A stretch of 64,000 nt of DNA from Rhizobacter sp. SG703 (GTDB lineage Bacteria > Pseudomonadota > Gammaproteobacteria > Burkholderiales > Burkholderiaceae_C): NCBI RefSeq assembly GCF_012275445.1, contig NZ_JAAZQK010000013.1:62001-126000 (forward strand). The letters are read 5' to 3'. Shown piece by piece: positions 1-64,000 of the stretch (within the stretch, counting starts at the first letter, position 1; every line of letters starts with the position of its first letter). The position numbers were made by a program, and so were the translations under genes. The notes under the pieces are model-generated. The model worked only from the letters and a program-made list of their open reading frames with translations. It did no database searches and had not been told where the DNA came from.

Positions 1-1
1 G

Positions 2-748
2 GTCGAGATCGGCGAGGTGCGCGCGATCCGCCCCGGCTACGACGCCGAGCACAAGCGCTACCCGATGGAGGTCACCGCCGACGTGCACCCGCTGCGCCTG
101 GGCGCGGTGCGCGGTGCGCTGGTCGAGGACGGTGCGGGCCAGCGTCCTGCACCGGCCCGGACGCCGGACCAACGGCGGGCCGAGCGGCGCGAGCTGAACC
201 TGCAGCTGTTCCAGCGCCTGGTCGAGAACGGCCTGCGCGCGCAGCTGCGCACCGGCAACCTGCTGACCGGGCAGATGTACGTCGCGTTGGATTTCATCCC
301 GAAGACGCGCCCGGCCAGGCTCGCGATGGCCGATGGCGTGCCCGAGGTGCCGACGGTGCCGGGCACGTTGTCGGACGTGCAGCCGCAGATCGCCGAGATC
401 GTCGCGAAGATCAACAAGGTGCCGTTCGACGACATCGGCCGCGACCTGCGCGCCACGCTGGCGCAGGCGCGCGAGGCGATCGCGAAGCTGTCACCCGAAG
501 CGCAGCAATCGCTGGCGGAGGTGCGCAAGACGCTCGATGCGCTGCAGGGTTCGCTCGGCAAGTTCGACCGCAACCTGCTCGACCCCGACGCGCCGGTGCA
601 ACGCAACGTGGAGCAGACGATGACCGATTTGCAACGGGCCGCGCAATCGCTGCGCGTGCTGACCGACTACCTGCAGCGCCACCCCGAATCGCTGCTGCGC
701 GGCAAGCCGGCCGATCCGCCGCTGCCGTCGCTGGAGAACGCGCGATGA
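2..748 (+). CDS. pqiB: Intermembrane transport protein PqiB, C-terminal part (5' end outside window)
   Basis: Partial gene: the frame is open from base 2 and the visible 248 residues are only the C-terminal part of a protein that is normally about 550 residues long. PqiB is an inner-membrane-anchored MCE protein that forms a periplasm-spanning tunnel for lipid transport. Visible support is the end of an MCE repeat (LTGQMYVALDF, around residue 97) followed by a long amphipathic helical tail rich in Ala, Leu, Arg and Gln, as in PqiB C-termini. The stop codon overlaps the start of the next gene (ATGA at 745-748), and that gene encodes a PqiC-type lipoprotein, which strengthens the call. A GTG at 17 is internal, not the start. 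Confidence 0.88.
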   Translation, partial: VEIGEVRAIRPGYDAEHKRYPMEVTADVHPLRLGAVRGALVEDGAGQRPAPARTPDQRRAERRELNLQLFQRLVENGLRAQLRTGNLLTGQMYVALDFIPKTRPARLAMADGVPEVPTVPGTLSDVQPQIAEIVAKINKVPFDDIGRDLRATLAQAREAIAKLSPEAQQSLAEVRKTLDALQGSLGKFDRNLLDPDAPVQRNVEQTMTDLQRAAQSLRVLTDYLQRHPESLLRGKPADPPLPSLENAR

Positions 749-1371
749 AGGCGTGGCGGGCGGTCGAAGTGCGGACAACGCTGGTGCTGCTGGCCGCCGT
801 GTCGATGGCGGGTTGTGCATCGCAGCCGCCGGTGCGCTTTCACAGCCTGCTGCCGGCGGTGTCGTCGTCGCCGGCATCGACGCCGCCGGCCGCCGCCGGC
901 GCGCCGCTGGTCGTCGAGCTGGGTCCGGTGACGGTGCCGGCCGCGGTCGACCAGCCGCAATGGGTGCTGCGTGCCGGCGACGACAGCCTGCGCGTGCTCG
1001 AAGGCGAGCGCTGGGTCGCGCCGTTGCGCGACGAACTGCGTGCCGCGGTGATGGCGAGGCTGGCCGAGCACTTCAACGCGGTCGACGCCCGCACGCAGCC
1101 CGGCCCGGCGAGCGGCTGGCGCCTGCGCATCGAGGTGCAGCGTTTCGAATCGATGCTCGGCCGCGAGGCCTGGATCGACGCGGCGTGGTCGGCCACCTCG
1201 GTCGCGACGCCGGTGCGCACCGTGGCCTGCACGAGTCGTCTGCATGAGCCCGCGGGATCCGATGCACCTTCAATCGCTGCGGCACACCGTCGCGCGGTGC
1301 AGCGATTGGCGGATCAGATCGGCGAGCGGCTGAGGGCGATGGAGCAGCAGGCGTCGGTATTGGCTTGCTGA
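745..1371 (+). CDS. pqiC: PqiC-type ABC-transport auxiliary lipoprotein
   Basis: 208-residue outer-membrane lipoprotein of the PqiC/YmbA (DUF330) family. Family members dock the PqiB needle at the outer membrane. The N-terminus has a short charged segment, a hydrophobic helix and a lipobox ending SMAGC near residue 24, so the mature protein should begin at that Cys. The body carries family-like features: PVRFHSLLP just after the lipobox, and WVLRAGDDSLRVLEGERW around residue 72. It is translationally coupled to pqiB through ATGA. A large palindromic repeat starts 16 bp after the stop and could terminate the transcript. Confidence 0.85.
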   Translation: MKAWRAVEVRTTLVLLAAVSMAGCASQPPVRFHSLLPAVSSSPASTPPAAAGAPLVVELGPVTVPAAVDQPQWVLRAGDDSLRVLEGERWVAPLRDELRAAVMARLAEHFNAVDARTQPGPASGWRLRIEVQRFESMLGREAWIDAAWSATSVATPVRTVACTSRLHEPAGSDAPSIAAAHRRAVQRLADQIGERLRAMEQQASVLAC

Positions 1372-1386
1372 GCGGGTGCCCTGCTT

Positions 1387-1637
1387 GCAAAGGCGCGGGT
1401 GGGGCGGCTGTGGCGCGCCGGACGGGTCGGTCATCATCCCTGGCGGGATGCTGACTTCCCTCCGCTGGCTGGTTGGATGGCCCGTCGCCGAAACTCCCTC
1501 CACTCACTTCGTTCGTTGTGGTCAAACAGTCGGCGACAGTCAGTTCACGAACGCGCTGCGCGCGGGGCCATCCAACCAGCCAGCTCCGGCGACCCGCCCT
1601 GATTGGCGCGCCACAGCCGCCCCACCCGCGCCTTTGC
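1387..1637. repeat. Nested palindromic repeat, copy A
   Basis: Three concentric inverted repeats can be read directly. The outer arms 1387-1419 and 1605-1637 are perfect over 33 bp. The middle arms 1465-1483 and 1565-1583 are perfect over 19 bp. The inner arms 1484-1490 and 1531-1537 are perfect over 7 bp. The interior between the inner arms is a 40-bp core (1491-1530) that recurs in inverted orientation, with two differences, at 1862-1901. Arms differ completely in sequence between the two copies while the core is kept. No transposase is present, so a non-autonomous element or structured extragenic repeat is possible; its function is unknown. Confidence 0.85.
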
Positions 1638-1662
1638 CGGCACCGCCCGCTCTGTTTGGGGG

Positions 1663-1728
1663 GAAAAGATTGAAGTGATCGACGAGCGCGCCAGCGCTCG
1701 CATGCTCGTCTGTCACTTCAGTCTTTTC
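1663..1728. repeat. Hairpin between the two nested palindromes
   Basis: Inverted repeat with arms 1663-1678 and 1713-1728 (15 of 16 bp paired, beginning GAAAAGATTGAAG) and a second inner stem, 1681-1687 with 1704-1710. The right arm runs into TCTTTTC, so it could act as a terminator for pqiC if the upstream repeat does not. Confidence 0.6.
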
Positions 1729-1754
1729 CTCGCCCAAGAGCGGCGGGTGTTGAG

Positions 1755-2001
1755 CGGCGGGTGAGGGGATGGGCTGGGCTGGGGGCGATTTCTGGGGCGA
1801 CGGAGAAGATCGGCTTTGGGGATGGCGCGCGCCAGCGCGCTTCGTGGACTGATTCATCGGCACTGTTTGACCACAGCGAACGAAGTGAGCGGAGGGAGTT
1901 TGCCGATGCATCCCCAAAGCCGATCTTCGCAGTGGAGTCGGCCCGCCAGGGCCGACCGCCCCGGCATGAGCCCCCAGCCCAGCCCATCCCCTCACCCGCC
2001 G
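1755..2001. repeat. Nested palindromic repeat, copy B
   Basis: Same architecture as copy A with unrelated arms. The outer arms 1755-1785 and 1971-2001 are perfect over 31 bp. The middle arms 1805-1824 and 1909-1928 are perfect over 20 bp. The inner arms 1855-1862 and 1901-1908 are perfect over 8 bp. The shared core lies at 1862-1901 in inverted orientation (38 of 40 bp identical to copy A). The right outer arm overlaps the end of the minus-strand regulator and encodes its last residues and TGA stop. A 20-bp part of the outer arm (GGGTGAGGGGATGGGCTGGG) recurs at 56118-56137. Confidence 0.85.
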
Positions 2002-3113
2002 CGACGCGCCAAGCCCAGCCCCGCAAACGCATCCTCCAGCCGATGCACCTCCCCCGCATGCCGCGCGTCATACCCCGGCAACTGGTTCGCCGCCGCGCGG
2101 AACTCCTCGCTGCCCAGCACCGCCACCAGTTGCTGCATCGCCGGCGTGTCGAAGAACGCTTCGTCGCACAGCAGGAAATACTGCTCCGTCTGCAGCGGAA
2201 TGAAGTCCAGCTCGAAGCGCCGCGCCGCCGTCTCGACGCCGAAGCCCGCATCGGCCATGCCGCTGGCCACGTAGGCCGCCACCGCCGCATGCGTGCGCTC
2301 GCACGGCGCATGCCCCACCGGCCCGGCCGGGTCCACCCCCGCCTGCTGCAGCAACAGGTCGAGCAGCAGCCGCGTACCCGACCCAGGATCGCGGCTGACG
2401 AAGCGCACGTCCATGCGCGCCAGGTCCGCCATCCCGCGCACGCGCAGCGGATTGCCCGCCTGCAGCATCAGCCCCTGCCGCCGCGTGCTCACATCGATCA
2501 GCATCTGCTCGCCCGGCCGCAGCCACGGCCGGTAATGCTCGACCCCCGCCGCTTCGAACTCGCCATGAGGCACATGCAACCCGGCCACGTCGCACTGCCA
2601 GCTCGTCATCGCCGACACCGCCTCGATGCCGGTGCAGTACTTCCATTCCAGCTGCATGCCGTCGGCGGCCAGCTGCTGCTGCAGGATCTCGATCGAAAAA
2701 CCATGGCTCGCGTGCAGGCGCAGCACCGCCGGCGGCTCCTCCATCGCCTGCGCGATCTCGGCCTCGAGTTCCGACGCGATCGATTCGAACAGCGGCGTCA
2801 GCCGCGCCGTGATACGGCGATCGGCCCACACCAGTTTTTCGCCCAGCGGCGCGAGCGTCGAGTTGCGCCCCGGCGACATGCGCAGCAGCGGCGCACCGAA
2901 CAGCGCATGCCCCTCGCGCACCATCTGCCAAGCATGGCGGTACGACAACCCGCTGGCCTCGCACGCGCGCGCCAGGCTGCCGTGCTGCTGCACGAGGCGC
3001 AGCAGTTCGATCAGCCGCGGCATCAGCGTGCCGCCGCCTTCGCGCGTCAACGACCACTGCGGCTTGATGGTGACTTTGTTCACGGAATACAGCCTTATCG
3101 TTTTCCTGCCCAT
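1992..3113 (-). CDS. ModE-like HTH regulator with a periplasmic-binding-like C-terminal domain
   Basis: One-component regulator of up to 373 residues. The N-terminal 100 residues form a ModE/LysR-type winged helix (LARACEASGLSYRHAWQM). The rest resembles the substrate-binding fold fused to HTH domains in proteins found beside molybdenum or formate dehydrogenase genes (GSGTRLLLDLLL, FGVETAARRF). It is divergent from the transporter and molybdoenzyme genes, so it is likely their regulator, sensing molybdate, molybdopterin or a carboxylate; the ligand is unknown. The ATG at 3113 has no ribosome-binding site. A GTG at 3083 has an AAGG nine bases upstream and lies just before KVTIKPQW, where related proteins usually begin, so 3083 may be the true start. 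The stop codon lies inside a palindromic repeat arm. Confidence 0.72.
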   Translation of the reverse strand: MGRKTIRLYSVNKVTIKPQWSLTREGGGTLMPRLIELLRLVQQHGSLARACEASGLSYRHAWQMVREGHALFGAPLLRMSPGRNSTLAPLGEKLVWADRRITARLTPLFESIASELEAEIAQAMEEPPAVLRLHASHGFSIEILQQQLAADGMQLEWKYCTGIEAVSAMTSWQCDVAGLHVPHGEFEAAGVEHYRPWLRPGEQMLIDVSTRRQGLMLQAGNPLRVRGMADLARMDVRFVSRDPGSGTRLLLDLLLQQAGVDPAGPVGHAPCERTHAAVAAYVASGMADAGFGVETAARRFELDFIPLQTEQYFLLCDEAFFDTPAMQQLVAVLGSEEFRAAANQLPGYDARHAGEVHRLEDAFAGLGLARRGG

Positions 3114-3272
3114 GTAAGCGATTGCTTGTTCGCGGGCCTATGTCCGCGGCATCATATTGCCGCCACGCCGGCCCCTGCCTACAGTCCGGAGCTTGCGTGT
3201 CACTGCAGCATCAAGACCCGTGCGAGCCCGGCGGGATCTTGAATACCGATACTCACAAACCCGGGAGCAAGA

Positions 3273-4946
3273 ATGTCTTCAACCACAGCGGAATCGACAA
3301 CCTCCGCGCCAGCCGGCGCCGCCGGACTGCTCGACAAGGAGCGGACGATCGCCGGCCCTGGCTTCAATCGCTGGCTCGTCCCGCCGGCAGCCCTGGCCAT
3401 CCACCTGTGCATCGGCATGGCCTACGGCTTCTCGGTGTTCTGGTTGCCGTTGTCGAAGGCGCTGGGCATCAAGGAAGCGATCAAGTGCGGCCCGGACGTC
3501 GGCTTCTTCGCCGAATTGTTCACCACCACCTGCGACTGGAAGATCTCGACGCTCGGGTGGATGTACACCTTGTTCTTCGTGTTCCTCGGCTGCTCGGCGG
3601 CGCTGTGGGGCGGCTGGCTCGAACGGGCCGGCCCGCGCAAGGCCGGCGTGGTCAGTGCGTTGTGCTGGTGCGGCGGCATGCTGATCTCGGCACTGGGCAT
3701 CCACCTGCACCAGTTCTGGATGATGATCCTCGGCTCCGGCGTGATCGGCGGCGTCGGCCTCGGCCTCGGCTATATCTCGCCGGTGTCGACGCTGATCAAG
3801 TGGTTCCCCGACCGCCGCGGCATGGCCACCGGCATGGCCATCATGGGCTTCGGCGGCGGCGCGATGATCGGTTCGCCGCTCGCCGCCGAGCTGATGAAGA
3901 CCTTCGCATCGCCGACCGACGTCGGCGTGATGCAGACCTTCATCGTGATGGCGCTGGTCTACTTCGTCTTCATGCTGGGCGGGGCCTTCGGCTACCGCGT
4001 GCCGCCGAGCGGTTGGAAGCCCGAAGGCTGGACCCCGCCGGTCGCGCAGACGAGCAACGCGATGATCACGCAGCGCCACGTGCACGTGAAGAAGGTCTGG
4101 GGCATTCCGCAGTTCTGGCTGGTCTGGCTGGTGCTGTGCATGAACGTCAGTGCCGGCATCGGCGTGATCGGCATCGCGAGCCCGATGCTGCAGGAAGTCT
4201 TCGGCGGCAGCCTGATCGGCGTCGACGCCAAGTTCGGCGCGCTCGACAAGGTGCAACTGGCGGCGATCGCCGGCGTGGCCGCCGGCTTCACCGCCCTGCT
4301 GAGCCTGTTCAACATCGGCGGCCGCTTCGTGTGGGCCAGCTTCTCCGACAAGCTCGGCCGCAAGGTGACCTATGCGGTGTTCTTCGTCCTCGGCGGCATC
4401 CTGTACGCCAGCCTGCCCGGCAGCGCCACCGCCGGCAGCAAGCTGCTGTTCGTCGGTGCGGTCTGCATCATCCTGAGCATGTACGGCGGCGGCTTCGCGA
4501 CGGTGCCGGCCTACCTGGCCGACCTGTTCGGCACGCAGATGGTGGGCGCGATCCACGGCCGCCTGCTGACGGCCTGGGCCACGGCCGGCATCCTCGGCCC
4601 GGTGGTCGTGAACTACATGCGCGACTACCAGCTCGGCCTGGGCATCCCGCGCGAGCAGGTCTACAACCAGACGATGTACATCCTGGTCGGCATGCTGGTG
4701 ATCGGCCTGATCGCCAACCTGTCGATCCGTCCGGTGGCCGACAAGTACTTCATGAGCGACGAGGAACTGGCCGAAGAAAAGCGCCTGGCGCATGACCGCG
4801 CGGCCGCGTCCGACGTCGGCGCGGGTTCGGGCGCCGGTGGCACCACGCCGACCTTCATGGTCGCGCTGGCCTGGGCGGCTGTCGGCATTCCGCTGGCCTG
4901 GGGCGTCTACAAGACCTTGCTGACCGTGGGCAAGTTCTTCGCCTGA
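3273..4946 (+). CDS. OFA-family MFS transporter (oxalate/formate antiporter type)
   Basis: 557-residue inner-membrane protein with about 12 to 14 hydrophobic segments. It belongs to the major facilitator superfamily, oxalate:formate antiporter (OFA) group. Visible features are the N-terminal helix with CIGMAYGFSVFWLPL, the loop WFPDRRGMATGMAIMGFGGGA typical of OFA proteins, and a second-half signature GGRFVWASFSDKLGRK. It is longer than a standard MFS protein because of a roughly 60-residue insertion after the first helix (GPDVGFFAELFTTTCDWK) and an extra C-terminal helix. A GGGAGC ribosome-binding site precedes the ATG. Its place upstream of a formate-dehydrogenase-like enzyme suggests uptake or exchange of formate, oxalate or a related acid; the actual substrate cannot be read from sequence. 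Confidence 0.85.
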   Translation: MSSTTAESTTSAPAGAAGLLDKERTIAGPGFNRWLVPPAALAIHLCIGMAYGFSVFWLPLSKALGIKEAIKCGPDVGFFAELFTTTCDWKISTLGWMYTLFFVFLGCSAALWGGWLERAGPRKAGVVSALCWCGGMLISALGIHLHQFWMMILGSGVIGGVGLGLGYISPVSTLIKWFPDRRGMATGMAIMGFGGGAMIGSPLAAELMKTFASPTDVGVMQTFIVMALVYFVFMLGGAFGYRVPPSGWKPEGWTPPVAQTSNAMITQRHVHVKKVWGIPQFWLVWLVLCMNVSAGIGVIGIASPMLQEVFGGSLIGVDAKFGALDKVQLAAIAGVAAGFTALLSLFNIGGRFVWASFSDKLGRKVTYAVFFVLGGILYASLPGSATAGSKLLFVGAVCIILSMYGGGFATVPAYLADLFGTQMVGAIHGRLLTAWATAGILGPVVVNYMRDYQLGLGIPREQVYNQTMYILVGMLVIGLIANLSIRPVADKYFMSDEELAEEKRLAHDRAAASDVGAGSGAGGTTPTFMVALAWAAVGIPLAWGVYKTLLTVGKFFA

Positions 4947-4971
4947 AGAAGAGTTGGGAGTCGGAGAAAAA

Positions 4972-7332
4972 ATGGCACACCAGAAGATCGAGTTCTACAA
5001 GGGTCCGGCCGGCGGCTGGGGCGCGCTGAAGAGCGTCGCGCAGCAGCTGCTGCAGCACGGCATCGCGGCCAAGGGCGCGAAGACGATGCTGTCGGCCAAC
5101 CAGCCGGACGGCTTCGACTGCCCCGGCTGCGCGTGGCCGGACCGCGACCACACCTCGACCTTCGAGTTCTGCGAGAACGGCGTGAAAGCCGTGGCCGCCG
5201 AGGCCACGTCCAAACGCGCGACGCCCGAGGTGCTGGGCGCGCACACCGTCTCGTGGCTGGCCGAACAGTCCGACTTCTTCCTCGAGGACATGGGCCGCAT
5301 CACGCACCCGATGGTGTATGACGCGGCCTCCGACCGCTACCAACCCATCGCCTGGGACCAGGCGTTCGCGATGATCGCGCGCGAGCTGCGCGCGCTGCCG
5401 GACCCGAACCAGGCGATCTTCTACACCTCCGGCCGCACCTCCAACGAGGCGGCCTTCCTGTACCAGCTGTTCGTGCGCGAGTACGGCACGAACAACTTCC
5501 CCGACTGCTCGAACATGTGCCACGAGCCGAGCGGCTCGGGCCTGCGGCCGACCATCGGCGTCGGCAAGGGCACGGTCACGCTCGACGACTTCGAGCTGGC
5601 CGACGCGATCTTCATCTTCGGCCAGAACCCCGGCACCAACCACCCTCGCATGCTCGGCGAGCTGCGCGACGCGTCGAAGCGCGGCGCGAAGATCGTCAGC
5701 TTCAACCCGCTGCGCGAGCGCGGGCTGGAGCGCTTCGCGAATCCGCAGAACGCGATCGAGATGGCCACGCTCGGCTCGACGCCGATCAGCTCGCATTACT
5801 TCCAGCTGCGCATCGGCGGCGACCTCGCGCTGGTCAAGGGCATGTGCAAGCACCTGTTCGAGCTCGACGACCGCGCGCAGCGCGACGGCACCGCCCGCGT
5901 GCTCGACGTGGCCTTCATCGCCGAGCACACGCACGGCTTCGAGGCCTTCGAGGCCGACGTGCGCGCCGAGAGCTGGAGCACGATCGAGGCCGAATCGGGC
6001 CTGGCCGAAGCGCAGGTCCGCCAGGCCGGCGACCTGTACGCCGGCGCCAGCCGCGTGATCGCCTGCTGGGGCATGGGCATCACGCAGCACCAGCATTCGG
6101 TCGCGACGATCCAGATGATCACCAACCTGCTGCTGACGCGCGGCAACCTGGGCCGTCCGGGTGCGGGCGCCTGCCCGGTGCGCGGCCACAGCAACGTGCA
6201 GGGCGACCGCACGATGGGCATCTACGAGAAGCCGGCGCCGGCCTTCCTGGACCGCCTGGCCGACGTGTTCGGCTTCGAGCCGCCGCGTGCCGAGGGCTTC
6301 GACACGGTCGGCGCGATCGAGGCGATGGTCGACGGCCGCGGCAAGGTGTTCTTCGCGATGGGCGGCAACTTCGCCGCCGCCACGCCCGACACGCATGCCA
6401 CCTGGAAGGGGCTGCGCCGCTGCGAGCTGACGGTGCACGTCGCCACCAAGTTCAACCGCAGCCACGTGATCCATGGCCGCCAGGCGCTGCTGCTGCCCTG
6501 CCTGGGCCGCACCGAGGTCGACCTGCAGGCCGCCGGCGCGCAGGGCGTGACGGTCGAAGACTCGATGAGCATGGTGCACCTGTCGTCCGGGCTGAACGCG
6601 CCGGCGTCGCCGATGCTGCTGTCCGAGCCGATGATCGTCGCGCGGCTGGCCGCCGCCACGCTGCCGGCCAGCAAGACCCCGTGGCTGTGGCTGGTCGAGG
6701 ACTACAGCCGCATCCGCGACAAGATCGAAGCGGTGTTCGACGACTTCAGCGGCTTCAACGAGAAGATCCGCAAGCCGGGCGGCTTCCGGCTGCGCAACAC
6801 CGCATCGGAACGCGTGTGGGTCACCGCCTCGCACAAGGCGGAGTTCAGCGCCCACCCGGTGCCGCGCGACACCGCAGTGCACCGCGCCCGCAAGCAGACC
6901 GATGCCGTCGTGCTGACGCTCGCCACCGTGCGCTCGCACGACCAGTACAACACCACGATCTACGGCATGGACGACCGCTACCGCGGCGTCTATGGCCACC
7001 GCCGCGTCGTCTTCATCCACCGCGACGACCTGAAGGACATCGGCATGAAGGCCGGCGACTGGGTCGACATCACCAGCGTCTACTTCGGCGACGACGGCAA
7101 CGACGAACGGCGCACCGCCGAGAAGTTCCTGCTGGTCGAGTACGACATCCCGCGCGGCTGCATCGCGAGCTACTACCCCGAGACCAACGCGCTGGTGCCG
7201 CTGCAGAGCTTCGCGATCGGTGCCCGCACGCCGACCTCGAAGTCGATCCCGGTGGTGCTCACGCTGCGCCCGCAGGACACGCCGGTGGCCCATGCGCGCG
7301 ACGTGGCCGACGCCGCGCCGGCCCATGCATGA
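4972..7332 (+). CDS. FdhF/YdeP family molybdopterin oxidoreductase
   Basis: 786-residue enzyme of the YdeP/FdhF branch of the DMSO-reductase superfamily, which binds bis-MGD molybdenum and probably one Fe-S cluster. An N-terminal FDCPGCAWPD (about residue 47) matches the family. NMCHEPSGSG places Cys183 where formate dehydrogenase H has its selenocysteine or Cys molybdenum ligand. Later motifs include GQNPGTNHPR, a nucleotide-binding GRPGAGACPVRGHSNVQG, and a C-terminal molybdopterin dinucleotide-binding domain (RSHDQYNTTIYGMDDRYRG region). The start was chosen at 4972 because GGAG lies just upstream; a GTG at 4954 is less likely. No beta or gamma subunit gene is nearby, as is usual for YdeP. 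Formate oxidation is the favoured but unproven reaction. Confidence 0.85.
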   Translation: MAHQKIEFYKGPAGGWGALKSVAQQLLQHGIAAKGAKTMLSANQPDGFDCPGCAWPDRDHTSTFEFCENGVKAVAAEATSKRATPEVLGAHTVSWLAEQSDFFLEDMGRITHPMVYDAASDRYQPIAWDQAFAMIARELRALPDPNQAIFYTSGRTSNEAAFLYQLFVREYGTNNFPDCSNMCHEPSGSGLRPTIGVGKGTVTLDDFELADAIFIFGQNPGTNHPRMLGELRDASKRGAKIVSFNPLRERGLERFANPQNAIEMATLGSTPISSHYFQLRIGGDLALVKGMCKHLFELDDRAQRDGTARVLDVAFIAEHTHGFEAFEADVRAESWSTIEAESGLAEAQVRQAGDLYAGASRVIACWGMGITQHQHSVATIQMITNLLLTRGNLGRPGAGACPVRGHSNVQGDRTMGIYEKPAPAFLDRLADVFGFEPPRAEGFDTVGAIEAMVDGRGKVFFAMGGNFAAATPDTHATWKGLRRCELTVHVATKFNRSHVIHGRQALLLPCLGRTEVDLQAAGAQGVTVEDSMSMVHLSSGLNAPASPMLLSEPMIVARLAAATLPASKTPWLWLVEDYSRIRDKIEAVFDDFSGFNEKIRKPGGFRLRNTASERVWVTASHKAEFSAHPVPRDTAVHRARKQTDAVVLTLATVRSHDQYNTTIYGMDDRYRGVYGHRRVVFIHRDDLKDIGMKAGDWVDITSVYFGDDGNDERRTAEKFLLVEYDIPRGCIASYYPETNALVPLQSFAIGARTPTSKSIPVVLTLRPQDTPVAHARDVADAAPAHA

Positions 7333-7585
7333 AGCCGGACCCGCGGCGCTCGAAGACCGGGCGCTGCAGGAACTGCTGGCGCTCGACGACGAAGGCCGCG
7401 GCGTCTCGCTGACGCGGCTGGCCAAGCGGCTGGGCGTGCGGGTCAGCGTGCTGATCCGCCTCTACACGCAGATGAGCGATGCCCGCATCGGCGACGCGGC
7501 CGGCCCCGGCTGGGTCCGCCTGCAGGTCGACGACGGCGGACAATGGCGGGCCTTCGCCACCGACGCTGCACGCCGCCCGACATGA
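7325..7585 (+). CDS. Small HTH-like protein between the molybdoenzyme and fdhD
   Basis: 86 residues, start ATG at 7325, overlapping the molybdoenzyme stop by 8 bp and overlapping fdhD by ATGA at its own end. It is therefore tightly coupled on both sides and likely real. The centre reads as a helix-turn-helix (VSLTRLAKRLGVRVSVLIRL), followed by a short beta segment (GPGWVRLQVDDGGQW) that could be the wing of a winged helix. I do not recognise a characterised family. It could be a small regulator, or a chaperone-like partner for molybdoenzyme maturation; position is the only functional evidence. Confidence 0.7.
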   Translation: MHEAGPAALEDRALQELLALDDEGRGVSLTRLAKRLGVRVSVLIRLYTQMSDARIGDAAGPGWVRLQVDDGGQWRAFATDAARRPT

Positions 7586-8436
7586 CCCTGCCCGCGCCCG
7601 ACCCGCGCGTCGCCCTCGACGACTGCGACCTGCCCGACCACCTGCCGCCGACCGAGGCGGTGTCGGTGCGTCGCCACCTGGGCGCGGTCGCCAGCGAGCG
7701 GCGCGACGTGGTGGCGGTCGAATCGCCGGTCGCGCTGGTCTTCAACGGCCTGTCGCATGCGGTGATGATGGCCACGCCGACCGACCTCGAGGCCTTCGGG
7801 CTCGGCTTCGCGCTGTCCGAAGGGCTGATCGCCGGACGCGACGAATGCCGCGACATCGAGGTCCGGGCGCATGCGCGCGGCTGCGAGGTGCACCTGACGG
7901 TGTCGTCGCGCGCGTTCGCCGCGCTGAAGGACCGCAAGCGCTCGCTCGAAGGCCGCACCGGCTGCGGGCTGTGCGGCATCGACAGCCTGGCGCAGCTCGA
8001 CCTGCTGCCCGCCGAACGCCTGGCCGAGCACGCGCTGGTCCCGTCCGAGGTGGTGCTGCGCGCGTTCGCCGCGCTGCCGGCCCGGCAGGCGCTGAACGCC
8101 GACACCGGCGCCTGCCATGCCGCCGGCTGGGCCACGCCGGCCGGCGAGCTGCTCGACGTGACCGAGGACGTCGGCCGCCACAACGCGCTGGACAAGCTGC
8201 TCGGCCGGCGCGCGCTGGCCGGCCGCCTCGGCGAGCCCGGCTTCGTCGTGATGTCGAGCCGCGCGAGCTACGAGCTGGTGCGCAAGTGCGCGCGGCTGCA
8301 GGTCGGCACGCTGGCCGCGATCTCGGCGCCGACCTCGCTCGCGATCGACATCGCGCGGCAGTCGGGCCTGCAGCTGTACGGCTTCTGCCGCGGCGAGCAG
8401 GCGGTCGACTACACCGCGCTCGCGCCGGCCGCCTGA
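7582..8436 (+). CDS. fdhD: Formate dehydrogenase accessory sulfurtransferase FdhD
   Basis: 284 residues. FdhD carries sulfur from a cysteine desulfurase to the molybdenum cofactor, which activates formate-dehydrogenase-type enzymes. Family motifs are easy to see: GLGFALSEGLI, the mobile loop GCGLCG with the two sulfur-transfer cysteines, ACHAAGW, and the strongly conserved EDVGRHNALDKLLG, followed by SSRASYELVRKC. The start at 7582 is inside the stop of the preceding small gene (ATGA), so translation is coupled. It implies that the upstream molybdoenzyme needs sulfurated cofactor. Confidence 0.95.
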   Translation: MTLPAPDPRVALDDCDLPDHLPPTEAVSVRRHLGAVASERRDVVAVESPVALVFNGLSHAVMMATPTDLEAFGLGFALSEGLIAGRDECRDIEVRAHARGCEVHLTVSSRAFAALKDRKRSLEGRTGCGLCGIDSLAQLDLLPAERLAEHALVPSEVVLRAFAALPARQALNADTGACHAAGWATPAGELLDVTEDVGRHNALDKLLGRRALAGRLGEPGFVVMSSRASYELVRKCARLQVGTLAAISAPTSLAIDIARQSGLQLYGFCRGEQAVDYTALAPAA

Positions 8437-8541
8437 CAAGCCCGCGCCGGCAAGCTGGGGGGGGCGGTCGTCCGCGAACTTGGGGATGCCGTCGGCGCGG
8501 CGTGAAGGCACGCTCTCGGGGCCGCCTCACCAGGATCCCGC

Positions 8542-9960
8542 ATGGCTCTCCCGGTCGTCGACCTGAGCAAGACCCTCTCGCTGGCGGCGACCACCGCCGC
8601 CGAGCGCGCGCTGCTGGCGCAGCTGCAGGGCAACCTGCTGAAGGGCCACGGCCGGCCGCATGCCGCGCACCTGCTGCTGCGCTTCGGGCCGGCGCAGGCC
8701 GGGCGCGCCTTCCTGCGCGGGCTGCTGCCGCAGATCGGCCGTGCCGATGTGCAGCTTGCCGATGCGCAGCGCGTGCGTGCCGCGCGCGCGGCCGGCAGGC
8801 CGCTGCAGACGCCGCCGTTCGTCGCCTGCCTGCTGTCGGCGAGCGGCTACCGCGCGCTGCAGGTGCCGCGCGAGCGATGGCCGTCGGATCCGGCGTTCGC
8901 CGAAGGCCTGAAGGACCGGCAGCCGATGCTGCGCGACCCCGATCCCGCCGGCTGGGAGCTGCCATGGCGCGGCGAGGTGCATGCGCTTGTGCAACTGGCC
9001 GGCGATGCGCCGCAGGTGGAGGCGCAGCTCGCGGCGTGGGCCGGCGCGCTGCCGCCGGGCGTCGCGCTGCTCGGCGTCGAGCGCACCCGCGCCTGGCGCA
9101 ATGCCGGCGGCGAAGGCATCGAGCATTTCGGCTTCGTCACCGGCCGCAGCCAGCCGTTGATGATCGACGAGGACCTGGCCAGCGACGCGCTGCGCCGCGG
9201 GCCCAGCCGGCGATGGTCGCCGCGCTTCCCGCTGGCGCAGGTGCTGGTGCGCGACCCGGCGGTCGACGACGCCACCGCGCACGGCTCGTACGTGGTGTGC
9301 CGCAAGCTCGAGCAGAACGTGCACGCCTTCCGGCAGGCCGAGGCCGCGCTGGCGCGCGGGTTGCGCAAGCTCGGCGCGGCCGCCGATGCGGCACTGGCCG
9401 GCGCGATGCTGGTGGGCCGCTTCGCCGACGGCACGCCGCTCGCGCTGCAGGGCCGCGGCGGGCTGGCGCCGCCGCGGGCCGACGATTTCGACTACGCCGA
9501 CGATCCGCAGGGGTTGCGCTGCCCGTTCCATGCGCACATCCGCAAGACCAATCCGCGCGGCGACACGGTGCGCGAATTCGGCATCGCACCGGACGCCGAG
9601 CGCGCGCGACTGATGGCACGGCGCAGCATGCCGTACGGCGAGCGGCGGCAGGATGCGCAGATGCGTTTCAGCGATGCGCCGTCGCAAGGCGTCGGGCTGC
9701 TGTTCATGGCCTGCCAGGCGAGCATCGTCGAGCAGTTCGAGTTCTCGCAGGCGAACCGGGCCAACGACGAGGGCTTCGTGCTCGGCCACACCGGTGTCGA
9801 CCCGCTGGCCGGCCAGGGCGGCGCGGTGAAGCACCGCCACCGCGCCGGCTGGGGCGATGCGCAGGCACCGACGCTGGCGCAGCGCATGGCGGGTTTCGTC
9901 ACGCTGAAGGGCGGCGAGTATTTCTTCGCGCCGTCGCTCGCGTTCTTCGCATCGTTGTAG
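8542..9960 (+). CDS. DyP-type haem peroxidase homologue with an altered distal motif
   Basis: 472 residues, with the large-subfamily DyP layout: two ferredoxin-like halves with a haem site between them. The proximal side is clear: CPFHAHIRKTNPRG supplies the haem-ligand His, and GLLFMACQASIVEQFEF matches the C-terminal half. The distal motif, normally FGFxDGxSQP, reads FGFVTGRSQP, so the Asp that assists peroxide cleavage is Thr here. This could mean a reduced or different activity. There is no signal peptide or encapsulin-targeting tail that I can see. An AGGA precedes the ATG. The stop codon lies in a palindrome shared with the convergent neighbour. Confidence 0.85.
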   Translation: MALPVVDLSKTLSLAATTAAERALLAQLQGNLLKGHGRPHAAHLLLRFGPAQAGRAFLRGLLPQIGRADVQLADAQRVRAARAAGRPLQTPPFVACLLSASGYRALQVPRERWPSDPAFAEGLKDRQPMLRDPDPAGWELPWRGEVHALVQLAGDAPQVEAQLAAWAGALPPGVALLGVERTRAWRNAGGEGIEHFGFVTGRSQPLMIDEDLASDALRRGPSRRWSPRFPLAQVLVRDPAVDDATAHGSYVVCRKLEQNVHAFRQAEAALARGLRKLGAAADAALAGAMLVGRFADGTPLALQGRGGLAPPRADDFDYADDPQGLRCPFHAHIRKTNPRGDTVREFGIAPDAERARLMARRSMPYGERRQDAQMRFSDAPSQGVGLLFMACQASIVEQFEFSQANRANDEGFVLGHTGVDPLAGQGGAVKHRHRAGWGDAQAPTLAQRMAGFVTLKGGEYFFAPSLAFFASL

Positions 9961-9982
9961 CCCGGACGGGCGTCCGGGCTAC
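9957..9982. terminator. Palindrome that carries the stop codons of both convergent genes
   Basis: A 12-bp perfect inverted repeat, GTAGCCCGGACG and CGTCCGGGCTAC, separated by GG. The plus-strand TAG of the peroxidase (9958-9960) and the minus-strand TAG of the synthase (9979-9981) both come from its symmetrical ends. GTAGCCCGG palindromes are common extragenic repeats in proteobacteria. There is no T-run, so its role as a terminator is an inference. Confidence 0.7.
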
Positions 9983-11202
9983 GCGGCGCAGCTGCGAAAC
10001 CCGGTGAACTCCGTATCGCAATCCGGCAATTCGAAATTCCGATAGCACGGATGCCGCAGCCGCTCGCGCGTCGCGAACGATGCGCCGCGCAGCACGCGAT
10101 GCCGGTCGTCGAAACCCGGCATCGTGTGCCCGCGGTCCGGCCCCGGCTCGAAATGCGCATACGGCCGGAAGCGCCCGGCCGTCCACTCCCACACCTGGCC
10201 CCAGCGGAAGCCGCGCGATTCGCCGGTGCGCGCCGCATGCTCCCACTCGACCTCGGTCGGCAAGCGCCGGCCGGCCCAGCGGCACCAGGCATCGGCCTCG
10301 TACCAGCTCAGGTGCAGCGCGGGCTGCGCCAGCGGCACGCGCGTCAGCCGGCCGAAACGCTGCTGAAGCACGCCCTGGCGCATCTGGTCGACGTAGCGCG
10401 GGCAGCGCCGCCCGCCGGCCTGCACCCAGGCCCAGCCTTGCGGCGTCCACCAGCGCGCTTCGTCGTACCCGCCGTCCTCGACGAACTCGCCGTACTGCGC
10501 CCAGCTGACCGCCTGCGCATCGATCTCGAACTCCGGCAGCGGCTCGTCATGCGCCGGCTGCTCGTTGTCGTACGCGAAGCCCTCGCCCGCTTCGCTGCCG
10601 ATGCGCGCCCGCGCGGCCGGGAACAGCAGCGGCGGCCGCGACGGCAGGCTGCCCGGCGCCGGCCACAGCCCGGCATCGAAGCCGAGCTGCTGCGACAGCA
10701 CCGCCAGGCCCTCGGCATGCGCGTCTTCATGGAACAGCGCGAGCCGGAAGAAATACAGCGCGTCGTCGCCGTCGTTCGCATGCTCCAGCAGCTCGAGCGT
10801 GGTCTCCAGCGTCTCGGCCAGGTAGTGGCGCACCGCCTGCGCATCGGGCAGCGTCAGCACGCGGCGCGTGGCCACCGGCGCGAGCGAGGCATCGAACCAG
10901 CCATCGGCGCCGGGCTCGATCGACGCCAGCCGCGGCGCGCGTTCGTCGCATTGCGTGCCGCGGTGGCGCTGCACGTTGCGGCCGATCCAGTACTCCTGGT
11001 ACCAGCCCAGGTGGCCCAGCGTCCACAGCGGCGGATCGACCTCGGGCCGCAGCGCCTGCGGCACCTCGACGCGCGCGGTCTCGAAGGCCTGCAGCCAGCG
11101 CAGCGAATGGTTGCGGGCGTCCATCAGCGCGAGCGACAGCAGGTCGCGCCCGGCACGGCGCATGCGGGCTGCATCGATCGGCGGGGCTTGGAAATCCAGC
11201 AT
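9979..11202 (-). CDS. senA: SenA/EgtB-type non-haem iron synthase (probable selenoneine synthase)
   Basis: 407 residues. Domain order: an N-terminal DinB-like four-helix domain (residues about 15-190) and a C-terminal formylglycine-generating-enzyme-like domain (about 215-407). Iron ligands are visible as GHLGWYQE and the HX3HXE motif HEDAHAEG. The C-terminal domain has the fold signature: QAVSWAQYGEFVEDGG, RRLPTEVEWEHAAR and GFRSC near the end. These features fit EgtB (ergothioneine) or SenA (selenoneine) C-S/C-Se bond-forming enzymes. The opening segment (LLSLALMDARNHSLRW) looks more like the SenA branch, but I cannot align it. No senB, senC or egtD gene is nearby. No good ribosome-binding site is seen before the ATG. 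Confidence 0.75.
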   Translation of the reverse strand: MLDFQAPPIDAARMRRAGRDLLSLALMDARNHSLRWLQAFETARVEVPQALRPEVDPPLWTLGHLGWYQEYWIGRNVQRHRGTQCDERAPRLASIEPGADGWFDASLAPVATRRVLTLPDAQAVRHYLAETLETTLELLEHANDGDDALYFFRLALFHEDAHAEGLAVLSQQLGFDAGLWPAPGSLPSRPPLLFPAARARIGSEAGEGFAYDNEQPAHDEPLPEFEIDAQAVSWAQYGEFVEDGGYDEARWWTPQGWAWVQAGGRRCPRYVDQMRQGVLQQRFGRLTRVPLAQPALHLSWYEADAWCRWAGRRLPTEVEWEHAARTGESRGFRWGQVWEWTAGRFRPYAHFEPGPDRGHTMPGFDDRHRVLRGASFATRERLRHPCYRNFELPDCDTEFTGFRSCAA

Positions 11203-11225
11203 CGGGAGGGACGGGCGTGGTGGCG

Positions 11226-11251
11226 CAGCGAATTTGCCCAGCGAATTTGCC
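11226..11251. repeat. 13-bp tandem duplication
   Basis: Two perfect adjacent copies of CAGCGAATTTGCC (11226-11238 and 11239-11251) in the gap between the divergent synthase and dinB genes. It may be a simple slippage duplication. It lies upstream of the LexA box. Confidence 0.8.
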
Positions 11252-11271
11252 GAGGATAGCGCGGCGCGCGA

Positions 11272-11290
11272 TACTGTGGATCCGTACAGC
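11272..11290 (+). promoter_or_regulatory. LexA (SOS) box of dinB
   Basis: TACTGTGGATCCGTACAGC contains CTGT-N8-ACAG with correct spacing (CTGT 11274-11277, ACAG 11286-11289) and matches the enterobacterial-type SOS consensus at every core base. It ends 8 bp before the dinB ATG. It overlaps a plausible -10 element (GATACT), so LexA binding would block the promoter directly. Confidence 0.85.
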
Positions 11291-11297
11291 CCGCACC

Positions 11298-12500
11298 ATG
11301 ACCCGACGCCTGATCGCCCACCTCGACATGGACGCCTTCTATGCGTCCGTCGAACTGCTGCGCTACCCCGAGCTGCGCGGCCAGGCCGTCGTGATCGGCG
11401 GCGGGCGCGACAGCAAGCCCCGGCAGCTGGCCGACGGCTCGTGGCGCTACGCGAAGCTGCGCGACTACACCGGCCGCGGCGTCATCACCACCTCCACGTA
11501 CGCGGCGCGCGCGCTCGGCGTGTTCTCGGCGATGGGCATGATGAAGGCGGCGGCGCTCGCGCCCGATGCGATCCTGCTGCCGGTCGACTTCGACGAATAC
11601 CGCCGGTACTCGCGCCTGTTCAAGGCCGCGGTGCGGCAGATCGCGCCGGTGGTCGAAGACCGCGGCATCGACGAGATCTACATCGACCTGACCGACGTGC
11701 CGGGCTCGCAGCACGACGCCGGCGCGAGCCTCGGCCGCGCGCTGAAAGACGCAGTGTTCGACGCCACCGGCCTGACCTGCTCGGTCGGCATCACGCCGAA
11801 CAAGCTGCTGTCCAAGCTGTGTTCCGAACTCGACAAGCCGAACGGCCTGACGCTGCTGTCGTTCGACGAGATCCCGTCGCGCATCTGGCCATTGGCCGCG
11901 AAGAAGGTCAACGGCATCGGCCCGAAGGCGAGCGAGAAGCTGGCCGGCTTCGGCCTCCACACGATCGGCGACATCGCCGCGGCCGACCCGGCGTGGCTGG
12001 TCGAGCACTTCGGCAGGAGCTACGGTGCGTGGCTGCACGAGGCCTCGCACGGCCGCGACGAGCGGCCAGTGGTCACCTACAGCGAGCCGAAGTCGATCAG
12101 CCGCGAGACCACCTTCGACCGCGACCTGCATGCGGTGCGCGACCGGCCCACGCTGTCGGCCATCTTCACCGAGCTGTGCGTCGAGCTGGCCGGCGACCTC
12201 GCGCGCAAGGGCTACGCCGGCAAGACCATCGGCATCAAGCTGCGCTTCGACGACTTCAGGATCGTCACCCGCGACCTGACCTTGCCGGCCCACACGATGG
12301 ACGCCCGCACGATCCGCCGCGCGGCCGGCGAATGCCTGAAGCGCGTCGACCTGTCGCGCCGGCTGCGGCTGCTGGGTGTGCGCGCCGGCAACCTGGCGAC
12401 GCTGAGCGAGCTGGTGGCGCCGACGGCGGCCGCACCCGAGGTGCACGAGCCCGAACCCAATTACGGCCCGATGCCGCTGTTCGACCAGCAAGACCCGTAG
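11298..12500 (+). CDS. dinB: DNA polymerase IV (Y-family, translesion synthesis)
   Basis: 400 residues. Catalytic features of Y-family polymerases are visible: HLDMDAFYASVE at residues 7-18 with the first metal-binding Asp, and GIDEIYIDL with the Asp-Glu pair near residue 117. A helix-hairpin-helix follows (VNGIGPKASEKLAGFGLHTIGD), then a little-finger domain. It lacks an obvious beta-clamp motif other than the C-terminal MPLFDQQ, which is a plausible clamp-binding peptide (QxxLF-like, inferred). The start at ATG 11298 gives the standard N-terminus; a longer frame from 11217 would run through the promoter. Expression should be SOS-induced because of the LexA box immediately upstream. Confidence 0.93.
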   Translation: MTRRLIAHLDMDAFYASVELLRYPELRGQAVVIGGGRDSKPRQLADGSWRYAKLRDYTGRGVITTSTYAARALGVFSAMGMMKAAALAPDAILLPVDFDEYRRYSRLFKAAVRQIAPVVEDRGIDEIYIDLTDVPGSQHDAGASLGRALKDAVFDATGLTCSVGITPNKLLSKLCSELDKPNGLTLLSFDEIPSRIWPLAAKKVNGIGPKASEKLAGFGLHTIGDIAAADPAWLVEHFGRSYGAWLHEASHGRDERPVVTYSEPKSISRETTFDRDLHAVRDRPTLSAIFTELCVELAGDLARKGYAGKTIGIKLRFDDFRIVTRDLTLPAHTMDARTIRRAAGECLKRVDLSRRLRLLGVRAGNLATLSELVAPTAAAPEVHEPEPNYGPMPLFDQQDP

Positions 12501-12613
12501 CTCATCTTGCCAACAATTCACGTTCGATGGACGATCCGCCCCTGCGTGATCGGCAGACTGCATCCGTGGCCGACCTCAATGCGTAGATCCGCGGACGAAC
12601 TTGAGGAGACTCC

Positions 12614-13552
12614 ATGCCCTTGCATCGCCTGGCGCTTGCGTGCGCCGTCCTTCCGCTGGCGCTGGCGAGCGCGCCGGCGCTGGCCCAGAGCAGCATGCAC
12701 AGCGGCAAGCTGCTGCTGACCGGCGGCGTCAGCAGCATCGACGGCGCGGCCGGCGGCGGCCTGACCCCGTGGGCGGTGACCGGCGGCTACGGCACGGCCG
12801 GCGAGTTCGGCGGATCGGCCTTCGCGACCCGCGTGAAGACGCAGGACTACGGCCTGACCGGCTACGGCGTCGCGATCGCCTGGGACGATCGCTTCGAGCT
12901 CTCGCTCGCCCACCAGGATTTCGACACCGGCCCGGTCGGCGGCGCGCTCGCCGGCGTGCTCGGCGATCCGTCGTTCAACGACTTGCGGCTGAAGCAGGAC
13001 ATCGTCGGCCTGAAGGTGCGCGTGGCCGGTGACGCGGTGCTCGACAGCGACCGCTGGATGCCGCAGGTCGCCGTCGGCTTGCAGCACAAGAAGGCCCACG
13101 CCGGGCCGCTGGCCGACGTGCTGACCGCGTTCGGCGCGAAGGACAGCGGCACCGACCTCTACGTCAGCGCGACCAAGCTGTTCCTCGGCCAGGGCGTCCT
13201 CGTCAACCTGACGCTGCGTGCGACCAAGGCGAACCAGAACGGCCTGCTCGGCTTCGGCGCCACCGAGCACGACCGCTACCGGGTGCAGCCCGAGCTGTCG
13301 CTCGCCTACCTGTTCAGCAAGCGCATCGCGGCCGGCATCGAATACCGCGCGAAGCCGGACAACTTGCGCGACAACAGCGCGCTTGGTGCCGGCGCATTGA
13401 AGGAAGATGACTGGGCCGACCTCTTCGTCGCGTGGGCGCCCTGCAAGAGCTTCTCGCTGACCGCAGCGTACGCCGACCTCGGCAAGATCGTGCCGGGCGT
13501 TGTCACGCGCCGGCAGACCGGCGCGTACGTGTCGGCGCAGATCGCGTTCTGA
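12614..13552 (+). CDS. DUF3034 family outer-membrane beta-barrel protein
   Basis: 312 residues with a clear Sec signal peptide (hydrophobic stretch ending in ALAQS near residue 25). The mature part alternates polar and hydrophobic residues, is rich in Gly and aromatic residues, and ends in a C-terminal Phe (SAQIAF), all typical of an outer-membrane barrel. It matches DUF3034 in its early GGVSSIDGAAGGGLTPWAV region. A strong GAGGAG precedes the ATG. It is the first gene of a four-gene unit with an exported haemoglobin, a cupredoxin and a LysR regulator. The function of DUF3034 is not known; a channel or receptor role is only an inference from fold. Confidence 0.8.
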   Translation: MPLHRLALACAVLPLALASAPALAQSSMHSGKLLLTGGVSSIDGAAGGGLTPWAVTGGYGTAGEFGGSAFATRVKTQDYGLTGYGVAIAWDDRFELSLAHQDFDTGPVGGALAGVLGDPSFNDLRLKQDIVGLKVRVAGDAVLDSDRWMPQVAVGLQHKKAHAGPLADVLTAFGAKDSGTDLYVSATKLFLGQGVLVNLTLRATKANQNGLLGFGATEHDRYRVQPELSLAYLFSKRIAAGIEYRAKPDNLRDNSALGAGALKEDDWADLFVAWAPCKSFSLTAAYADLGKIVPGVVTRRQTGAYVSAQIAF

Positions 13553-13574
13553 CCCCCTGCCACGGAGATCCCCG

Positions 13575-14036
13575 ATGACCCGCACCCTATCCCTCTGCGC
13601 TCGCGCGCTGCTGCTCGGCGCCGCGATCGCGGCCGGCAGCGCCCAGGCGCAATCCACCAACACCGCCACCCAGATCGACGACGCGCTGTACCGGCAGCTC
13701 GGCGCGCAGCCTGGCCTGGTGAAGCTGGTCGACGATTTCATGGTCCGGCTGCTGGCCGACCCGCGGATGAACCCGTTCTTCAAGGACGTCGACCAGGCAC
13801 ACGTGAAGGCCGAGCTGGTCACGCAGTTCTGCCAGGTGTCGGGCGGCCCGTGCCAGCGCAAGGGCCCCGACATGAAGCAGGCGCATGCCGGCATGGACAT
13901 CAACAAGAACAATTTCAACGCACTGGTCGAGGTGCTGCAGCAGGCGATGGACGCGCAAGGCATTGCGTTCACCGCGCAGAACAAGCTGCTCGCGCTACTC
14001 GCGCCGATGCACCGCGACATCATCAACACCCCCTGA
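13575..14036 (+). CDS. Exported group 1 truncated haemoglobin
   Basis: 153 residues, start at ATG 13575 behind CGGAG. The first 26 residues form a Sec signal peptide (ALLLGAAIAAGSAQA), which is unusual because most truncated haemoglobins are cytoplasmic. The mature part follows the trHb pattern: YRQLGAQPGLVKLVDDFMVRLL at the start of the fold, then FFKDVD, LVTQFCQVSGGP, the F-helix region MKQAHAGMDI with the likely proximal His, and a C-terminal helix (FTAQNKLLALLAPMHRDI). It should bind haem in the periplasm and may handle O2 or NO. It lies 22 bp after the DUF3034 gene and 20 bp before the cupredoxin gene. Confidence 0.88.
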   Translation: MTRTLSLCARALLLGAAIAAGSAQAQSTNTATQIDDALYRQLGAQPGLVKLVDDFMVRLLADPRMNPFFKDVDQAHVKAELVTQFCQVSGGPCQRKGPDMKQAHAGMDINKNNFNALVEVLQQAMDAQGIAFTAQNKLLALLAPMHRDIINTP

Positions 14037-14056
14037 CCCCACGGATTGCACAGCCC

Positions 14057-14785
14057 ATGAGCCACCTCGAACGGATCCCGCGCGTCCTCGCGCTTGCCCT
14101 CACCACCCTCGTCGCACTCGGCGCGCAGGCCGCCACCGTGCAGGTCCTCGTGACCGATGCCGACGGCAAGCCGGCCATCGACACCGTCGTGCTGATCGAG
14201 CCGGCGATCAAGCCGCTGCTGAAGCCGGGGGCGGCCCCGGTGCTGATCGCGCAGGAGAACCTGCGCTTCGTGCCCTTCCTGACGGTGGTGCCGGCCGGCA
14301 CGACGCTGCGCTTCCTGAACCGCGACAGCTACGACCACCATGTGCGCTCGGTGCCGAGCGGGCCGCTGGGCAGCATGCCGGCGGTGACGAGCTTCGAGCT
14401 GCGGCTCGACGGCTCGGAGTCGGCTGCGGCCGGTGGCGGCAACAGCGGCTACGACGAGTACAAGAGCGCTGCACCGCGCAACAAGAAGAGCGGCAGCTCG
14501 CAGGCCGACATCAAGGTCGACGCGGCCGGCCCGATCGGGCTCGGCTGCCACCTGCATTCGTCGATGCGCGGCCAGGTGTATGTGACCGACACGCCGTGGT
14601 TCGCGAAGACCGACGAGAACGGCATCGCCCGCATCGACAACGTGCCGGAAGGCGCGGCGCAGCTGGTGCTGTGGCACCCCGACCAACTGCAGGAGCAGCC
14701 GGCGCAGCCGGTGCAGGTGAGCGCCGAAGCGCTGAAGGCGGCCGGCAAGCTGAACTTCGTGCCGCGCAAGCGGCGCGGCGCGTGA
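14057..14785 (+). CDS. Exported cupredoxin-like copper protein
   Basis: 242 residues with a Sec signal peptide (LALALTTLVALGAQA). The fold looks like plastocyanin/azurin. A copper-ligand pattern is visible: a His in SYDHHVRS (near residue 95), then GCHLHSSMRGQVYV (near residue 165) with Cys, His and Met spaced as in type I copper sites. Between them is a Ser/Gly/Ala-rich insertion (about residues 120-150). A C-terminal carboxypeptidase-regulatory-like segment (NGIARIDNVPEGAAQLVLWHP) follows. Proteins like this are often labelled methylamine utilization protein, but no methylamine genes are here. It probably transfers electrons to or from the neighbouring haemoglobin; that pairing is inferred from the operon only. 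Confidence 0.82.
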   Translation: MSHLERIPRVLALALTTLVALGAQAATVQVLVTDADGKPAIDTVVLIEPAIKPLLKPGAAPVLIAQENLRFVPFLTVVPAGTTLRFLNRDSYDHHVRSVPSGPLGSMPAVTSFELRLDGSESAAAGGGNSGYDEYKSAAPRNKKSGSSQADIKVDAAGPIGLGCHLHSSMRGQVYVTDTPWFAKTDENGIARIDNVPEGAAQLVLWHPDQLQEQPAQPVQVSAEALKAAGKLNFVPRKRRGA

Positions 14786-15714
14786 ACACCGACCAACTCC
14801 GCTACCCGTCGATCGACGGGCTGCGCGCCTTCGAATGCGCGGCCCGCCTCGGCAGCTTCGAGCGCGCGGCCGACGAGCTGCACGTGAGCGCCAGCGCGAT
14901 CGGCAAGCGCATCGCGACGCTCGAGGAACTGCTCGGCACCGTGCTGCTGACGCGCTCGGCACGCGCGCTCGCGCTGACGCCGGCCGGCAAGGAGTACCTG
15001 CCGCAGGTGGCGGCCGCGCTCGCGCTGCTGGCCGCGGTGCCGCTGCACCAGCGCTCGGCGCAGCGCACGCAGCGGCTGCGCATCACCGCGCCGCCGACCT
15101 TCGCGCGGCAGATCCTGGTGCCGGCGCTGCAGCGCTTCACGCGCGCGCATCCGCAGGTCGAGCTGGAGATCGCGCTGTCGATCCCGTTCCTCGACGTGGC
15201 GGGGGCCGAGTCCGACATCGAGGTGCGCCACCTCGACGGCGAGGCCGCCGAAGGCCAGCTGCTGATGCGCGACGTGGCGATGGCGATGGCGGCGCCGTCG
15301 CTGATCGAGCGCCTGCCGCCGTTGCGCACCCCGGCCGACCTGGCCGATGCACCGTTGCTGCGCACGCCGATCGAGCCGTGGACGCCATGGTTCCGTGCCG
15401 CGGGACTCGATTGGGGCGAACCGGCGCAGGGCACCAAGCTGGTCGACCTGGGGCTGACGCTGGAGGCCGCCGCCGGCGGCCAAGGCGTGGCGTTGGCGCG
15501 GCCGAGCCTGGCAAGGCCATGGCTCACGAGCGGCGCGCTGCGGCCTCTGTTTGCGCTGGCGATCACGCCGTCGCGGCAGTACCGGCTGCTGCCGCACGGT
15601 GATGAAGGAGCCGCCCCGGCGTTCGCGCAATGGCTGCGCGAGACCTGCGACGAGATCGCGACGGCTGCGCTGGCCGAGGCACGGGGACTGGTGGCGGAGC
15701 GCCTGTCGGGTTAA
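14782..15714 (+). CDS. LysR family transcriptional regulator of the haemoglobin/cupredoxin unit
   Basis: 310 residues, GTG start overlapping the cupredoxin stop (GTGA). The N-terminal winged helix is of GcvA/LysR type (LGSFERAADELHVSASAIGKRIATLE). The C-terminal effector-binding domain is normal in length. A LysR gene is usually divergent from its targets, but here it is the last gene of the unit and coupled to it, so it may autoregulate the whole operon. No effector can be proposed from sequence. Confidence 0.88.
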   Translation: MNTDQLRYPSIDGLRAFECAARLGSFERAADELHVSASAIGKRIATLEELLGTVLLTRSARALALTPAGKEYLPQVAAALALLAAVPLHQRSAQRTQRLRITAPPTFARQILVPALQRFTRAHPQVELEIALSIPFLDVAGAESDIEVRHLDGEAAEGQLLMRDVAMAMAAPSLIERLPPLRTPADLADAPLLRTPIEPWTPWFRAAGLDWGEPAQGTKLVDLGLTLEAAAGGQGVALARPSLARPWLTSGALRPLFALAITPSRQYRLLPHGDEGAAPAFAQWLRETCDEIATAALAEARGLVAERLSG

Positions 15715-15796
15715 TCCGGAAGATCTTTCCGGTCGGCCGGCGCCTTGCGCCACTAGCATGGCGGGCGTTCGCCCACCTCTGGAGACCAGGACCCCC

Positions 15797-16930
15797 ATGC
15801 CCGTGATCACCTGCATCGAAGACCTTCGCGTCCTCGCCCAAAAGCGCGTGCCGCGCATGTTCTACGACTACGCCGACTCCGGCTCGTACACCGAGGGCAC
15901 CTACCGCGCCAACGAGAGCGAGTTCCAGAAGATCAAGCTGCGCCAGCGCGTGGCGGTGAACCTGGCCAACCGGTCGCTGCGCACGCAGATGATCGGTGTC
16001 GACGTCGCGATGCCGGTGGCGCTGGCGCCGATCGGCATGTGCGGCATGCAGCATCCCGACGGCGAGATCCACGCGGCGCGCGCGGCCGAGAAATTCGGCG
16101 TGCCGTTCACGTTGTCGACGATGAGCATCGCGTCGATCGAGGACGTGGCCGCCCACACGAAGGCGCCGTTCTGGTTCCAGCTCTACGTGATGAAGGACCG
16201 CGATTTCGTCGAGCGGCTGATCGACCGCGCGAAGGCTGCGAAGTGCGGTGCGCTGGTGCTGACGCTGGACCTGCAGATCCTCGGCCAGCGGCACAAAGAC
16301 CTGAAGAACGGCCTGTCGGCCCCACCGAAGCCGACCCTCGCGAACCTGATCAACCTGGCGACCAAGCCGCGCTGGTGCATGGCGATGCTGGGCACGCCGC
16401 GGCGCACGTTCGGCAACATCGTCGGCCATGTGAAGGGCGTGGCCGACATGTCGTCGCTGGGCTCATGGACGGCCGACCAGTTCGACCCGGCGCTGAGCTG
16501 GGCCGACGTGGAATGGATCAAGAAGCGCTGGGGCGGCAAGCTGATCCTGAAGGGCATCCTGGATGCAGAAGACGCCCGGCTCGCGGCCGACACCGGCGCG
16601 GATGCGCTGATCGTGTCGAACCACGGCGGGCGCCAGCTGGACGGCGCACTGTCGTCGATCGAGGCCCTGCCGGGCGTCGTCGATGCGGTGGGGTCGCGCA
16701 TCGAGGTGTGGATGGATGGTGGGATCCGTTCTGGCCAAGATGTGCTGAAAGCCGTCGCGCTCGGCGCCAAGGGCACGATGATCGGCCGCTCCTTCATCTA
16801 CGGCCTCGGCGCGATGGGCGAGGCCGGGGTGACGAAGGCGCTGCAGATCATCGCGAAGGAACTGGACACGACGATGGCGTTTTGTGGGAGGACGGATATT
16901 CGCCGCGTGGATCGAAGCATCCTGATCTGA
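15797..16930 (+). CDS. lldD: FMN-dependent L-lactate dehydrogenase (alpha-hydroxy acid dehydrogenase)
   Basis: 377 residues, the usual length for LldD. This FMN enzyme oxidises L-lactate to pyruvate and passes electrons to the quinone pool at the inner membrane. Conserved elements are FYDYADSGSYTEGTYRAN near the start, LAPIGMCGMQHPDGE, LTLDLQILGQRHKDLKNG, SNHGGRQLDGA with the catalytic His and Arg, and DGGIRSGQDVLKA at the phosphate-binding end. It is preceded by an 82-bp gap with a weak GGAG. No lactate permease is adjacent, so another short-chain 2-hydroxy acid is possible as substrate. Confidence 0.9.
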   Translation: MPVITCIEDLRVLAQKRVPRMFYDYADSGSYTEGTYRANESEFQKIKLRQRVAVNLANRSLRTQMIGVDVAMPVALAPIGMCGMQHPDGEIHAARAAEKFGVPFTLSTMSIASIEDVAAHTKAPFWFQLYVMKDRDFVERLIDRAKAAKCGALVLTLDLQILGQRHKDLKNGLSAPPKPTLANLINLATKPRWCMAMLGTPRRTFGNIVGHVKGVADMSSLGSWTADQFDPALSWADVEWIKKRWGGKLILKGILDAEDARLAADTGADALIVSNHGGRQLDGALSSIEALPGVVDAVGSRIEVWMDGGIRSGQDVLKAVALGAKGTMIGRSFIYGLGAMGEAGVTKALQIIAKELDTTMAFCGRTDIRRVDRSILI

Positions 16931-16975
16931 CGCCCGAAGCGCGGCAGATTTGCGGGTCCATGTCGGCACGTGGCG

Positions 16976-17878
16976 TCACGCCACCGCCCCAGGCACCCCC
17001 ATCAAATACCCCTGCAACGCCGCCACCGCATGCCGCACCTTCGCCGGCTGGTTGTCCCGCTGCGGCGTCACCGCCCACACCGGAATCCCCGGCGTCTGCC
17101 AGTCGGGCATCAACTGAACCAGCCGCCCCGAGCGCAGGTCCTCGTCCGCATCCGCCCGCGTCAGCAGCGCGATGCCCAACCCCGCCAGGCACATCTGCTG
17201 CAGGCTCAGCTGGTTGTTGCTGGTGATGCGCGCCTCCAGCCGCAGCGTTTCATGCTCGGTCTCGCCGCGCCGCATCTCGAACGACAGCGCGGTGCCATCG
17301 CGCGACAGCACGATCCACTGGTGCGCCAGCAGTTCCTTCGGCGTCTGCGGCGTGCCATGCCGGTGCAGGTACGTCGGCGCCGCGCACAGGATCCACGCGA
17401 AGCTGCACAGCCGCCGCGCGACGTGGGTCGAATCGGGCATGCGCCCGGCGCGCAGCGCGAGGTCGATGCGCGCGTCGATCAGATCGATCATCGCGTCGTC
17501 CACCAGCAGCCGCAGCGTCAGCCCCGGGTGATCGGCCAGCAGCGGCGCCAGCGCCGGCGCGATGTAGCGCGCAAAACCCACCGGCGCCGAAAGGCGCAGC
17601 TCGCCCACGGGCGCGTCATGCGCCAGCGTCAGTTGCCGGCGCGCCTGCTCGGCGGCATCGACCATCGCGCGGCAATGCTCGGCAAAGCGCGCCCCCGCAT
17701 CGGTCAGCGTCAGCTTGCGCGTCGAGCGGTGCAGCAGCGTCACGCCGCTGCCCTGCTCCAGCGCGCGCATCTGCTGGCTCACCGCCGACGTGCTGAGCCC
17801 CAGCGCCCGCGCGGCACCGCTCATCGAGCCGAGGCGCACCACCTCGGCAAACAAGGCCATGCGGCGCAAATCATCCAT
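16976..17878 (-). CDS. LysR family transcriptional regulator
   Basis: 300 residues. N-terminal winged helix reads VRLGSMSGAARALGLSTSAVSQQMRALE, close to the CrgA/DmlR branch. The effector domain follows and is full-length, with the AARSL-like C-terminal half (LAGLGIALLTRADADEDL). It is divergent from the NAD(P)-binding protein gene at 17986, with a 107-bp intergenic region. This is the standard arrangement for a LysR regulator and its target. Confidence 0.88.
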   Translation of the reverse strand: MDDLRRMALFAEVVRLGSMSGAARALGLSTSAVSQQMRALEQGSGVTLLHRSTRKLTLTDAGARFAEHCRAMVDAAEQARRQLTLAHDAPVGELRLSAPVGFARYIAPALAPLLADHPGLTLRLLVDDAMIDLIDARIDLALRAGRMPDSTHVARRLCSFAWILCAAPTYLHRHGTPQTPKELLAHQWIVLSRDGTALSFEMRRGETEHETLRLEARITSNNQLSLQQMCLAGLGIALLTRADADEDLRSGRLVQLMPDWQTPGIPVWAVTPQRDNQPAKVRHAVAALQGYLMGVPGAVA

Positions 17879-17985
17879 GATTGTGAAGCCCGACTAAAGA
17901 ATGTTGTTCGAAATGAGCGACTGGCGCGCCCATTGTGAAGCCTGGATCATCTCGCCATCGACAACCACTTTCCCAGGACCACCCC

Positions 17986-18627
17986 ATGAAGATCGCCCTG
18001 ATCGGTGCCACCGGCTTCGTCGGCTCCGAAGTGCTGAAAGAACTGCTGTCGCGCGGCCACCAGGTCACCGCGCTGGCCCGCAGCCCCGAAAAACTCGCCG
18101 GCCAGCTCGGCCTGAAGGTCGTCAAGGCCGATGCGCTCGATGCCGCCCAGGTGGCCGCCGCGGTCGAAGGCCATGACGCGGTGATCGATTCGTACAACCC
18201 CGGCTGGAGCGAGCCGCGCATCCACGACCTGTTCCTGCAGGGCACGCGCGCCATCCTCGACGGCGTCAAGCGCGCTGGCGTCAAGCGGGTGCTGGTGGTC
18301 GGCGGCGCCGGCAGCCTGTTCGTCGCGCCCGGCGTGCAGCTGGTCGACACGCCGCACTTCCCGGCCGAGTACAAGCAAGGCGCCCTCGCCGCCCGCGAAG
18401 CGCTGAACCAGATCCGCGACGAGACCTCGCTGGACTGGACCTTCCTGTCGCCCGCCGCGCTGCTCGCGCCCGGGCCGCGCACCGGCAAGTTCCGCATCGG
18501 CGCCGAAGAACTGCTGATGGACGGCGACAAGCCGGCCGGCCTGTCGGTGGCCGACCTCGCGGTCGCGATCGTCGACGAGATCGAAACGCCGAAGCACATC
18601 CGCAAGCGCTTCACAGCCGCTTACTGA
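17986..18627 (+). CDS. NAD(P)H-binding atypical SDR / epimerase-like protein
   Basis: 213 residues. Begins directly with a Rossmann nucleotide-binding motif (ALIGATGFVGSEVLKELL, GxxGxxG), then DALDA and a VLVVGGAGSLFV strand. It belongs to the NmrA/YwnB-like group of small NAD(P)-binding proteins, which often have redox-sensing or quinone-reductase-like roles and lack the classical YxxxK pair. The ATG at 17986 was chosen because the Rossmann strand begins at once. It is divergent from the LysR gene and probably controlled by it. Confidence 0.82.
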   Translation: MKIALIGATGFVGSEVLKELLSRGHQVTALARSPEKLAGQLGLKVVKADALDAAQVAAAVEGHDAVIDSYNPGWSEPRIHDLFLQGTRAILDGVKRAGVKRVLVVGGAGSLFVAPGVQLVDTPHFPAEYKQGALAAREALNQIRDETSLDWTFLSPAALLAPGPRTGKFRIGAEELLMDGDKPAGLSVADLAVAIVDEIETPKHIRKRFTAAY

Positions 18628-18702
18628 GTCCACCGGATCCGGGGGGCCGCCGCAGCGGCGCCTCCCGCGGACAATCCCGCCACAACCACTGGAGGGATTC
18701 AC

Positions 18703-19947
18703 GTGTCCGATGCCTTGCGCGCCGATCTGGCGAGCCGCCGCCTTGTCTTGAAGGGTCTGAGTTCCGCCGTGCTGCTGGCCCTGGCGGCCTGCGGTGGCGG
18801 TGGCGGCGACAGCAGTCCGGCCCCCGCGCCGGTCGGCGGCACGCCGCCCGCGCCGGTCCCGCCGGCACCGGTTCCGCCCGCGCCGCCGGCCCCCGGCCTG
18901 CCGCCGCTGTCGGCCGCGCTGCCCCGCCTGCGCGGCACCGGCATCTACCCGGACCACGGCTGGACCGATACCAGCGCCAGCCACTGGACCCACGTGCCCG
19001 AGCTGCCGCAGGCCGGCGCCAACGTCGCGCGCCTGTTCATCCAGCCGTTCGACTTCCAGACCGGCGCGGCGCTGCTGCCCGGCGAATCGCTGGCCGCGCG
19101 CCTGCAGGCTTCGGTCGCGCAATGGGGCACGCTGATCGACTGGTGCCTGTCGCAGCGCATGCACGTGGTGCTGGCCGCCACGCTCGACGTCAACTGGCCG
19201 AGCCGCGGCGTCTGGCCCGACGACGGCCGCGCGCTGTGGTCCGACCCCTCGGCACAGGCGGAATTCGTCGAGGCCTGGGGCGAGCTGGCGCAGAAGTACC
19301 TCGGCGTGCAGGGCATCGTGTTCGACCTGCTGAACGAGCCGCAAGGCCGCACCGCCGGCGAGATCGCCAACAACCATGCGGTGGCGAAGGACGCCTGGAA
19401 CCTGCTGCACCAGCTGGCGCTCGCGCAGATCCGCCATGTCGACCCCGACCGCTGGGTGATCCTGCAGCCGGTGTGGGGCGACCAGAAGAACTTCGCCGAC
19501 CTGCAGCCGAACGGCGACGCGAAGACGGTGTACAGCTTCCACTGCTACGGCCCGCACTACTTCACGCACCAGGGCGTCGGCGACCACCCGGCCGCCGGCA
19601 CGGTGTTCTACCCATCGGTCACGCAAGACAGCTCGTTCACCGCGCCGCAGCTGTGGAACAAGGCCGCGCTCGCGGCCGACTTGCAGCCGGCGCTCGACTA
19701 CGCCGCCACGCATTCGGTGCGCATGATGCTGGGCGAGGTCGGCTGCACCCGCGCCGCTCCGTCGGCAGACCGCGGCCGCTGGGTGGCCGATGCGATGTCG
19801 CTGGCCGAAGCAGCCGGGCTGGACATCGTCTACTTCCAGTACGACGGCTGGGGCGTGCCCAGCGACTTCGCCGCCGGCTGGGCGTTCGAGAACTCGTCGG
19901 TCACCGACACGGTGCTGGCGTCGTTCGCGTTGAACAAGACGGCCTGA
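18703..19947 (+). CDS. Glycoside hydrolase family 5-like secreted lipoprotein
   Basis: 414 residues, GTG start behind GGAGGG. Signal peptide ends in a lipobox LALAAC near residue 29; a Gly and Pro/Ala-rich linker (residues about 30-67) then holds the catalytic domain away from the membrane. GH5-type catalytic residues are visible: FDLLNEPQG (acid/base Glu, near residue 213) and MMLGEVGC (nucleophile Glu, near residue 346). YSFHCYGPH supplies the conserved His-x-Tyr between them. The domain is complete. It is likely an endo-acting beta-glycanase on cellulose, mannan or a similar polymer; the substrate is not readable from sequence. Confidence 0.85.
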   Translation: MSDALRADLASRRLVLKGLSSAVLLALAACGGGGGDSSPAPAPVGGTPPAPVPPAPVPPAPPAPGLPPLSAALPRLRGTGIYPDHGWTDTSASHWTHVPELPQAGANVARLFIQPFDFQTGAALLPGESLAARLQASVAQWGTLIDWCLSQRMHVVLAATLDVNWPSRGVWPDDGRALWSDPSAQAEFVEAWGELAQKYLGVQGIVFDLLNEPQGRTAGEIANNHAVAKDAWNLLHQLALAQIRHVDPDRWVILQPVWGDQKNFADLQPNGDAKTVYSFHCYGPHYFTHQGVGDHPAAGTVFYPSVTQDSSFTAPQLWNKAALAADLQPALDYAATHSVRMMLGEVGCTRAAPSADRGRWVADAMSLAEAAGLDIVYFQYDGWGVPSDFAAGWAFENSSVTDTVLASFALNKTA

Positions 19948-19983
19948 CTGGCTACAGTCATCGGACCCCCGCGGGACCGCACG

Positions 19984-20250
19984 ATGACACTCGACCAATT
20001 GCACGCCGTGAAGCAGTGGCATGTGAGCCACCGGCCGCTGCAGCCGGTCGAGTACCACGCGTGGGACGCGGTGCTGACGCTGTGGGTGATGGGCTGGATG
20101 GGGTTGCCGGCGGCGCTGATCCTGCACCGGCCGGTCGCGGCCGGCGGCTGCGTGCTGCTGTTCTTCGTGCCCGGGCGCTACGTGGCGCTGCGGCGCTGGC
20201 TGCACCAGGCCCGCCGGCTGCGCTGCGACTGGCTGACCTCGCTGCGCTGA
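19984..20250 (+). CDS. Small membrane protein of unknown function
   Basis: 88 residues. Two hydrophobic stretches (LTLWVMGWMGLPAALIL, about residues 31-47, and AAGGCVLLFFVPGRYVAL, about 52-69) make a probable hairpin membrane protein with a basic C-terminus. I do not recognise a family. It starts 36 bp after the GH5 gene. Codon use is like the neighbours, which supports it being real. Confidence 0.6.
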   Translation: MTLDQLHAVKQWHVSHRPLQPVEYHAWDAVLTLWVMGWMGLPAALILHRPVAAGGCVLLFFVPGRYVALRRWLHQARRLRCDWLTSLR

Positions 20251-20271
20251 CGCGCGCTCACGCGACCCCGG

Positions 20272-21096
20272 CTACGTGTCCTTGCGCACCGCGACGACGT
20301 GGGCCTGGATCTGTCCGTCCACCGCACCCCGTCCGAAGCGCGCGGCCAGCGCCTCGGCGCAGGCCGCCGTGGCACCGGCCAGGGCGCCGGCGGACCGCGC
20401 CTCGATCTCGCCACGCAACGGCGTGCCCTCGCAGTAGGCACGCGCCACCATCAGCGCCGACCCGGCCCGGCTGCGCGCAGCCAGCGTCTGGACATGCACA
20501 GTCTCGCGCCAGCCGCCCGCCCGCAGGTCGGCCTCGATCGCCGTGCGCTCGAAGTAGCCATGCGGCGTGCGCGCCATGAAGCGCGGCGGGTCCTCCGGAT
20601 AGCGCACGGCCAGCGCCTGCGTCACCGTGTCGGCGAACTCGTTCGCCTCGATGCGGTCCCACACATTGAACAACAGCGTGCCGCCGCGCCTGAGCACGCG
20701 CCGCGCCTCGGCGAAGGCGCGTGGCTTGTCCGGAAAGAACATCGCGCCGAACTGGCAGACGACGAGCTCGAAGCGCCCGTCGTCGAAGGGCAGTTGCAAC
20801 GCATCGGCCTGCTGCCATTGCACCGGCCGCGAGGTGCCCACCGCGGCGGCGCGTGCCAGCATCGGCGGGTTCAGGTCGGTGGCCACCAGCGCCACCGACT
20901 GGGGCAGGGCCGTCGCCAGCGCGCGCGTGACGACGCCCGTGCCGGCCGCCGTTTCCAGCACGCTGGCCGGGCCGATCTGCGCCGCACGGTGCGCCAGGTC
21001 GGCCGCATACGGCGCAAAGATCAAGGGCACCAGCTGGGTGTCGTAGAGATCGGGAATCGATCCGGCGAACACCGTGTCGGAACCAGGTCGGTCCAT
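20272..21096 (-). CDS. Class I SAM-dependent methyltransferase
   Basis: 274 residues from the ATG at 21096. An AAGGAG ends six bases before this ATG and touches the alternative ATG at 21102, so the inner start is preferred. The SAM-binding fold is clear: VLETAAGTGVVTRALA (motif I), a following acidic strand end (VATDLNPPML), FELVVCQFGAMFFPDK (motif IV) and VLRRGGTLLFNVWD. The group is UbiE/MenG-like, but the substrate is unknown. It lies 23 bp after the persulfide dioxygenase gene on the same strand and could be the last gene of that operon. Confidence 0.85.
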   Translation of the reverse strand: MDRPGSDTVFAGSIPDLYDTQLVPLIFAPYAADLAHRAAQIGPASVLETAAGTGVVTRALATALPQSVALVATDLNPPMLARAAAVGTSRPVQWQQADALQLPFDDGRFELVVCQFGAMFFPDKPRAFAEARRVLRRGGTLLFNVWDRIEANEFADTVTQALAVRYPEDPPRFMARTPHGYFERTAIEADLRAGGWRETVHVQTLAARSRAGSALMVARAYCEGTPLRGEIEARSAGALAGATAACAEALAARFGRGAVDGQIQAHVVAVRKDT

Positions 21097-21119
21097 GGCC
21101 ATCTCCTTGCGCGGTCAAA

Positions 21120-22199
21120 TCAGTGCGCGGCGCCTTCCACCGGCAAGGCGTCGGCGCGCCAGCGCAGCATGCCACCAGCCAGGTTGGCCAGCGCGCCGAA
21201 ACCCGCTTTCTGCAGCAGCACCTGCGCCTGCGCCGAGCGCGCGCCCGAGCGGCACACCGTCACCACCGGGCGATCGCGCGCGATCTCGCCGCTGCGCGCC
21301 GCCAGCTCGGCCAGCGGCACGAGCCGCGCCCCGCGGATGTGGCCGAAGGCATCGTTGAACTCCGCCGGCTCGCGCACGTCGGTCACCTGCACGTCACCGG
21401 CCGCCAGCCGCTCGGCCAGCGCCGTCGGCTGGATCTCCCACACGCCGCCGAAGCTGAAGGTGAGCGGCGCCCAGCCCGGCTCCTGCGGCAGCGCGGTGTC
21501 GCCCTCGGGCCGCCCGCAGCGCAGGTTGGCCGGCACCGCGATCTGCATCAGCTTCGGGTGCGGCAGGCCCAGGTTCGTCATGTAGCCCTCGAAGTCCGCA
21601 AGGCTCGCATCGCCGCCCAGGCGCGGGTTGTAGCGGCGCTCCTCGGCCACGCTGGTCGCAGTGAGCCCGCGGTAGTCATGCGCCGGGTACAGCAGGCACC
21701 CTGGCGGCAGCGACAGGATCTGCTGCTGCACCGAGCGGTACAGCTGCCCCGCGCTGCCCTGCTGGAAATCGGTGCGGCCGCAGCCGCGGATCAGCAGCGC
21801 GTCGCCGGTGAAGGCCATGCGTTCGTCGTCCATCACATAGGTGAGGCAGCCGTCGGTGTGGCCGGGCGTCGCGCGCACCTGCAGGTGGCGCGTGCCGAAG
21901 GCCACGCGATCGCCGTGCGCGAGCAGGCGATCGGCCTCGTGCACGCCCGCGGCCTGCGACAGCAGGATGCAGCTGCCCAGCCGCTGCTTCAGCAGCCAGG
22001 CGCCGGTGACGTGGTCGGCATGCACATGGGTGTCGAGCGTCGCCACCAGGCGCAGGCCCAGTTCGCGCAGCAGCGCGGCGTCGCGGCGCACATGCTCGTA
22101 GACCGGGTCGATGAGCACCGCCTCGCCCGCCACGTCATCGCCGAGCAGGTAGGTGTAGGTGGACGACGGTGCGTCGAAGAGTTGGCGGAAGACCAGCAT
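21120..22199 (-). CDS. Persulfide dioxygenase-rhodanese fusion (MBL fold plus rhodanese)
   Basis: 359 residues. Residues 1-240 are an ETHE1-like metallo-beta-lactamase domain: THVHADHVTG gives the iron-binding HxHxDH-type pattern, TPGHTDGCLTYV and GDALLIRGCGRTDFQ follow, and YPAHDY carries the last ligand. Residues about 255-359 are a rhodanese domain with active-site CRSGARS. Known fusions of this type oxidise glutathione persulfide to sulfite and exchange sulfur with thiosulfate. It follows two YeeE/YedE-like genes with an AGGAG ribosome-binding site. It should act in the cytoplasm to detoxify sulfane sulfur. Confidence 0.92.
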   Translation of the reverse strand: MLVFRQLFDAPSSTYTYLLGDDVAGEAVLIDPVYEHVRRDAALLRELGLRLVATLDTHVHADHVTGAWLLKQRLGSCILLSQAAGVHEADRLLAHGDRVAFGTRHLQVRATPGHTDGCLTYVMDDERMAFTGDALLIRGCGRTDFQQGSAGQLYRSVQQQILSLPPGCLLYPAHDYRGLTATSVAEERRYNPRLGGDASLADFEGYMTNLGLPHPKLMQIAVPANLRCGRPEGDTALPQEPGWAPLTFSFGGVWEIQPTALAERLAAGDVQVTDVREPAEFNDAFGHIRGARLVPLAELAARSGEIARDRPVVTVCRSGARSAQAQVLLQKAGFGALANLAGGMLRWRADALPVEGAAH

Positions 22200-22210
22200 C
22201 GCGGCTCCTG

Positions 22211-22624
22211 TCAGCGGGCGGCGAGCCAGCGGTCGTGGATCGCCATGCCGGCCAGCATCGCCGCGACGAACAGCGCCGCCGGCCACCAGCCGCGGGCCAG
22301 CGCCACCAGCGCCGGCCCCGGGCAGAAGCCGCCGATGCCCCAACCGATGCCGAACAGCACGCCGCCGCCGACCAGCCGTGCATCGACCACGGTGCTGGCC
22401 GGGATGTCCATCGCCGCGCCGGACCAGGCGGTGCGGCGGCGCCGCGCGATCGCGAAGGCCGGCAGCCCGACCGCGATCGCGCCGGCCATCACCAGCGCAA
22501 GGCCCGGGTTCCACGCACCGGCCAGGTCGAGGAAGCCCTTGACCTGGGCCGGGTCGGTCATGCCGCTAGCGATCAGCCCGAGGCCGAAGACCAAGCCGCT
22601 CAGCAACGCGATGAAGGATCCCAT
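22211..22624 (-). CDS. YeeE/YedE-like membrane protein (DUF6691 type)
   Basis: 137 residues, four hydrophobic helices. Family motif LIASGMTDPAQVKGFLDLAGAWNP near the N-terminus and GIGWGIGGFCPGPALV with a conserved Cys near residue 103. Together with the partner gene upstream it makes the two halves of a YeeE/YedE-type channel, a family that moves thiosulfate or other sulfur compounds. It starts behind AAGGAG, 11 bp after the partner. Confidence 0.88.
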   Translation of the reverse strand: MGSFIALLSGLVFGLGLIASGMTDPAQVKGFLDLAGAWNPGLALVMAGAIAVGLPAFAIARRRRTAWSGAAMDIPASTVVDARLVGGGVLFGIGWGIGGFCPGPALVALARGWWPAALFVAAMLAGMAIHDRWLAAR

Positions 22625-22635
22625 CCCCGTCTCCT

Positions 22636-23079
22636 TCACAAAAGGTGCCGCAGCACGAACACGGTGGCAAAGCCGGCGCCCATGAAGGCCAGCACGTTGG
22701 CCAGCGAACGTCGCGACAGCCGGCTCAACCCGCACACGCCGTGCCCGCTGGTGCAGCCGTTGCCCAGGCGCACGCCGATGCCCACCAGCAGGCCGGCGGC
22801 GATCAACGCGCCGGGCCCGACATCCACCGAGACGGCCGGCCACGGCGCCCACAGCCGCCAGGCCCATGGGGCGAGCAGCAGTCCGCCGATGAAGGCCAGC
22901 GAGCCGCGATGCGCCTGCAGCGGCGCCCGCGCGAGCACCGCCCGCCAGGGCGCCGCGACGATGCCGGCAATGCCGGCAATGCGGCCGTTACCGAGCAGGT
23001 AGAGGGCCGCCGCCAGCCCGATGCCCAGGCCGCCGGCCAGCGAGGCCCACGGCGTGAAGCTGTTCCAGTCGATGTTCAT
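22636..23079 (-). CDS. YeeE/YedE-like membrane protein (sulfur transporter half)
   Basis: 147 residues with several hydrophobic helices. The signature RLGNGCTSGHGVCGLSRLS (about residues 104-122) contains the cysteines that in YeeE contact thiosulfate. It pairs with the DUF6691 protein, the next gene on the strand. The start codon lies 34 bp downstream of a perfect CRP-type palindrome, and it is the first gene after the Crp/Fnr regulator. Confidence 0.88.
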   Translation of the reverse strand: MNIDWNSFTPWASLAGGLGIGLAAALYLLGNGRIAGIAGIVAAPWRAVLARAPLQAHRGSLAFIGGLLLAPWAWRLWAPWPAVSVDVGPGALIAAGLLVGIGVRLGNGCTSGHGVCGLSRLSRRSLANVLAFMGAGFATVFVLRHLL

Positions 23080-23112
23080 GCGGCCAGTGTGGCGCAGGTG
23101 GGGGGCGGCCTC

Positions 23113-23128
23113 TGTGACCCAGGTCACA
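23113..23128 (-). promoter_or_regulatory. CRP/FNR-type operator before the sulfur genes
   Basis: TGTGACCCAGGTCACA is a TGTGA-N6-TCACA palindrome, the exact consensus half-sites of CRP. It lies between the stop of the Crp/Fnr gene (23144) and the start of the first YeeE-like gene (23079). The adjacent regulator has REIVSR in its recognition helix, which keeps the Arg-Glu-x3-Arg pattern that reads TGTGA in CRP. The fit between site and protein is the main evidence. Confidence 0.75.
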
Positions 23129-23143
23129 CAGCCGGCGACACCC

Positions 23144-23809
23144 TCACAGCGCGACGAAGCGCGCCAGCGCCGCCGCGTCCAGCACCTCGATCTGCTCGCG
23201 CCCGAGCCGCAGCCAGCCCTGGTCCGCAAAGTTCTTCAGCAGCCGGCTGACGATCTCGCGCACGCTGCCGAGTTCGTCGGCCAGCGCCTGGTGCGTGGTG
23301 CGCAGCGGCGATTCGCGCGCCACCAGCAGTGCCGCCAGGCGCTGGTCGAGCTTCTGGAACGCGACCGCCGACACCAGCGCCATCAGGTCGGTGAGTCGCT
23401 GCGAGAAATTGCTGAACACAAGCTCGCGAAACGACTCCAGCTGCCCCATCAGGCGCTTGAACGCCGCCGGCGGCAGCACGACGAGCTCGAGGTCGCGCTC
23501 GGCCACGCCGCGCGCGTGGTACGGCGCGTGGCCGAGCAGGCAGCTGCTGGTCAGGATGCAGCTGTCGCCCGGCCGCACCTGGTACAGGTGCAGCTCGCGC
23601 CCGCTGGGCGCCGCCTTGACGATGCGCACGCTGCCCGACAGCAGCAGCGGAAAGCCCCGGCACGGCTGGTTCTCGTCGAACATCAGGCTGCCGGCCGGCA
23701 TGCGCAGCAGCGCCGCGTCGGCCAGCAGCTGCGCGAGCTGCACGTCGGGCAACTCGCGCAGCATCGGATAGTGCTGCAGCACCAGGGCCTGGGTCGCGGC
23801 ATCGATCAT
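23144..23809 (-). CDS. Crp/Fnr family transcriptional regulator of the sulfur operon
   Basis: 221 residues. N-terminal cyclic-nucleotide-binding-like beta-roll (residues about 20-135), dimer helix, and a C-terminal winged helix with HQALADELGSVREIVSRLL. It lacks the N-terminal Cys cluster of FNR, so it is unlikely to bind an Fe-S cluster that way. Cysteines at PCRGFP (residue 50) and in DSCILTSSCLLG (around residues 84-90) could form sulfur-sensing disulfides or persulfides; this is speculative. It lies 25 bp after the ABC permease gene, so it may be read partly from that transcript. The likely target is the YeeE-PDO operon. Confidence 0.88.
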   Translation of the reverse strand: MIDAATQALVLQHYPMLRELPDVQLAQLLADAALLRMPAGSLMFDENQPCRGFPLLLSGSVRIVKAAPSGRELHLYQVRPGDSCILTSSCLLGHAPYHARGVAERDLELVVLPPAAFKRLMGQLESFRELVFSNFSQRLTDLMALVSAVAFQKLDQRLAALLVARESPLRTTHQALADELGSVREIVSRLLKNFADQGWLRLGREQIEVLDAAALARFVAL

Positions 23810-23834
23810 CGCCCGGCCCTCGACGGCACCCTGC

Positions 23835-25151
23835 TCAGAGTTCGCGCAACGCCGTCGTCACCGGCAGCCGCGCTGCGCGCACCGCCGGGAACAGCCCGCC
23901 GATGAAGCCGATGGCCAGCGCCCATTTGAGGCCCGTCCACAGCAGGTCGGGCGACACCCGCAGCGCAAAACTGAGCTTGCCGACCGAGCCGGCCGCCATC
24001 GTCGACGCGCCGTAGCCGTCGAACACCGCCCACGCCAGCAGCCCGCCGAGCACGCCGCCGATGAGCGCGAGCAGCATGGTCTCGAGCATCACCGCCACCA
24101 CCACCGGCACGCCGGAGAAACCGATCGCGCGCAGCGTCGCGATCTCGCGCGCCCGCGCCGCCACCGCGGCGAACATCGTGTTCAGCGCGCCGAACATCGC
24201 GCCGATCGCCATGATGCTGCCGACCGTGATACCGATGATGCGCAGCACCTTGGTGACGCCTTCGGACTGCTTGCTGAAGTAGTCGAGCGTGGTGGTCGCG
24301 TCGACCTGCAGCTGCGGGTTGGCTTCGAGCGCCGCCTTCAGCGTCTTGAAGGCCTGCGGATCGGCCAGCTTCGCGGTCACCGAGGTGCGGCTGCCGCCGC
24401 GGCGGTAGGTGTCGGCCACGACGTTGCCGTCGGCCCAGATCTCCGATTCGAGCGCATCGCCGGTCGCGAACACGCCGGCCACCGTCCAAGTCTGCGCGCC
24501 CAGGCGCACCGTGCCGCCCGGCACCAGCCCGGCGAACTGCCGTGCCGCGCCCTGCCCGACCACCAGTTCGCGCAGGCCCGGCCCGAAGGCCTTGCCGGCG
24601 ATGATCTTCGCCCGCGGCCGCACTGCCCACGCCCGCTCGCCGACGCCGCGCAGCTGCACGCTGCCTTCCTCGCCGGGCGCCCCGCCCTTCACCGGCAGGT
24701 TGGCCGCCACCACCAGCTCTTCGGAGGCCAGCGGCTCGCCCTTGTCGTTGCGCGCGATGCCGTCGGCCTGCTGGATCAGCGCGATGTTCTCGCGCGTCAG
24801 CACGGACGACACCTCCGACGCCGAGCCGCCGCGCATCACGATCACGCTGTCGGTGCCGCCGGTGCGGCGCAGCGTCTCGGCATAGCCCTCGGCCATCGAC
24901 AGCAGCGAGACCAGCACGCCGACCACGCCGGCGATGCCGACCACGATCACGCCGGACGACCCCAGGCGCTGCGTCAGCGTGCTGATGCCGACGTTGGCCA
25001 CCGACAGCGTCTGCCGGCCGCGCCGCGTCAGCAGCAACCACCCGGCCAGCAGCACCGCCAGCGCCAGCGCGCCCGGCCACGGCAGCATCACCCACGCGGC
25101 CAGCACGAGGGCCAGCACCAGCAACAGACCGATGTTGATCAACCAGTTCAC
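23835..25151 (-). CDS. MacB/FtsX-like ABC transporter permease
   Basis: 438 residues, GTG start behind GGAGAT. Two N-terminal hydrophobic helices, a large periplasmic domain (about residues 95-305), then three helices of the FtsX domain (GITVGSIMAIGAMFGALNTM onward). It carries the REIATLRAIGFS segment that contacts the ATPase in MacB-type permeases. With the second permease, ATPase and adaptor genes upstream it makes a MacAB-like exporter in which the permease is encoded as two separate proteins. The substrate is unknown. Confidence 0.88.
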   Translation of the reverse strand: MNWLINIGLLLVLALVLAAWVMLPWPGALALAVLLAGWLLLTRRGRQTLSVANVGISTLTQRLGSSGVIVVGIAGVVGVLVSLLSMAEGYAETLRRTGGTDSVIVMRGGSASEVSSVLTRENIALIQQADGIARNDKGEPLASEELVVAANLPVKGGAPGEEGSVQLRGVGERAWAVRPRAKIIAGKAFGPGLRELVVGQGAARQFAGLVPGGTVRLGAQTWTVAGVFATGDALESEIWADGNVVADTYRRGGSRTSVTAKLADPQAFKTLKAALEANPQLQVDATTTLDYFSKQSEGVTKVLRIIGITVGSIMAIGAMFGALNTMFAAVAARAREIATLRAIGFSGVPVVVAVMLETMLLALIGGVLGGLLAWAVFDGYGASTMAAGSVGKLSFALRVSPDLLWTGLKWALAIGFIGGLFPAVRAARLPVTTALREL

Positions 25152-25161
25152 GGGATCTCCT

Positions 25162-26328
25162 TCAGCGGCCCGCGAGGGCGTCGACGATGTTCAGGCGCAT
25201 CGCGTTCCAGGCCGGCAAGGCGCCCACGACGATGCCGATGCCCGCCATCAGCGCGATGCCGAGCGTCCAGCTGCCCGAGCCGACCGACGGCAGGTTCAGC
25301 ATGCCGCCGCTGCCGGCGCTGACGGCCGGGATGATCAGCGTCGCGAGGCCCAGCCCGGCCAGCCCGCCCAGCATCAGCAGCAGCACCGATTCGGCCAGCA
25401 CCATCGCCAGCACGCTGCGGCCGGAGAAGCCGATCGTCTTCAGCACCGCGATCTCGCTGGTGCGCTCGCGCACCGCCTGCATCATCGTGTTGCCCGACAG
25501 CAGCAGCAGCGTGAAGAACACCGCGCCCATGATCGAGCCGACGATCAGCCCGATGTCGGCCAGCTGCTTCATCCACGACGCGGTGGCCGCCTGCTCGGTC
25601 TGCGTGCGCGTCTCGTGGTCCGAGTTGGCCGACAGCGCGTCGATCGCCTTCGCGACGCGGTCGGCCTGGTTCACGTCGGTCACGCGGGTCACGTACCAGC
25701 CGGCCGCGCCCTGGTTGTACGGCGTGGTCTCGTCGAAGTACTTCCAGTTCAGCAGGAACATCTGGTCGAAGAAGCCGCCGGTCTTCTTGTCGGTGGCATG
25801 CAGGATGCCGACGATGTCGAACTGCCAGTTCTTGCTGCCCGAGCGGTCGGGGAAGATGTTCGACTGCAGCGGTACCCGGTCGCCCACCTTCCAGCCGAAG
25901 CGCTGCGCGAGCTTCTCGCCGACCAGCGCGCCGGTGCGGGTGCCGATAAAGGCCTTGCGCTCGGCGTCGCTCACCGCGACCTCGGGGAACAGGTCGAGGT
26001 AGTTGGGTGCCACCGCGAAGCTGAACACCTGGTTGTGCGGGTCCTGGTAGGCACCGCCGAACCAGTTGGCATAGGCCACCGCCTTCACGCCGTCGACCCG
26101 CTCGATCTGCTGCGCGAGCGACAACGGCAGCGTCTGGATGAACGACAGCTTCGAGCCGGTCTGCAGCCGGGCCGCGCCGTTCGCGCTCTGGCCGGCCTGC
26201 GAGAACGAGGTGCGCACGGCATCGAGCAGCCCGAACAGCAGGAAGGCCGCGATGATCGAGACCAGCGTCAGCACGGTGCGCGTCTTGCGCCGGAACAGCG
26301 AGGCCCAGACGAGGTGGAGGTATTTCAT
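25162..26328 (-). CDS. MacB/FtsX-like ABC transporter permease
   Basis: 388 residues. One N-terminal helix ([21 protein letters not shown]), a periplasmic MacB-PCD domain, then three C-terminal helices with [12 protein letters not shown], the coupling segment. It shares the layout of the next gene and is probably its heterodimer partner. An AAGGAG precedes the ATG. It starts 19 bp after the ATPase gene. Confidence 0.88.
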
Positions 26329-26347
26329 CGCAGGCTCCTTCGCGGGC

Positions 26348-27049
26348 TCATGCCGCCACCGCCGACGTCTCGGCCTGGCCGACCAGGCTGCCCTTGTCGA
26401 GGTGGTGCGTGCGGTGCGCGTACTCGGCGGCCTTCGGATCGTGGGTCACCATCACGATGGTCTTGCCGTGGTCGCGGTTCAGCACGCGCAGCAGGGCCAG
26501 CACGTCTTCGGCCGACTGGCGGTCGAGGTCGCCGGTGGGTTCGTCGCAGACCAGCAGCATCGGGTCGGAGACGATCGCGCGCGCGATCGACACCCGCTGC
26601 TGCTGGCCGCCCGACAGCTCGGTCGGCTTGTGCGACGCGCGGTCGGCCAGCCCCACCAGCTGCAGCGCGATCGCTGCGCGCTTCTTGCGCTCGGCGGCCG
26701 ACAGCTTGGTCAGCAGCAGCGGCAGCTCGACGTTGCGCTGCGCCGACAGCATCGGCATCAGGTTGTAGAACTGGAACACGAAGCCGACGCGCGACGCGCG
26801 CCACTTGGCGAGGGCAGCCGACTTCAGCTGGTCGATGCGCTGGCCGCCGACGCTGATGCTGCCGCCGGTGGGCACGTCGAGCCCGCCGATCAGGTTCAGC
26901 AGCGTCGTCTTGCCGGAGCCCGACGGGCCCATCAGCGCGACGAAATCGCCCTGGGCGACATTGAGGTCGATGTGGTGCAGCACCTCGACCTTCTGGCGCC
27001 CGCGCTCGTACACCTTGGAGAGGTCGCGGATCTCGATCAGCTGGGCCAT
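26348..27049 (-). CDS. LolD/MacB-type ABC transporter ATP-binding protein
   Basis: 233 residues with every ATPase motif: Walker [10 protein letters not shown] (residues 40-48), Q-loop [12 protein letters not shown], signature [15 protein letters not shown], Walker [13 protein letters not shown], and the switch His in [11 protein letters not shown]. The MacB/LolD group is recognised by the GDLD and the Q-loop sequence. It powers the two FtsX-like permeases encoded downstream. Confidence 0.93.
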
Positions 27050-27100
27050 GGGAATCTCCTGTGGGTTTCGTGTGGTCGATCTCTGTCGTATCGGCCGGGA

Positions 27101-28372
27101 CTAGTCGGCTTCGTCGGGCCGCACCGCGGCGCCATCGCGCAGCGTGTCGGGCGGCGACACGACGACGCGCTCGCCGGGCTTCAGCCCATCGGGCAGCAGC
27201 TTCTGCCCGCCGACGTCGCCGGCCGCCGGCTTGACGCTGCGCTGCTGCACGCGGCCGTCGGCGACGACGAACACCACCGTGCCGCCGTCGCGCTGCGCCA
27301 GCGCCTGCGGCGGCACCAGCACCCCCTTGGGCACCGGCGGCGGCGTGCCGGCTGCGGCGGCCTCCGGCTTCGCGCTGAGGAAGGACACCCGCACGCCCAT
27401 GTCGGGCACCATGCGCGCGTCCTTCTGTTCGAAGCCGACGCGCACCTTGACCGTCGCCTTGCCGCGGTCGGCCGACGGCACGATCGCGATCACGTGCGCC
27501 GGCACGCGCCAGTCGGGGTAGGCGTCGAGCACCGCTTCGACCGGCATGCCCGGCTTGACCTGGCCGATGTAGGCCTCGCTGACGTCGACATCGACCTCGA
27601 GCGAGCCCATGTCGACGATGGTGCCGACACCGGTGCGGGTGAAGCCGCCGCCGGCCGACAGCGGCGAGACGATCTCGCCGACCTGCGCCGCCTTCACGGT
27701 GACGACGCCGGCGAACGGCGCGCGCACGGTCGTGTAGTCGAAGTTGACCTGGGCCTGCGCGACCTGCGCGCGCGCCGCGTCGGATTCGCGCTGGCGGGCC
27801 TCGAGCATCGCGGTGGCGCTGGCCAGCGCGGTGCGAGCCTGTTCGGCGCCCTGCTTCGTCGTCATGCCGCTGGCCGAGAGCTCGTCCTGGCGCCGCGCAT
27901 CGGCGGCGGCCTGGGCCAGTTGCGCCCGGGCCTGCGCGACCTGCGCCTGCGTCGACAGCAGGTTGGCCCGCGCGACGTTCAGCGTCGCGCGCACCGCGCC
28001 GTCTTCGAGGCGGGCCAGCACCTGGCCCTTCTCGACGCGGTCGCCCTCTTCGATCAGCACCTCGGTCAGCGTGCCGGTCAGCTGGGTCGAGACGGTGGCC
28101 TGGCGGCGCGCAGTGATGTAGCCGGTGGCCTGCAGGATGGCCCCCGCGCCGCCGCCGGCACGCGGGGCCGTTGCGGCCGCCGTCTTGACGGCCAGCGGCC
28201 GGCCGCCGAGGAACCACCAGGCTGCGCCGCCCAGCAGCGCCAGGACGATGACGGTGCCGAGAAGTCCCCAGACCCAGCGGGGCACGCCGCCTCCTTCGTC
28301 TTCACGTTCGCGGTGGTCGATCCGCAGTTCGTTCAACAGATTCGCGTCGATGTCGCATCCCCTGGTCTGCAA
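27101..28372 (-). CDS. HlyD/MacA-like periplasmic adaptor subunit
   Basis: Up to 423 residues. One N-terminal membrane anchor (VWGLLGTVIVLALLGGAAWW), a lipoyl-like domain (LEDGAVRATLNVARANLL flanks), a coiled-coil hairpin (about residues 125-205, Ala/Gln/Arg-rich) and beta-barrel domains (VTVKAAQVGEIVSPLSAGG). The start is uncertain: a TTG at 28372 includes LLNELRIDHRE, a leader seen in related adaptors, while a GTG at 28285 directly follows GGAGG. It would bridge the ABC permease pair to an outer-membrane channel that is not encoded here. Confidence 0.85.
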   Translation of the reverse strand: MQTRGCDIDANLLNELRIDHREREDEGGGVPRWVWGLLGTVIVLALLGGAAWWFLGGRPLAVKTAAATAPRAGGGAGAILQATGYITARRQATVSTQLTGTLTEVLIEEGDRVEKGQVLARLEDGAVRATLNVARANLLSTQAQVAQARAQLAQAAADARRQDELSASGMTTKQGAEQARTALASATAMLEARQRESDAARAQVAQAQVNFDYTTVRAPFAGVVTVKAAQVGEIVSPLSAGGGFTRTGVGTIVDMGSLEVDVDVSEAYIGQVKPGMPVEAVLDAYPDWRVPAHVIAIVPSADRGKATVKVRVGFEQKDARMVPDMGVRVSFLSAKPEAAAAGTPPPVPKGVLVPPQALAQRDGGTVVFVVADGRVQQRSVKPAAGDVGGQKLLPDGLKPGERVVVSPPDTLRDGAAVRPDEAD

Positions 28373-28412
28373 GCAGCCGGCGATTATTGTCGAGACGGCG
28401 CTGGCAGGCCAT

Positions 28413-28428
28413 ACCCAAACGTTGGGGT
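28413..28428 (-). promoter_or_regulatory. Imperfect palindrome upstream of the exporter operon
   Basis: ACCCAAACGTTGGGGT, 14 of 16 bases symmetrical, located about 40 bp upstream of the adaptor gene. It has the size of a TetR-type or similar operator, but no regulator for it is known in this window. Weak evidence. Confidence 0.35.
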
Positions 28429-28471
28429 GAATCTGATCGGCCGCCCCGCCCGTTCGGGCGAACGGAGGCGC

Positions 28472-30106
28472 TCACTGGTACGGCTGCAGCTGCTGCGCCG
28501 TCCACCGCGCGTCGTAAACGATCGGCTGCTGCAGCCACTGCTGCAGCCAGGCCGGCAGCTCGATCACCGGCCCGATGCCGCCGCCCGGCGACATCACCGG
28601 ACCCACCTCCTGCGCGAAGCGGAAGGCGTGCGTCGGGTCGTACTTCAGCTTCACCGCGTACAGCCCCGCCTGCGCATCGGCCCAGTAGGCCGCGCCGTAG
28701 CCGGGCTGGTCCGGCCGCGGGTAGTTCTGGTAGATCTCGCCGTTCCACATCGGCGCCATCAGGTCCATCCAGCCGAGCAGGAAGTCCTGCGAGGCCTGCT
28801 TGTGCGCGTCGTCGAACCAGAACACGTCGAGCACCGCGTTGAAGGCCGAGTTGCGGTGCACGAAGGCATTGGCCTGCGGCTGCACCGCGTTGATCGCGCC
28901 GCCGTAGAACTCCATGTAGAAGTAGGTCAGCTCGTTCGGCGCGGTGACGAAATACTGCAGCAGCCCGAGCCACTCGGCCGCCGCCAGCGGACGCGTCACG
29001 TAGCGCGACGCCTTGTCCTCGCAAGGCATCGGGCTGTCGGGCGGCAGGCACGGCATGCCGTACGGCTGGTCCAGCAAGGCCTTGTTGAGGTTGTAGTAGC
29101 TGTCCATCGCCGTCCACTGCACGATCGCGCCCGGCAGATTGCACAGCGGCTGGATCGCCGCCTGCCCGTCGGCCTGCGATCCGACATACAGCCCGCGCAC
29201 CATCAGATAAGGCTGCTGCGGCTCCAGCGGCAGTCCGGGCTGCGTGCCGGGCTGGTAGCACAGCGACACCTGGATGTTCAGCGCCTGCGGCAGGTTCGCC
29301 AGCATGTAGCCCGACTGCAGCGCCATCAGCGCGCCGGTCGCGTTGTCGAAATCGCCGGTGCTCTGCAGCGGCCAGATCAGCGCCCAGCCGAACACGTCGC
29401 CGAGCGGGCGCAGCTGGTAGCGCACCGACAGCAGCACGCCGAAGTTGCCGCCGGTACCGCCGCGCATCGCCCACCACAGGTCGGTGTTGGCGGTGGGGCT
29501 CGCGGTGACGACCCGGCCGTCGGCCAGCATCACCCGCATGTCGATCACGTTGTCGCAGTTCATGCCGAAGGTGACCGACGTGAAGCCGTAGCCGCCGCCC
29601 TGCAGGTAGCCGCCGATGCAGACGTCCTGGCATTCGCCGCCGGGCACGTGCAGCCCGGCCTGGTCGAGCGCCAGGTCGAGCTTGCTGAACGGGCAGCCGG
29701 TGCCGACGGTGGCGACCTGCGCGACGGCGTCGATCGTGGCCTCGTCCAGCGCGCTGACGTCGATCAGCACGCCGTAGCCGGCCGAGAAGCCGGCGGTGCA
29801 GTGGCCGCCGGAACGCACGGTGAACGGCAAGAGCACGTCCTGCGCGAGCTTCAGCGCGATCGCCACGTCGCTCTCGACGGCGCAGTAGACGATCGCCACC
29901 GGATAGGCGTTGAACACCGGGTTGAAGAGCTGCCGGTCGGCGTTGTAGTCGGGGTCGCCGGGCAGCACGATGTGCCCCTGCAGCGCGGCCTGCGCCGCCT
30001 TCAGCTGCGGCAGCGGGATCGGATCGAAGGCGCTGGCGGCGAGTCCCTCCCAGTGCCGGAACAGCGCGGTGTCGCGCACGAGTTTGCGGTTGCGTTGAAG
30101 CGACAT
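28472..30106 (-). CDS. Berberine-bridge-like FAD-linked oxidase with bicovalent flavin
   Basis: 544 residues, no clear signal peptide. The PCMH-type FAD domain carries RSGGHC with His102 and GGECQDVCIGG with Cys159, which align with the His and Cys that bind FAD twice covalently in the berberine-bridge family. GGYLQGGGYG and WAMRGGTGGNFGV follow. The C-terminal BBE motif is seen as YAVKLKYDPTHAFRFAQ. Such enzymes oxidise oligosaccharides, alkaloids or aromatic alcohols; the substrate here is unknown. It is monocistronic and divergent from the diguanylate cyclase gene. A small hairpin (CGCCCG-TT-CGGGCG, 28447-28460) follows the stop and may terminate it. Confidence 0.86.
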   Translation of the reverse strand: MSLQRNRKLVRDTALFRHWEGLAASAFDPIPLPQLKAAQAALQGHIVLPGDPDYNADRQLFNPVFNAYPVAIVYCAVESDVAIALKLAQDVLLPFTVRSGGHCTAGFSAGYGVLIDVSALDEATIDAVAQVATVGTGCPFSKLDLALDQAGLHVPGGECQDVCIGGYLQGGGYGFTSVTFGMNCDNVIDMRVMLADGRVVTASPTANTDLWWAMRGGTGGNFGVLLSVRYQLRPLGDVFGWALIWPLQSTGDFDNATGALMALQSGYMLANLPQALNIQVSLCYQPGTQPGLPLEPQQPYLMVRGLYVGSQADGQAAIQPLCNLPGAIVQWTAMDSYYNLNKALLDQPYGMPCLPPDSPMPCEDKASRYVTRPLAAAEWLGLLQYFVTAPNELTYFYMEFYGGAINAVQPQANAFVHRNSAFNAVLDVFWFDDAHKQASQDFLLGWMDLMAPMWNGEIYQNYPRPDQPGYGAAYWADAQAGLYAVKLKYDPTHAFRFAQEVGPVMSPGGGIGPVIELPAWLQQWLQQPIVYDARWTAQQLQPYQ

Positions 30107-30271
30107 GCAGGAGTGCTCCCTGTGAGGACGCGGCAGGTTAGGCGATGACCCGACCCTGCGCAAGGCGCGGTTTCGCGGAAGTTCGCACATTGAATCCGGC
30201 GCCGTTTCCGCTAGCATCGCCGCTGGACTTCCTGGGGCACGATCCCTCCGAACCCGCCACCGATCCAGCGC

Positions 30272-31897
30272 ATGGCAGCCGACGCGTCCACCCGACCCTT
30301 GCCTTTGTCATCGCCCGACGAAGCCCTGGCTGCCGCCTATGCCGCGCTGGACGACGGCCACGTGCAGGCGGCCCGCAACATCGTGCAGGCGGTGCTGAAG
30401 AACGCGCAGGGCGTGGACCTGCACGTCGAGGCCCGCGCGCTGTCGTGCCTCGCGCACTGCGACCGCGTCACCTCCCGCCTGCGGCGCGCCGCCGAAACCA
30501 GTCGCCGTGCCGCGCAGATCTTCGAGCAGCTGCGCGACACGCAGGGCGAAGCCAACGCGCTGACCACCCTCGCCCACGTCTGCATGCTGCTCGGCCGCAA
30601 TGCCGAGGCCGTCGAGGCGGCGCTGCTGTGCGTACGGCTGTGCGACAAGCTGCCGCTGCAGGCGCAGACGGTGCTCGCGCACAACTGCCTCGGCCTCGCC
30701 TGCTCGTGGAGCGGCGACCACGACCGCGGCGATGCCTCGCTCGAACTCGCGATCCAGGCCGCGCGCCGCTGCGTGCCGCCGGTCAGCATCTACCAGCCGC
30801 GCCTGAACCAGGTGTGGATCGAGGCCTCGCGCCTGCTCGACGAGCGCTACCAGAGCGGCCGCATCGCCAGCCTCGCGCGCCTCGAGAGCCTGATGCGCGA
30901 ATGCCGCGAGCTCGAACTCGCCGGCAACGGCCTTGCGGTGCTGCCGGGGCTGCAGACGATGGCGAAGACGATCTCGCTCGCCTCGTCGGGCGTGCTGGCG
31001 ACCTGGCAGGGCGACTTGGCCGCCGCCCGGCTCGCGATCGACGCGGCCGCCCGCTCGCTGACCGGCACGATGACCTGGCTCGACTCGTTCGTGCGCTGGT
31101 GCGCCGCCGAGCTGGCGATGGCGCAGCGCGACTGGGAGACGGCCGAGCGCGAGCTGATCGAGATGCGCGAGATGGCGCTGGCCGTCGAGCACGAACAGCT
31201 CGCGTGCCGCGCGCACCTGGTGCTCGCGCAGGTCTTCGAGCTGCAGGGCAAGCACGTGCTGGCGCAGCGCGAGCACCGGGCGTTGCGCCGCCGCGAGCAG
31301 CGCGTGGTCACCGAAGGCATGAGCAGCCGCGAATCGATGGTGGCCTGGCAGCTCGGCGCGCGCCAGAGCGAACGCCACCTGCAGCAGGCGCTGGTGGTGT
31401 CGAAGCAGTTCGAACGCTGGTCGCTCGAAGACGCGCTGACCGGCCTCGCGAACCGCCGCCATGTCGAGCAGCAGCTGGCCGGTCGGCTGCAGACCCTGCA
31501 GGCCGAGCAGCGCCCGTTGACGGTCGCGATGGTCGACGTCGACAAGTTCAAGTCGGTCAACGACCGCTTCACGCACAGCATCGGCGACCGCGTGCTGAAG
31601 ACCATCGCCGCGCTGATGGCCTCGCAGGTGCGCGACGGCGACCTGCCGGCGCGCTGGGCCGGCGACGAATTCGTGATCCTGTTCCCCGACACCACCGAAG
31701 ACGAGGCGCGGCCGGTGTGCGAGCGCATCCGCGCGGCGGTCTCGGGCTTCGACTGGGAGTCGATCGCGCCGGGCCTGCGGCTGTCGGTGAGCATCGGGCT
31801 CGGCGAAGCGCGCGAAGGCGATACGATCGAGTCGGCGCTGCACCGCAGCGATGCGTCGATGTACCGCGTCAAATCGGCGGAATCGACGCACGCCTGA
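30272..31897 (+). CDS. Diguanylate cyclase with N-terminal TPR-like region
   Basis: 541 residues. Residues about 15-340 are helical repeats with a TPR-like pattern (Ala/Leu/Tyr spacing, for example AAETSRRAAQIFEQLRDTQG). Then a short coiled coil, and a GGDEF domain from about residue 385. The active-site loop is AGDEF (residues 463-467), an accepted variant of GGDEF. The RxxD inhibitory site is present as RDGD at 454-457, exactly five residues upstream. It should be a cytoplasmic cyclic-di-GMP synthase with product inhibition. No signal peptide or membrane segment is seen. Confidence 0.9.
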   Translation: MAADASTRPLPLSSPDEALAAAYAALDDGHVQAARNIVQAVLKNAQGVDLHVEARALSCLAHCDRVTSRLRRAAETSRRAAQIFEQLRDTQGEANALTTLAHVCMLLGRNAEAVEAALLCVRLCDKLPLQAQTVLAHNCLGLACSWSGDHDRGDASLELAIQAARRCVPPVSIYQPRLNQVWIEASRLLDERYQSGRIASLARLESLMRECRELELAGNGLAVLPGLQTMAKTISLASSGVLATWQGDLAAARLAIDAAARSLTGTMTWLDSFVRWCAAELAMAQRDWETAERELIEMREMALAVEHEQLACRAHLVLAQVFELQGKHVLAQREHRALRRREQRVVTEGMSSRESMVAWQLGARQSERHLQQALVVSKQFERWSLEDALTGLANRRHVEQQLAGRLQTLQAEQRPLTVAMVDVDKFKSVNDRFTHSIGDRVLKTIAALMASQVRDGDLPARWAGDEFVILFPDTTEDEARPVCERIRAAVSGFDWESIAPGLRLSVSIGLGEAREGDTIESALHRSDASMYRVKSAESTHA

Positions 31898-31953
31898 GCG
31901 GCCGGCGCCGTCGAGCCGCCCCATCCTTTCCCCTTCCTCTCATTCCCTCCCCC

Positions 31954-32886
31954 ATGACACGACGTCCCTTTCTCGCCAGCGCGCTGGCCGTGCTGCTGAT
32001 CAGCCTGTCCGCCTGCGGCGGCGATGGCGACGAAGCCGGCCATTCGTCCGGCAACAACAGCCCGAAGCTGCTGTTCGTGCCCGACAAGGCGCACAACATC
32101 GTGGGCGCCCTGATGACCTTGGCGCCGGTCAACGGCGCCGCGATCGACACCTTCGCATTCAACGCGTTCGCCAGCGACAACCTGCAGTACGACCCGGTGC
32201 GTGACGAGCTGTACGGCGCGACCGCCGCCGGCTCGCCGCTGCAGGTCAGCGTGTCGGTCTACGGGTCGGCCAGCAAGGGCTCGGCGGGCGCCGCGCTCGG
32301 CCGCTCGTTCAAGCTGCCGGCCGACGTGGTCCGCGCGAACTGGCTGACGCTCGACCGCGCGAGCGGCACGCTGTACATCGCCGCGACCCGCCAGGGCGAC
32401 AGCACGCTGCTGGCCTACAAGAATGCCGCGACGCTGACCGGCACACCGGCGCCGGACCGCAACCAGGTGTTCAGCGGCGGGCTGCTGCAACCGGCCTTCG
32501 ACTTCACGCGCGGCATCGTCTACGCCGGCACGGCGCGGCTCGACCTCGCTACCGGCGCGCAGATCGCGACGCTGCCGGGGCTGCCGGTCGGCGGCACCTC
32601 GGCGGCGATCGACGCGCAGCGCGACGTGCTGTACCTCGCGAACTCGATCGACAACACGCTGCGCGTCGTCGCGCAGGCCAGCACCGCCAACGCGGCGATC
32701 GTCGCGACGCTGCCGCTGAACGACATCCAGTACGTGACGGTCGACCCGGCGAACGACCGCCTGTACGCGAGCGTCCTCGCGACCGTGTACGTGTTCGAGA
32801 ACGCCAGCGCGATCCGCGGCAACAGCGCGGTGGCCAGCACCGTCACGTCGGCGGGCGCCACGCTCGGCGGGGTGGCGTTCCGCTGA
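31954..32886 (+). CDS. Beta-propeller-like lipoprotein of unknown function
   Basis: 310 residues. Lipobox LISLSAC at residue 21 preceded by a basic N-terminus, so an exported lipoprotein is likely. The rest has repeated short strands with DPVRDELYGA, DRASGTLYIAAT, DAQRDVLYLAN and DPANDRLYAS, a spacing typical of YVTN-type or NHL-type beta-propeller blades. No catalytic residues can be named. It starts 56 bp after the diguanylate cyclase gene. Its stop directly abuts the stop of the convergent protease gene with no intervening base. Confidence 0.72.
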   Translation: MTRRPFLASALAVLLISLSACGGDGDEAGHSSGNNSPKLLFVPDKAHNIVGALMTLAPVNGAAIDTFAFNAFASDNLQYDPVRDELYGATAAGSPLQVSVSVYGSASKGSAGAALGRSFKLPADVVRANWLTLDRASGTLYIAATRQGDSTLLAYKNAATLTGTPAPDRNQVFSGGLLQPAFDFTRGIVYAGTARLDLATGAQIATLPGLPVGGTSAAIDAQRDVLYLANSIDNTLRVVAQASTANAAIVATLPLNDIQYVTVDPANDRLYASVLATVYVFENASAIRGNSAVASTVTSAGATLGGVAFR

Positions 32887-33759
32887 TCAGCGGGGCAGCA
32901 GGTAGGGGTAGCTGAACCCGACGAAGTGCACCGCGTTGACCGCGAAGTGCACCGCGATGGCCGCCTCGATGCGCTGCGTGGCCTGCCACGCGGCGCCATA
33001 GCCGAGGCCGGCGACCGTCGCCAGCCCGACCAGCGCCGCCCCGCCGCCGGCATGGGCCGCGCCGAACAGCAGGCTCGCGACGATCAGCGGCAGCCATTTC
33101 AGCGCCGGCCGCTCGCGCACCGGCGGCCAGTTCGCCAGGCTGTGCTGGATCACGCCGCGGAAGAACATCTCCTCGAGCACGCAGGTCCACAGCAGGATCC
33201 GCAGCAGGTGACCGGCCGCGAACCACGGCCACTTCGGATCGAACGCCACATGGCCGATCGCAAGGCCCAGGCCGATCACCGCGACGGTCGTCGCCGAAGC
33301 AATGACGAACACCGGCCGCGCCAGCGCCCTGCAGTCGGCCCAGCGGCCGATGCGCCGGCCGTAGAAGGCCAGCAGCACCAGGCCCGCGATACCGGCATCG
33401 AAGCGCAGCGCCAGCCGCATCGGCGGTGCGTCGGCGCTGACCACCGTGTCGCCGACGAACACGAACGGCACGAAACCGGGCAGCTTCGACAGGCCGAGCG
33501 CGAAGCACAGCAGCACCGCGCCGAGCTTCGCGGCGGCCCGCAGACCGGCATGCGCGGCCCGCACCGAGACGATCGCCAGCGCCAGCACCACGGCCACTGC
33601 CGCCAGGGCACGCGCATCGACCAGGTGCTGGACGGCGGCCGACAGCAGCGCGCCGGCCAGCAGCAGCGGCCAAGCCGCAAGCCGGCCCCACCGCGTGCGC
33701 AGCCCGGGCACCCAGACCGCGAGCACCGCCAGCCCGAGCAGCAAGGTGCTGAGCATCAT
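32887..33759 (-). CDS. CPBP family intramembrane glutamic endopeptidase
   Basis: 290 residues, about eight hydrophobic helices. All three CPBP/Abi motifs are visible in the C-terminal third: EEMFFRGVI (EExxxR), FGAAHAGGG (FxxxH) and HFAVNAVHF (HxxxN). This is the family of Rce1-like prenyl proteases and bacteriocin self-immunity proteins. Start is ATG-ATG at 33759 behind GGGAGA. No bacteriocin or substrate gene lies nearby, so the role is open. Confidence 0.87.
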   Translation of the reverse strand: MMLSTLLLGLAVLAVWVPGLRTRWGRLAAWPLLLAGALLSAAVQHLVDARALAAVAVVLALAIVSVRAAHAGLRAAAKLGAVLLCFALGLSKLPGFVPFVFVGDTVVSADAPPMRLALRFDAGIAGLVLLAFYGRRIGRWADCRALARPVFVIASATTVAVIGLGLAIGHVAFDPKWPWFAAGHLLRILLWTCVLEEMFFRGVIQHSLANWPPVRERPALKWLPLIVASLLFGAAHAGGGAALVGLATVAGLGYGAAWQATQRIEAAIAVHFAVNAVHFVGFSYPYLLPR

Positions 33760-33850
33760 CTTGTCGTCTCCCTGTCGTGTCCGGCCGGCAGTCTCGCACG
33801 GCCCGCGGCAGAATCGCCGCTTGCGCAGAGACCCGGGAGCGAGGAACACC

Positions 33851-34459
33851 ATGGGAGCGAAGACCTGGATGCTGGCCATCCTGGACACCGATGCGAGCAA
33901 GGCGCTGGGCACCCGCCCGACGCTCGACCGCGACGCCACCGCGCGGCTGGCCGCCGAGCTGTTTCCGCACGAGGCGCGGCTGGCGCTTCCCGACGCCGAT
34001 CTCACCGCCGCCCACCCGCCTGACGAGCACCTGCACATCGGATGCTTTCCCGGTGTCGCGATCGTGGCCGCGAGCGATTTCGCGATCGATCGCCCGAGCC
34101 AGCTGCCGCAGCATTTCCTGCAGGTGGCCGGGCCGCGAACCGTGGTCCTCCATGCGATGCACAGCGCCGTCGACTGGTTCGCGTTCGCCGTCTGGCGGGC
34201 AGGAACGCTGGCGCGTTCGCTGAGCCTGGCACCGGACAACGGCATCGTCGAGAACATCGGGCCGCCGATGGACTTCGAGCTGCCGTTCTGGAACGGCGCA
34301 CACGCGGTGGAGCCGCCCTATCCGTTCCCGTTCCACCCGCTCGAGCTGGGCGAGGCGGCGCTGTCGGAATTCTTCGGCTACCAGCTCGAAGGCATCTTCG
34401 ACGCGACGCTGCAGGATCCCGGGTCGGTGCCGCTGGCGCGCTACGAGCGTATTAAATGA
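33851..34459 (+). CDS. DUF6928 family protein
   Basis: 202 residues, start behind a GGGAGCGAGGA sequence. It begins MGAKTWMLAILDTDAS, which resembles the DUF6928 family best known from actinobacteria. No signal peptide. Other visible segments are DEHLHIGCFPGVAIVAA and HSAVDWFAFAVWRAGTL. Function is unknown. The stop codon overlaps the palindromic operator of the tetR gene that follows. Confidence 0.68.
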   Translation: MGAKTWMLAILDTDASKALGTRPTLDRDATARLAAELFPHEARLALPDADLTAAHPPDEHLHIGCFPGVAIVAASDFAIDRPSQLPQHFLQVAGPRTVVLHAMHSAVDWFAFAVWRAGTLARSLSLAPDNGIVENIGPPMDFELPFWNGAHAVEPPYPFPFHPLELGEAALSEFFGYQLEGIFDATLQDPGSVPLARYERIK

Positions 34460-34470
34460 ATATTCGCTCG
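34444..34470 (+). promoter_or_regulatory. Putative operator and promoter region of the TetR gene
   Basis: An AT-rich stretch with GAATATTCGCTC (34458-34469) and flanking symmetric CGAGCG/CGCTCG (34444-34449, 34465-34470). The same motif, with 10 of 12 bases identical, occurs at 35172-35183 in front of the neighbouring oxidoreductase operon. It also overlaps the end of the upstream gene. Confidence 0.5.
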
Positions 34471-34484
34471 GCTATCATGCCGCC

Positions 34485-35057
34485 GTGAAGCTCAAGGACG
34501 ACGACAAGCTGCGGGCCATCGCGCAGGCCACTTTCACGCTGGTCGAGCAGACCGGCCTGAGCGGCCTGACGATGGCGGCGATCGCGCGCGAGGCCGGCAT
34601 CGCCACCGGCACGCTGTACGTCTACTTCGCGTCGAAGGAAGACCTGATGGTCGCGCTCTACGAGCAGGCCAAGACCGAGACGACGGCCAGCCTGCTGCTC
34701 GGCGACGATCCGGCCGCGCCGCTGCGCAGCCGCTTCGAGCACCTGTGGCGCAACTGGCTGGACCGCCGGCTGACGCACTACCCGCAGATGGTCTTCATCG
34801 AGCAGTACTACAACTCGCCGTGGTTCAGCGACGCGAGCCGCAGCCTGTCGGCCCGGCTGAGCCAGGGCTGGATGGCGGTGTTCGACACCGCGAAGTCGCA
34901 GCAGGTGCTGAAGGACGTGCCGACGCCGATGCTGATCGGCAGCTTCCTCGGCTCGGTGCGCGAAACGGCCAACCTGATGCGCGCCGGCACGCTGCCGAAC
35001 GACGACGCCACCCGCACGACGGCCTTCGGGCTGTGCTGGGACGGCATCAAGCGCTGA
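34485..35057 (+). CDS. TetR/AcrR family transcriptional regulator
   Basis: 190 residues, GTG start. The N-terminal HTH reads GLTMAAIAREAGIATGTLYVYFASKEDL, a textbook TetR domain. The C-terminal ligand domain is not diagnostic. It lies 167 bp upstream of a molybdenum hydroxylase operon on the same strand. Shared operator-like motifs suggest that it controls itself and that operon. Confidence 0.9.
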   Translation: MKLKDDDKLRAIAQATFTLVEQTGLSGLTMAAIAREAGIATGTLYVYFASKEDLMVALYEQAKTETTASLLLGDDPAAPLRSRFEHLWRNWLDRRLTHYPQMVFIEQYYNSPWFSDASRSLSARLSQGWMAVFDTAKSQQVLKDVPTPMLIGSFLGSVRETANLMRAGTLPNDDATRTTAFGLCWDGIKR

Positions 35058-35135
35058 GCCCCGCACACCGGCGATCCGGGTCGGATAACCCTTCACTCCC
35101 GCTCGGCTATCCGATTCGCCAGACACTCCGCCCGC

Positions 35136-35165
35136 TTGACGAAGGCCCTGCCCAGGGGCTATCGT
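35136..35165 (+). promoter_or_regulatory. Sigma-70-like promoter of the molybdenum hydroxylase operon
   Basis: TTGACG (35136-35141) and TATCGT (35160-35165) separated by 18 bp, about 60 bp upstream of the first start codon. The likely transcription start would fall on the operator-like motif at 35172. Confidence 0.6.
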
Positions 35166-35171
35166 TTAGCC

Positions 35172-35183
35172 GAATTTTCGTTC
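35172..35183 (+). promoter_or_regulatory. Putative TetR operator copy in front of the hydroxylase operon
   Basis: GAATTTTCGTTC matches GAATATTCGCTC at 34458-34469 in 10 of 12 bases in the same orientation. It sits just after the -10 element, where a repressor would block transcription. Confidence 0.45.
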
Positions 35184-35224
35184 ACCCAAGAAGTCCCACC
35201 ACCCCACCCGGGAGCCCGCCAGCC

Positions 35225-35698
35225 ATGAGCACGCTCAACATCAACGGCCAAAGCCGCCAGGTCGATGCCGACCCGTCCACCCCCATCCTCTGGGCCCTGC
35301 GCGACACGCTCGGCATGACCGGCACCAAGTTCGGCTGCGGCCAGGCGCTGTGCGGCGCCTGCACCGTGCACCTGAACGGCCAGGCGATCCGCTCGTGCGT
35401 GACGCCGATCTCTGCCGCCGCCGGCCAGAAGATCACCACCATCGAAGCGGTGACCGCTGGCGCCGACAAGGTCGGCAAGGCCGTCCATGACGCGTGGGTC
35501 AAGCACGACGTCGCGCAGTGCGGCTACTGCCAGAGCGGACAGATCATGTCGGCCACCGCCTTCCTGAAGACGGTGCCGCGCGGCACGGTGCCGACCGAAG
35601 CCGAGATCGATTCGGCCATGGCCGGCAACATCTGCCGCTGTGGCACCTATGCGCGCATCCGCGCCGCCGTCGCCGACGCCGCCAAGTCGCTGGCCTGA
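35225..35698 (+). CDS. [2Fe-2S] subunit of a molybdenum hydroxylase (isoquinoline 1-oxidoreductase type)
   Basis: 157 residues. Two clusters are visible: the plant-ferredoxin-like CGQALCGACTVH with a further Cys in RSCVTP, and the helical-domain cluster CGYCQSGQIM with ICRCGTY. This order is typical of the small subunit of xanthine-dehydrogenase-family enzymes. It lies 11 bp upstream of the large subunit gene and would pass electrons from the molybdenum centre to an external acceptor, since no FAD subunit is encoded here. Confidence 0.92.
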   Translation: MSTLNINGQSRQVDADPSTPILWALRDTLGMTGTKFGCGQALCGACTVHLNGQAIRSCVTPISAAAGQKITTIEAVTAGADKVGKAVHDAWVKHDVAQCGYCQSGQIMSATAFLKTVPRGTVPTEAEIDSAMAGNICRCGTYARIRAAVADAAKSLA

Positions 35699-35709
35699 AG
35701 GAACCCACC

Positions 35710-37965
35710 ATGCATTTCGAACCCACCACCCTCGAGTTGCCGAAGCACCTGCGCGCGATGCTCGACGCGCAGCAAGGCCCGGCCGCCGCGGAAGGCCTGC
35801 CGCGCCGCAACTTCCTGAAGCTGACCGCCGCCAGCGGCTTCGCGCTCGGCGCGTTCCCGCTCGGCGCGATGGCGCAGGACGCCGCCAAGCCGGGGTCCAG
35901 ATCTGAAACAGGCCTGAAGCCGACGCAGCAGCCGTCGGCCTTCGTGCACATCGACAAGGACGGCACGACCACCATCACGATCAACCGGCTCGACTTCGGC
36001 CAGGGCGTGCAGACTGCGCTGCCGATGATCCTGGCCGAGGAACTCGACGCCGACTGGTCCAAGGTCAAGAGCGTGCACGGCAGCAGCGACCCGGCCTACA
36101 TCGACCCGGTGTTCGGCATCCACATCACCGGCGGCTCCGGCTCGATCGCGCATTCGTACACGCAGTACCGCGAGCTCGGCGCGCGCACCCGCGCGATGCT
36201 GGTGGGCGCCGCCGCGGCGCGCTGGAAGGTCGATGCAGCCAGCCTGCGCACGCAGAACGGCGTGGTGATCGGCCCGGGCGGCAAGAAGCTCGGCTACGGC
36301 GAACTCGCCGACGACGCGATGAAGCTGCCGGTGCCCGAGACCGTCACGCTGAAGGACCCGAAGAACTTCAAGCTGATCGGCAAGGCCACCGGCCGCCTCG
36401 ACGCCAAGGCCAAGTCCAGCGGCAAGCAGGGCTACGGCATCGACGTTCGCCTGCCCGGCATGCTGACGGCGGTGGTCGCGCACCCGCCGGTGTTCGCGGC
36501 GAAGCTGAAGGCGGTGGACGACAGTGCGGCGAAGGCCGTCAAGGGCGTGAAGGCCGTGCTGCGGATCCCGGTGGACCGCGGCGGCGAAGGCGTGGCGGTG
36601 GTGGCCGACGGCTACTGGGCCGCCAAGCAGGGCCGCGATGCGCTGAAGCTCGAATGGGATGCGAGCGGCGTCGAGAAGGTCGACACCGCGGCGCAGCTGG
36701 TGCAGTACCGCGAGCTGGCAGGCAAGCCGGGTGCGCGCAAGTACGACGCCGATGTCTCGAAGTTCGACGGCGCGCCGCACAAGATCAGCGCCGAGTACGT
36801 GTTCCCCTACCTCGCGCATGCGCCGATGGAGCCGCTGAACTGCACCGTGCGTGCGGCCGACGGCAAGGTCGAACTGTGGATGGGCTCGCAGATGCCGGGC
36901 TTCGACGGCCTCGCGGCCTCGAAGGTGCTGGGCGTGCCGCCGCAGAACGTGCAGGTCCACGTGCAGATGGCCGGCGGCGGCTTCGGTCGCCGCGCGATCC
37001 CGAGCAGCGACTACGTGGTCGAGGCCTGCAACGTGGTGAAGGCGGCGCAGGCAGCGGGCATCGCCGCGCCGATCCGCACGCTGTGGAGCCGCGAGGACGA
37101 CGTGAAGGGCGGCTACTACCGGCCGATGCACCTGCACACCGCGAAGATCGGCTTCGATGCGCAGGGCAACGTGCTCGCGTGGGACCACGTGATCGTCGGC
37201 CAGTCGATCATGGCCGGCACGCCGTTCGAGCCGATGATGATGAAGGACGGCATCGACGGCACCGCGGTCGAGGGCATGAAGGAGCCGTATGCGGTGCCGA
37301 TGCGCCTGACGGTGCACCACCCGAAGCAGAACGTGCCGATCCTGTGGTGGCGCAGCGTGGGCTCGACCCACACCGCGTTCGCGATGGAGACGCTGGTCGA
37401 CGAGATCGCACGCACCACGAAGCAGGATCCGGTGGCCTATCGCATGAAGCTGATGGGCGACGAGCACCCGCGCCACAAGGCGGCGCTGCAGCTGGCGGTC
37501 GACCGCTCGGGCTACGGCAAGAAGACGCTCGCGCCGGGCCGTGCCTGGGGCGTGGCGGTGCACGAGTCGTTCAATTCGGTGGTGGCCTACGTCGTCGAGG
37601 CATCGGTGAAGGACGGCACGCCGACGCTGCACCGCGCGACGGCCGGCGTGCACTGCAACCTCGTGATCAACCCGAAGACGCTGGAGGCCCAGGTGCAGGG
37701 CGGCGCGCTGATGGGCCTGTCGATGTGCCTGCCGGGGGCGGCGATCACGCTGAAGGACGGCGTGGTCGAGCAGAGCAACTTCGGCGATTTCGTGGTGCCG
37801 CGCATCACCGACATGCCGCAGATCGAGGTGCACACGGTGCCGAGCGGCGATGCGCCGACCGGCATGGGCGAGCCCGGCCTGCCGCCGCTCGCACCGGCGT
37901 TCGCGAACGCGGTGGCCTCGCTGACCGGCAAGCCGATCCGCGAGCTGCCGTTCAAGCTGGCGTGA
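35710..37965 (+). CDS. Tat-exported molybdopterin-binding subunit (isoquinoline 1-oxidoreductase beta type)
   Basis: 751 residues. A twin-arginine signal (RRNFLKLTAASGFALGAF, residues 36-53) indicates folded export with its cofactor to the periplasm; the small subunit would hitch-hike. The molybdopterin domains show MAGGGFGRRAIPSSDYV, LWWRSVGSTHTAFAMETLVDE and a C-terminal GEPGLPPLAPAFANAV with the catalytic Glu. It belongs to the aldehyde/isoquinoline oxidoreductase branch. The natural substrate cannot be named. The 37-residue leader before the RR motif is long but usual in this branch. Confidence 0.9.
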   Translation: MHFEPTTLELPKHLRAMLDAQQGPAAAEGLPRRNFLKLTAASGFALGAFPLGAMAQDAAKPGSRSETGLKPTQQPSAFVHIDKDGTTTITINRLDFGQGVQTALPMILAEELDADWSKVKSVHGSSDPAYIDPVFGIHITGGSGSIAHSYTQYRELGARTRAMLVGAAAARWKVDAASLRTQNGVVIGPGGKKLGYGELADDAMKLPVPETVTLKDPKNFKLIGKATGRLDAKAKSSGKQGYGIDVRLPGMLTAVVAHPPVFAAKLKAVDDSAAKAVKGVKAVLRIPVDRGGEGVAVVADGYWAAKQGRDALKLEWDASGVEKVDTAAQLVQYRELAGKPGARKYDADVSKFDGAPHKISAEYVFPYLAHAPMEPLNCTVRAADGKVELWMGSQMPGFDGLAASKVLGVPPQNVQVHVQMAGGGFGRRAIPSSDYVVEACNVVKAAQAAGIAAPIRTLWSREDDVKGGYYRPMHLHTAKIGFDAQGNVLAWDHVIVGQSIMAGTPFEPMMMKDGIDGTAVEGMKEPYAVPMRLTVHHPKQNVPILWWRSVGSTHTAFAMETLVDEIARTTKQDPVAYRMKLMGDEHPRHKAALQLAVDRSGYGKKTLAPGRAWGVAVHESFNSVVAYVVEASVKDGTPTLHRATAGVHCNLVINPKTLEAQVQGGALMGLSMCLPGAAITLKDGVVEQSNFGDFVVPRITDMPQIEVHTVPSGDAPTGMGEPGLPPLAPAFANAVASLTGKPIRELPFKLA

Positions 37966-37971
37966 TGTGAA

Positions 37972-37999
37972 AACGGCCGGCGCTCACGCGCCGGCCGTT
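37972..37999. terminator. Bidirectional hairpin terminator
   Basis: A perfect 12-bp stem, AACGGCCGGCGC with GCGCCGGCCGTT, around a TCAC loop. It lies between the stops of the hydroxylase operon and the convergent chitinase gene. Read on the minus strand it ends in CCGTTTTC, a short T-run, so it should end the chitinase transcript best. Confidence 0.8.
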
Positions 38000-38024
38000 C
38001 ACTTGCTGTGGCGATGTCTCGCGA

Positions 38025-39392
38025 TCAGCAGCCCAGGTTCCCACCCGGGTCGACGCCGATGATGCCGGTGAAGCTGCGGTAGAAGTTGATCCGCGTCTGC
38101 ACCGCGTCAGGACGGCGGCCACCGCATTCCAGCGAACCGTTGATGGCGTTGATCGTGACGCCGAAGCCCCACGAATTGACCATCGCGTTGTGCGGCGTCA
38201 CGCCGGCGGCGCCGGTGCCCGTCATCCAGTACCAGATGGCGGTCTTCCACGCGATCGTCGAATCGGTGGCCACCAGGTCCGGGTTGCTCCACAGGTCGAC
38301 GCCGATGGCCTGGCCGGCTGCGCGGTAGTTGTAGTTCCAGCTCAGCTGGATCGGGCCGCGGCCGTAGTACTGCTGGCCGGGGGCGCAACCGCTGTTCCAG
38401 TCGCAGTACAGCGGCCAGTTCGCCTGGTTGTACTCGCGCGTGGCACGCAGGCTGTCCGACTCGTGCGCCACGTTGGCGAGGAAGGCCGCCGCCTCCTGGC
38501 GCTTGATGGTGTCGCTGCCGGTCGTCGCGAAGGCCGGCCAGCCGCTCATCGCGTTGACGAGGCCGGCGTAGGTGTACAGGCCGTTGCGGCTCGGGAACAT
38601 CTGGTTGAACTGCGCCTCGCTGACGATGAACGAGCCGCCCGATCCGCCACCGCCGCCTCCGCCGCCACCACCACCGGAGCCGCCGCAGGTGGTCGGTTGC
38701 CAGTACCAGGTGCTGATCGTCGGGTCGGTGCCGTCGCTGCCGTTGCCGCCGACGTTCACCAGCTTGTAGTAGCTGCCGTTGCCCGGGTAGCGCACGACGT
38801 CGCCCTGGCGGTAGTACACGCCTGCCTGCCAGTCGACCGCGGTGCAGCCGGTGCCACCACCGCCGCCGCCTCCGCCACCACCACCGCCGCCCGTGCTGCC
38901 GCACGCGGTCGGCTGCCAGTACCAGGTGCTGATCGTCGGGTCGGTGCCGTCGCTGCCGTTGCCGCCGACGTTCACCAGCTTGTAGCAGCTGCCGTTGTTG
39001 GGGTAGCGGACCACGTCGCCGAGGCGGTAGAACACGCCGGCCTGCCAGGTCACCGTCGCGCCCGCACCGCCGCCGCCGCCACCGCCGCCACCGCCCCCGC
39101 TGTCGCAGGTGGTCTGCTGCCAGTACCAGGTGCTGATCGTCGGGTCGGTGGCATCGCTGCCGTTGCCGCCGACGTTGACCAGCTTGTAGTAGTTGCCGTT
39201 GTTCGGGTAGCGGACCACGTCGCCGAGGCGGTAGTACACGCCGTATTGCCAGGTCACCGAGGTGCAGGCGGCCGCCGAGACGGCAGCCGCGCTCATCACG
39301 GTGGCGGCGGGAGCCGGCGCGGCGCAGTAGCCGGCCAGCGGTATCAACAGGCTTGCGATGCAAGCCACCCAACGTCTTGTCTTGTGGAACAT
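38025..39392 (-). CDS. Secreted GH19 chitinase with three chitin-binding modules
   Basis: 455 residues from the ATG at 39392 (GGAAAG upstream). A Sec signal peptide (ACIASLLIPLAGYCAAPA) is followed by three CBM5/12-type modules of about 50 residues (each with YYRxGDVVRYPxNG and DPTISTWYWQ) separated by glycine linkers of 11-13 residues. The C-terminal 200 residues are a GH19 domain: NVAHESDSL with the catalytic Glu, YYGRGPIQLSWNYNY, and WYWMTG. It degrades chitin outside the cell and could act on fungi or insects. A longer open frame reaching 39665 has no signal peptide or ribosome-binding site and was not used. Confidence 0.9.
   Translation of the reverse strand: MFHKTRRWVACIASLLIPLAGYCAAPAPAATVMSAAAVSAAACTSVTWQYGVYYRLGDVVRYPNNGNYYKLVNVGGNGSDATDPTISTWYWQQTTCDSGGGGGGGGGGGAGATVTWQAGVFYRLGDVVRYPNNGSCYKLVNVGGNGSDGTDPTISTWYWQPTACGSTGGGGGGGGGGGGGTGCTAVDWQAGVYYRQGDVVRYPGNGSYYKLVNVGGNGSDGTDPTISTWYWQPTTCGGSGGGGGGGGGGGSGGSFIVSEAQFNQMFPSRNGLYTYAGLVNAMSGWPAFATTGSDTIKRQEAAAFLANVAHESDSLRATREYNQANWPLYCDWNSGCAPGQQYYGRGPIQLSWNYNYRAAGQAIGVDLWSNPDLVATDSTIAWKTAIWYWMTGTGAAGVTPHNAMVNSWGFGVTINAINGSLECGGRRPDAVQTRINFYRSFTGIIGVDPGGNLGC
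38690..39245. repeat. Three coding repeats of the chitin-binding module
   Basis: The chitin-binding modules are near-identical at DNA level: the string CAGTACCAGGTGCTGATCGT starts at 38701, 38917 and 39121, giving periods of 216 and 204 bp. The difference comes mainly from the length of the poly-Gly (GCC/ACC-rich) linkers, which are prone to slippage. Recent tandem duplication is likely. Confidence 0.8.
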
Positions 39393-39691
39393 GGTTGTCT
39401 TTCCGGTGTTGAAGAGGAGATGCGAACGACTCCTGGGCTCCACGGACTGCGCGATCGTGAAAGCGCTCGCATTTGACCGGTCGGACGATCGGATGCGGGT
39501 AACAGCGTGCAAGAAACGGTTGGCAACGTGAGCGTCCGGCCGGGCGCGTCGACTTGGCTCGGCGTCCCCAATGTTGCGGATACCGAGCGCTCCCACAACG
39601 ATTCCGGCACGCGGACAATCCAGGGGGCAGGCTCGGGCTGGCTTGCAGGTGTTTGATTCGGCCACGCGGCGGGATTGGCGGGAGACCCAGA
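39393..39691. other. 299-bp gap between divergent chitinase and orphan gene
   Basis: No convincing gene is present. It must hold the divergent promoters of both flanking genes. I could not pick a convincing -35/-10 pair or an operator by eye. Confidence 0.5.
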
Positions 39692-40402
39692 ATGAAGTTC
39701 AGCATTCGTCCGGTCGGCAACGAGCACCCTCCCAGTTTCCGGGACACGCTCCCTCCCCTGCTCGGCGACGAGTCCGACCCCAGTCCGCTGGAGCGCGTGG
39801 CGCGCCTGTTTGCCGATTCGGATCGGATCCAGGCGCGTGCCGAGAACCGGGCCGAGGCCACGCTCAACTACTTGCAGCGGGTGCGCCCCACGCTTCTGGC
39901 CCGGGCCATCACCATCTACGTCCAGGGCCACGACAGCACCTCATTGCGAGTGCTCCTGGGACATGGCGAGCCCACGCTTTCGAGTGTTGAAAACCGAGGC
40001 CTTTTCGAGGCGGGCCACCTGAGCGGCGAGCTCAAGACCATGGTGCTCAAGCCCGACTCGCTCGGCCTGCGCGTCACGCCGACCACGCCGCCGATGGTCA
40101 TCTCGTGTTGCCTGACCTGGCATGACATGCCCCTGATCGTTCTCTACGAATTCGAGGGCCCGATCGAGCGAGATTCGACCCAACTGGCGCACATGTGCTC
40201 CCGCGAGATCTGCCATTTGCTTCGTACTGAAGAACTGCAACTTCGATTCGCATGCCTGGAATCGATCGCTCGCTCGCAAAGACTGCTGCCCGACCGTCGG
40301 GAGGTCTTCTGGGAAATCTGTCGGTTTGCGGAGCGGTCGGGGTGTCAACCATGGCGACCGCCGCGGGCGGGCAGGCACCTCGGCGAAACGGTCGCGCAGT
40401 GA
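39692..40402 (+). CDS. Hypothetical protein, unrecognised family
   Basis: 236 residues, start behind GGCGGGAGA. No signal peptide or membrane segment. I do not recognise a family. Visible features are a central hydrophobic core (LLARAITIYVQGHDS, MVISCCLTWHDMPLIVLYEF) and a Cys/His-bearing helix (AHMCSREICHLLRTEELQLRFACLE), which could be a small-molecule-binding sensor-like fold. Codon use is somewhat AT-richer than in the surrounding genes, so acquisition by transfer is possible. The C-terminal end (SGCQPWRPPRAGRH) looks less constrained, so the real gene end may be altered. Confidence 0.62.
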   Translation: MKFSIRPVGNEHPPSFRDTLPPLLGDESDPSPLERVARLFADSDRIQARAENRAEATLNYLQRVRPTLLARAITIYVQGHDSTSLRVLLGHGEPTLSSVENRGLFEAGHLSGELKTMVLKPDSLGLRVTPTTPPMVISCCLTWHDMPLIVLYEFEGPIERDSTQLAHMCSREICHLLRTEELQLRFACLESIARSQRLLPDRREVFWEICRFAERSGCQPWRPPRAGRHLGETVAQ

Positions 40403-40483
40403 GAGCCGGCGCGCCCGAGGAAGTCGGGCTGCCGGTTCGAAGGTTCTGGCTGCCCTGGTTTTGATCCGGTCGAGGCCTGCCGC

Positions 40484-41110
40484 CTAGACCGGCCGCCTGG
40501 CGAGCAGCGCCCACACCCCGGCCGCCGACAGCAGCGACCCGCCAGCGAGGTTGAAGCGCCGCTGCGCCCGCGGCGATGCGAGCGCCTGGCGGGCCGACGC
40601 GGCGAACACCGCGTAGAGCGTCGAGTTCAGCGTGGCCATCGCAACGAAGGTGACGGCGAGGATCCACAGCTGCTGCGCGGCGTCGACACCCGGGCGGATG
40701 AACTGCGGCAGGAAGGCGACGAAGAACACGATGCCCTTCGGGTTCAGCGCCGTCACGAGGTAGGTGTTGGCGAACAGCTTCCAATACGAGCCGGGCGCCG
40801 GCGCCGCGGCGGCCGGTGCCGGCGAGATGCCGGCGCGCAGCAGCTTGATGCCGAGGACCAGCAGGTACAGCCCGCCGGCGAACTTGACCACCGTGAACCA
40901 GAAGGCCGACGCCGCCAGCAGCGCGCCGAGGCCGAGCAGCGAGACGACCAGCGCGGTCGAATCGCCCAGCGCGACGGCCGCGATCAGCGGCACGTTGGCG
41001 CGCCGGCCATGCGCCATCGAGTAGCTGACGACGGTCAGGATGGTCGGGCCGGGGATGACCAGCAGCACCGCGGACGCGGCGACGAAGGCAAGCCAGTTTT
41101 CGATGGGCAT
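40484..41110 (-). CDS. LysE family exporter
   Basis: 208 residues with six hydrophobic helices. The LysE/RhtB N-terminal signature is seen in FVAASAVLLVIPGPTILTVVSYSMAHGRR, and NPKGIVFFVAFLPQFI lies in the second half. It likely exports an amino acid or homoserine-lactone-like compound. An AGGAGA precedes the ATG. No partner regulator of ArgP/Lrp type is adjacent. Confidence 0.9.
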   Translation of the reverse strand: MPIENWLAFVAASAVLLVIPGPTILTVVSYSMAHGRRANVPLIAAVALGDSTALVVSLLGLGALLAASAFWFTVVKFAGGLYLLVLGIKLLRAGISPAPAAAAPAPGSYWKLFANTYLVTALNPKGIVFFVAFLPQFIRPGVDAAQQLWILAVTFVAMATLNSTLYAVFAASARQALASPRAQRRFNLAGGSLLSAAGVWALLARRPV

Positions 41111-41173
41111 CGGGATCTCCTGGGGGTTCGGCGACTGTAGCGGGATGCCACGGTCGACGCGATTCGATGCGGG

Positions 41174-41207
41174 TTGACCAGCCCCACAGCAAGAAACCAT
41201 AATGGTT
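41174..41207 (+). promoter_or_regulatory. Promoter and antitoxin operator of the FitAB-like pair
   Basis: TTGACC (41174-41179) and CATAAT (41198-41203) with 18-bp spacing. The -10 lies inside a palindrome AACCAT-A-ATGGTT (41195-41207). This is the expected layout for autorepression by an antitoxin. Confidence 0.75.
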
Positions 41208-41228
41208 CCACTCTGGTGGAGATCCTCG

Positions 41229-41474
41229 ATGCCCACGACATTGACCTTGAAGAACATTCCCGACGACGTCTACGAGCGGTTGAAACTGTCAGCCCAGGCC
41301 AATCGGCGAAGCATGAACAGCGAGGCGATCGTTCACCTGGAAGCCGCGCTGTTGCACAACAAGCCGTCCACGGCCGAGCGCCTGGCCCGAGCTCGGTCGC
41401 TCCGGGACGCTCTGTCAACACAGAAGTTCCGAGCTCGGGACATCGACGCGATGAAGCGTGAGGGTCGTTCATGA
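41229..41474 (+). CDS. FitA-like ribbon-helix-helix antitoxin
   Basis: 81 residues. The first 40 residues form a ribbon-helix-helix DNA-binding domain (LTLKNIPDDVYERLKLSAQAN followed by RRSMNSEAIVHLE), as in the FitA/Arc-type antitoxins. The basic C-terminal tail (RARDIDAMKREGRS) would wrap the toxin. It overlaps the toxin gene by ATGA. A palindrome covers its own -10 element. Confidence 0.9.
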   Translation: MPTTLTLKNIPDDVYERLKLSAQANRRSMNSEAIVHLEAALLHNKPSTAERLARARSLRDALSTQKFRARDIDAMKREGRS

Positions 41475-41866
41475 TCGTGGTCGACTCGAATGTCGTGGCG
41501 TACCTGTATCTGCCTGGCGACCACACCGACGCTGCTGAGGCCCTGCTCGAGCGAGACGGCGATTGGGCGGCACCGCTGCTTTGGCGCAGCGAATTCCGCA
41601 ACATCCTGGCGGGCTGCCTGCGCAGAAAGACGCTCAGCTTCCAGCAGGCGTGCGGCCTTCAACGCGAGGCTGAAGATCTGCTTGCGGGATCCGAGTTCGA
41701 AGTCGACTCCCAAGCCGTGATGGAACTTGTGCGCGACAGCGACTGCTCTGCGTACGATTGCGAGTTCATCGCGCTGGCGACCAAGCTCGACACACGCCTC
41801 GTGACCATGGACAAGAAGCTGTTGAAGGCGTTCCCGACCCGCGCCGTGTCGCTGCAATCGACCTGA
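41471..41866 (+). CDS. PIN-domain (VapC/FitB-like) ribonuclease toxin
   Basis: 131 residues. Acidic PIN-domain residues are in place: VDSN (Asp5), RSEFRN (Glu41), CSAYDCEF (Asp97) and TMDKKL near the end. The enzyme probably cuts RNA and is neutralised by the antitoxin encoded just before it. Codon use is less G+C-rich than in neighbours, in keeping with a mobile or recently acquired module. Confidence 0.9.
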   Translation: MIVVDSNVVAYLYLPGDHTDAAEALLERDGDWAAPLLWRSEFRNILAGCLRRKTLSFQQACGLQREAEDLLAGSEFEVDSQAVMELVRDSDCSAYDCEFIALATKLDTRLVTMDKKLLKAFPTRAVSLQST

Positions 41867-41933
41867 GCCCCGTTCGATCAGTCCTGCTGCGCCGACGTAC
41901 TGCGTCCCGTCCGACCGGCAACCGCAGCGGGCA

Positions 41934-42422
41934 TCAGCCTGCACGCTGGTCGCGCTGCACGACGTGCCGGAAGGACAGTTCCTGCGCTCCCAACGCATCG
42001 ACCAGGAAACAGGGCCGCAGGTCGACTTCGCCCAAGGCCGAACGCGCAAACCATGCAAACACGAGTTCGCGCGTGCCTTCGACGCCCCTGTAAGGGCCGG
42101 GGCCGGCGAGCACCGGGCTTCCGGCCTGCGGCTCGGCCATGAAGTACAGGCCGACTTCATGCTGCCGTTCGCCACCGTAGACGAAGAAGTTCTCGACCAG
42201 CAGCACGAGCGGACCGGCTTCGATGACGAGGCCGAGCTCTTCGTGCAGTTCACGCGCGACGGCGATGGCTGCTTCTTCGCCCGACTCCACCCGCCCGCCG
42301 GGCAGGGCCCAGAAATCGTCGCCTTCTGCCCGGTGCAGCAGCACGTCGTCGCCACGGACGACGATCGCCGCGGCCCTCAGGTGGAAGCGATGCGAACCCG
42401 CATCGAAGGAAATCATGCCCAT
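41934..42422 (-). CDS. Nudix hydrolase
   Basis: 162 residues. The Nudix box is complete: GGRVESGEEAAIAVARELHE with EELGL following (Gx5Ex7REUxEExGU). It hydrolyses a nucleoside diphosphate linked to some other moiety; the substrate is not deducible. The start is ATG at 42422. A longer open frame to 42791 lacks support. Confidence 0.88.
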   Translation of the reverse strand: MGMISFDAGSHRFHLRAAAIVVRGDDVLLHRAEGDDFWALPGGRVESGEEAAIAVARELHEELGLVIEAGPLVLLVENFFVYGGERQHEVGLYFMAEPQAGSPVLAGPGPYRGVEGTRELVFAWFARSALGEVDLRPCFLVDALGAQELSFRHVVQRDQRAG

Positions 42423-42501
42423 GGCGGTCTCCGGACCTGGTTGAACGAGGGTGGGCGACTGTAGCCGCGACGGCAGGTCGCCTGCGCCGACAATCCTCCC
42501 G

Positions 42502-43347
42502 ATGCGCCCCCTTCGCGACACGCACCTGTTCCGCGCCGCGCGCTTGCTGCTGGCCACGCTGCTCGTCGCCGGCTGCGTCACGCGCGGCCCGGTCGTGCCC
42601 ACGACCGTCGGGCCGGAACGCATCGCACGGATGCTGCAGATCGCCGAGGCCGAGTGGCAGCGCTGGGGCTCGCCGCGGGTCGGCACGACGGCCGATGGCG
42701 CGCAGTGCGCGCTGCTGGCCTCCGGCGAGTGCGCCGAGGTCGACGACGGCTGCGGCCGCGAGATGACGGCGGCGCTGTGCCCGGTCGTCAACGGCTACTG
42801 GGCCTCGCTCGGGCCCGGCGGCGCCGGCGGCATCGAGCGCCACACCTGCCCGCTGACCGACCAGTGCGAGGCGCGCTGGCCGCCCGAATGGGGCCCGCCG
42901 CACTGGACACCGGCCTGGTCGGCGGCCTTCATCAGCGCGGTGCTGCGGCGCGCCGGTTTCGGTGAGTCGGAGTTCCGCTTCGGCAAGTCGCATGCGGACT
43001 ACATCGTCGCGGCGCGCGACCACCTGACGTCAGCGCATGACGTCGTCCCGACGCCCGCGGTCGCGCTGCCCGGCGACCTGGTCTGCGCACTGCGCGAAGG
43101 TGCCCGCATCGCGCCGGCCGAGATCGACCGCATCACCGCCGGCGAGACGCCGACGCCGATGCACTGCGACCTCGTCGTGCGCGTCGACTTCGCCGCGCAC
43201 CGGCTCGAAGCGATCGGCGGCAACGTGCAGCAAGCGGTGTCGCGCAGCACGGTCGAGCTCGACGAGCAGGGCCGCGTCGCCGCGCTACCCGGGTCCGGGC
43301 GCGCATGGAACCTGGTGATGCGCCTGCACACCGAGCCGCTCGACTGA
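42502..43347 (+). CDS. DUF2272 family lipoprotein
   Basis: 281 residues. Lipobox LLVAGC at residue 25. The mature part resembles DUF2272 (ERIARMLQIAEAEWQRWG, then WTPAWSAAFISAVLRRAG, and SHADYIVAAR). Some DUF2272 proteins look like CHAP/NlpC-type enzymes: a Cys-His pair is visible (LVCALREGARI, then MHCDLVV), so a peptidoglycan-related activity is conceivable but unproven. No ribosome-binding site is obvious before the ATG. The 3' end overlaps the convergent DUF6064 gene by 63 bp. Confidence 0.8.
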   Translation: MRPLRDTHLFRAARLLLATLLVAGCVTRGPVVPTTVGPERIARMLQIAEAEWQRWGSPRVGTTADGAQCALLASGECAEVDDGCGREMTAALCPVVNGYWASLGPGGAGGIERHTCPLTDQCEARWPPEWGPPHWTPAWSAAFISAVLRRAGFGESEFRFGKSHADYIVAARDHLTSAHDVVPTPAVALPGDLVCALREGARIAPAEIDRITAGETPTPMHCDLVVRVDFAAHRLEAIGGNVQQAVSRSTVELDEQGRVAALPGSGRAWNLVMRLHTEPLD

Positions 43348-43986
43348 CGCCGCGGCATGGCGCGACGCCGCCATCGTCGCGTGCAGCGCGACGCTGACCG
43401 CGCACCACGCGAGCGGCACGACCCACAGCAGGCGCAGCCCGCGGCGCGCCGCCGCGGTCGACGGCTCGGCGAGCAGCAGCAGCGCCAGCGTCGCCAGCAC
43501 CGTCGGGTCGGGTGCGAGGCCGACGAACTCGGCCTGCCGCCACGGGCGCCCGAGCACCGACGCGATCCACGGATGACCGAGCACCGCCCACGCCGCCAGC
43601 ACCATCCCGGATCCCACCCGCCAGCGCCGCGTCGACAGGGCGACCCCGCCGCGCAGCGCCACCAGCAGCAACCCGACCGCCTGCAGCCCGAACGCCGCCA
43701 CGGCGTAGGTGGCCGGCCAGAAGATCGGCGCGAAGCGTTCGAGCAGGAAGGCCCAGGCGGTGAACCCCCAGCACAGCGCGACGAAGGCGAGCGCCCCGCG
43801 CAGCATGCGTTCGTCGCGCCCGCCGCGTGGGCGCCACGCCAGCCAGGCCGACCAGGCCAAGGCCACCGCCATCACGGCCCACGGCATCGGCCACCACGCG
43901 TCGTTCAGCGATTCGAACAGCCGCCCGTAGAGGCGCGGCGAGAACATCAGGAAGCTCGACGGCCGGTAGGTCCACCACTCGCTCAC
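43285..43986 (-). CDS. DUF6064 family membrane protein
   Basis: 233 residues, GTG start overlapping the aldo/keto reductase stop (GTGA). It begins SEWWTYRPSSFLMFSPRLYGRLFE, as in DUF6064, and has about six hydrophobic helices. Function is unknown. The last 20 or so residues (VQAHHQVPCAPGPG region) overlap the opposite-strand lipoprotein gene and look unconstrained. Confidence 0.75.
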   Translation of the reverse strand: MSEWWTYRPSSFLMFSPRLYGRLFESLNDAWWPMPWAVMAVALAWSAWLAWRPRGGRDERMLRGALAFVALCWGFTAWAFLLERFAPIFWPATYAVAAFGLQAVGLLLVALRGGVALSTRRWRVGSGMVLAAWAVLGHPWIASVLGRPWRQAEFVGLAPDPTVLATLALLLLAEPSTAAARRGLRLLWVVPLAWCAVSVALHATMAASRHAAASVERLGVQAHHQVPCAPGPG

Positions 43987-44897
43987 AGCGCGCCGACCTC
44001 GCGCGCCATCCGTTCGCGCAACGCCGCATCGGGCAGGCGCCCGCGCGCCGCCGCCATGTTCTCGCGCAGGTGCGCCACCTGGCTGGTGGCCGGGATCGCG
44101 CAGGTCACCGCCGGGTGCGAGACGACGAACTTCAGCGCGACCTGCGCCCAGGTCGTGCAGTCGATCTCGGCCGCCCAGCCCGGCAGGCGCCGGCGCGCCA
44201 GCACATCGATCAGCGCACCGCCGCGCAGCGGCCGGTTCACCAGCACCGCGATGCCGCGCTGCTGTGCCAGCGGCAGCAGGCGCTGCTCCGCCTCGCGGTC
44301 GACCAGGTTGCAGGTGAGCTGCACGAAATCGATCGGCTGCGTGCGCATCACCTGCTCCAGCTCGGCGTGGCGCCGGCCTTCGGAGGTGGTGATGCCGACA
44401 TAGCGCAGCTGCCCTGCCTTTTTCATGTCGAACAGCCGCGGCAGGTGCTCCTGCCACGACAGCAGGTTGTGCACCTGCATCAGGTCGAAGCGCGGCACGC
44501 CCCAGAGGGCGCGCGAGGCCTCGATCTGCGCCGCGCCGCGCTGCGCGTCGCCGATCCACACCTTCTCGGCCGAGAACAGTGCCGCCGGCCGCCCGAGCTG
44601 CGCCAGCGCGTGGCCGATGGTCGGCTGCGACGAGCCGTACATCGGCGACGAATCGATCAGCCGGCCGCCTTCGGCGAAGAACGCGCGGACCACCTCGGTG
44701 CAGGCATCGCGCGCGGCGAGGTCGCGGCCGACGTTGAACGTGATCCAGCTGCCCAGCCCGATGACGGGCAACAGCTCGCCGCTCGACGCGACGCGCCGCT
44801 CGAGCGCCGCAGCGGCACGGGCCGGCGCCGCGCCGAGCAGCGCGCTGGCGGCCAGCCCGCCGAGCCAGTCGCGCCGGGTGCAGGGATCGATGCGCAT
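43983..44897 (-). CDS. Tat-exported aldo/keto reductase family protein
   Basis: 304 residues. A twin-arginine leader (TRRDWLGGLAASALLGAAPARA) precedes an AKR barrel: PVIGLGSW, LIDSSPMYGSSQ with the catalytic Tyr, FSAEKVWIG with the Lys, and VHNLLSW. The C-terminal cofactor loop is reduced (CAIPATSQVAHLREN). A periplasmic AKR is unusual since NADPH is not available there, so a different cofactor or no catalysis is possible. It overlaps DUF6064 by GTGA and is the first of two genes on the strand. Confidence 0.84.
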   Translation of the reverse strand: MRIDPCTRRDWLGGLAASALLGAAPARAAAALERRVASSGELLPVIGLGSWITFNVGRDLAARDACTEVVRAFFAEGGRLIDSSPMYGSSQPTIGHALAQLGRPAALFSAEKVWIGDAQRGAAQIEASRALWGVPRFDLMQVHNLLSWQEHLPRLFDMKKAGQLRYVGITTSEGRRHAELEQVMRTQPIDFVQLTCNLVDREAEQRLLPLAQQRGIAVLVNRPLRGGALIDVLARRRLPGWAAEIDCTTWAQVALKFVVSHPAVTCAIPATSQVAHLRENMAAARGRLPDAALRERMAREVGAL

Positions 44898-44920
44898 GCA
44901 CCGATTCTGCGTCGCGCCGG

Positions 44921-45793
44921 TCAACGCGGGGGCATCAGCCCCACGAGCTGCTCGACCACGTCGGCCAGCGGGGTCGTGCCGCGGACCGGCGTCGCCGCGC
45001 CGCCCTCGAAGCGGATCCAGCCCTCGTTGAAGCCGTCCAGCATCCGGATGCGCGGCTCGGGGTGGCGCATGCCCTGGCTGCGAAACAGCGCGTCCCATCC
45101 CGCACGCGGCACCGCTTCGGCCCGCACGGGCCGGCCGAGTGCCTGCGACAAGGCTGCCGCGATGTCATCCGGGCTGACCGGCGCCGGACCGTCGAGTTCG
45201 ACGATGCGCCGCCCCTGCCCCGCTTCCATCAGCAACTGCGCCGCGACGCGCCCGATGTCGGCCGTGGCCACCATCGGCACCCGCCGGTCCGTCGGCTGCA
45301 GGAAAGCCGGGATGGCGCCCTGGTTGCGCGCCGCATCGACATCCCAGCGCAGGTTCTCGATGAACCACGACGGCCGCAGGATCGTCACGTCCAGAGGCAG
45401 CGCCGACCACACCTCTTCCATCAGCGTGTGCTGGCTCAGCAGGTTGGCCTGCGCCGCCTGCGCGCCGATCGTGGACAGGCAGACCACCCGCGCCGGCCGC
45501 GCGGTGCGCAGCGCGTGGTCGAGTGCCGCGGCCGCCGCGCGCGCCTCGGGAAAGCCCGGCGCCGGATCGAACACCGGCGGCGGCAGCACGAACACGCTCG
45601 TCGCGCCGTCGAACGCACGCGCCAGCGCGGCAGCATCGTCCATCGACGCCAGCGCGAGCTCGCAGCCGAGCGCCGCCCACGCGCGCCCCTTGCCGGCGTC
45701 GCGCACGACGGCGCGCACCCGTTCGCCGCGCGCCAGCAATTCGCGCGCAACCGCGCCCCCGACCTGGCCGGTGATTCCGGTGATGGCATGCAT
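44921..45793 (-). CDS. NmrA/NAD(P)H-binding protein
   Basis: 290 residues. The protein begins with the nucleotide motif ITGITGQVGGAVARELL and continues as an NmrA-like atypical SDR with a long C-terminal domain (ATADIGRVAAQLLMEAG, LDGPAPVSPDDIAAAL). It is similar in type to NAD(P)-binding redox sensors and quinone-reductase-like proteins. It is divergent from the LysR gene at 45906, which should regulate it. The aldo/keto reductase gene lies 23 bp downstream of its stop. Confidence 0.85.
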   Translation of the reverse strand: MHAITGITGQVGGAVARELLARGERVRAVVRDAGKGRAWAALGCELALASMDDAAALARAFDGATSVFVLPPPVFDPAPGFPEARAAAAALDHALRTARPARVVCLSTIGAQAAQANLLSQHTLMEEVWSALPLDVTILRPSWFIENLRWDVDAARNQGAIPAFLQPTDRRVPMVATADIGRVAAQLLMEAGQGRRIVELDGPAPVSPDDIAAALSQALGRPVRAEAVPRAGWDALFRSQGMRHPEPRIRMLDGFNEGWIRFEGGAATPVRGTTPLADVVEQLVGLMPPR

Positions 45794-45905
45794 GAAGATG
45801 TCCTTTCGTCGTTTCGAGGGATCGAATCGTAGGAATCGGGTGGCTTTGAGTAAATATCTCCAGCGGCATATCATTGCTGACACCGAATCACGAATCGAAA
45901 CGACG

Positions 45906-46820
45906 ATGACCCTCGATGGCCGATTGCTCTCCAACGTCGGCGTGCTCGCCGCGGTGATCGAAGGCGGCAGCTTCGTGCGCGCGGCCGACGCGCTGGGCAT
46001 CACGCCGTCCGGCGTCAGCCGGGCCGTTGCGCGGCTCGAGGCGCGCATCGGCGTGCGCCTGCTCGACCGCACGACGCGCTCGCTGAACCTGACCGACGAA
46101 GGCCGCCGGCTCTATGCCGACATCAACCCGCTGGTGATCGGCATCGAAGACGCGGTGACGCATGCCACCCGTTCGTCGGGCGCCGTGCAGGGCCGGCTGC
46201 GCGTCAACACCGATGCGTTCACGTCGCGGCTGCTGCTGGCGCCGCACCTGCCGCGTTTCCTCGCGCTGCATCCCGACCTGACGCTCGAGCTGATCGCCCG
46301 CGAGCAGCTCGGCGACCTGGTCGGCGAGGGCTTCGACCTCGCAGTGCGCTTCGGCGAACCGCCGAGTTCGTCGCTGGTGGCGCGCAAGCTGCTGGAGAGC
46401 CGCATCGTCACCGTCGCGTCGCCGGCTTACCTGAAGCAGCACGGCCGCCCGGCCGCGCCCGCCGAGCTGGCCCGGCACGCCTGCATCCAGGTGCGCGACA
46501 TGGCGACCGGCCAGCCGTTCGCCTGGGAGTTCCTGCGCGGCCGCAAGCGCCTGAAGGTGCCGACCGCCGGCCGCCTGATGCTGACCGACCCCGGCACGCT
46601 GCTCGAAAGCTGCCTGGCCGGCACCGGCATCGCGCAGATCAAGGCGATCGGCATCCAGGACCGGCTCGACCGCGGGCAACTGGTCGACCTGTTCCCCGAC
46701 TGGCCCGACGAGCGCTTCCCGCTGTATGCGCTCTACCCGTCGCGCCAGTGGCCGCCGGCCAAGGTGCGGGCCTTCATCGAATTCGTCGTCGAGGTGCTGA
46801 AGGCGACGCCGCCCGCATGA
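45906..46820 (+). CDS. LysR family transcriptional regulator
   Basis: 304 residues. The HTH reads GSFVRAADALGITPSGVSRAVARLE. The effector domain is complete (FDLAVRFGEPPSSSLVARKLLESR; ESCLAGTGIAQIKAIGIQD). It belongs to the CrgA-like branch. It is divergent from the NmrA-like gene with a 112-bp gap. No LysR T-N11-A site could be fixed by eye. Confidence 0.9.
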   Translation: MTLDGRLLSNVGVLAAVIEGGSFVRAADALGITPSGVSRAVARLEARIGVRLLDRTTRSLNLTDEGRRLYADINPLVIGIEDAVTHATRSSGAVQGRLRVNTDAFTSRLLLAPHLPRFLALHPDLTLELIAREQLGDLVGEGFDLAVRFGEPPSSSLVARKLLESRIVTVASPAYLKQHGRPAAPAELARHACIQVRDMATGQPFAWEFLRGRKRLKVPTAGRLMLTDPGTLLESCLAGTGIAQIKAIGIQDRLDRGQLVDLFPDWPDERFPLYALYPSRQWPPAKVRAFIEFVVEVLKATPPA

Positions 46821-46829
46821 CGCGACACC

Positions 46830-47462
46830 TCACAGCTCGTCGATCGCATTCGAGCGCTGCGCATCGATCGCGAAGCGCTCGTTCGTCGTCACGTAGAAGC
46901 TCGCGCCGAAGCGGCCCACCGGGTGGTAGTCCTGCAGGCGCACGCGCCAGCGCTCGGCGTCGACCAGCCCGTCGCGCACCGCGAGCCACAGGATGCGGCC
47001 GAGGAAGACGTAGCGGCTGTCGGTCTCGAGCGTCTCGTGCAGCACGCATTCGAACGCCACCGGCGCCTGCGCGATGCGCGGCGGCGCGACGCAGCGCGAC
47101 GGCACGGCGGTGAGCCCGGCGTGGTCGAGCTCGCCCAGGTGCGCCGGCAGCGCGGTGCCGCAGGCGTGCATCTGCGCGCTCATCGCCTCGTCGGTCAGGT
47201 GCACGACGAACTCGCCGCTGCGCAGGATGTTGGCGGCGGTGTCCTTCAGCCGGCCGTCGTGCAGCCGGTTGACGCTGATGAACACCAGCGGCGGGTCTTC
47301 GCCGAGCATGTTGAACATGCTGAACGGCGCGGCGTTGACGACGCCGTCGGCACCGAGCGAGGTGACCAGCGCGATCGGCCGCGGCACGATCAGGCTGGCC
47401 ATCAGCTTGTAGCGCTCGTAGGCGCCGAGCTCGCGGAAGTCGATGTCCATCGGCGCGGTCAC
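46830..47462 (-). CDS. Flavin reductase family (FMN-binding split-barrel) protein
   Basis: 210 residues. The split-barrel signature of flavin reductase-like proteins is clear: LIVPRPIALVTSLGADGVVNAAPFS, then PPLVFISVN and DTAANILRSGEFVVHL. These proteins bind FMN and supply reduced flavin or act as small FMN oxidoreductases. It converges with the LysR gene, with 9 bp between stops. Confidence 0.9.
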   Translation of the reverse strand: MTAPMDIDFRELGAYERYKLMASLIVPRPIALVTSLGADGVVNAAPFSMFNMLGEDPPLVFISVNRLHDGRLKDTAANILRSGEFVVHLTDEAMSAQMHACGTALPAHLGELDHAGLTAVPSRCVAPPRIAQAPVAFECVLHETLETDSRYVFLGRILWLAVRDGLVDAERWRVRLQDYHPVGRFGASFYVTTNERFAIDAQRSNAIDEL

Positions 47463-47498
47463 GCAAGAACGGTGCCGCGCCGGCGGCTCACACGGGGC

Positions 47499-47771
47499 TC
47501 ACTCCGCTGTCGCGGGCTCGATCACCGAGCGCACCTGCGAGACCCGGTTGGCCGGGAAGCCACCCAGTTCTGCATGCCGTCGCACCGTGGCCGCGTCGGG
47601 CGCCTGGTAGATGCAATAGACGCGGTCGTCGGTCACGTAGCTGTGCACCCACTGGATCGCCGGGCCCATGCTGTTGAGCACGCCGCACGACTTTCGGGAG
47701 ATGGCCTTCAGGTCTTGCGGTGTAAGCTGGCCGGCGCCGGGGATGTCTCTCTCGATCACGAACTTGGGCAT
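47499..47771 (-). CDS. DUF4242 family small protein
   Basis: 90 residues. Begins MPKFVIERDIPGAGQLTPQDLKAIS, with the conserved SCGVL near residue 28 and a GPAIQWVHSYVTDDRVYCIY core, matching the DUF4242 dimeric alpha/beta-barrel-like family. Members bind a metal (nickel has been proposed for one) or act as small redox proteins; not established for this one. It lies 36 bp before the flavin reductase gene and is divergent from the large regulator gene. Confidence 0.8.
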   Translation of the reverse strand: MPKFVIERDIPGAGQLTPQDLKAISRKSCGVLNSMGPAIQWVHSYVTDDRVYCIYQAPDAATVRRHAELGGFPANRVSQVRSVIEPATAE

Positions 47772-47895
47772 GTCGCACTCCTGTGGGGGTTGAGGTGCCC
47801 GATGCTCCTGCACGGGGCCCGCCCGGTCATCAAGCGCGTCTGAATTCCGCATGAATTCGACCGTGGATGCGCTGCCACCCGAGGAGCGAACCGCC

Positions 47896-50442
47896 ATGCC
47901 CACCCTGTACCGTTTCGGCGATTTCGAACTGCAGCCCGGGCAGCGCCTGCTGCTGCGCCACGGCCAGCCGCTGACGCTCACCGCCCGCGCATTCGGCGTG
48001 CTGCTCGCGCTGGTCGAGCGCGCCGGGCAGCTGGTCTCGAAAGACGAGCTGATGCAGCGCGTCTGGGCCGGCCTGGTGGTCGAGGAGAACAACATCGCGG
48101 TCCACGTCGCGCAGCTGCGCAAGCTGCTCGGCGCGCCGGCGATCTCGACCATCGCCGGCTGCGGCTACCGCTTCGCGCTCGAGGTCTCGCGCGGCGATGC
48201 GCAGCCCGCCGAGCCGGCCCGCGACACCCTGTCCGACGACCTCCCCGGCAACCTGCCGGCCCGCACGCCGGCGCTGATCGGCCGCGCACACGAACTGGCC
48301 GAGCTGACCGCGCTGCTCGACGCCCACCCGCTGGTGACGGTGTGCGGCGGTCCCGGCGTCGGCAAGACGCAGCTCGCGATGGCCGCCGCCGCCCGGCGGC
48401 GCGACCGGTACCGCGACGGCACCTGGTGGATCGACCTGGCACCGCTGACCGACGGCGCGCAGATCGCGCCGACCATCGCCGGCGCGATGGGCCTGAAGCC
48501 GGTGGCCGGCGAAGACACGCTGGCCGCGCTGGCGCGGCGCCTGAAGCCGCGCGCGCTGCTGCTGGTGCTCGACAACGCCGACCACCTGGCGCCCGAGGTG
48601 GCCCGGCTGGCCGCGGCATTGGTGCAGGCGACGCCGCGGGTGTCGGTGCTGGTGACCAGCCAGGTGCCGCTGCGCGACCCGGCGCAGCGGCTGCTGCGCC
48701 TCGGGCCGCTCGGGCTGCCGGCGCCGGGCGCGTCGATCGACGAGGCCGAGCGCTGCGGCGCGCTGCAGTTGCTGGCCGAACGCGCGGCCGGGGCCGGCAG
48801 CCCGCTGCCGCGCGATGCCCGCAGCATCGATGCGGCCATCGACATCTGCCGCCGCCTCGACGGCAATGCGCTCGCGATCGAACTGGCGGCGGCGCGGCTG
48901 CCGGCGCTCGGGCTGGACGCGCTCGCCGAGCGGCTGCAGCAGCGCCTGGGGCTGCTGGCGCCGCTGCCGCAGGTGCCGGCGTCGCGGCAGAACGCGCTCG
49001 CCGCGGCGCTCGACTGGAGCCACGGGCTGCTCTCGCCGACCGAGCAGCAGGTGTTCCGCCGGCTCGGCGTGTTTCCCGGCGCGTTCGAGCTCGACCGCGC
49101 CGCGCTGTGCCTGGCCGACGAGCGCCTGCCGGCGCCGCGCGTCATCGAGACCTTGCTCGACCTGGCCGACCGCTCGCTGCTGAGCGTCGACCGCGCCAGC
49201 GCGCCGCGCTACCGGCTGCCGGAGAGCGTCCGGCTGCATGCGCTCGACAAGCTGCAGGCCTCGGGCGAAGCGGCGGCGGTGCGGGCCGCGTTCGCGCGCG
49301 GCATGCGCGCGGTGTTCGACGAGGCGTATGAAGACCACTGGCGGTCGAACCCGCAGGGCGCGCCGGGGGCGTGGCGCGAGCGCTGGGCGCCCGAGCTCGA
49401 CGACCTGCGCGCCGCGCTCGACGAAGCCACTGCGAACGACCCGGACACCGCGGTCGCGCTGTACGGGTCGTCGTCGCCGCTGTGGGGCGCGCTGCTGCTG
49501 CAGGCCGAGGCCCGCGAGCGCGGCGAGGCGCTGGTCGGCCGGCTGTCCGATGGCTTGCCGAAGCGGGTGCTCGCGCGCTTCTGGGAGGCCGTGGCCCGCG
49601 CGCACAGCACCGAATACCCGCTGCGCTGCCGCGCCGCCGCCGAGCTGGCGGCGCAGCGCTATGCCGAGCTGGAAGACGCGCGCGGCGAGTACCTGGCCTG
49701 GGCCGAGTTCGCGCTGAACTGGCGCATCGACCACCCCGAGGCGCGGCGGGCGCTGGCGCGCGCGAAGGCGATCGAGGACCCGCGCTGGCCGGCGCCGGTG
49801 CTGACGCACGGCCGCACCACCGAGGCGGTGCTCGACTTCACCGGCGGCGACGCCGAGCGGGCGCGCGAGACGCTGCTGTCGCTGGTGGCGCTGTGCGAGC
49901 GCGACGGCTACCTCGAAGGCACGTTGCGCACCGGCGCGAACCTGGTCGACATCGACCGCCACACCGGCCGCACCGCCGATGCGATCCGGCGCGGCGAGGC
50001 GCTGCTGCCGCGGCTGCCGCCGGGGCGGGCGTCGGCCAACGAATTCACGCTGTTCGCGAACCTGGTCGGCGCGCTGCTCGACCACGGCGATGCGGTGCGC
50101 GCGCGGGCGGTGGTCGGCGAGTGCGCGCGGCGGTTGCGGCGCCTGCCGGAAGACAGCTGCATGTGGTCGATGCTCGACCTGTTCGGCCGGCTGCATGCGC
50201 TGTCGGGTCGGCCCGATGCGGCGGCGCGGCTGGCCGGCGCGTCGGTTCGCAACTACCGCGAACGCGGCCGGCTGGTGCGGCAACCGAACGAGGAGAACGA
50301 CCGGTTGCGGCTGGCCGAGCTGCTGGCCCGGCACCCCGATGCCGCCGAGCTGGCGGCATGGCAGGCCGAAGGCGAGCTGCTGGCGATCGGCGAGGCCTGC
50401 GAACTGGCGTTCGAGGCGGGCAACCACCCCCGGTCGTCCTGA
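47896..50442 (+). CDS. Winged-helix regulator with NB-ARC/AAA-like ATPase domain
   Basis: 848 residues from the ATG at 47896 (GAGGAG nine bases upstream); an ATG at 47851 would add 15 residues. An N-terminal OmpR-type winged helix (residues about 1-95: FELQPGQRLLLRHG, NIAVHVAQLRKLLG, GCGYRFALE) is followed by an ATPase domain with Walker A GGPGVGKTQLAM (about residue 150) and Walker B LLLVLDNAD. The C-terminal half is helical repeat. Such STAND-type proteins act as signal-responsive transcription switches. It is divergent from the DUF4242/flavin reductase pair. The stop codon falls inside an extragenic palindrome. Confidence 0.86.
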   Translation: MPTLYRFGDFELQPGQRLLLRHGQPLTLTARAFGVLLALVERAGQLVSKDELMQRVWAGLVVEENNIAVHVAQLRKLLGAPAISTIAGCGYRFALEVSRGDAQPAEPARDTLSDDLPGNLPARTPALIGRAHELAELTALLDAHPLVTVCGGPGVGKTQLAMAAAARRRDRYRDGTWWIDLAPLTDGAQIAPTIAGAMGLKPVAGEDTLAALARRLKPRALLLVLDNADHLAPEVARLAAALVQATPRVSVLVTSQVPLRDPAQRLLRLGPLGLPAPGASIDEAERCGALQLLAERAAGAGSPLPRDARSIDAAIDICRRLDGNALAIELAAARLPALGLDALAERLQQRLGLLAPLPQVPASRQNALAAALDWSHGLLSPTEQQVFRRLGVFPGAFELDRAALCLADERLPAPRVIETLLDLADRSLLSVDRASAPRYRLPESVRLHALDKLQASGEAAAVRAAFARGMRAVFDEAYEDHWRSNPQGAPGAWRERWAPELDDLRAALDEATANDPDTAVALYGSSSPLWGALLLQAEARERGEALVGRLSDGLPKRVLARFWEAVARAHSTEYPLRCRAAAELAAQRYAELEDARGEYLAWAEFALNWRIDHPEARRALARAKAIEDPRWPAPVLTHGRTTEAVLDFTGGDAERARETLLSLVALCERDGYLEGTLRTGANLVDIDRHTGRTADAIRRGEALLPRLPPGRASANEFTLFANLVGALLDHGDAVRARAVVGECARRLRRLPEDSCMWSMLDLFGRLHALSGRPDAAARLAGASVRNYRERGRLVRQPNEENDRLRLAELLARHPDAAELAAWQAEGELLAIGEACELAFEAGNHPRSS

Positions 50443-50490
50443 GCCTGTCGAAGGACCTGCTCGCAATCGCCGGGGCTTCGACAAGCTCAG
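50439..50490. repeat. Extragenic palindromic repeat (CTGTCGAAG type)
   Basis: Inverted arms CTGAGCCTGTCGAAG (50439-50453) and CTTCGACAAGCTCAG (50476-50490), with one mismatch. GTCCTGAG...TCGAAGGAC is a repeat often found between genes in high-G+C proteobacteria. Its left arm supplies the TGA stop of the preceding regulator gene. Confidence 0.75.
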
Positions 50491-50518
50491 CCCGAACGGG
50501 TGTATTCCGCTCAGCTTC

Positions 50519-51394
50519 TCAAAGCTGCCGCGCCTCGAAGGTGTTGCACTGCTCGACGCTGCCGGTCTGGAAGCCGCGCTTGAACCAGCTGACGCGTTGC
50601 GCGCTGGTGCCGTGCGTGAAGGTTTCCGGCACCACCGTGCCCTGCGACTTGCGCTGCAGCGTGTCGTCGCCGATCTGGGTCGCGGCGTTCAGCGCCTCTT
50701 CGACGTCGCCCTGCTCCAGGATCTGGCGCGCGTTCTGCGCGTCGTGGGCCCAGATGCCGGCGAAGCAGTCGGCCTGCAGCTCCAGCCGCACGCTCAGCGC
50801 GTTCTGCTGCGCCTCGCTGACGCGCCCGCGCATCGCGTCGACCTTGCCGCTGATGCCCATCAGGTTCTGCACATGGTGGCCGACCTCGTGCGCGATCACA
50901 TACGCCTGCGCGAAATCGCCGGGCGCGCCGAGCCGCGTGCGCATCGTCTCGTAGAAGCTCAGGTCGATGTAGACCTTCTGGTCGCCGGGGCAGTAGAACG
51001 GCCCCATCGCGGCCTGGCCGCGGCCGCAGGCGGTCGGCTCGCTGCCGCGGAACAGCCGCAGCTTCGGCTCGCGGTAGGTGCTGCGCATCTGCTGGAACTT
51101 GGCGCGCCAGACGTCTTCGGTGTCGGCCAGCACGACCGAGACGAAGCGGGCCATCTTGTCGTCGGCCGGCGGCTTGCCGGCGGGCGCCTGCTGCTGCGTG
51201 GGCACCGCCCCGCCACCGCCGCCGCTCAGCAGGCTCAGCACCGTCAGCGGGTTGACGCCGAAGACCCAGCCGGCGACCAGCGCGATCGCCACCGAGCCGA
51301 TGCCGATGCTGCGACCGCCGAAACCGCCGCCGCCACCACCGCCGCTGCGGGCGTCTTCGACGTTGTCGCTCTCGCGATTGCCTTCCCACTTCAT
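50519..51394 (-). CDS. ypfJ: Neutral zinc metallopeptidase (YpfJ family)
   Basis: 291 residues. N-terminal acidic stretch and a Gly-rich loop, a single membrane helix ([16 protein letters not shown], about residues 34-49), and a large outer domain. The zinc site is [10 protein letters not shown] (HExxH), with further family motifs [15 protein letters not shown] and a C-terminal CNTF. This is the KPN_02809/YpfJ neutral zinc metallopeptidase family, of unknown physiological substrate. It is coded opposite the regulator gene, 76 bp after its stop. Confidence 0.92.
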
Positions 51395-51452
51395 CCTGTT
51401 CCCCCGGCTGGTGGCTGGAGGGGCCATGGTAACGAGAAGGCCCGCGGCGGGC

Positions 51453-51746
51453 TCAATGGATGTCGGGGTCGCTCGCGAGGTACAGGCCGAACAGCTGCAG
51501 TGCGGCGCGCTGCAGCGCCGCATCGGCGCTGCCATGGGCCACCGCGATGCGCTCGTAGGCGTAGGGCCGGTCGAACATCATGCGGGCGATGTTGACCGGG
51601 GTTCCCTCGCGGGCCATCAGCGTGCGAAAGCCCGACAGCGCGAGCAGGTCGGCAATCAGCGGCCGCTGGCGCAGGGCGTCAGGCGCCGGCGGCAGCTGCG
51701 ACGGGGAGAACTGCGACGGAGAGAACGAATCTGTCAGGGCCGGCAT
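51453..51746 (-). CDS. Hypothetical small protein
   Basis: 97 residues, ATG at 51746. The N-terminal 25 residues are Ser/Pro/Gln-rich and unstructured; the rest is helical ([23 protein letters not shown], then [12 protein letters not shown]). I do not recognise a family. Codon use fits a real gene, but the start could be further in. No partner gene is evident. Confidence 0.6.
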
Positions 51747-51844
51747 GAGACCTCCATGCATCGCGGCGCGAGACCTGCGCCGTGCTGCACACGATAGCCA
51801 GCAGGCGCGGCCGGCAATCCGGCGATATGGCAGGCGCGGCGGGG

Positions 51845-52426
51845 CTACTTCGGCGGCGGAGATGCCGGCGGCGGCGGTTCGCCGGCAGCCACCGCGCCAT
51901 GCACCACCGGCCCGGTGTCGCGGATGAAGTCGTCGAGCTTGTCGCACCACTCGGCCGCGGGCGCTTCGAGTTGCTCCAGCGACAGCACGTCGATGCCGGC
52001 GTCGGCCAGCATCTTGTCGGATGCCTGGTTCAGCGCGACCTGGTGGGATTTCTTCTCGAGGAACACCACCCGCTTGATGCCGACCTGGATGATCGACTGC
52101 ACGCAGCGCGGGCACGGGAACTGGGTGGTGTAGATCGTGCTGGCGGTGAGCGGCAGCACGACGCAGTTCAGGATCGCGTTCACCTCGGCATGCACGATGT
52201 AGCTGTGGCGCGACTGCACCGGATCGTCGTCGATGTCGCTCCAGTACGACGGATCGTCGTCGTCGCAGCCGCGCGGCAGGCCGTTGTAGCCGACGCCCAG
52301 GATCTTGTTGTCGGCGCTCGCGATGCAGGCGCCGTTGCGCTTGCGGCCGTCCTTGGAGCGGGCCGCCGCGAGCAGCGCGACGCCCATGAACATCGAATGC
52401 CAGTGGATCAGCGGGGTGTTTTGCAT
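51845..52426 (-). CDS. dCMP deaminase-family zinc enzyme
   Basis: 193 residues. Zinc site of cytidine/deoxycytidylate deaminases: HAEVNAIL (HAE) and PCPRC. NGLPRGCDDDD is the substrate-site loop seen in dCMP deaminases. It would make dUMP from dCMP for thymidylate synthesis. The C-terminal PPPPASPPPK tail is not conserved. Gene is solitary. Confidence 0.88.
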   Translation of the reverse strand: MQNTPLIHWHSMFMGVALLAAARSKDGRKRNGACIASADNKILGVGYNGLPRGCDDDDPSYWSDIDDDPVQSRHSYIVHAEVNAILNCVVLPLTASTIYTTQFPCPRCVQSIIQVGIKRVVFLEKKSHQVALNQASDKMLADAGIDVLSLEQLEAPAAEWCDKLDDFIRDTGPVVHGAVAAGEPPPPASPPPK

Positions 52427-52466
52427 GACCGCGATGTTAGGGCCGGTCGGTCTGCGGCTTCGTCCG

Positions 52467-53225
52467 TCACGCCGGCGGCAGCTCGGCCACGTCGCTGCGG
52501 TCCTTCAGGCCCACGCCGCTCAGCTGCAGGCGCAGCGATTCGCCGGCCAGCCACACCAGCTTGCGCGCGGCCTGCGCATACGGCATGCCTTCGGGCCGCA
52601 CGTTCGAGATGCAGTTGCGCTCGGCGTCGCTGCGCCCGCGCCGCGGCGCCCAGGTCAGGTAGGCGCCGAGGCTGTCCGGCGAACTGAGCCCCGGGCGCTC
52701 GCCGATCAGCATCACGACCAGCCGCGCCTTCAGCAGCTCGCCGACCGGGTCGCCGAGCGCGACCCGGGCCTGCCGCGCGACGACGACCGGGCCGAAGGTC
52801 CAGGCGGGTGGCGCCTGCGCGCGGACCTCGGCGATCAGCGGCGCCGCATGGCGGCTCACCGCCAGCGACGACAGGCCGTCGCCGACCACCAGTTGCACGT
52901 CGAAGCCGCCCGGCTGGTCGGCCAGCCGCGCCATCGAGGCTTCGTCGAGCCGGCGGCCGAGGTCGGGCCGCAGCAGGTAGGTCGCGCGATCGGGTGCCGC
53001 GCTGTGCACCTGCAGCGCCGGCCAGCCGGCCTGCTGCAGCGTCGCGCACAGCGCGTCGGCATCGAGCGGCAGGTGCACCGCATCGCGCGCCTGCGCATGG
53101 GCCACGCCGAAGCGCAGCAGCTCGCCGGTCGGCAGGCTGACCCCGGCGCGGCCGAGCGCCACCCGCGCCGCGGTGTGCCGGCGCAGCCCGTCCCACGGAT
53201 CGCGGGTGATCGGGTCTTCGGTCAT
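52467..53225 (-). CDS. eutC: Ethanolamine ammonia-lyase small subunit
   Basis: 252 residues, start overlapping the eutB stop (ATGA). Family motifs are LPTGELLRFGVAHAQARDAVH near the start, LQPDLG-like LLRPDLGRRLD, and GERPGLSSPDSLGAYLTWAP in the C-terminal half, followed by RNCISNVRPEGM with the conserved Cys. EutC with EutB forms the adenosylcobalamin-dependent enzyme that turns ethanolamine into acetaldehyde and ammonia. Confidence 0.95.
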   Translation of the reverse strand: MTEDPITRDPWDGLRRHTAARVALGRAGVSLPTGELLRFGVAHAQARDAVHLPLDADALCATLQQAGWPALQVHSAAPDRATYLLRPDLGRRLDEASMARLADQPGGFDVQLVVGDGLSSLAVSRHAAPLIAEVRAQAPPAWTFGPVVVARQARVALGDPVGELLKARLVVMLIGERPGLSSPDSLGAYLTWAPRRGRSDAERNCISNVRPEGMPYAQAARKLVWLAGESLRLQLSGVGLKDRSDVAELPPA

Positions 53226-54628
53226 GCCGCGAGCCTCGGCAGGTCCATGCGCTCGATCAGGCTGTGGCCGGCCGCGATCGGCAGCACGCGGCCGGCCTCG
53301 TCGGTGATGCGCATCTTGTGCAGCCAGGCCTCGAACTCCGGCGCGCGCTGCAGGCCGAGCAGCTCGCGCAGGTACAGCGCGTCGTGGAACGAGGTGCTCT
53401 GGTAGTTGAGCATGATGTCGTCGGCGCCCGGCACGCCCATGATGAAGCTCAGCCCGGCCGCGCCGAGCAGCGTCATCAGCGTGTCCATGTCGTCCGGATC
53501 GGCTTCGGCATGGTTGGTGTAGCAGACGTCGCAGCCGAGCGGCAGGCCCATCAGCTTGCCGCAGAAGTGGTCCTCCAGCCCGGCGCGGATGATCTGCTTG
53601 CCGTCGTACAGGTACTCCGGGCCGATGAAGCCGACCACCGTGTTGGTCAGCAGCGGCGAGAACGCCCGCGCGACCGCGTAGGCGCGGGCCTCGCAGGTCT
53701 GCTGGTCGACGCCGTGGTGCGCGTCGGCCGACAGCGCCGAGCCCTGGCCGGTCTCGAAATACATCACGTTGGCGGTGGCGGAGTCGCCGACCGTCGCGCG
53801 CTTCAGCGACAGCGCGGCGGCCTGCGCCTCGCGCAGCAAGGCCAGGTCGATGCCGAAGCTCGCGTTCGCCTTCTGCGTACCGGCGACGGACTGGAACACC
53901 AGGTCGACCGGCGCGCCGGCCTCGATCGCCTGCACGGTGTTGGTGACGTGGGTCAGCACGCAGGACTGGGTCGGGATCTCGAAGCGGCGGATCAGCTCGT
54001 CGAGCAGGTGCAGCAGGTCGACCAGCGCCGGCATGCTGTCGCTGACCGGGTTGATGCCGATCACCGCATCGCCGGCGCCGTAGAGCAGGCCGTCGAGCAT
54101 CGACACCGCGATGCCGCGCGGGCTGTCGGTCGGGTGGTTCGGCTGCAGCCGCACCGAGAGCCGCCCGGGCAGCCCGATGGTGTTGCGAAACCGGGTGACG
54201 ACGCGGCACTTGCGCGCGACGAGGATCAGGTCCTGGTGGCGCATCAGCTTGCTGACGGCCGCCGCGATCTCGGGCGTGATGCCGGGGCGCACGCGCGCCA
54301 GCGTGGCTTCATCCGCCGCATCGCAGAGCAGCCAGTCGCGGAAGCCGCCGACCGTCAGGTGCGACAGCGGCGCGAAGGCCGCGCGGTCGTGCGTGTCCAC
54401 GATCAGCCGCGTGATTTCGTCGTCTTCGTAGGGCACCAGCGCCTCGTCGAGGAAGTGCTGCAGCGGCAGGTCGGCCAGGCACATGCGCGCGGCCATGCGC
54501 TCGGCGGCGCTGCCGGCCGCGATGCCGGCGAGCTGGTCGCCGGAGCGCGCCGGCGTCGCGCGCGCCATCACCGCCTTCAGGTCGGCGAACTGCCAGGTCT
54601 GCGAGCCGATGGTGTGGCGGTAGCGCAT
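53222..54628 (-). CDS. eutB: Ethanolamine ammonia-lyase large subunit
   Basis: 468 residues, close to the E. coli enzyme length. It has the TIM-barrel segments of EutB: RIRSWWR-like loops, RLQPNHPTDSPRGIAVSM, GDAVIGINPVSDS, VAGTQKANASFGID, ETGQGSALSADAHHGVDQQT and CDVCYTNHAEADPDD. B12 and substrate residues lie in these loops. It is translated 7 bp after the permease-gene-proximal region and coupled to eutC. No eutD/E/G or shell-protein genes are nearby, so acetaldehyde must be handled by enzymes encoded elsewhere. Confidence 0.95.
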   Translation of the reverse strand: MRYRHTIGSQTWQFADLKAVMARATPARSGDQLAGIAAGSAAERMAARMCLADLPLQHFLDEALVPYEDDEITRLIVDTHDRAAFAPLSHLTVGGFRDWLLCDAADEATLARVRPGITPEIAAAVSKLMRHQDLILVARKCRVVTRFRNTIGLPGRLSVRLQPNHPTDSPRGIAVSMLDGLLYGAGDAVIGINPVSDSMPALVDLLHLLDELIRRFEIPTQSCVLTHVTNTVQAIEAGAPVDLVFQSVAGTQKANASFGIDLALLREAQAAALSLKRATVGDSATANVMYFETGQGSALSADAHHGVDQQTCEARAYAVARAFSPLLTNTVVGFIGPEYLYDGKQIIRAGLEDHFCGKLMGLPLGCDVCYTNHAEADPDDMDTLMTLLGAAGLSFIMGVPGADDIMLNYQSTSFHDALYLRELLGLQRAPEFEAWLHKMRITDEAGRVLPIAAGHSLIERMDLPRLAA

Positions 54629-54634
54629 GGAGCC

Positions 54635-56032
54635 TCAGGGGTGCGCGGCGTGCTCGGTGGCGAGGGCGGTGGCACGAGCAGCGGCCCGCCGCTCGCGCCC
54701 GCTGACCAGGAAGAGCACGGTGGCAGCGGCCATCAGCCCGGCGAAGATCAGCGACAGCAACAGGTTGTACCAGACCATCGCCACCAGGCACAGCAGCGCG
54801 AGCACCAGCGCGATGGCCGGAAACACCGGGTAGCCGATGGCGGGGAACGGCCGTGCGAGGCCGGGCTCCTTCTTGCGCAGCGCAAACAGGCTGAGCATCG
54901 ACATGATGTACATCACGATCGCGCCGAACACCGACATCGTGACGATGTTGGCGGTGAGCGTCTGGCCGCCGAACGAGAACAGCTCGTCGCTGAAGATCGC
55001 CGCGATGCCGATCACGCCGCCGGCCAGCACCGCGCGGTGCGGCGTGCCGAAGCGCGGGTGGATGGCGGCGAGCCAGGCCGGCAGGAAGCCGGCGCGGGCC
55101 AGCGCGAACATCTGGCGCGAGTAGCCGAGGATGATGCCGTGGAACGAGGCCACCAGCCCGAACAGCCCGATCCACACCAGCATGTGCAGCCAGCCGCTGT
55201 TCTCGCCGACGACGGTCTTCATCGCCTGGGGCAGCGGGTCGTTGATGTTGGAGAGCTTGCGCCAGTCGCCGACGCCGCCGGCGAACACCATCACGCCGAT
55301 CGCCAGCAGGACCAGCGTGACGATGCCGGCGATGTAGGCGACCGGGATGGTGCGTCGCGGGTCCTTCGCTTCTTCGGCGGCCATCGCGACGCCTTCGATC
55401 GCGAGGAAGAACCAGATCGCGAACGGGATGGCCGCGAACATGCCCGACAGCGCGAGCGGGCTGAAGCTGTCCTGCCCGGCCCAGCCGTGGGCGGCGAAGT
55501 TGGCCACCGAGAAGCCCGGGGCGACGACGCCCATGAAGACGAGCAGCTCGAAGATCGCGAGCACGGTGACGATCAGCTCGAAGGTGGCGGCGGTGCGCAC
55601 GCCGACGATGTTGAGCGCCATGAAGACGACGTAGGTCCCGCAGGCCATCAGCTTCGGGCTGGCGGCCGGGAACTGCACCTGCAGGTAGGCGCCGATGGCC
55701 ATCGCGATGGCGGGCGGCGCGAACACGAACTCGATCAAGGTGGCGAAGCCGGCGATCAGGCCGCCGACCGGGCCGAAGGCGCGGCTCGCGTAGGCGAACG
55801 GGCCGCCGGCATTCGGGATCGCGGTGGTGAGTTCGGTGAAGCTGAAGATGAAGGTGGTGTACATCGCCGCGACGACGGTGGCGGTGACCAGGAACCCGAG
55901 GGTGCCGGCGCTGGCCCAGCCGTAGCTCCAGCCGAAATACTCGCCGGAGATGACCAGCCCGACGGCCAGTCCCCACAGGTGCCAGGCGTTCAGCGTGGCT
56001 TTGAGATGACCTGTCTGTTGACCCGTTTGCAT
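54635..56032 (-). CDS. eat: Ethanolamine permease (APC family)
   Basis: 465 residues with about 12 hydrophobic helices. The N-terminal GLAVGLVISGEYFGWSYGWASAGTLGF region is typical of ethanolamine permeases in the APC superfamily. It lies 6 bp upstream of eutB, making a permease-eutB-eutC operon transcribed leftward. A GGAG precedes the ATG. Regulation is not visible; the upstream region holds a repeat fragment. Confidence 0.92.
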   Translation of the reverse strand: MQTGQQTGHLKATLNAWHLWGLAVGLVISGEYFGWSYGWASAGTLGFLVTATVVAAMYTTFIFSFTELTTAIPNAGGPFAYASRAFGPVGGLIAGFATLIEFVFAPPAIAMAIGAYLQVQFPAASPKLMACGTYVVFMALNIVGVRTAATFELIVTVLAIFELLVFMGVVAPGFSVANFAAHGWAGQDSFSPLALSGMFAAIPFAIWFFLAIEGVAMAAEEAKDPRRTIPVAYIAGIVTLVLLAIGVMVFAGGVGDWRKLSNINDPLPQAMKTVVGENSGWLHMLVWIGLFGLVASFHGIILGYSRQMFALARAGFLPAWLAAIHPRFGTPHRAVLAGGVIGIAAIFSDELFSFGGQTLTANIVTMSVFGAIVMYIMSMLSLFALRKKEPGLARPFPAIGYPVFPAIALVLALLCLVAMVWYNLLLSLIFAGLMAAATVLFLVSGRERRAAARATALATEHAAHP

Positions 56033-56117
56033 GAAAGCTCCAATCGCTCAGGACAAGGTTGGAAGGGGACTGCTTTGCTCGGATCATCGTCGCAAGAATT
56101 GTTCCGCGCGTCGCGGT

Positions 56118-56200
56118 GGGTGAGGGGATGGGCTGGGAGCGCCAATCAGGACGGGCCGATCTGTCCGGCGAGCCACAGCCTCCCCACCCGCGCCTTTGCC
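56118..56200. repeat. Mosaic fragment of the nested palindromic repeats
   Basis: In the gap between the ethanolamine operon and the Mpo1-like gene. 56118-56137 equals the outer-arm sequence of copy B at 1759-1778 (20 of 20). 56172-56200 matches 1610-1638 of copy A with one mismatch in 29. 56139-56155 matches the complement of 1593-1609 with one mismatch. It lacks the 40-bp core, so it looks like a recombined or decayed member of the same family. Confidence 0.75.
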
Positions 56201-56299
56201 CCGTGCAGGTCTTCACAGTCCCTGACTTGCACTCGCCAGCAACCGCTCTAAGATGGCCCCATCCGACCGCAGCCCTGGCCTCAGACCACGGAGAACACC

Positions 56300-56839
56300 A
56301 TGACGAGACAACGTTCGGCCCTGGACCTCCTGTCGCAGTACGCGGCTTACCACCGCGACCGCCGCAACATCACCACCCATTTCGCCGGCATCCCGCTGAT
56401 CGTGTTCGCGGTCGGCGTGCTGCTCGCCAAACCCGCCTTCACGCTCGGCAACCTCGCGCTGACCCCCGCCTGGATCCTCTGGGGGCTCGCGACGGTCTGG
56501 TATCTGACGCGGGGCAACCTCGCGCTCGGGCTCGCGGTCAGCCTCGTCAACGGGGTGCTGATGGCGCTCGCACAGCAAGTCTCGGGCGGCAGCCTCGCCA
56601 GCTGGCTCGGCTGGGGCATCGGCAGCTTCGTGCTCGGCTGGGTCATCCAGTTCATCGGCCACTACTACGAAGGACGCAAGCCGGCCTTCGTCGACGACAT
56701 CGTCGGGCTGCTGGTCGGGCCGATGTTCGTCACCGCCGAAGTCCTGTTCGCGCTCGGCTGGGGCCGCCCGCTGCTGGCCGAGATCGAGCGGCGCGTGGGC
56801 CCGACCGTGCTGCGCGACCTGGCGCATCCGGCTGCCTGA
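56300..56839 (+). CDS. Mpo1-like (DUF962) membrane protein
   Basis: 179 residues, about four hydrophobic helices. The conserved ends of the DUF962/Mpo1 family are clear: YHRDRRNITTHFAGIP near the start and QFIGHYYEGRKPAFVDD near residue 120, with the His residues that bind iron in yeast Mpo1. That enzyme is a 2-hydroxy fatty acid dioxygenase; the bacterial role is not settled. The start lies behind GGAGAACACC. Confidence 0.88.
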   Translation: MTRQRSALDLLSQYAAYHRDRRNITTHFAGIPLIVFAVGVLLAKPAFTLGNLALTPAWILWGLATVWYLTRGNLALGLAVSLVNGVLMALAQQVSGGSLASWLGWGIGSFVLGWVIQFIGHYYEGRKPAFVDDIVGLLVGPMFVTAEVLFALGWGRPLLAEIERRVGPTVLRDLAHPAA

Positions 56840-56878
56840 TTTCGTGACCGCTGTTTCGTGACCGCTGTTTCGTGACCG
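56840..56878 (+). repeat. 14-bp tandem repeat at the gene start
   Basis: TTTCGTGACCGCTG repeated twice in full (56840-56853, 56854-56867) and a third partial copy (56868-56878). Each copy carries a GTG that could serve as a start codon, at 56844, 56858 and 56872, but only the last is in frame with the hydrolase gene. Confidence 0.85.
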
Positions 56879-57864
56879 TCCGCCAGGTTCGGCGCGCCGC
56901 GCTGGTGCTGGCGGCGCTGCTGGCAGTGGCCATCGCGTTCGTGGTCGTCCAGGCCCGGCGTCATCCCTCGCTGGATGACTTTCAAGCCCTGAACCTGCCG
57001 GCCGCGCCCGCCGGCGCGGCGGTCACGGTGCGCTTCGCCGGCGTGGCAACGCTGCTGTTCGACGACGGCGAAACCGCCTGGATGACCGACGGCTTCTTCT
57101 CGCGCCCGGGTATGGGTACGACCTTCTTCGGGCGCATCGGCCCCGACGCCGCCACGATCGACAGCGCACTGAAACGCCTCGGCGTCACCCGACTCGCGGC
57201 CGTGGTGCCGGTGCACTCCCACTACGACCACGCGATGGACTCGCCGACCGTCGCGCTGCGCACCGGCGCGGTGCTGGTCGGCTCCAACTCGACGATGCAG
57301 ATCGGCTTCGGCGCCGGGTTGCCGCCGGCCCAGTTGCGCGAGGTGCGGCCCGGCGACACCGTCGCGCTCGGCAGGTTCAAGCTGACGTTCATCGCGTCGC
57401 GCCACAGCCCGACGCCGTGGAGCGACGGGGTGTCGGTGGAGAACATCATGGCGCCGGTGGTGCCGCCGACGCGGGCGCCGGCCTGGCGCGAAGGCCAGGT
57501 GTGGAGCATCGTCGTCGAGCATGCATCCGGCGGCCGCTGGCTGATCGAGGGCAGCGCCGGCTTCATCCCCGGCGCGCTGGCCGGCCGGAAGGTCGACACG
57601 GTGTTCCTCGGCGTCGGCACGCTCGGCCGCAAGGACGACGCCTACCGCAGCGCCTACTGGCACGAGACGGTGCAGCTGACCGGCGCGAAACGCGTCGTGC
57701 CGATCCACTGGGACGACTTCTGGCTGCCGCTGGATCAGCCGCTGCAGGCGATGCCGCTGCTGTTCGACGATTTCGGCGCGACGATGGCCGACCTGTCGCG
57801 GCGGGCCAAGCAGGACCGGGTCGAGCTGCGGATGGCGCCGCTGTTCACGCCGTTCGCGCCGTAG
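56872..57864 (+). CDS. Membrane-anchored MBL-fold metallo-hydrolase
   Basis: 330 residues, GTG start. One N-terminal hydrophobic helix (LVLAALLAVAIAFVVVQ) suggests anchoring to, or export across, the inner membrane. The metallo-beta-lactamase motif is VHSHYDHAMDSPT. Others are IASRHSPTPW and PIHWDDFWLPL. It resembles the L-ascorbate-6-phosphate lactonase/UlaG-like or RomA-like group. The substrate is unknown. The start is set by the third copy of a 14-bp tandem repeat. Confidence 0.85.
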   Translation: MTVRQVRRAALVLAALLAVAIAFVVVQARRHPSLDDFQALNLPAAPAGAAVTVRFAGVATLLFDDGETAWMTDGFFSRPGMGTTFFGRIGPDAATIDSALKRLGVTRLAAVVPVHSHYDHAMDSPTVALRTGAVLVGSNSTMQIGFGAGLPPAQLREVRPGDTVALGRFKLTFIASRHSPTPWSDGVSVENIMAPVVPPTRAPAWREGQVWSIVVEHASGGRWLIEGSAGFIPGALAGRKVDTVFLGVGTLGRKDDAYRSAYWHETVQLTGAKRVVPIHWDDFWLPLDQPLQAMPLLFDDFGATMADLSRRAKQDRVELRMAPLFTPFAP

Positions 57865-57874
57865 CGCCGCCCAT

Positions 57875-58696
57875 TCAATCCGCCCAGGTGACCACGCCGC
57901 TCCAGGCCGTCACCAGCACCACCACGCCGAACACGATGCGGTACCACGCGAACGGCACGAAGGTGTGCGTCGAGATGTAGCGCAGCAGCCAGCGCACGCA
58001 GAAGAACGCCGAAATGAAGGCGGCGACCATGCCGACCACCCACATGCCCAGGTCGTCGGCCGACAGCAGCGCGCGCTCCTTGTACAGCGAGTAGACCGAC
58101 GCGACACCCAGCGTCGGGATCGCCAGGTAGAAGGTGAACTCGGTCGCCACCTGGCGCGACAGCCCGAACAGCATGCCGCCGATGATGGTGGCGCCCGAAC
58201 GGCTGGTGCCGGGGATCAGCGCGAAGGCCTGCGCGATCCCGACCTTCAGCGCGTCCAGCGGCGTCATCTCGTCGACCGACTGCACCCGCACGCTGTGCTG
58301 GCGCCGCTCGGCCCACAGGATGATCAGCCCGCCGACGATGAAGGTCGTGGCCACCGTCGGCGCGTTGAACAGGTTGGCCTTCAGCATCTTGCCGAACAGC
58401 AGGCCCAGCACCGCCAGCGGCAGGAACGCGATGCCGACGTTCAGCAGCAGCCGGCGCGCCTTCGGGTCGTGCCCCAGCCCCCCCAGCACGCCGCCGATGC
58501 GGCCGCGGAATTCCCACACCACCGCCAGGATCGCCGCCGACTGGATCACGATCTCGAACAGCTTGCCCCGCGCGTCGTTGAAATGCATCAACGACCCCGC
58601 CAGGATCAGGTGCCCGGTGCTCGACACCGGCAGGAACTCCGTCAGCCCCTCGACGACGCCCATCACCGCCGCCTTCAACAACAGTACGAAGTCCAA
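57875..58696 (-). CDS. uppP: Undecaprenyl-diphosphatase
   Basis: 273 residues, about eight membrane helices. The BacA/UppP signatures are clear: [20 protein letters not shown] near the start with the catalytic Glu-rich motif, and [20 protein letters not shown] with the conserved Ser-Arg. It recycles the lipid carrier for peptidoglycan synthesis and can give bacitracin resistance. It converges with the MBL hydrolase gene and stands divergent from the TetR gene. Confidence 0.96.
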
Positions 58697-58776
58697 TCGC
58701 GTTCCCCGGCAAAAAATGGAGCGCCGATGATAGCGGCCGCCTTCGGCTTGACCCTGGCGGCCCCCATCGCCTACAT

Positions 58777-58796
58777 TACTGACCAGTCAGTCAGTA
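58777..58796 (+). promoter_or_regulatory. TetR operator upstream of the RND efflux operon
   Basis: ACTGACCAGTCAGT (58778-58791) is a perfect palindrome (ACTGAC-CA-GTCAGT), and the longer TACTGAC...GTCAGTA (58777-58783, 58790-58796) is also symmetrical. It lies 8 bp before the tetR start. TGAC-N2-GTCA-type sites are usual for TetR regulators of RND pumps. The position suggests autorepression of the tetR-adaptor-pump operon. Confidence 0.75.
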
Positions 58797-58803
58797 CCGG
58801 TCC

Positions 58804-59457
58804 ATGAGTACCCCCCACCCGATCCCCCGTCAACGCCGCAAAGAGGCCCGTCCGCAGGAGCTGCTGGATGCGGCATTGGCGCTTTTCTCTGAAAAGGGTT
58901 TCTCCGCGACCCGGTCGGAAGAGGTCGCGGCGGCGGCCGGGGTGTCCAAGGGCACGCTCTACCTCTACTACCCGAGCAAGGAAGAGCTGCTGAAGGCGGT
59001 GATCCGCGAACGGGTGTCGACCGAGATCCAGAGCGGCGTCGACGAGGTGCGCGCCTTCAGCGGCAGCAACGCCCGGGTGCTGCGCGAGGTGCTGCCGCGC
59101 TGGTGGCTGCGCATCTTCGAGAGCCCGGCGTCGGCCGTCTTCAAGCTGATCGTCACCGAGGTGCGCAACTTCCCCGACATCGCCGAGTACTACGGCGAGC
59201 AGGTGGTCGAGCCGGGCTCGCAGCTGGTCGGCGGCGTCGTGCAGCGCGGCATCGACGCCGGCGAATTCCGCCGGGTCGACGTCGAGTCCACCGTGCACTC
59301 GCTGATCCTGCCGATGGTCATGCTGTGCATGCACAAGCACTCGCTGGGCGCCTGCTCGCCGGTGCCGTCGCTGATGTCCCCGCACGATTTCGTCTTCCAG
59401 CACATGGACACCGTGACCCGCGGCATCGAGCTCCACCCGAAGCTCGACCTCTCATGA
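58804..59457 (+). CDS. TetR/AcrR family repressor of the RND efflux operon
   Basis: 217 residues. N-terminal HTH: ALFSEKGFSATRSEEVAAAAGVSKGTLYLYYPSKEELL. The C-terminal domain is of the TetR_C type found next to efflux pumps. It overlaps the adaptor gene by ATGA, so regulator and pump are translated together. A palindromic operator lies directly in front. Confidence 0.93.
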   Translation: MSTPHPIPRQRRKEARPQELLDAALALFSEKGFSATRSEEVAAAAGVSKGTLYLYYPSKEELLKAVIRERVSTEIQSGVDEVRAFSGSNARVLREVLPRWWLRIFESPASAVFKLIVTEVRNFPDIAEYYGEQVVEPGSQLVGGVVQRGIDAGEFRRVDVESTVHSLILPMVMLCMHKHSLGACSPVPSLMSPHDFVFQHMDTVTRGIELHPKLDLS

Positions 59458-60623
59458 AGCGCTGGGTGAAGTGGGCCGTCCCGGTCGTCGTCGTCGTGCT
59501 GGTCGGCGGCTTCGTCGCCCGGGCGCTGAGCGCCCGCAAGCAGCAGCAGGCCGCGCTCGGCACCGCCCGGGCGCCGGCGGCGCTGGAGCTCGCGCCCGGC
59601 GACCTGCTGGTGCTGCACCCGCAACCGTTCGCCCGCACGCTCGCGGTATCGGGCGGCCTGAAAGCCGTCAACAGCGCGGTGGTGCGCGCGAAGGTCGCGG
59701 CCGAGGTCAAGTCGCTGACGGTGCGCGAAGGCGACAGCGTGAAGGCCGGCCAGGTCATCGGCCAGCTCGACACCACCGAGGTCGACTGGCGGCTGCGCCA
59801 GGCCGAGCAGAACGCCGCATCGGCGCGCGGCCAGCTCGACATCGCGCGCCGCACGCTCGAAAACAACAAGGCGCTGGTGGCCCAGGGCTTCATCTCGTCG
59901 ACCGGGCTCGAGACCTCGGTGTCGAACGAAGCGACCGCGAACGCCAACTACCTCGCCGCGGCAGCCGCCGTCGAACTCGCACGCAAGGCGCGCACCGACA
60001 CGCAGCTGCTCGCGCCGATCGCCGGCATCGTCTCGGTGCGCGCCGCGCAGCCGGGCGAGCGCGTCGCGGTCGATGCCAGGCTGGTCGAGGTGGTCGACCT
60101 GTCGCGCATCGAGCTCGAAGCGGCGATCGCGCCGGAAGACGTCGGCGCGGTGCAGGTCGGGCAGGCGGCCACGCTGCAGGTCGACGGCCTCGCGGCGCCG
60201 GCGCAGGCGAAGGTGGTGCGCATCAACCCGAGCACGCAGGCGGGCACGCGCGCGGTGATGGTCTACCTCGAACTGCTGCCGCAACCCGGGCTGCGCCAGG
60301 GGCTGTTCGCCCGCGGTGCGATCGAGCTGGAGCGCAAGACGGCGCTCGCGGTGCCGGCCGGCACGGTGCGCGTCGACCAGGCCCGGCCCTATGTGCTGGC
60401 CGTCGTCGACGGCGTGGTGCGACAGCGCAGCGTGACGCTCGGCGGCCGCGGCAGCATCGCCGGCAGCCTGGAGCGCGACAGCCAGGTCGAGCTCGCCGCC
60501 GGCGTCGCCGACGGCGCGACGCTGCTGCGAAGCACCGTCGGCCAGGTGCGCGACGGCACCGCGGTGCGCCTGGCCGCTCCCGCTTCGGCGGCCGACCCGG
60601 CCTCGGCCGCCGCCGGGCGCTGA
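59454..60623 (+). CDS. RND efflux periplasmic adaptor (membrane fusion protein)
   Basis: 389 residues. N-terminal membrane anchor (WAVPVVVVVLVGGFVA), then the lipoyl-domain halves flanking a short coiled-coil hairpin (KSLTVREGDSVKAGQVIGQLDT and APIAGIVSVRAAQPGERV) and a beta-barrel. No lipobox Cys is seen. It links the pump to an outer-membrane channel, which is not encoded here. The gene overlaps tetR (ATGA) and is followed 6 bp later by the pump. Confidence 0.92.
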   Translation: MKRWVKWAVPVVVVVLVGGFVARALSARKQQQAALGTARAPAALELAPGDLLVLHPQPFARTLAVSGGLKAVNSAVVRAKVAAEVKSLTVREGDSVKAGQVIGQLDTTEVDWRLRQAEQNAASARGQLDIARRTLENNKALVAQGFISSTGLETSVSNEATANANYLAAAAAVELARKARTDTQLLAPIAGIVSVRAAQPGERVAVDARLVEVVDLSRIELEAAIAPEDVGAVQVGQAATLQVDGLAAPAQAKVVRINPSTQAGTRAVMVYLELLPQPGLRQGLFARGAIELERKTALAVPAGTVRVDQARPYVLAVVDGVVRQRSVTLGGRGSIAGSLERDSQVELAAGVADGATLLRSTVGQVRDGTAVRLAAPASAADPASAAAGR

Positions 60624-60629
60624 CACGCC

Positions 60630-63600
60630 ATGTGGTTCACCCGCGTCTCGATCGGCAACCCGGTGATGGCCACGATGGTCATGCTGGCCTTCGTCGTGCT
60701 CGGGCTGTTCAGCTACCAGCGCCTTGCCGTCGACCAGTTCCCGAACATCGACTTCCCGACCGTCGTCGTGCAGATGGACTACCCCGGCGCGTCGCCGGAG
60801 ATCGTCGAGAGCGAGGTCACGAAGAAGATCGAGGAGGCGGTCAACACCGTCGCCGGCATCAACTCGCTGTACTCCCGCTCGTACGAGGGCACCGCGGTCG
60901 TCATCGTCGAGTTCAACCTCGATGTCGACGGGCGCAAGGCCGCCGACGACGTGCGCGAGAAGGTCGCGCTGATCAGGCCGAACCTGCGCGACGAGGTCAA
61001 GGAGCCGCGCATCTCGCGCTTCGACCCGGCCAGCCAGCCAATATTCAACGTCGCGGTGCTGTCCACCGACGGGCAGCGCTCGCCGCAGGAGCTGACCACC
61101 TGGGCCACGCAGGTGCTGCAGAAGCGGCTCGAGAACGTGCGCGGCGTCGGCGCGGTCAGCGTGATCGGCGGCGTCGAGCGCGAGATCAATGTCTACGTGC
61201 GGCCGGCCGCGCTCGATGCGCTGGGCCTGAGCGTCGACCAGGTCGTCGCCGCGGTGAAGAGCGAGAACCAGGAACTGCCGATGGGCTCGATCCGCACCCG
61301 CGAGCAGGAGCGCGTGGTGCAGGTCAACGCGCGGCTGAAGCGGCCGGAAGACTTCCGCGAGATCATCGTCGCGCGGCGCGGCCCGAACGGCGGCGCGGCG
61401 GTCAAGCTGTGGCAGGTCGCCGACGTGGTCGACGGCCCGCAGGAGATCGAGAGCCTCGCGCTCTACAACGGCCAGCGCACCGTGCTGCTGTCGGTGCAGA
61501 AATCGCAGGGCGAGAACACCATCGAGGTGGTCGACGGGCTGAACAAGGCGCTGGCCGATTCCGCCGCGCTGACGCCGCCCGGCATCCGCGTCGAGGTCAA
61601 CCGCGACAGCTCGCGCGGCATCCGCGTCTCGGTGGCCAACGTCAAGCGCACGCTGTTCGAGGGCGCCGCGCTCACCGTGCTGATCGTCTTCCTGTTCCTG
61701 AATTCGTGGCGCTCGACCATCATCACCGGCCTGACGCTGCCGATCGCGCTGATCGGCACCTTCCTGTTCATGTACGTGTTCGGCTTCACGATCAACACCA
61801 TCACGATGATGGCGCTGAGCCTGTGCGTCGGGCTGCTGATCGACGACGCGATCGTCGTGCGCGAGAACATCGTGCGCCATGTGCAGATGGGCAAGAGCGC
61901 GCGCCAGGCGGCGCTCGACGGCACCAACGAGATCGGGCTGGCGGTGTTGGCGACCACGTTGTCGATCGTCGCGGTGTTCCTGCCGATCGGCTTCATGGGC
62001 GGCATCGTCGGCAAGTTCTTCCACGAGTTCGGGCTGACCATCGTCGCCGCGGTGCTGATCTCGATGTTCGTCAGCTTCACGCTCGACCCGATGCTGTCGA
62101 GCGTCTGGAACGACCCGGCCGCGCACGGCGTGCACCGCGGCCCGCCGGTCACGCTGTATGACAAGACCGTCGGCCGCGTCACCGGCGCGTTCGACCGCTT
62201 CACGCTCTGGCTGTCGCATGCCTATCAGGAGATCCTCGGCTGGGCGCTCGGCCACAAGCTGGCGACGCTGGGCATCGCGCTCGCGACCTTCGTCGGCAGT
62301 TTCTTCCTGATCCCGGTGCTCGGCGCTGAGTTCGTGCCGAAGGCCGATTTCTCCGAGACGCAGGTCAACTTCTACACGCCGGTCGGCTCGTCGATCGAGG
62401 TCACCGAGCTGCGCGCAAAGCAGATCGACGCGGCGCTGCGCGAGATGCCCGAGGTGCGCTACACCGTCACCACGATCAACAGCGGCAATGCGCTGGGCAA
62501 GATCTACGGTTCCACCTACGTCCGGCTGGTCGATCGCCAGGACCGCAGCCGCAACCTGAACGAGCTCAGCGTGCCGCTGCGCGAGCGGCTGTCGCGCATC
62601 CCCGGCATCACCGTCACCAACATCGGGCCGACCGACCTGGGCGGCGGCAAGAGCCTGCAGTTCTCGATCCAGGGCGCCGACCTGGCCGAGCTCGCGCGGC
62701 TGTCGGCCCAGCTCGACCTGAAGCTGCGCGCGATCCCGGGCCTGGTCGACCTCGACACCACGCTGAAGCCCGACAAGCCGACCGTCGCGATCGACGTGAA
62801 GCGCGACGCCGCCTCCGACGTCGGGCTGAACGTCAACGCGCTCGCGAACAGCCTGCGCACGCTGGTGGCCGGCACCACGGTGGGCAACTGGCGCGCGCCG
62901 GACGGCGAGAACTACGACGTCAACGTGCGCCTGACGCCCGACAGCCGCCACACGCTGGAAGACCTGCAGCGCCTGCCGATCAACGTGGGCGCGGCGGCCG
63001 ACGGCTCGGCGCGCTCGGTGCGGCTGTCGCAGGTGGCCGACGTGACGCCGTCGACCGGCCCGAACCAGATCAACCGGCGCGACCTGAACCGCGAGATCAA
63101 CATCGACGGCAATGCCTACGGCCGCAGTTCCGGCGACGTGTCGGCCGACATCCGCCGCGCGCTCGACGGCATCAGCTGGCCGCCCGGCTACCGCTACGTG
63201 TTCGGCGGCTCGACGAAGAACATGAACGAATCGTTCGCGTACGCGGTCGGTGCGCTGGCGCTGGCAGTGGTGTTCATCTACATGATCCTCGCGAGCCAGT
63301 TCCGCAGCTTCCTGCAGCCGCTCGCGCTGATGAGCTCGCTGCCGCTGACGCTGATCGGCGTGGTGCTGGCGCTGCTGATGTTCCGCTCGACGCTGAACAT
63401 GTTCAGCATCATCGGCATCGTGATGCTGATGGGGTTGGTGACGAAGAACGCGATCCTGCTGGTGGACTTCGCGATCCGCTCGCGGGCCGGCGAACACAAG
63501 GGCGAGCACGGGCTCGACCACGACGAGGCCCCGATGACCCGCGAGCAGGCGCTGCTGCACGCGGCCGAGGTGCGGCTGCGGCCGATCCTGATGACGACGC

Positions 63601-63845
63601 TGGCGATGATCTTCGGCATGGTGCCGCTCGCGTTCGCGCTGTCCGAAGGCTCGGAGCAGCGCGCGCCGATGGGCCAGGCGGTGATCGGCGGGGTGATCAC
63701 CTCGTCGCTGCTGACGCTGGTGGTCGTGCCGGTCATCTACTGCTACCTCGACGACCTCGCCACCTGGGCGAAAAGCAGGTGGGCGCCCCCTAAAATGCCG
63801 GGTTTGCCCTCACCCCACCCTGCCTCCGGAGGAACGCCGCCATGA
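60630..63845 (+). CDS. RND family multidrug efflux permease (HAE1 type)
   Basis: 1071 residues, normal length for an HAE1 pump. Visible elements are the N-terminal helix and periplasmic entry (MDYPGASPEIVESEVTKKIE), the transmembrane-4 proton-relay pair in LCVGLLIDDAIVVREN, LATTLSIVAVFLPIGFMGG in the following helix, and the C-terminal half with RPILMTTLAMIFGMVPLAF. It is the inner-membrane proton antiporter of the tripartite pump. The stop overlaps the pcm start by ATGA. Confidence 0.95.
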   Translation: MWFTRVSIGNPVMATMVMLAFVVLGLFSYQRLAVDQFPNIDFPTVVVQMDYPGASPEIVESEVTKKIEEAVNTVAGINSLYSRSYEGTAVVIVEFNLDVDGRKAADDVREKVALIRPNLRDEVKEPRISRFDPASQPIFNVAVLSTDGQRSPQELTTWATQVLQKRLENVRGVGAVSVIGGVEREINVYVRPAALDALGLSVDQVVAAVKSENQELPMGSIRTREQERVVQVNARLKRPEDFREIIVARRGPNGGAAVKLWQVADVVDGPQEIESLALYNGQRTVLLSVQKSQGENTIEVVDGLNKALADSAALTPPGIRVEVNRDSSRGIRVSVANVKRTLFEGAALTVLIVFLFLNSWRSTIITGLTLPIALIGTFLFMYVFGFTINTITMMALSLCVGLLIDDAIVVRENIVRHVQMGKSARQAALDGTNEIGLAVLATTLSIVAVFLPIGFMGGIVGKFFHEFGLTIVAAVLISMFVSFTLDPMLSSVWNDPAAHGVHRGPPVTLYDKTVGRVTGAFDRFTLWLSHAYQEILGWALGHKLATLGIALATFVGSFFLIPVLGAEFVPKADFSETQVNFYTPVGSSIEVTELRAKQIDAALREMPEVRYTVTTINSGNALGKIYGSTYVRLVDRQDRSRNLNELSVPLRERLSRIPGITVTNIGPTDLGGGKSLQFSIQGADLAELARLSAQLDLKLRAIPGLVDLDTTLKPDKPTVAIDVKRDAASDVGLNVNALANSLRTLVAGTTVGNWRAPDGENYDVNVRLTPDSRHTLEDLQRLPINVGAAADGSARSVRLSQVADVTPSTGPNQINRRDLNREINIDGNAYGRSSGDVSADIRRALDGISWPPGYRYVFGGSTKNMNESFAYAVGALALAVVFIYMILASQFRSFLQPLALMSSLPLTLIGVVLALLMFRSTLNMFSIIGIVMLMGLVTKNAILLVDFAIRSRAGEHKGEHGLDHDEAPMTREQALLHAAEVRLRPILMTTLAMIFGMVPLAFALSEGSEQRAPMGQAVIGGVITSSLLTLVVVPVIYCYLDDLATWAKSRWAPPKMPGLPSPHPASGGTPP

Positions 63846-64000
63846 CCGTCGAACAAGCCCGCTTCAACATGATCGAGCAGCAGATCCGCCCGTGGGACGT
63901 GCTCGACCCCGGCGTGCTGGCATTGCTGGGCGTGATCAAGCGCGAGGACTTCGTGCCGGCCGCGTACCGGGCGATGGCCTTCATGGACACCGAGGTGCCG
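63842..64000 (+). CDS. pcm: Protein-L-isoaspartate O-methyltransferase, N-terminal part (3' end outside window)
   Basis: The first 53 residues are visible before the window ends. They read like the N-terminus of the Pcm-like family found in betaproteobacteria: EQARFNMIEQQIRPWDVLDPGVL, then VIKREDFVPAAYR. SAM-binding motifs would lie further downstream, outside the window. It overlaps the pump gene by ATGA, which is unusual for a protein-repair enzyme, and may mean that it is co-transcribed. Confidence 0.8.
   Translation, partial: MTVEQARFNMIEQQIRPWDVLDPGVLALLGVIKREDFVPAAYRAMAFMDTEVP

What the first reader, a model, noticed from the sequence alone, without database searches (positions are those of the whole stretch)
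1387..2001. Two nested palindromes with different arms but a shared 40-bp core
Copy A (1387-1637) and copy B (1755-2001) each have three concentric inverted repeats (33/19/7 bp and 31/20/8 bp, all perfect). The arms are unrelated between copies, but the central 40-bp loop is 38/40 identical and inverted between them. Perfect arms that have diverged completely between copies around a constant core suggest a process that keeps arms matched inside each copy, for example template-switch copying or a structure-dependent enzyme. This is not a usual REP, IS or ERIC layout known to me.
Basis: seen in the sequence. Interest (0 to 1): 0.75.

Follow-up and report, generated by a model that had tools for sequence, protein, structure and literature searches.

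The report
Paired branched-hairpin repeats between genes
The two odd palindromes are one copy of a repeated DNA element, a facing pair of large folded hairpins, which is scattered between genes in many related bacteria and whose paired arms change together so that the fold survives; its job is not known.

Summary
Observation confirmed. A (1387-1637) and B (1754-2002) each have perfect nested arms of 33/20/8 bp; their 40-bp cores are 38/40 identical and inverted. With a middle hairpin they form one ~620-bp element. The core occurs 18 times in this genome, and 80 and 55 times in two Rhizobacter strains. A covariance model finds the fold in 125 of 299 genomes of the same family; outside the family it matched only 2 genomes, in samples of 299 (phylum) and 200 (order). 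No Rfam 15 family reaches gathering score.

A and B are two subfamilies whose arms do align within each type. Arms still co-vary: 19 comparisons of orthologous copies show 73 pair-preserving double changes against 6.1 expected. Wobble mismatches are mostly G.U on one strand. Two-hit loci all face each other (36 of 36); divergent promoter regions are avoided (1 of 58 loci). REP-type transposase shows no association.

Best reading: an oversized, branched BIME-like repeat family, probably acting as folded RNA or single-stranded DNA. Function and mover are unknown.

The parts
1387..1637 (-). Hairpin A: outer stem P1, side hairpin P2, stem P3, stem P4, 40-nt apical core, joint, side hairpin P5. Strand given is the G.U-tolerant one
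   Evidence: fold and arms; 47 aligned copies, 42 counted for covariation and strand asymmetry
1491..1530 (+). 40-nt core of A (orientation CTCCCTCC...; the G.U-tolerant fold is on the other strand)
1648..1748 (.). Middle hairpin M between A and B; similar hairpins seen in sister copies, variable in sequence
   Evidence: z -6.99; sister copies
1754..2002 (+). Hairpin B: same architecture as A in inverted orientation; overlaps the last bases of the right-hand gene
   Evidence: (39 aligned copies, 36 counted)
1862..1901 (-). 40-nt core of B
745..1371 (+). Left flanking gene, ABC-type transport auxiliary lipoprotein (PF03886); ends 15 bp before A
1992..3113 (-). Right flanking gene with LysR-type HTH and PBP-like domain (PF00126, PF12727), convergent with the left gene

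Best explanation
The locus is one copy of a dispersed extragenic element: two large branched hairpins (types A and B), apparently of common descent, facing each other around a short spacer. It is an oversized analogue of a BIME (a pair of inverted REP hairpins). The arm sequence itself is not what is kept; the fold is, in a single-stranded form of one strand (RNA or ssDNA). Conserved unpaired parts (apical core, joint GAACTGACT) together with the stems are presumably read by a protein or RNA. Because the G.U-tolerant strand of each hairpin points outward from the spacer, a transcript crossing a pair from either side carries the correctly polarised fold second, so a pair would work the same for both flanking genes, for example as a 3'-end barrier or stabiliser. 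Shown: repeat family, pairing, facing order, covariation, strand polarity, avoidance of divergent promoters, deletion-type remnants. Inferred: that the fold is bound, that it acts at 3' ends, and that it is RNA rather than ssDNA. How new copies arise is unknown.
For: Copies: 18 cores here, 80 and 55 in G002 and G008, which are Rhizobacter sp. Root1238 and OV335. Fold in 9 of 11 genus genomes and 125 of 299 family genomes; specificity. Covariation: 33 of 76 (A) and 50 of 81 (B) pairs show two or more Watson-Crick types; 36 of 38 pairs over 95 rows from other genomes; outer core pair A/T in 61 and G/C in 47 of 109 copies, none mixed, one with an N. Orthologues: 73 double changes against 6.1 expected over 19 comparisons. 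Strand polarity, outward strand, G.U against A.C: 47:11 (A) and 60:7 (B); 69:19 in other genomes; 158:77 by arm-to-arm alignment that scores all mismatches alike. Arrangement: 36 of 36 two-hit loci face each other; in Rhizobacter, neighbouring cores within 900 bp are facing in 30, tandem in 8 and back-to-back in 0 of 38 cases. Context: 31 convergent, 26 co-directional, 1 divergent of 58, against 11/36/11 of 58 adjacent gene pairs in the window, or 6/16/11 if only gaps over 30 bp count.
Against: No expression data. No promoter-like or terminator-like site in 1340-2020. Other non-pairs (neither G.U nor A.C) number 25 in A and 79 in B, 85 in other genomes and 432 in the cruder count, so stems are not immaculate. 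The first rough count gave a weaker asymmetry in A (89:50, other 233). Single hairpins and copies without their inner part persist, so neither the pair nor the inner fold is essential at a site. Two of 11 genus genomes and 174 of 299 family genomes gave no match. One divergent locus among Rhizobacter and one among distant loci (L261). Strand-biased mutation could in principle mimic the polarity.
Confidence: 0.6

Rival explanations
1. Arms are matched by mutation, not selection: template switching or hairpin-directed repair copies one arm onto the other, as in quasipalindrome correction; the element has no function in its folded form.
For: 73 matched double changes against 6.1 expected, half of them transversions (37 of 73) that have no G.U step. 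Published precedent: PMC8794818 and PMC8604942 (search listing and abstract starts seen).
Against: Most invariant columns lie in the core and joint, not in the stems. The joint and P5 sit on one side of the core: the joint motif is on the right in 105 of 110 copies; 5 of these also match the loose motif on the left, the other 5 lack it on the right, and by eye all ten have the normal left arm, so no inverted core was seen; arm copying would tend to erase such asymmetry. Double changes are mostly scattered, not in blocks. Strand asymmetry of mismatches.
Confidence: 0.2
2. A classical REP/REPIN population moved by a RAYT-type Y1 transposase.
For: Inverted pairs, intergenic, uni- and convergent location, tens of copies: as described for REPs (PMC3733652, passages read).
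Against: Hairpins of ~250 nt instead of 20-40. Y1_Tnp found in 27 of 39 rich and 15 of 20 empty genomes, so absent from 12 rich ones; one copy each in the core-bearing genomes; no element within the fetched flanks of the 10 genus Y1_Tnp genes; no Y1_Tnp among the six ORFs tested from four long-spacer loci.
Confidence: 0.07
3. A MITE moved by a conventional or not yet known transposase that cuts at the outer ends.
For: Presence/absence at an orthologous site: the L052 site is empty in G000, G008 and G010.
Against: No clean target-site duplication could be read there, because the flanks differ; at the L043 site G000 and G008 carry remnants, and at the L058 site G008 carries a reduced copy (the 3.9-kb stretch between the flanks in G000 was not examined). 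Three sites only.
Confidence: 0.13
4. Ordinary intrinsic terminators that happen to be long.
For: Position roughly 8-27 bp after stop codons at many sites and convergent context.
Against: No stem-loop plus T-run in 1340-2020 on either strand; size, branching and conserved loops are not needed for a terminator.
Confidence: 0.05

Closest known systems
REP / BIME (bacterial interspersed mosaic elements)
   Same: Dispersed, intergenic, hairpin-forming, often paired head-to-head or tail-to-tail with two related types and a spacer, found mainly between uni- and convergently transcribed genes (PMC3733652, passages)
   Different: About 250-nt branched hairpins with a 40-nt conserved apical loop instead of 20-40-bp units; strong stem covariation with conserved loops; no association with Y1 transposase in the genomes tested
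ERIC and YPAL repeats (enterobacteria)
   Same: Palindromic repeats of about 127 and 130-169 bp that fold as hairpins and occur between genes (PMC2267715, passages)
   Different: Other bacteria; the passages seen do not describe a facing pair as the unit; no sequence comparison was made
Curated structured RNA families (Rfam 15)
   Same: Conserved loops, covarying stems, strand polarity
   Different: No family reaches gathering score in 14 distant loci; in the window only hits below gathering score, chiefly long-hairpin microRNA models
Quasipalindromes maintained by template switching
   Same: Arms stay matched while changing
   Different: No core inversion seen in 110 copies, one-sided parts conserved; precedent papers seen only as listing and abstract starts

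Membership tests
REP/BIME | Dispersed intergenic hairpins, often inverted dimers of two types | tested here: met
REP/BIME | Units of 20-40 bp | tested here: not met
   251 and 249 bp
REP/BIME | GTAG or CGTC tag at the foot of the hairpin | not tested
   No systematic count made
REPIN/RAYT | Associated Y1 (REP) transposase | tested here: not met
   27 of 39 rich against 15 of 20 empty genomes; none of 10 genus genes has an element in its fetched flanks
MITE | Terminal inverted repeats with target-site duplication and precise empty sites | tested here: inconclusive
   3 sites; one empty, no readable duplication
Structured RNA | Covarying stems with conserved unpaired nucleotides | tested here: met
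Structured RNA | Wobble tolerance on one strand | tested here: met
   G.U:A.C 47:11 and 60:7; 69:19
Structured RNA | Transcribed | not testable with these tools
   No expression data; no sigma-70-like promoter in 1340-2020
Rfam family | Score at or above gathering threshold | tested here: not met
   14 of the 20 loci fetched; window 1000-3300
Intrinsic terminator | GC-rich stem-loop followed by T-run | tested here: not met
   0 found in 1340-2020

The most novel reading that the evidence does not exclude
A widespread but undescribed class of strand-polar structured elements (RNA or single-stranded DNA), typically deployed as a facing pair, present in about two fifths of sampled genomes of one large betaproteobacterial family and read by a dedicated, unknown factor that recognises the apical core and joint.
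Probability: 0.35. Interest if true: 0.75.

Novelty: new variant of a known kind. Interest (0 to 1): 0.6.

Why it matters
It adds a large, highly ordered repeat family with no Rfam 15 match at gathering score, present in 63 of 141 sampled genera of one bacterial family. Because many copies sit at orthologous sites in close species, it also offers a natural test of an open question: are long matched hairpins maintained by selection on the fold or by arm-to-arm copying during replication?

Tried and rejected
Rfam: only hits below gathering score in the window, none at gathering in 14 distant loci. Phage, plasmid and viral collections: no match; these used a strict core pattern or blastn, so diverged copies could be missed. 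Y1_Tnp and reverse transcriptase as partner genes: rejected as above. Long-spacer pairs as autonomous versions: L072 holds a SIR2-like and a ParA-like gene; one or two ORFs each from L071, L242 and L234 have no Pfam family; no common gene seen. Idea that the inner hairpin is a second, nested mobile element: A hairpins lacking it exist in several truncated forms (L298, L311, L315, L326, L327), and for some the junctions lie at short direct repeats (by eye), so deletion is simpler; not settled. The first mismatch count mixed in fixed internal loops and was replaced by the column count, but is reported.

Rows dropped before counts. One search aligned 86 of 110 copies (23 had N, were cut by a locus end or had more than 3 core mismatches; the hybrid L017 was left out by hand). 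One search left out 5 of 47 A and 3 of 39 B copies (tandem or truncated). One search used 19 of the 29 comparisons; of the 10 left out, one had no partner copy and the other nine had 2, 2, 1, 2, 0, 0, 0, 1 and 1 matched double changes. The 19 are not independent, since some species triples give two comparisons. One search used 89 of the 97 matches (one weak opposite-strand match and duplicates dropped). Model R1 used 40 of 55 non-redundant copies. One search took all 39 other genomes with 10 or more matches and 20 of the 174 without.

Literature searches listed no paper that I recognised as describing this family; two papers were read in passages only.

Full report
What is there. One search measures perfect nested arms of 33/20/8 bp in both A (1387-1637) and B (1754-2002), with 40-bp cores that match at 38 of 40 positions in inverted orientation. 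A third hairpin, M, lies between them. All three fold far better than 200 shuffles: z -15.6, -14.4 and -7.0. The element fills the gap between two convergent genes: a PF03886 lipoprotein gene that ends 15 bp before A, and a gene with LysR-type HTH and PBP-like domains whose end B overlaps slightly.

It is a repeat family. With up to 3 mismatches a 22-base piece of the core has 18 matches in this genome. A 36-base core, also with up to 3 mismatches, has 80 matches in G002, 55 in G008 and none in 57 other relatives. An exact 25-base core pattern over one genome per species (84,980 species) hits 89 stretches. Of these, 88 lie in Rhizobacter sp. Root1238 and OV335; the remaining one (L163) is in a genome bin labelled Deltaproteobacteria and does not carry the fold, its best model score there being 15.5 bits. 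The window's own genome may be left out of that scan. Contig lengths show that G002 is Root1238 and G008 is OV335, so the window's genome, of the same genus, is a Rhizobacter by inference. The phage, plasmid and viral collections gave nothing.

Two subfamilies, one architecture. The alignment of 47 A and 39 B copies shows A arms aligning with A arms and B arms with B arms. From outside in, both have outer stem P1, side hairpin P2 on one side, stem P3, stem P4, the 40-nt core, a joint (GAACTGACT on the folding strand) and side hairpin P5 on the other side. Of 110 distinct copies, 62 were typed A, 45 B and 3 mixed: by eye one hybrid (L017), one truncated (L019) and one mis-typed B (L044). No copy has its core inverted relative to its arms: the joint motif is right of the core in 105 of 110, and by eye the ten copies that miss the motif there or match it loosely on the left all have the normal left arm.

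Arms co-vary. Among pairs predicted on both strands, 33 of 76 in A (42 copies) and 50 of 81 in B (36 copies) show two or more Watson-Crick types. In alignment A1 (40 sequences) 27 of 40 predicted pairs have both-sided changes. In the core, the outer variable pair is A/T in 61 and G/C in 47 of 109 copies, with none mixed and one N; the inner one is 103 to 6 with none mixed. Outer arms are on average 97% matched within a copy but 78% (A) and 67% (B) identical between copies; they are fully perfect in 14 of 41 A and 13 of 34 B copies (the within-copy values come from a local alignment and are therefore flattering).

Orthologous copies. One or both flanks, mostly 86-97% identical, identify the same site in two or three species. 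Over 19 comparisons there are 81 pairs changed on both sides, 73 of them still Watson-Crick, against 6.1 expected if the arms changed independently. Of the 73, 36 are transition-type and 37 transversion-type. Ten further comparisons were left out (see Tried and rejected); their counts were 0 to 2. Some comparisons share a species triple, so they are not independent.

Strand polarity. On the strand that points outward from the spacer, wobble-type imperfect pairs are mostly G.U: 47 against 11 A.C in A and 60 against 7 in B; 69 against 19 over 95 rows from other genomes (on an alignment fitted to the model); 37 against 12 among single changes between orthologues (which also has 74 other single changes). 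A cruder count gave 89 against 50 in A and 98 against 8 in B, and 158 against 77 in distant members. Other mismatches number 25 and 79, 85, 432. G.U tolerance on one strand is expected if a single-stranded form of that strand has to fold. G.T also fits in DNA, so RNA and ssDNA are not separated by this. Strand-biased mutation is possible in principle.

Beyond the core-bearing strains. A covariance model of the inner 121 positions (short calibration, so E-values are rough) has matches at E <= 0.01 in 9 of 11 genus genomes and in 125 of 299 genomes of the family, 63 of 141 genera. In a phylum sample 5 of 299 genomes match, all of the same family, the window's own included. In an order sample 5 of 200 match: the window's genome, two of the same family and two of one genus in another family. 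Samples above 40 genomes were scored with stricter filters and may miss weak matches. Of 60 loci fetched hold two kept matches and 24 one; in all 36 the first is on the minus and the second on the plus strand, the facing arrangement of the window. These loci were picked among the best matches, so the share of pairs is not an unbiased estimate. Among two-hit loci with both flanks called, 13 are --, 6 ++, 10 convergent and 0 divergent; one single (L261) is divergent. In Rhizobacter the figures are 31 convergent, 26 co-directional and 1 divergent of 58 loci with both flanks called (14 more lack a flank; orthologues count separately). The window has 11, 36 and 11 of 58 adjacent gene pairs, or 6, 16 and 11 when only gaps over 30 bp count. 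Gene calls are from a simple codon model of my own.

Gain and decay. At the L052 site G000, G008 and G010 have no element, but the flanks differ and no target duplication can be read. At the L043 site G000 keeps only outer remnants, and in G008 the interior is another palindromic repeat. At the L058 site G008 has M with A and B both reduced to outer parts; in G000 the flanks are 3.9 kb apart and were not examined further. Further A hairpins without the inner part exist. At some sites one partner no longer has a recognisable core while the orthologue has both (L014 against L087 and L068; L021 against L051 and L065). Tandem inner duplications occur in Root1238. The two flanks of one Root1238 element (L042) lie at two different places in this genome (L018, L020), so the repeats also mark rearrangement points.

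Who moves it. Y1_Tnp is found in 10 of 11 genus genomes (the one without, G003, has 15 model matches), in 27 of 39 element-rich and in 15 of 20 element-free family genomes. Reverse transcriptase is found in 9 of 11 genus genomes; the two without, G004 and G009, have 8 model matches each. No element lies in the fetched flanks of these genes (22 loci). Long-spacer pairs hold unrelated cargo.

Reading. The simplest account is a family of dispersed, facing, branched hairpins whose fold on one strand is under selection. In arrangement and location it resembles BIMEs (PMC3733652, passages), but it fails their size and transposase criteria. Since the folding strands point outward, a transcript from either side meets the correctly polarised hairpin second, which would suit a bidirectional 3'-end device; this step is inference. 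Arm copying by template switching (precedent PMC8794818, listing and abstract start only) remains a rival. It explains the many transversion-type double changes, but not the conserved one-sided parts, the lack of inverted cores or the strand polarity.

Noticed in passing
L072 1899-3868 (Rhizobacter sp. OV335): A SIR2-like (PF13289) and a ParA-like (PF13614) gene sit between a B and an A hairpin 2.7 kb apart; looks like a defence-type cargo at a repeat-bounded site.
   Followed up: partly
L071 2078-2656: An ORF that looks like the end of an Rhs protein (by eye; no Pfam match) between B and A hairpins 1.4 kb apart.
   Followed up: partly
L163 7576-7600: The 25-base core pattern occurs exactly in a contig labelled Deltaproteobacteria, without the hairpin around it; unexplained.
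   Followed up: partly
L297 (G008:C63:14150-14700): Interior of an element replaced by another palindromic repeat (CGTTCGCCCTGAGC...); by eye a similar repeat lies between the two hairpins of L216 (G001).
   Followed up: no
L018 and L020 against L042: The two flanks of one Root1238 element lie at two separate places in the window's genome, each with an A hairpin: a rearrangement point.
   Followed up: no
L017 1010: A hybrid hairpin with A left arm and B right arm at the site where OV335 has B and A; fits inversion between the two cores followed by loss.
   Followed up: partly
L047, L053-L057, L086, L160: Tandem duplications of the inner hairpin, 67-190 bp apart, in Root1238.
   Followed up: partly
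L186 410-2592: In the window's genome a reverse transcriptase ORF (436 aa, PF00078) sits beside a UbiA gene (PF01040); RT matches of similar length exist in G002 and G008. Orthology in other genus genomes was not worked out.
   Followed up: partly
G025: Twenty Y1_Tnp matches in one genome, several split into two pieces.
   Followed up: no
G002, G008: Many contigs end inside or next to a core, as expected if the repeats break short-read assembly; copy counts there may be off.
   Followed up: no
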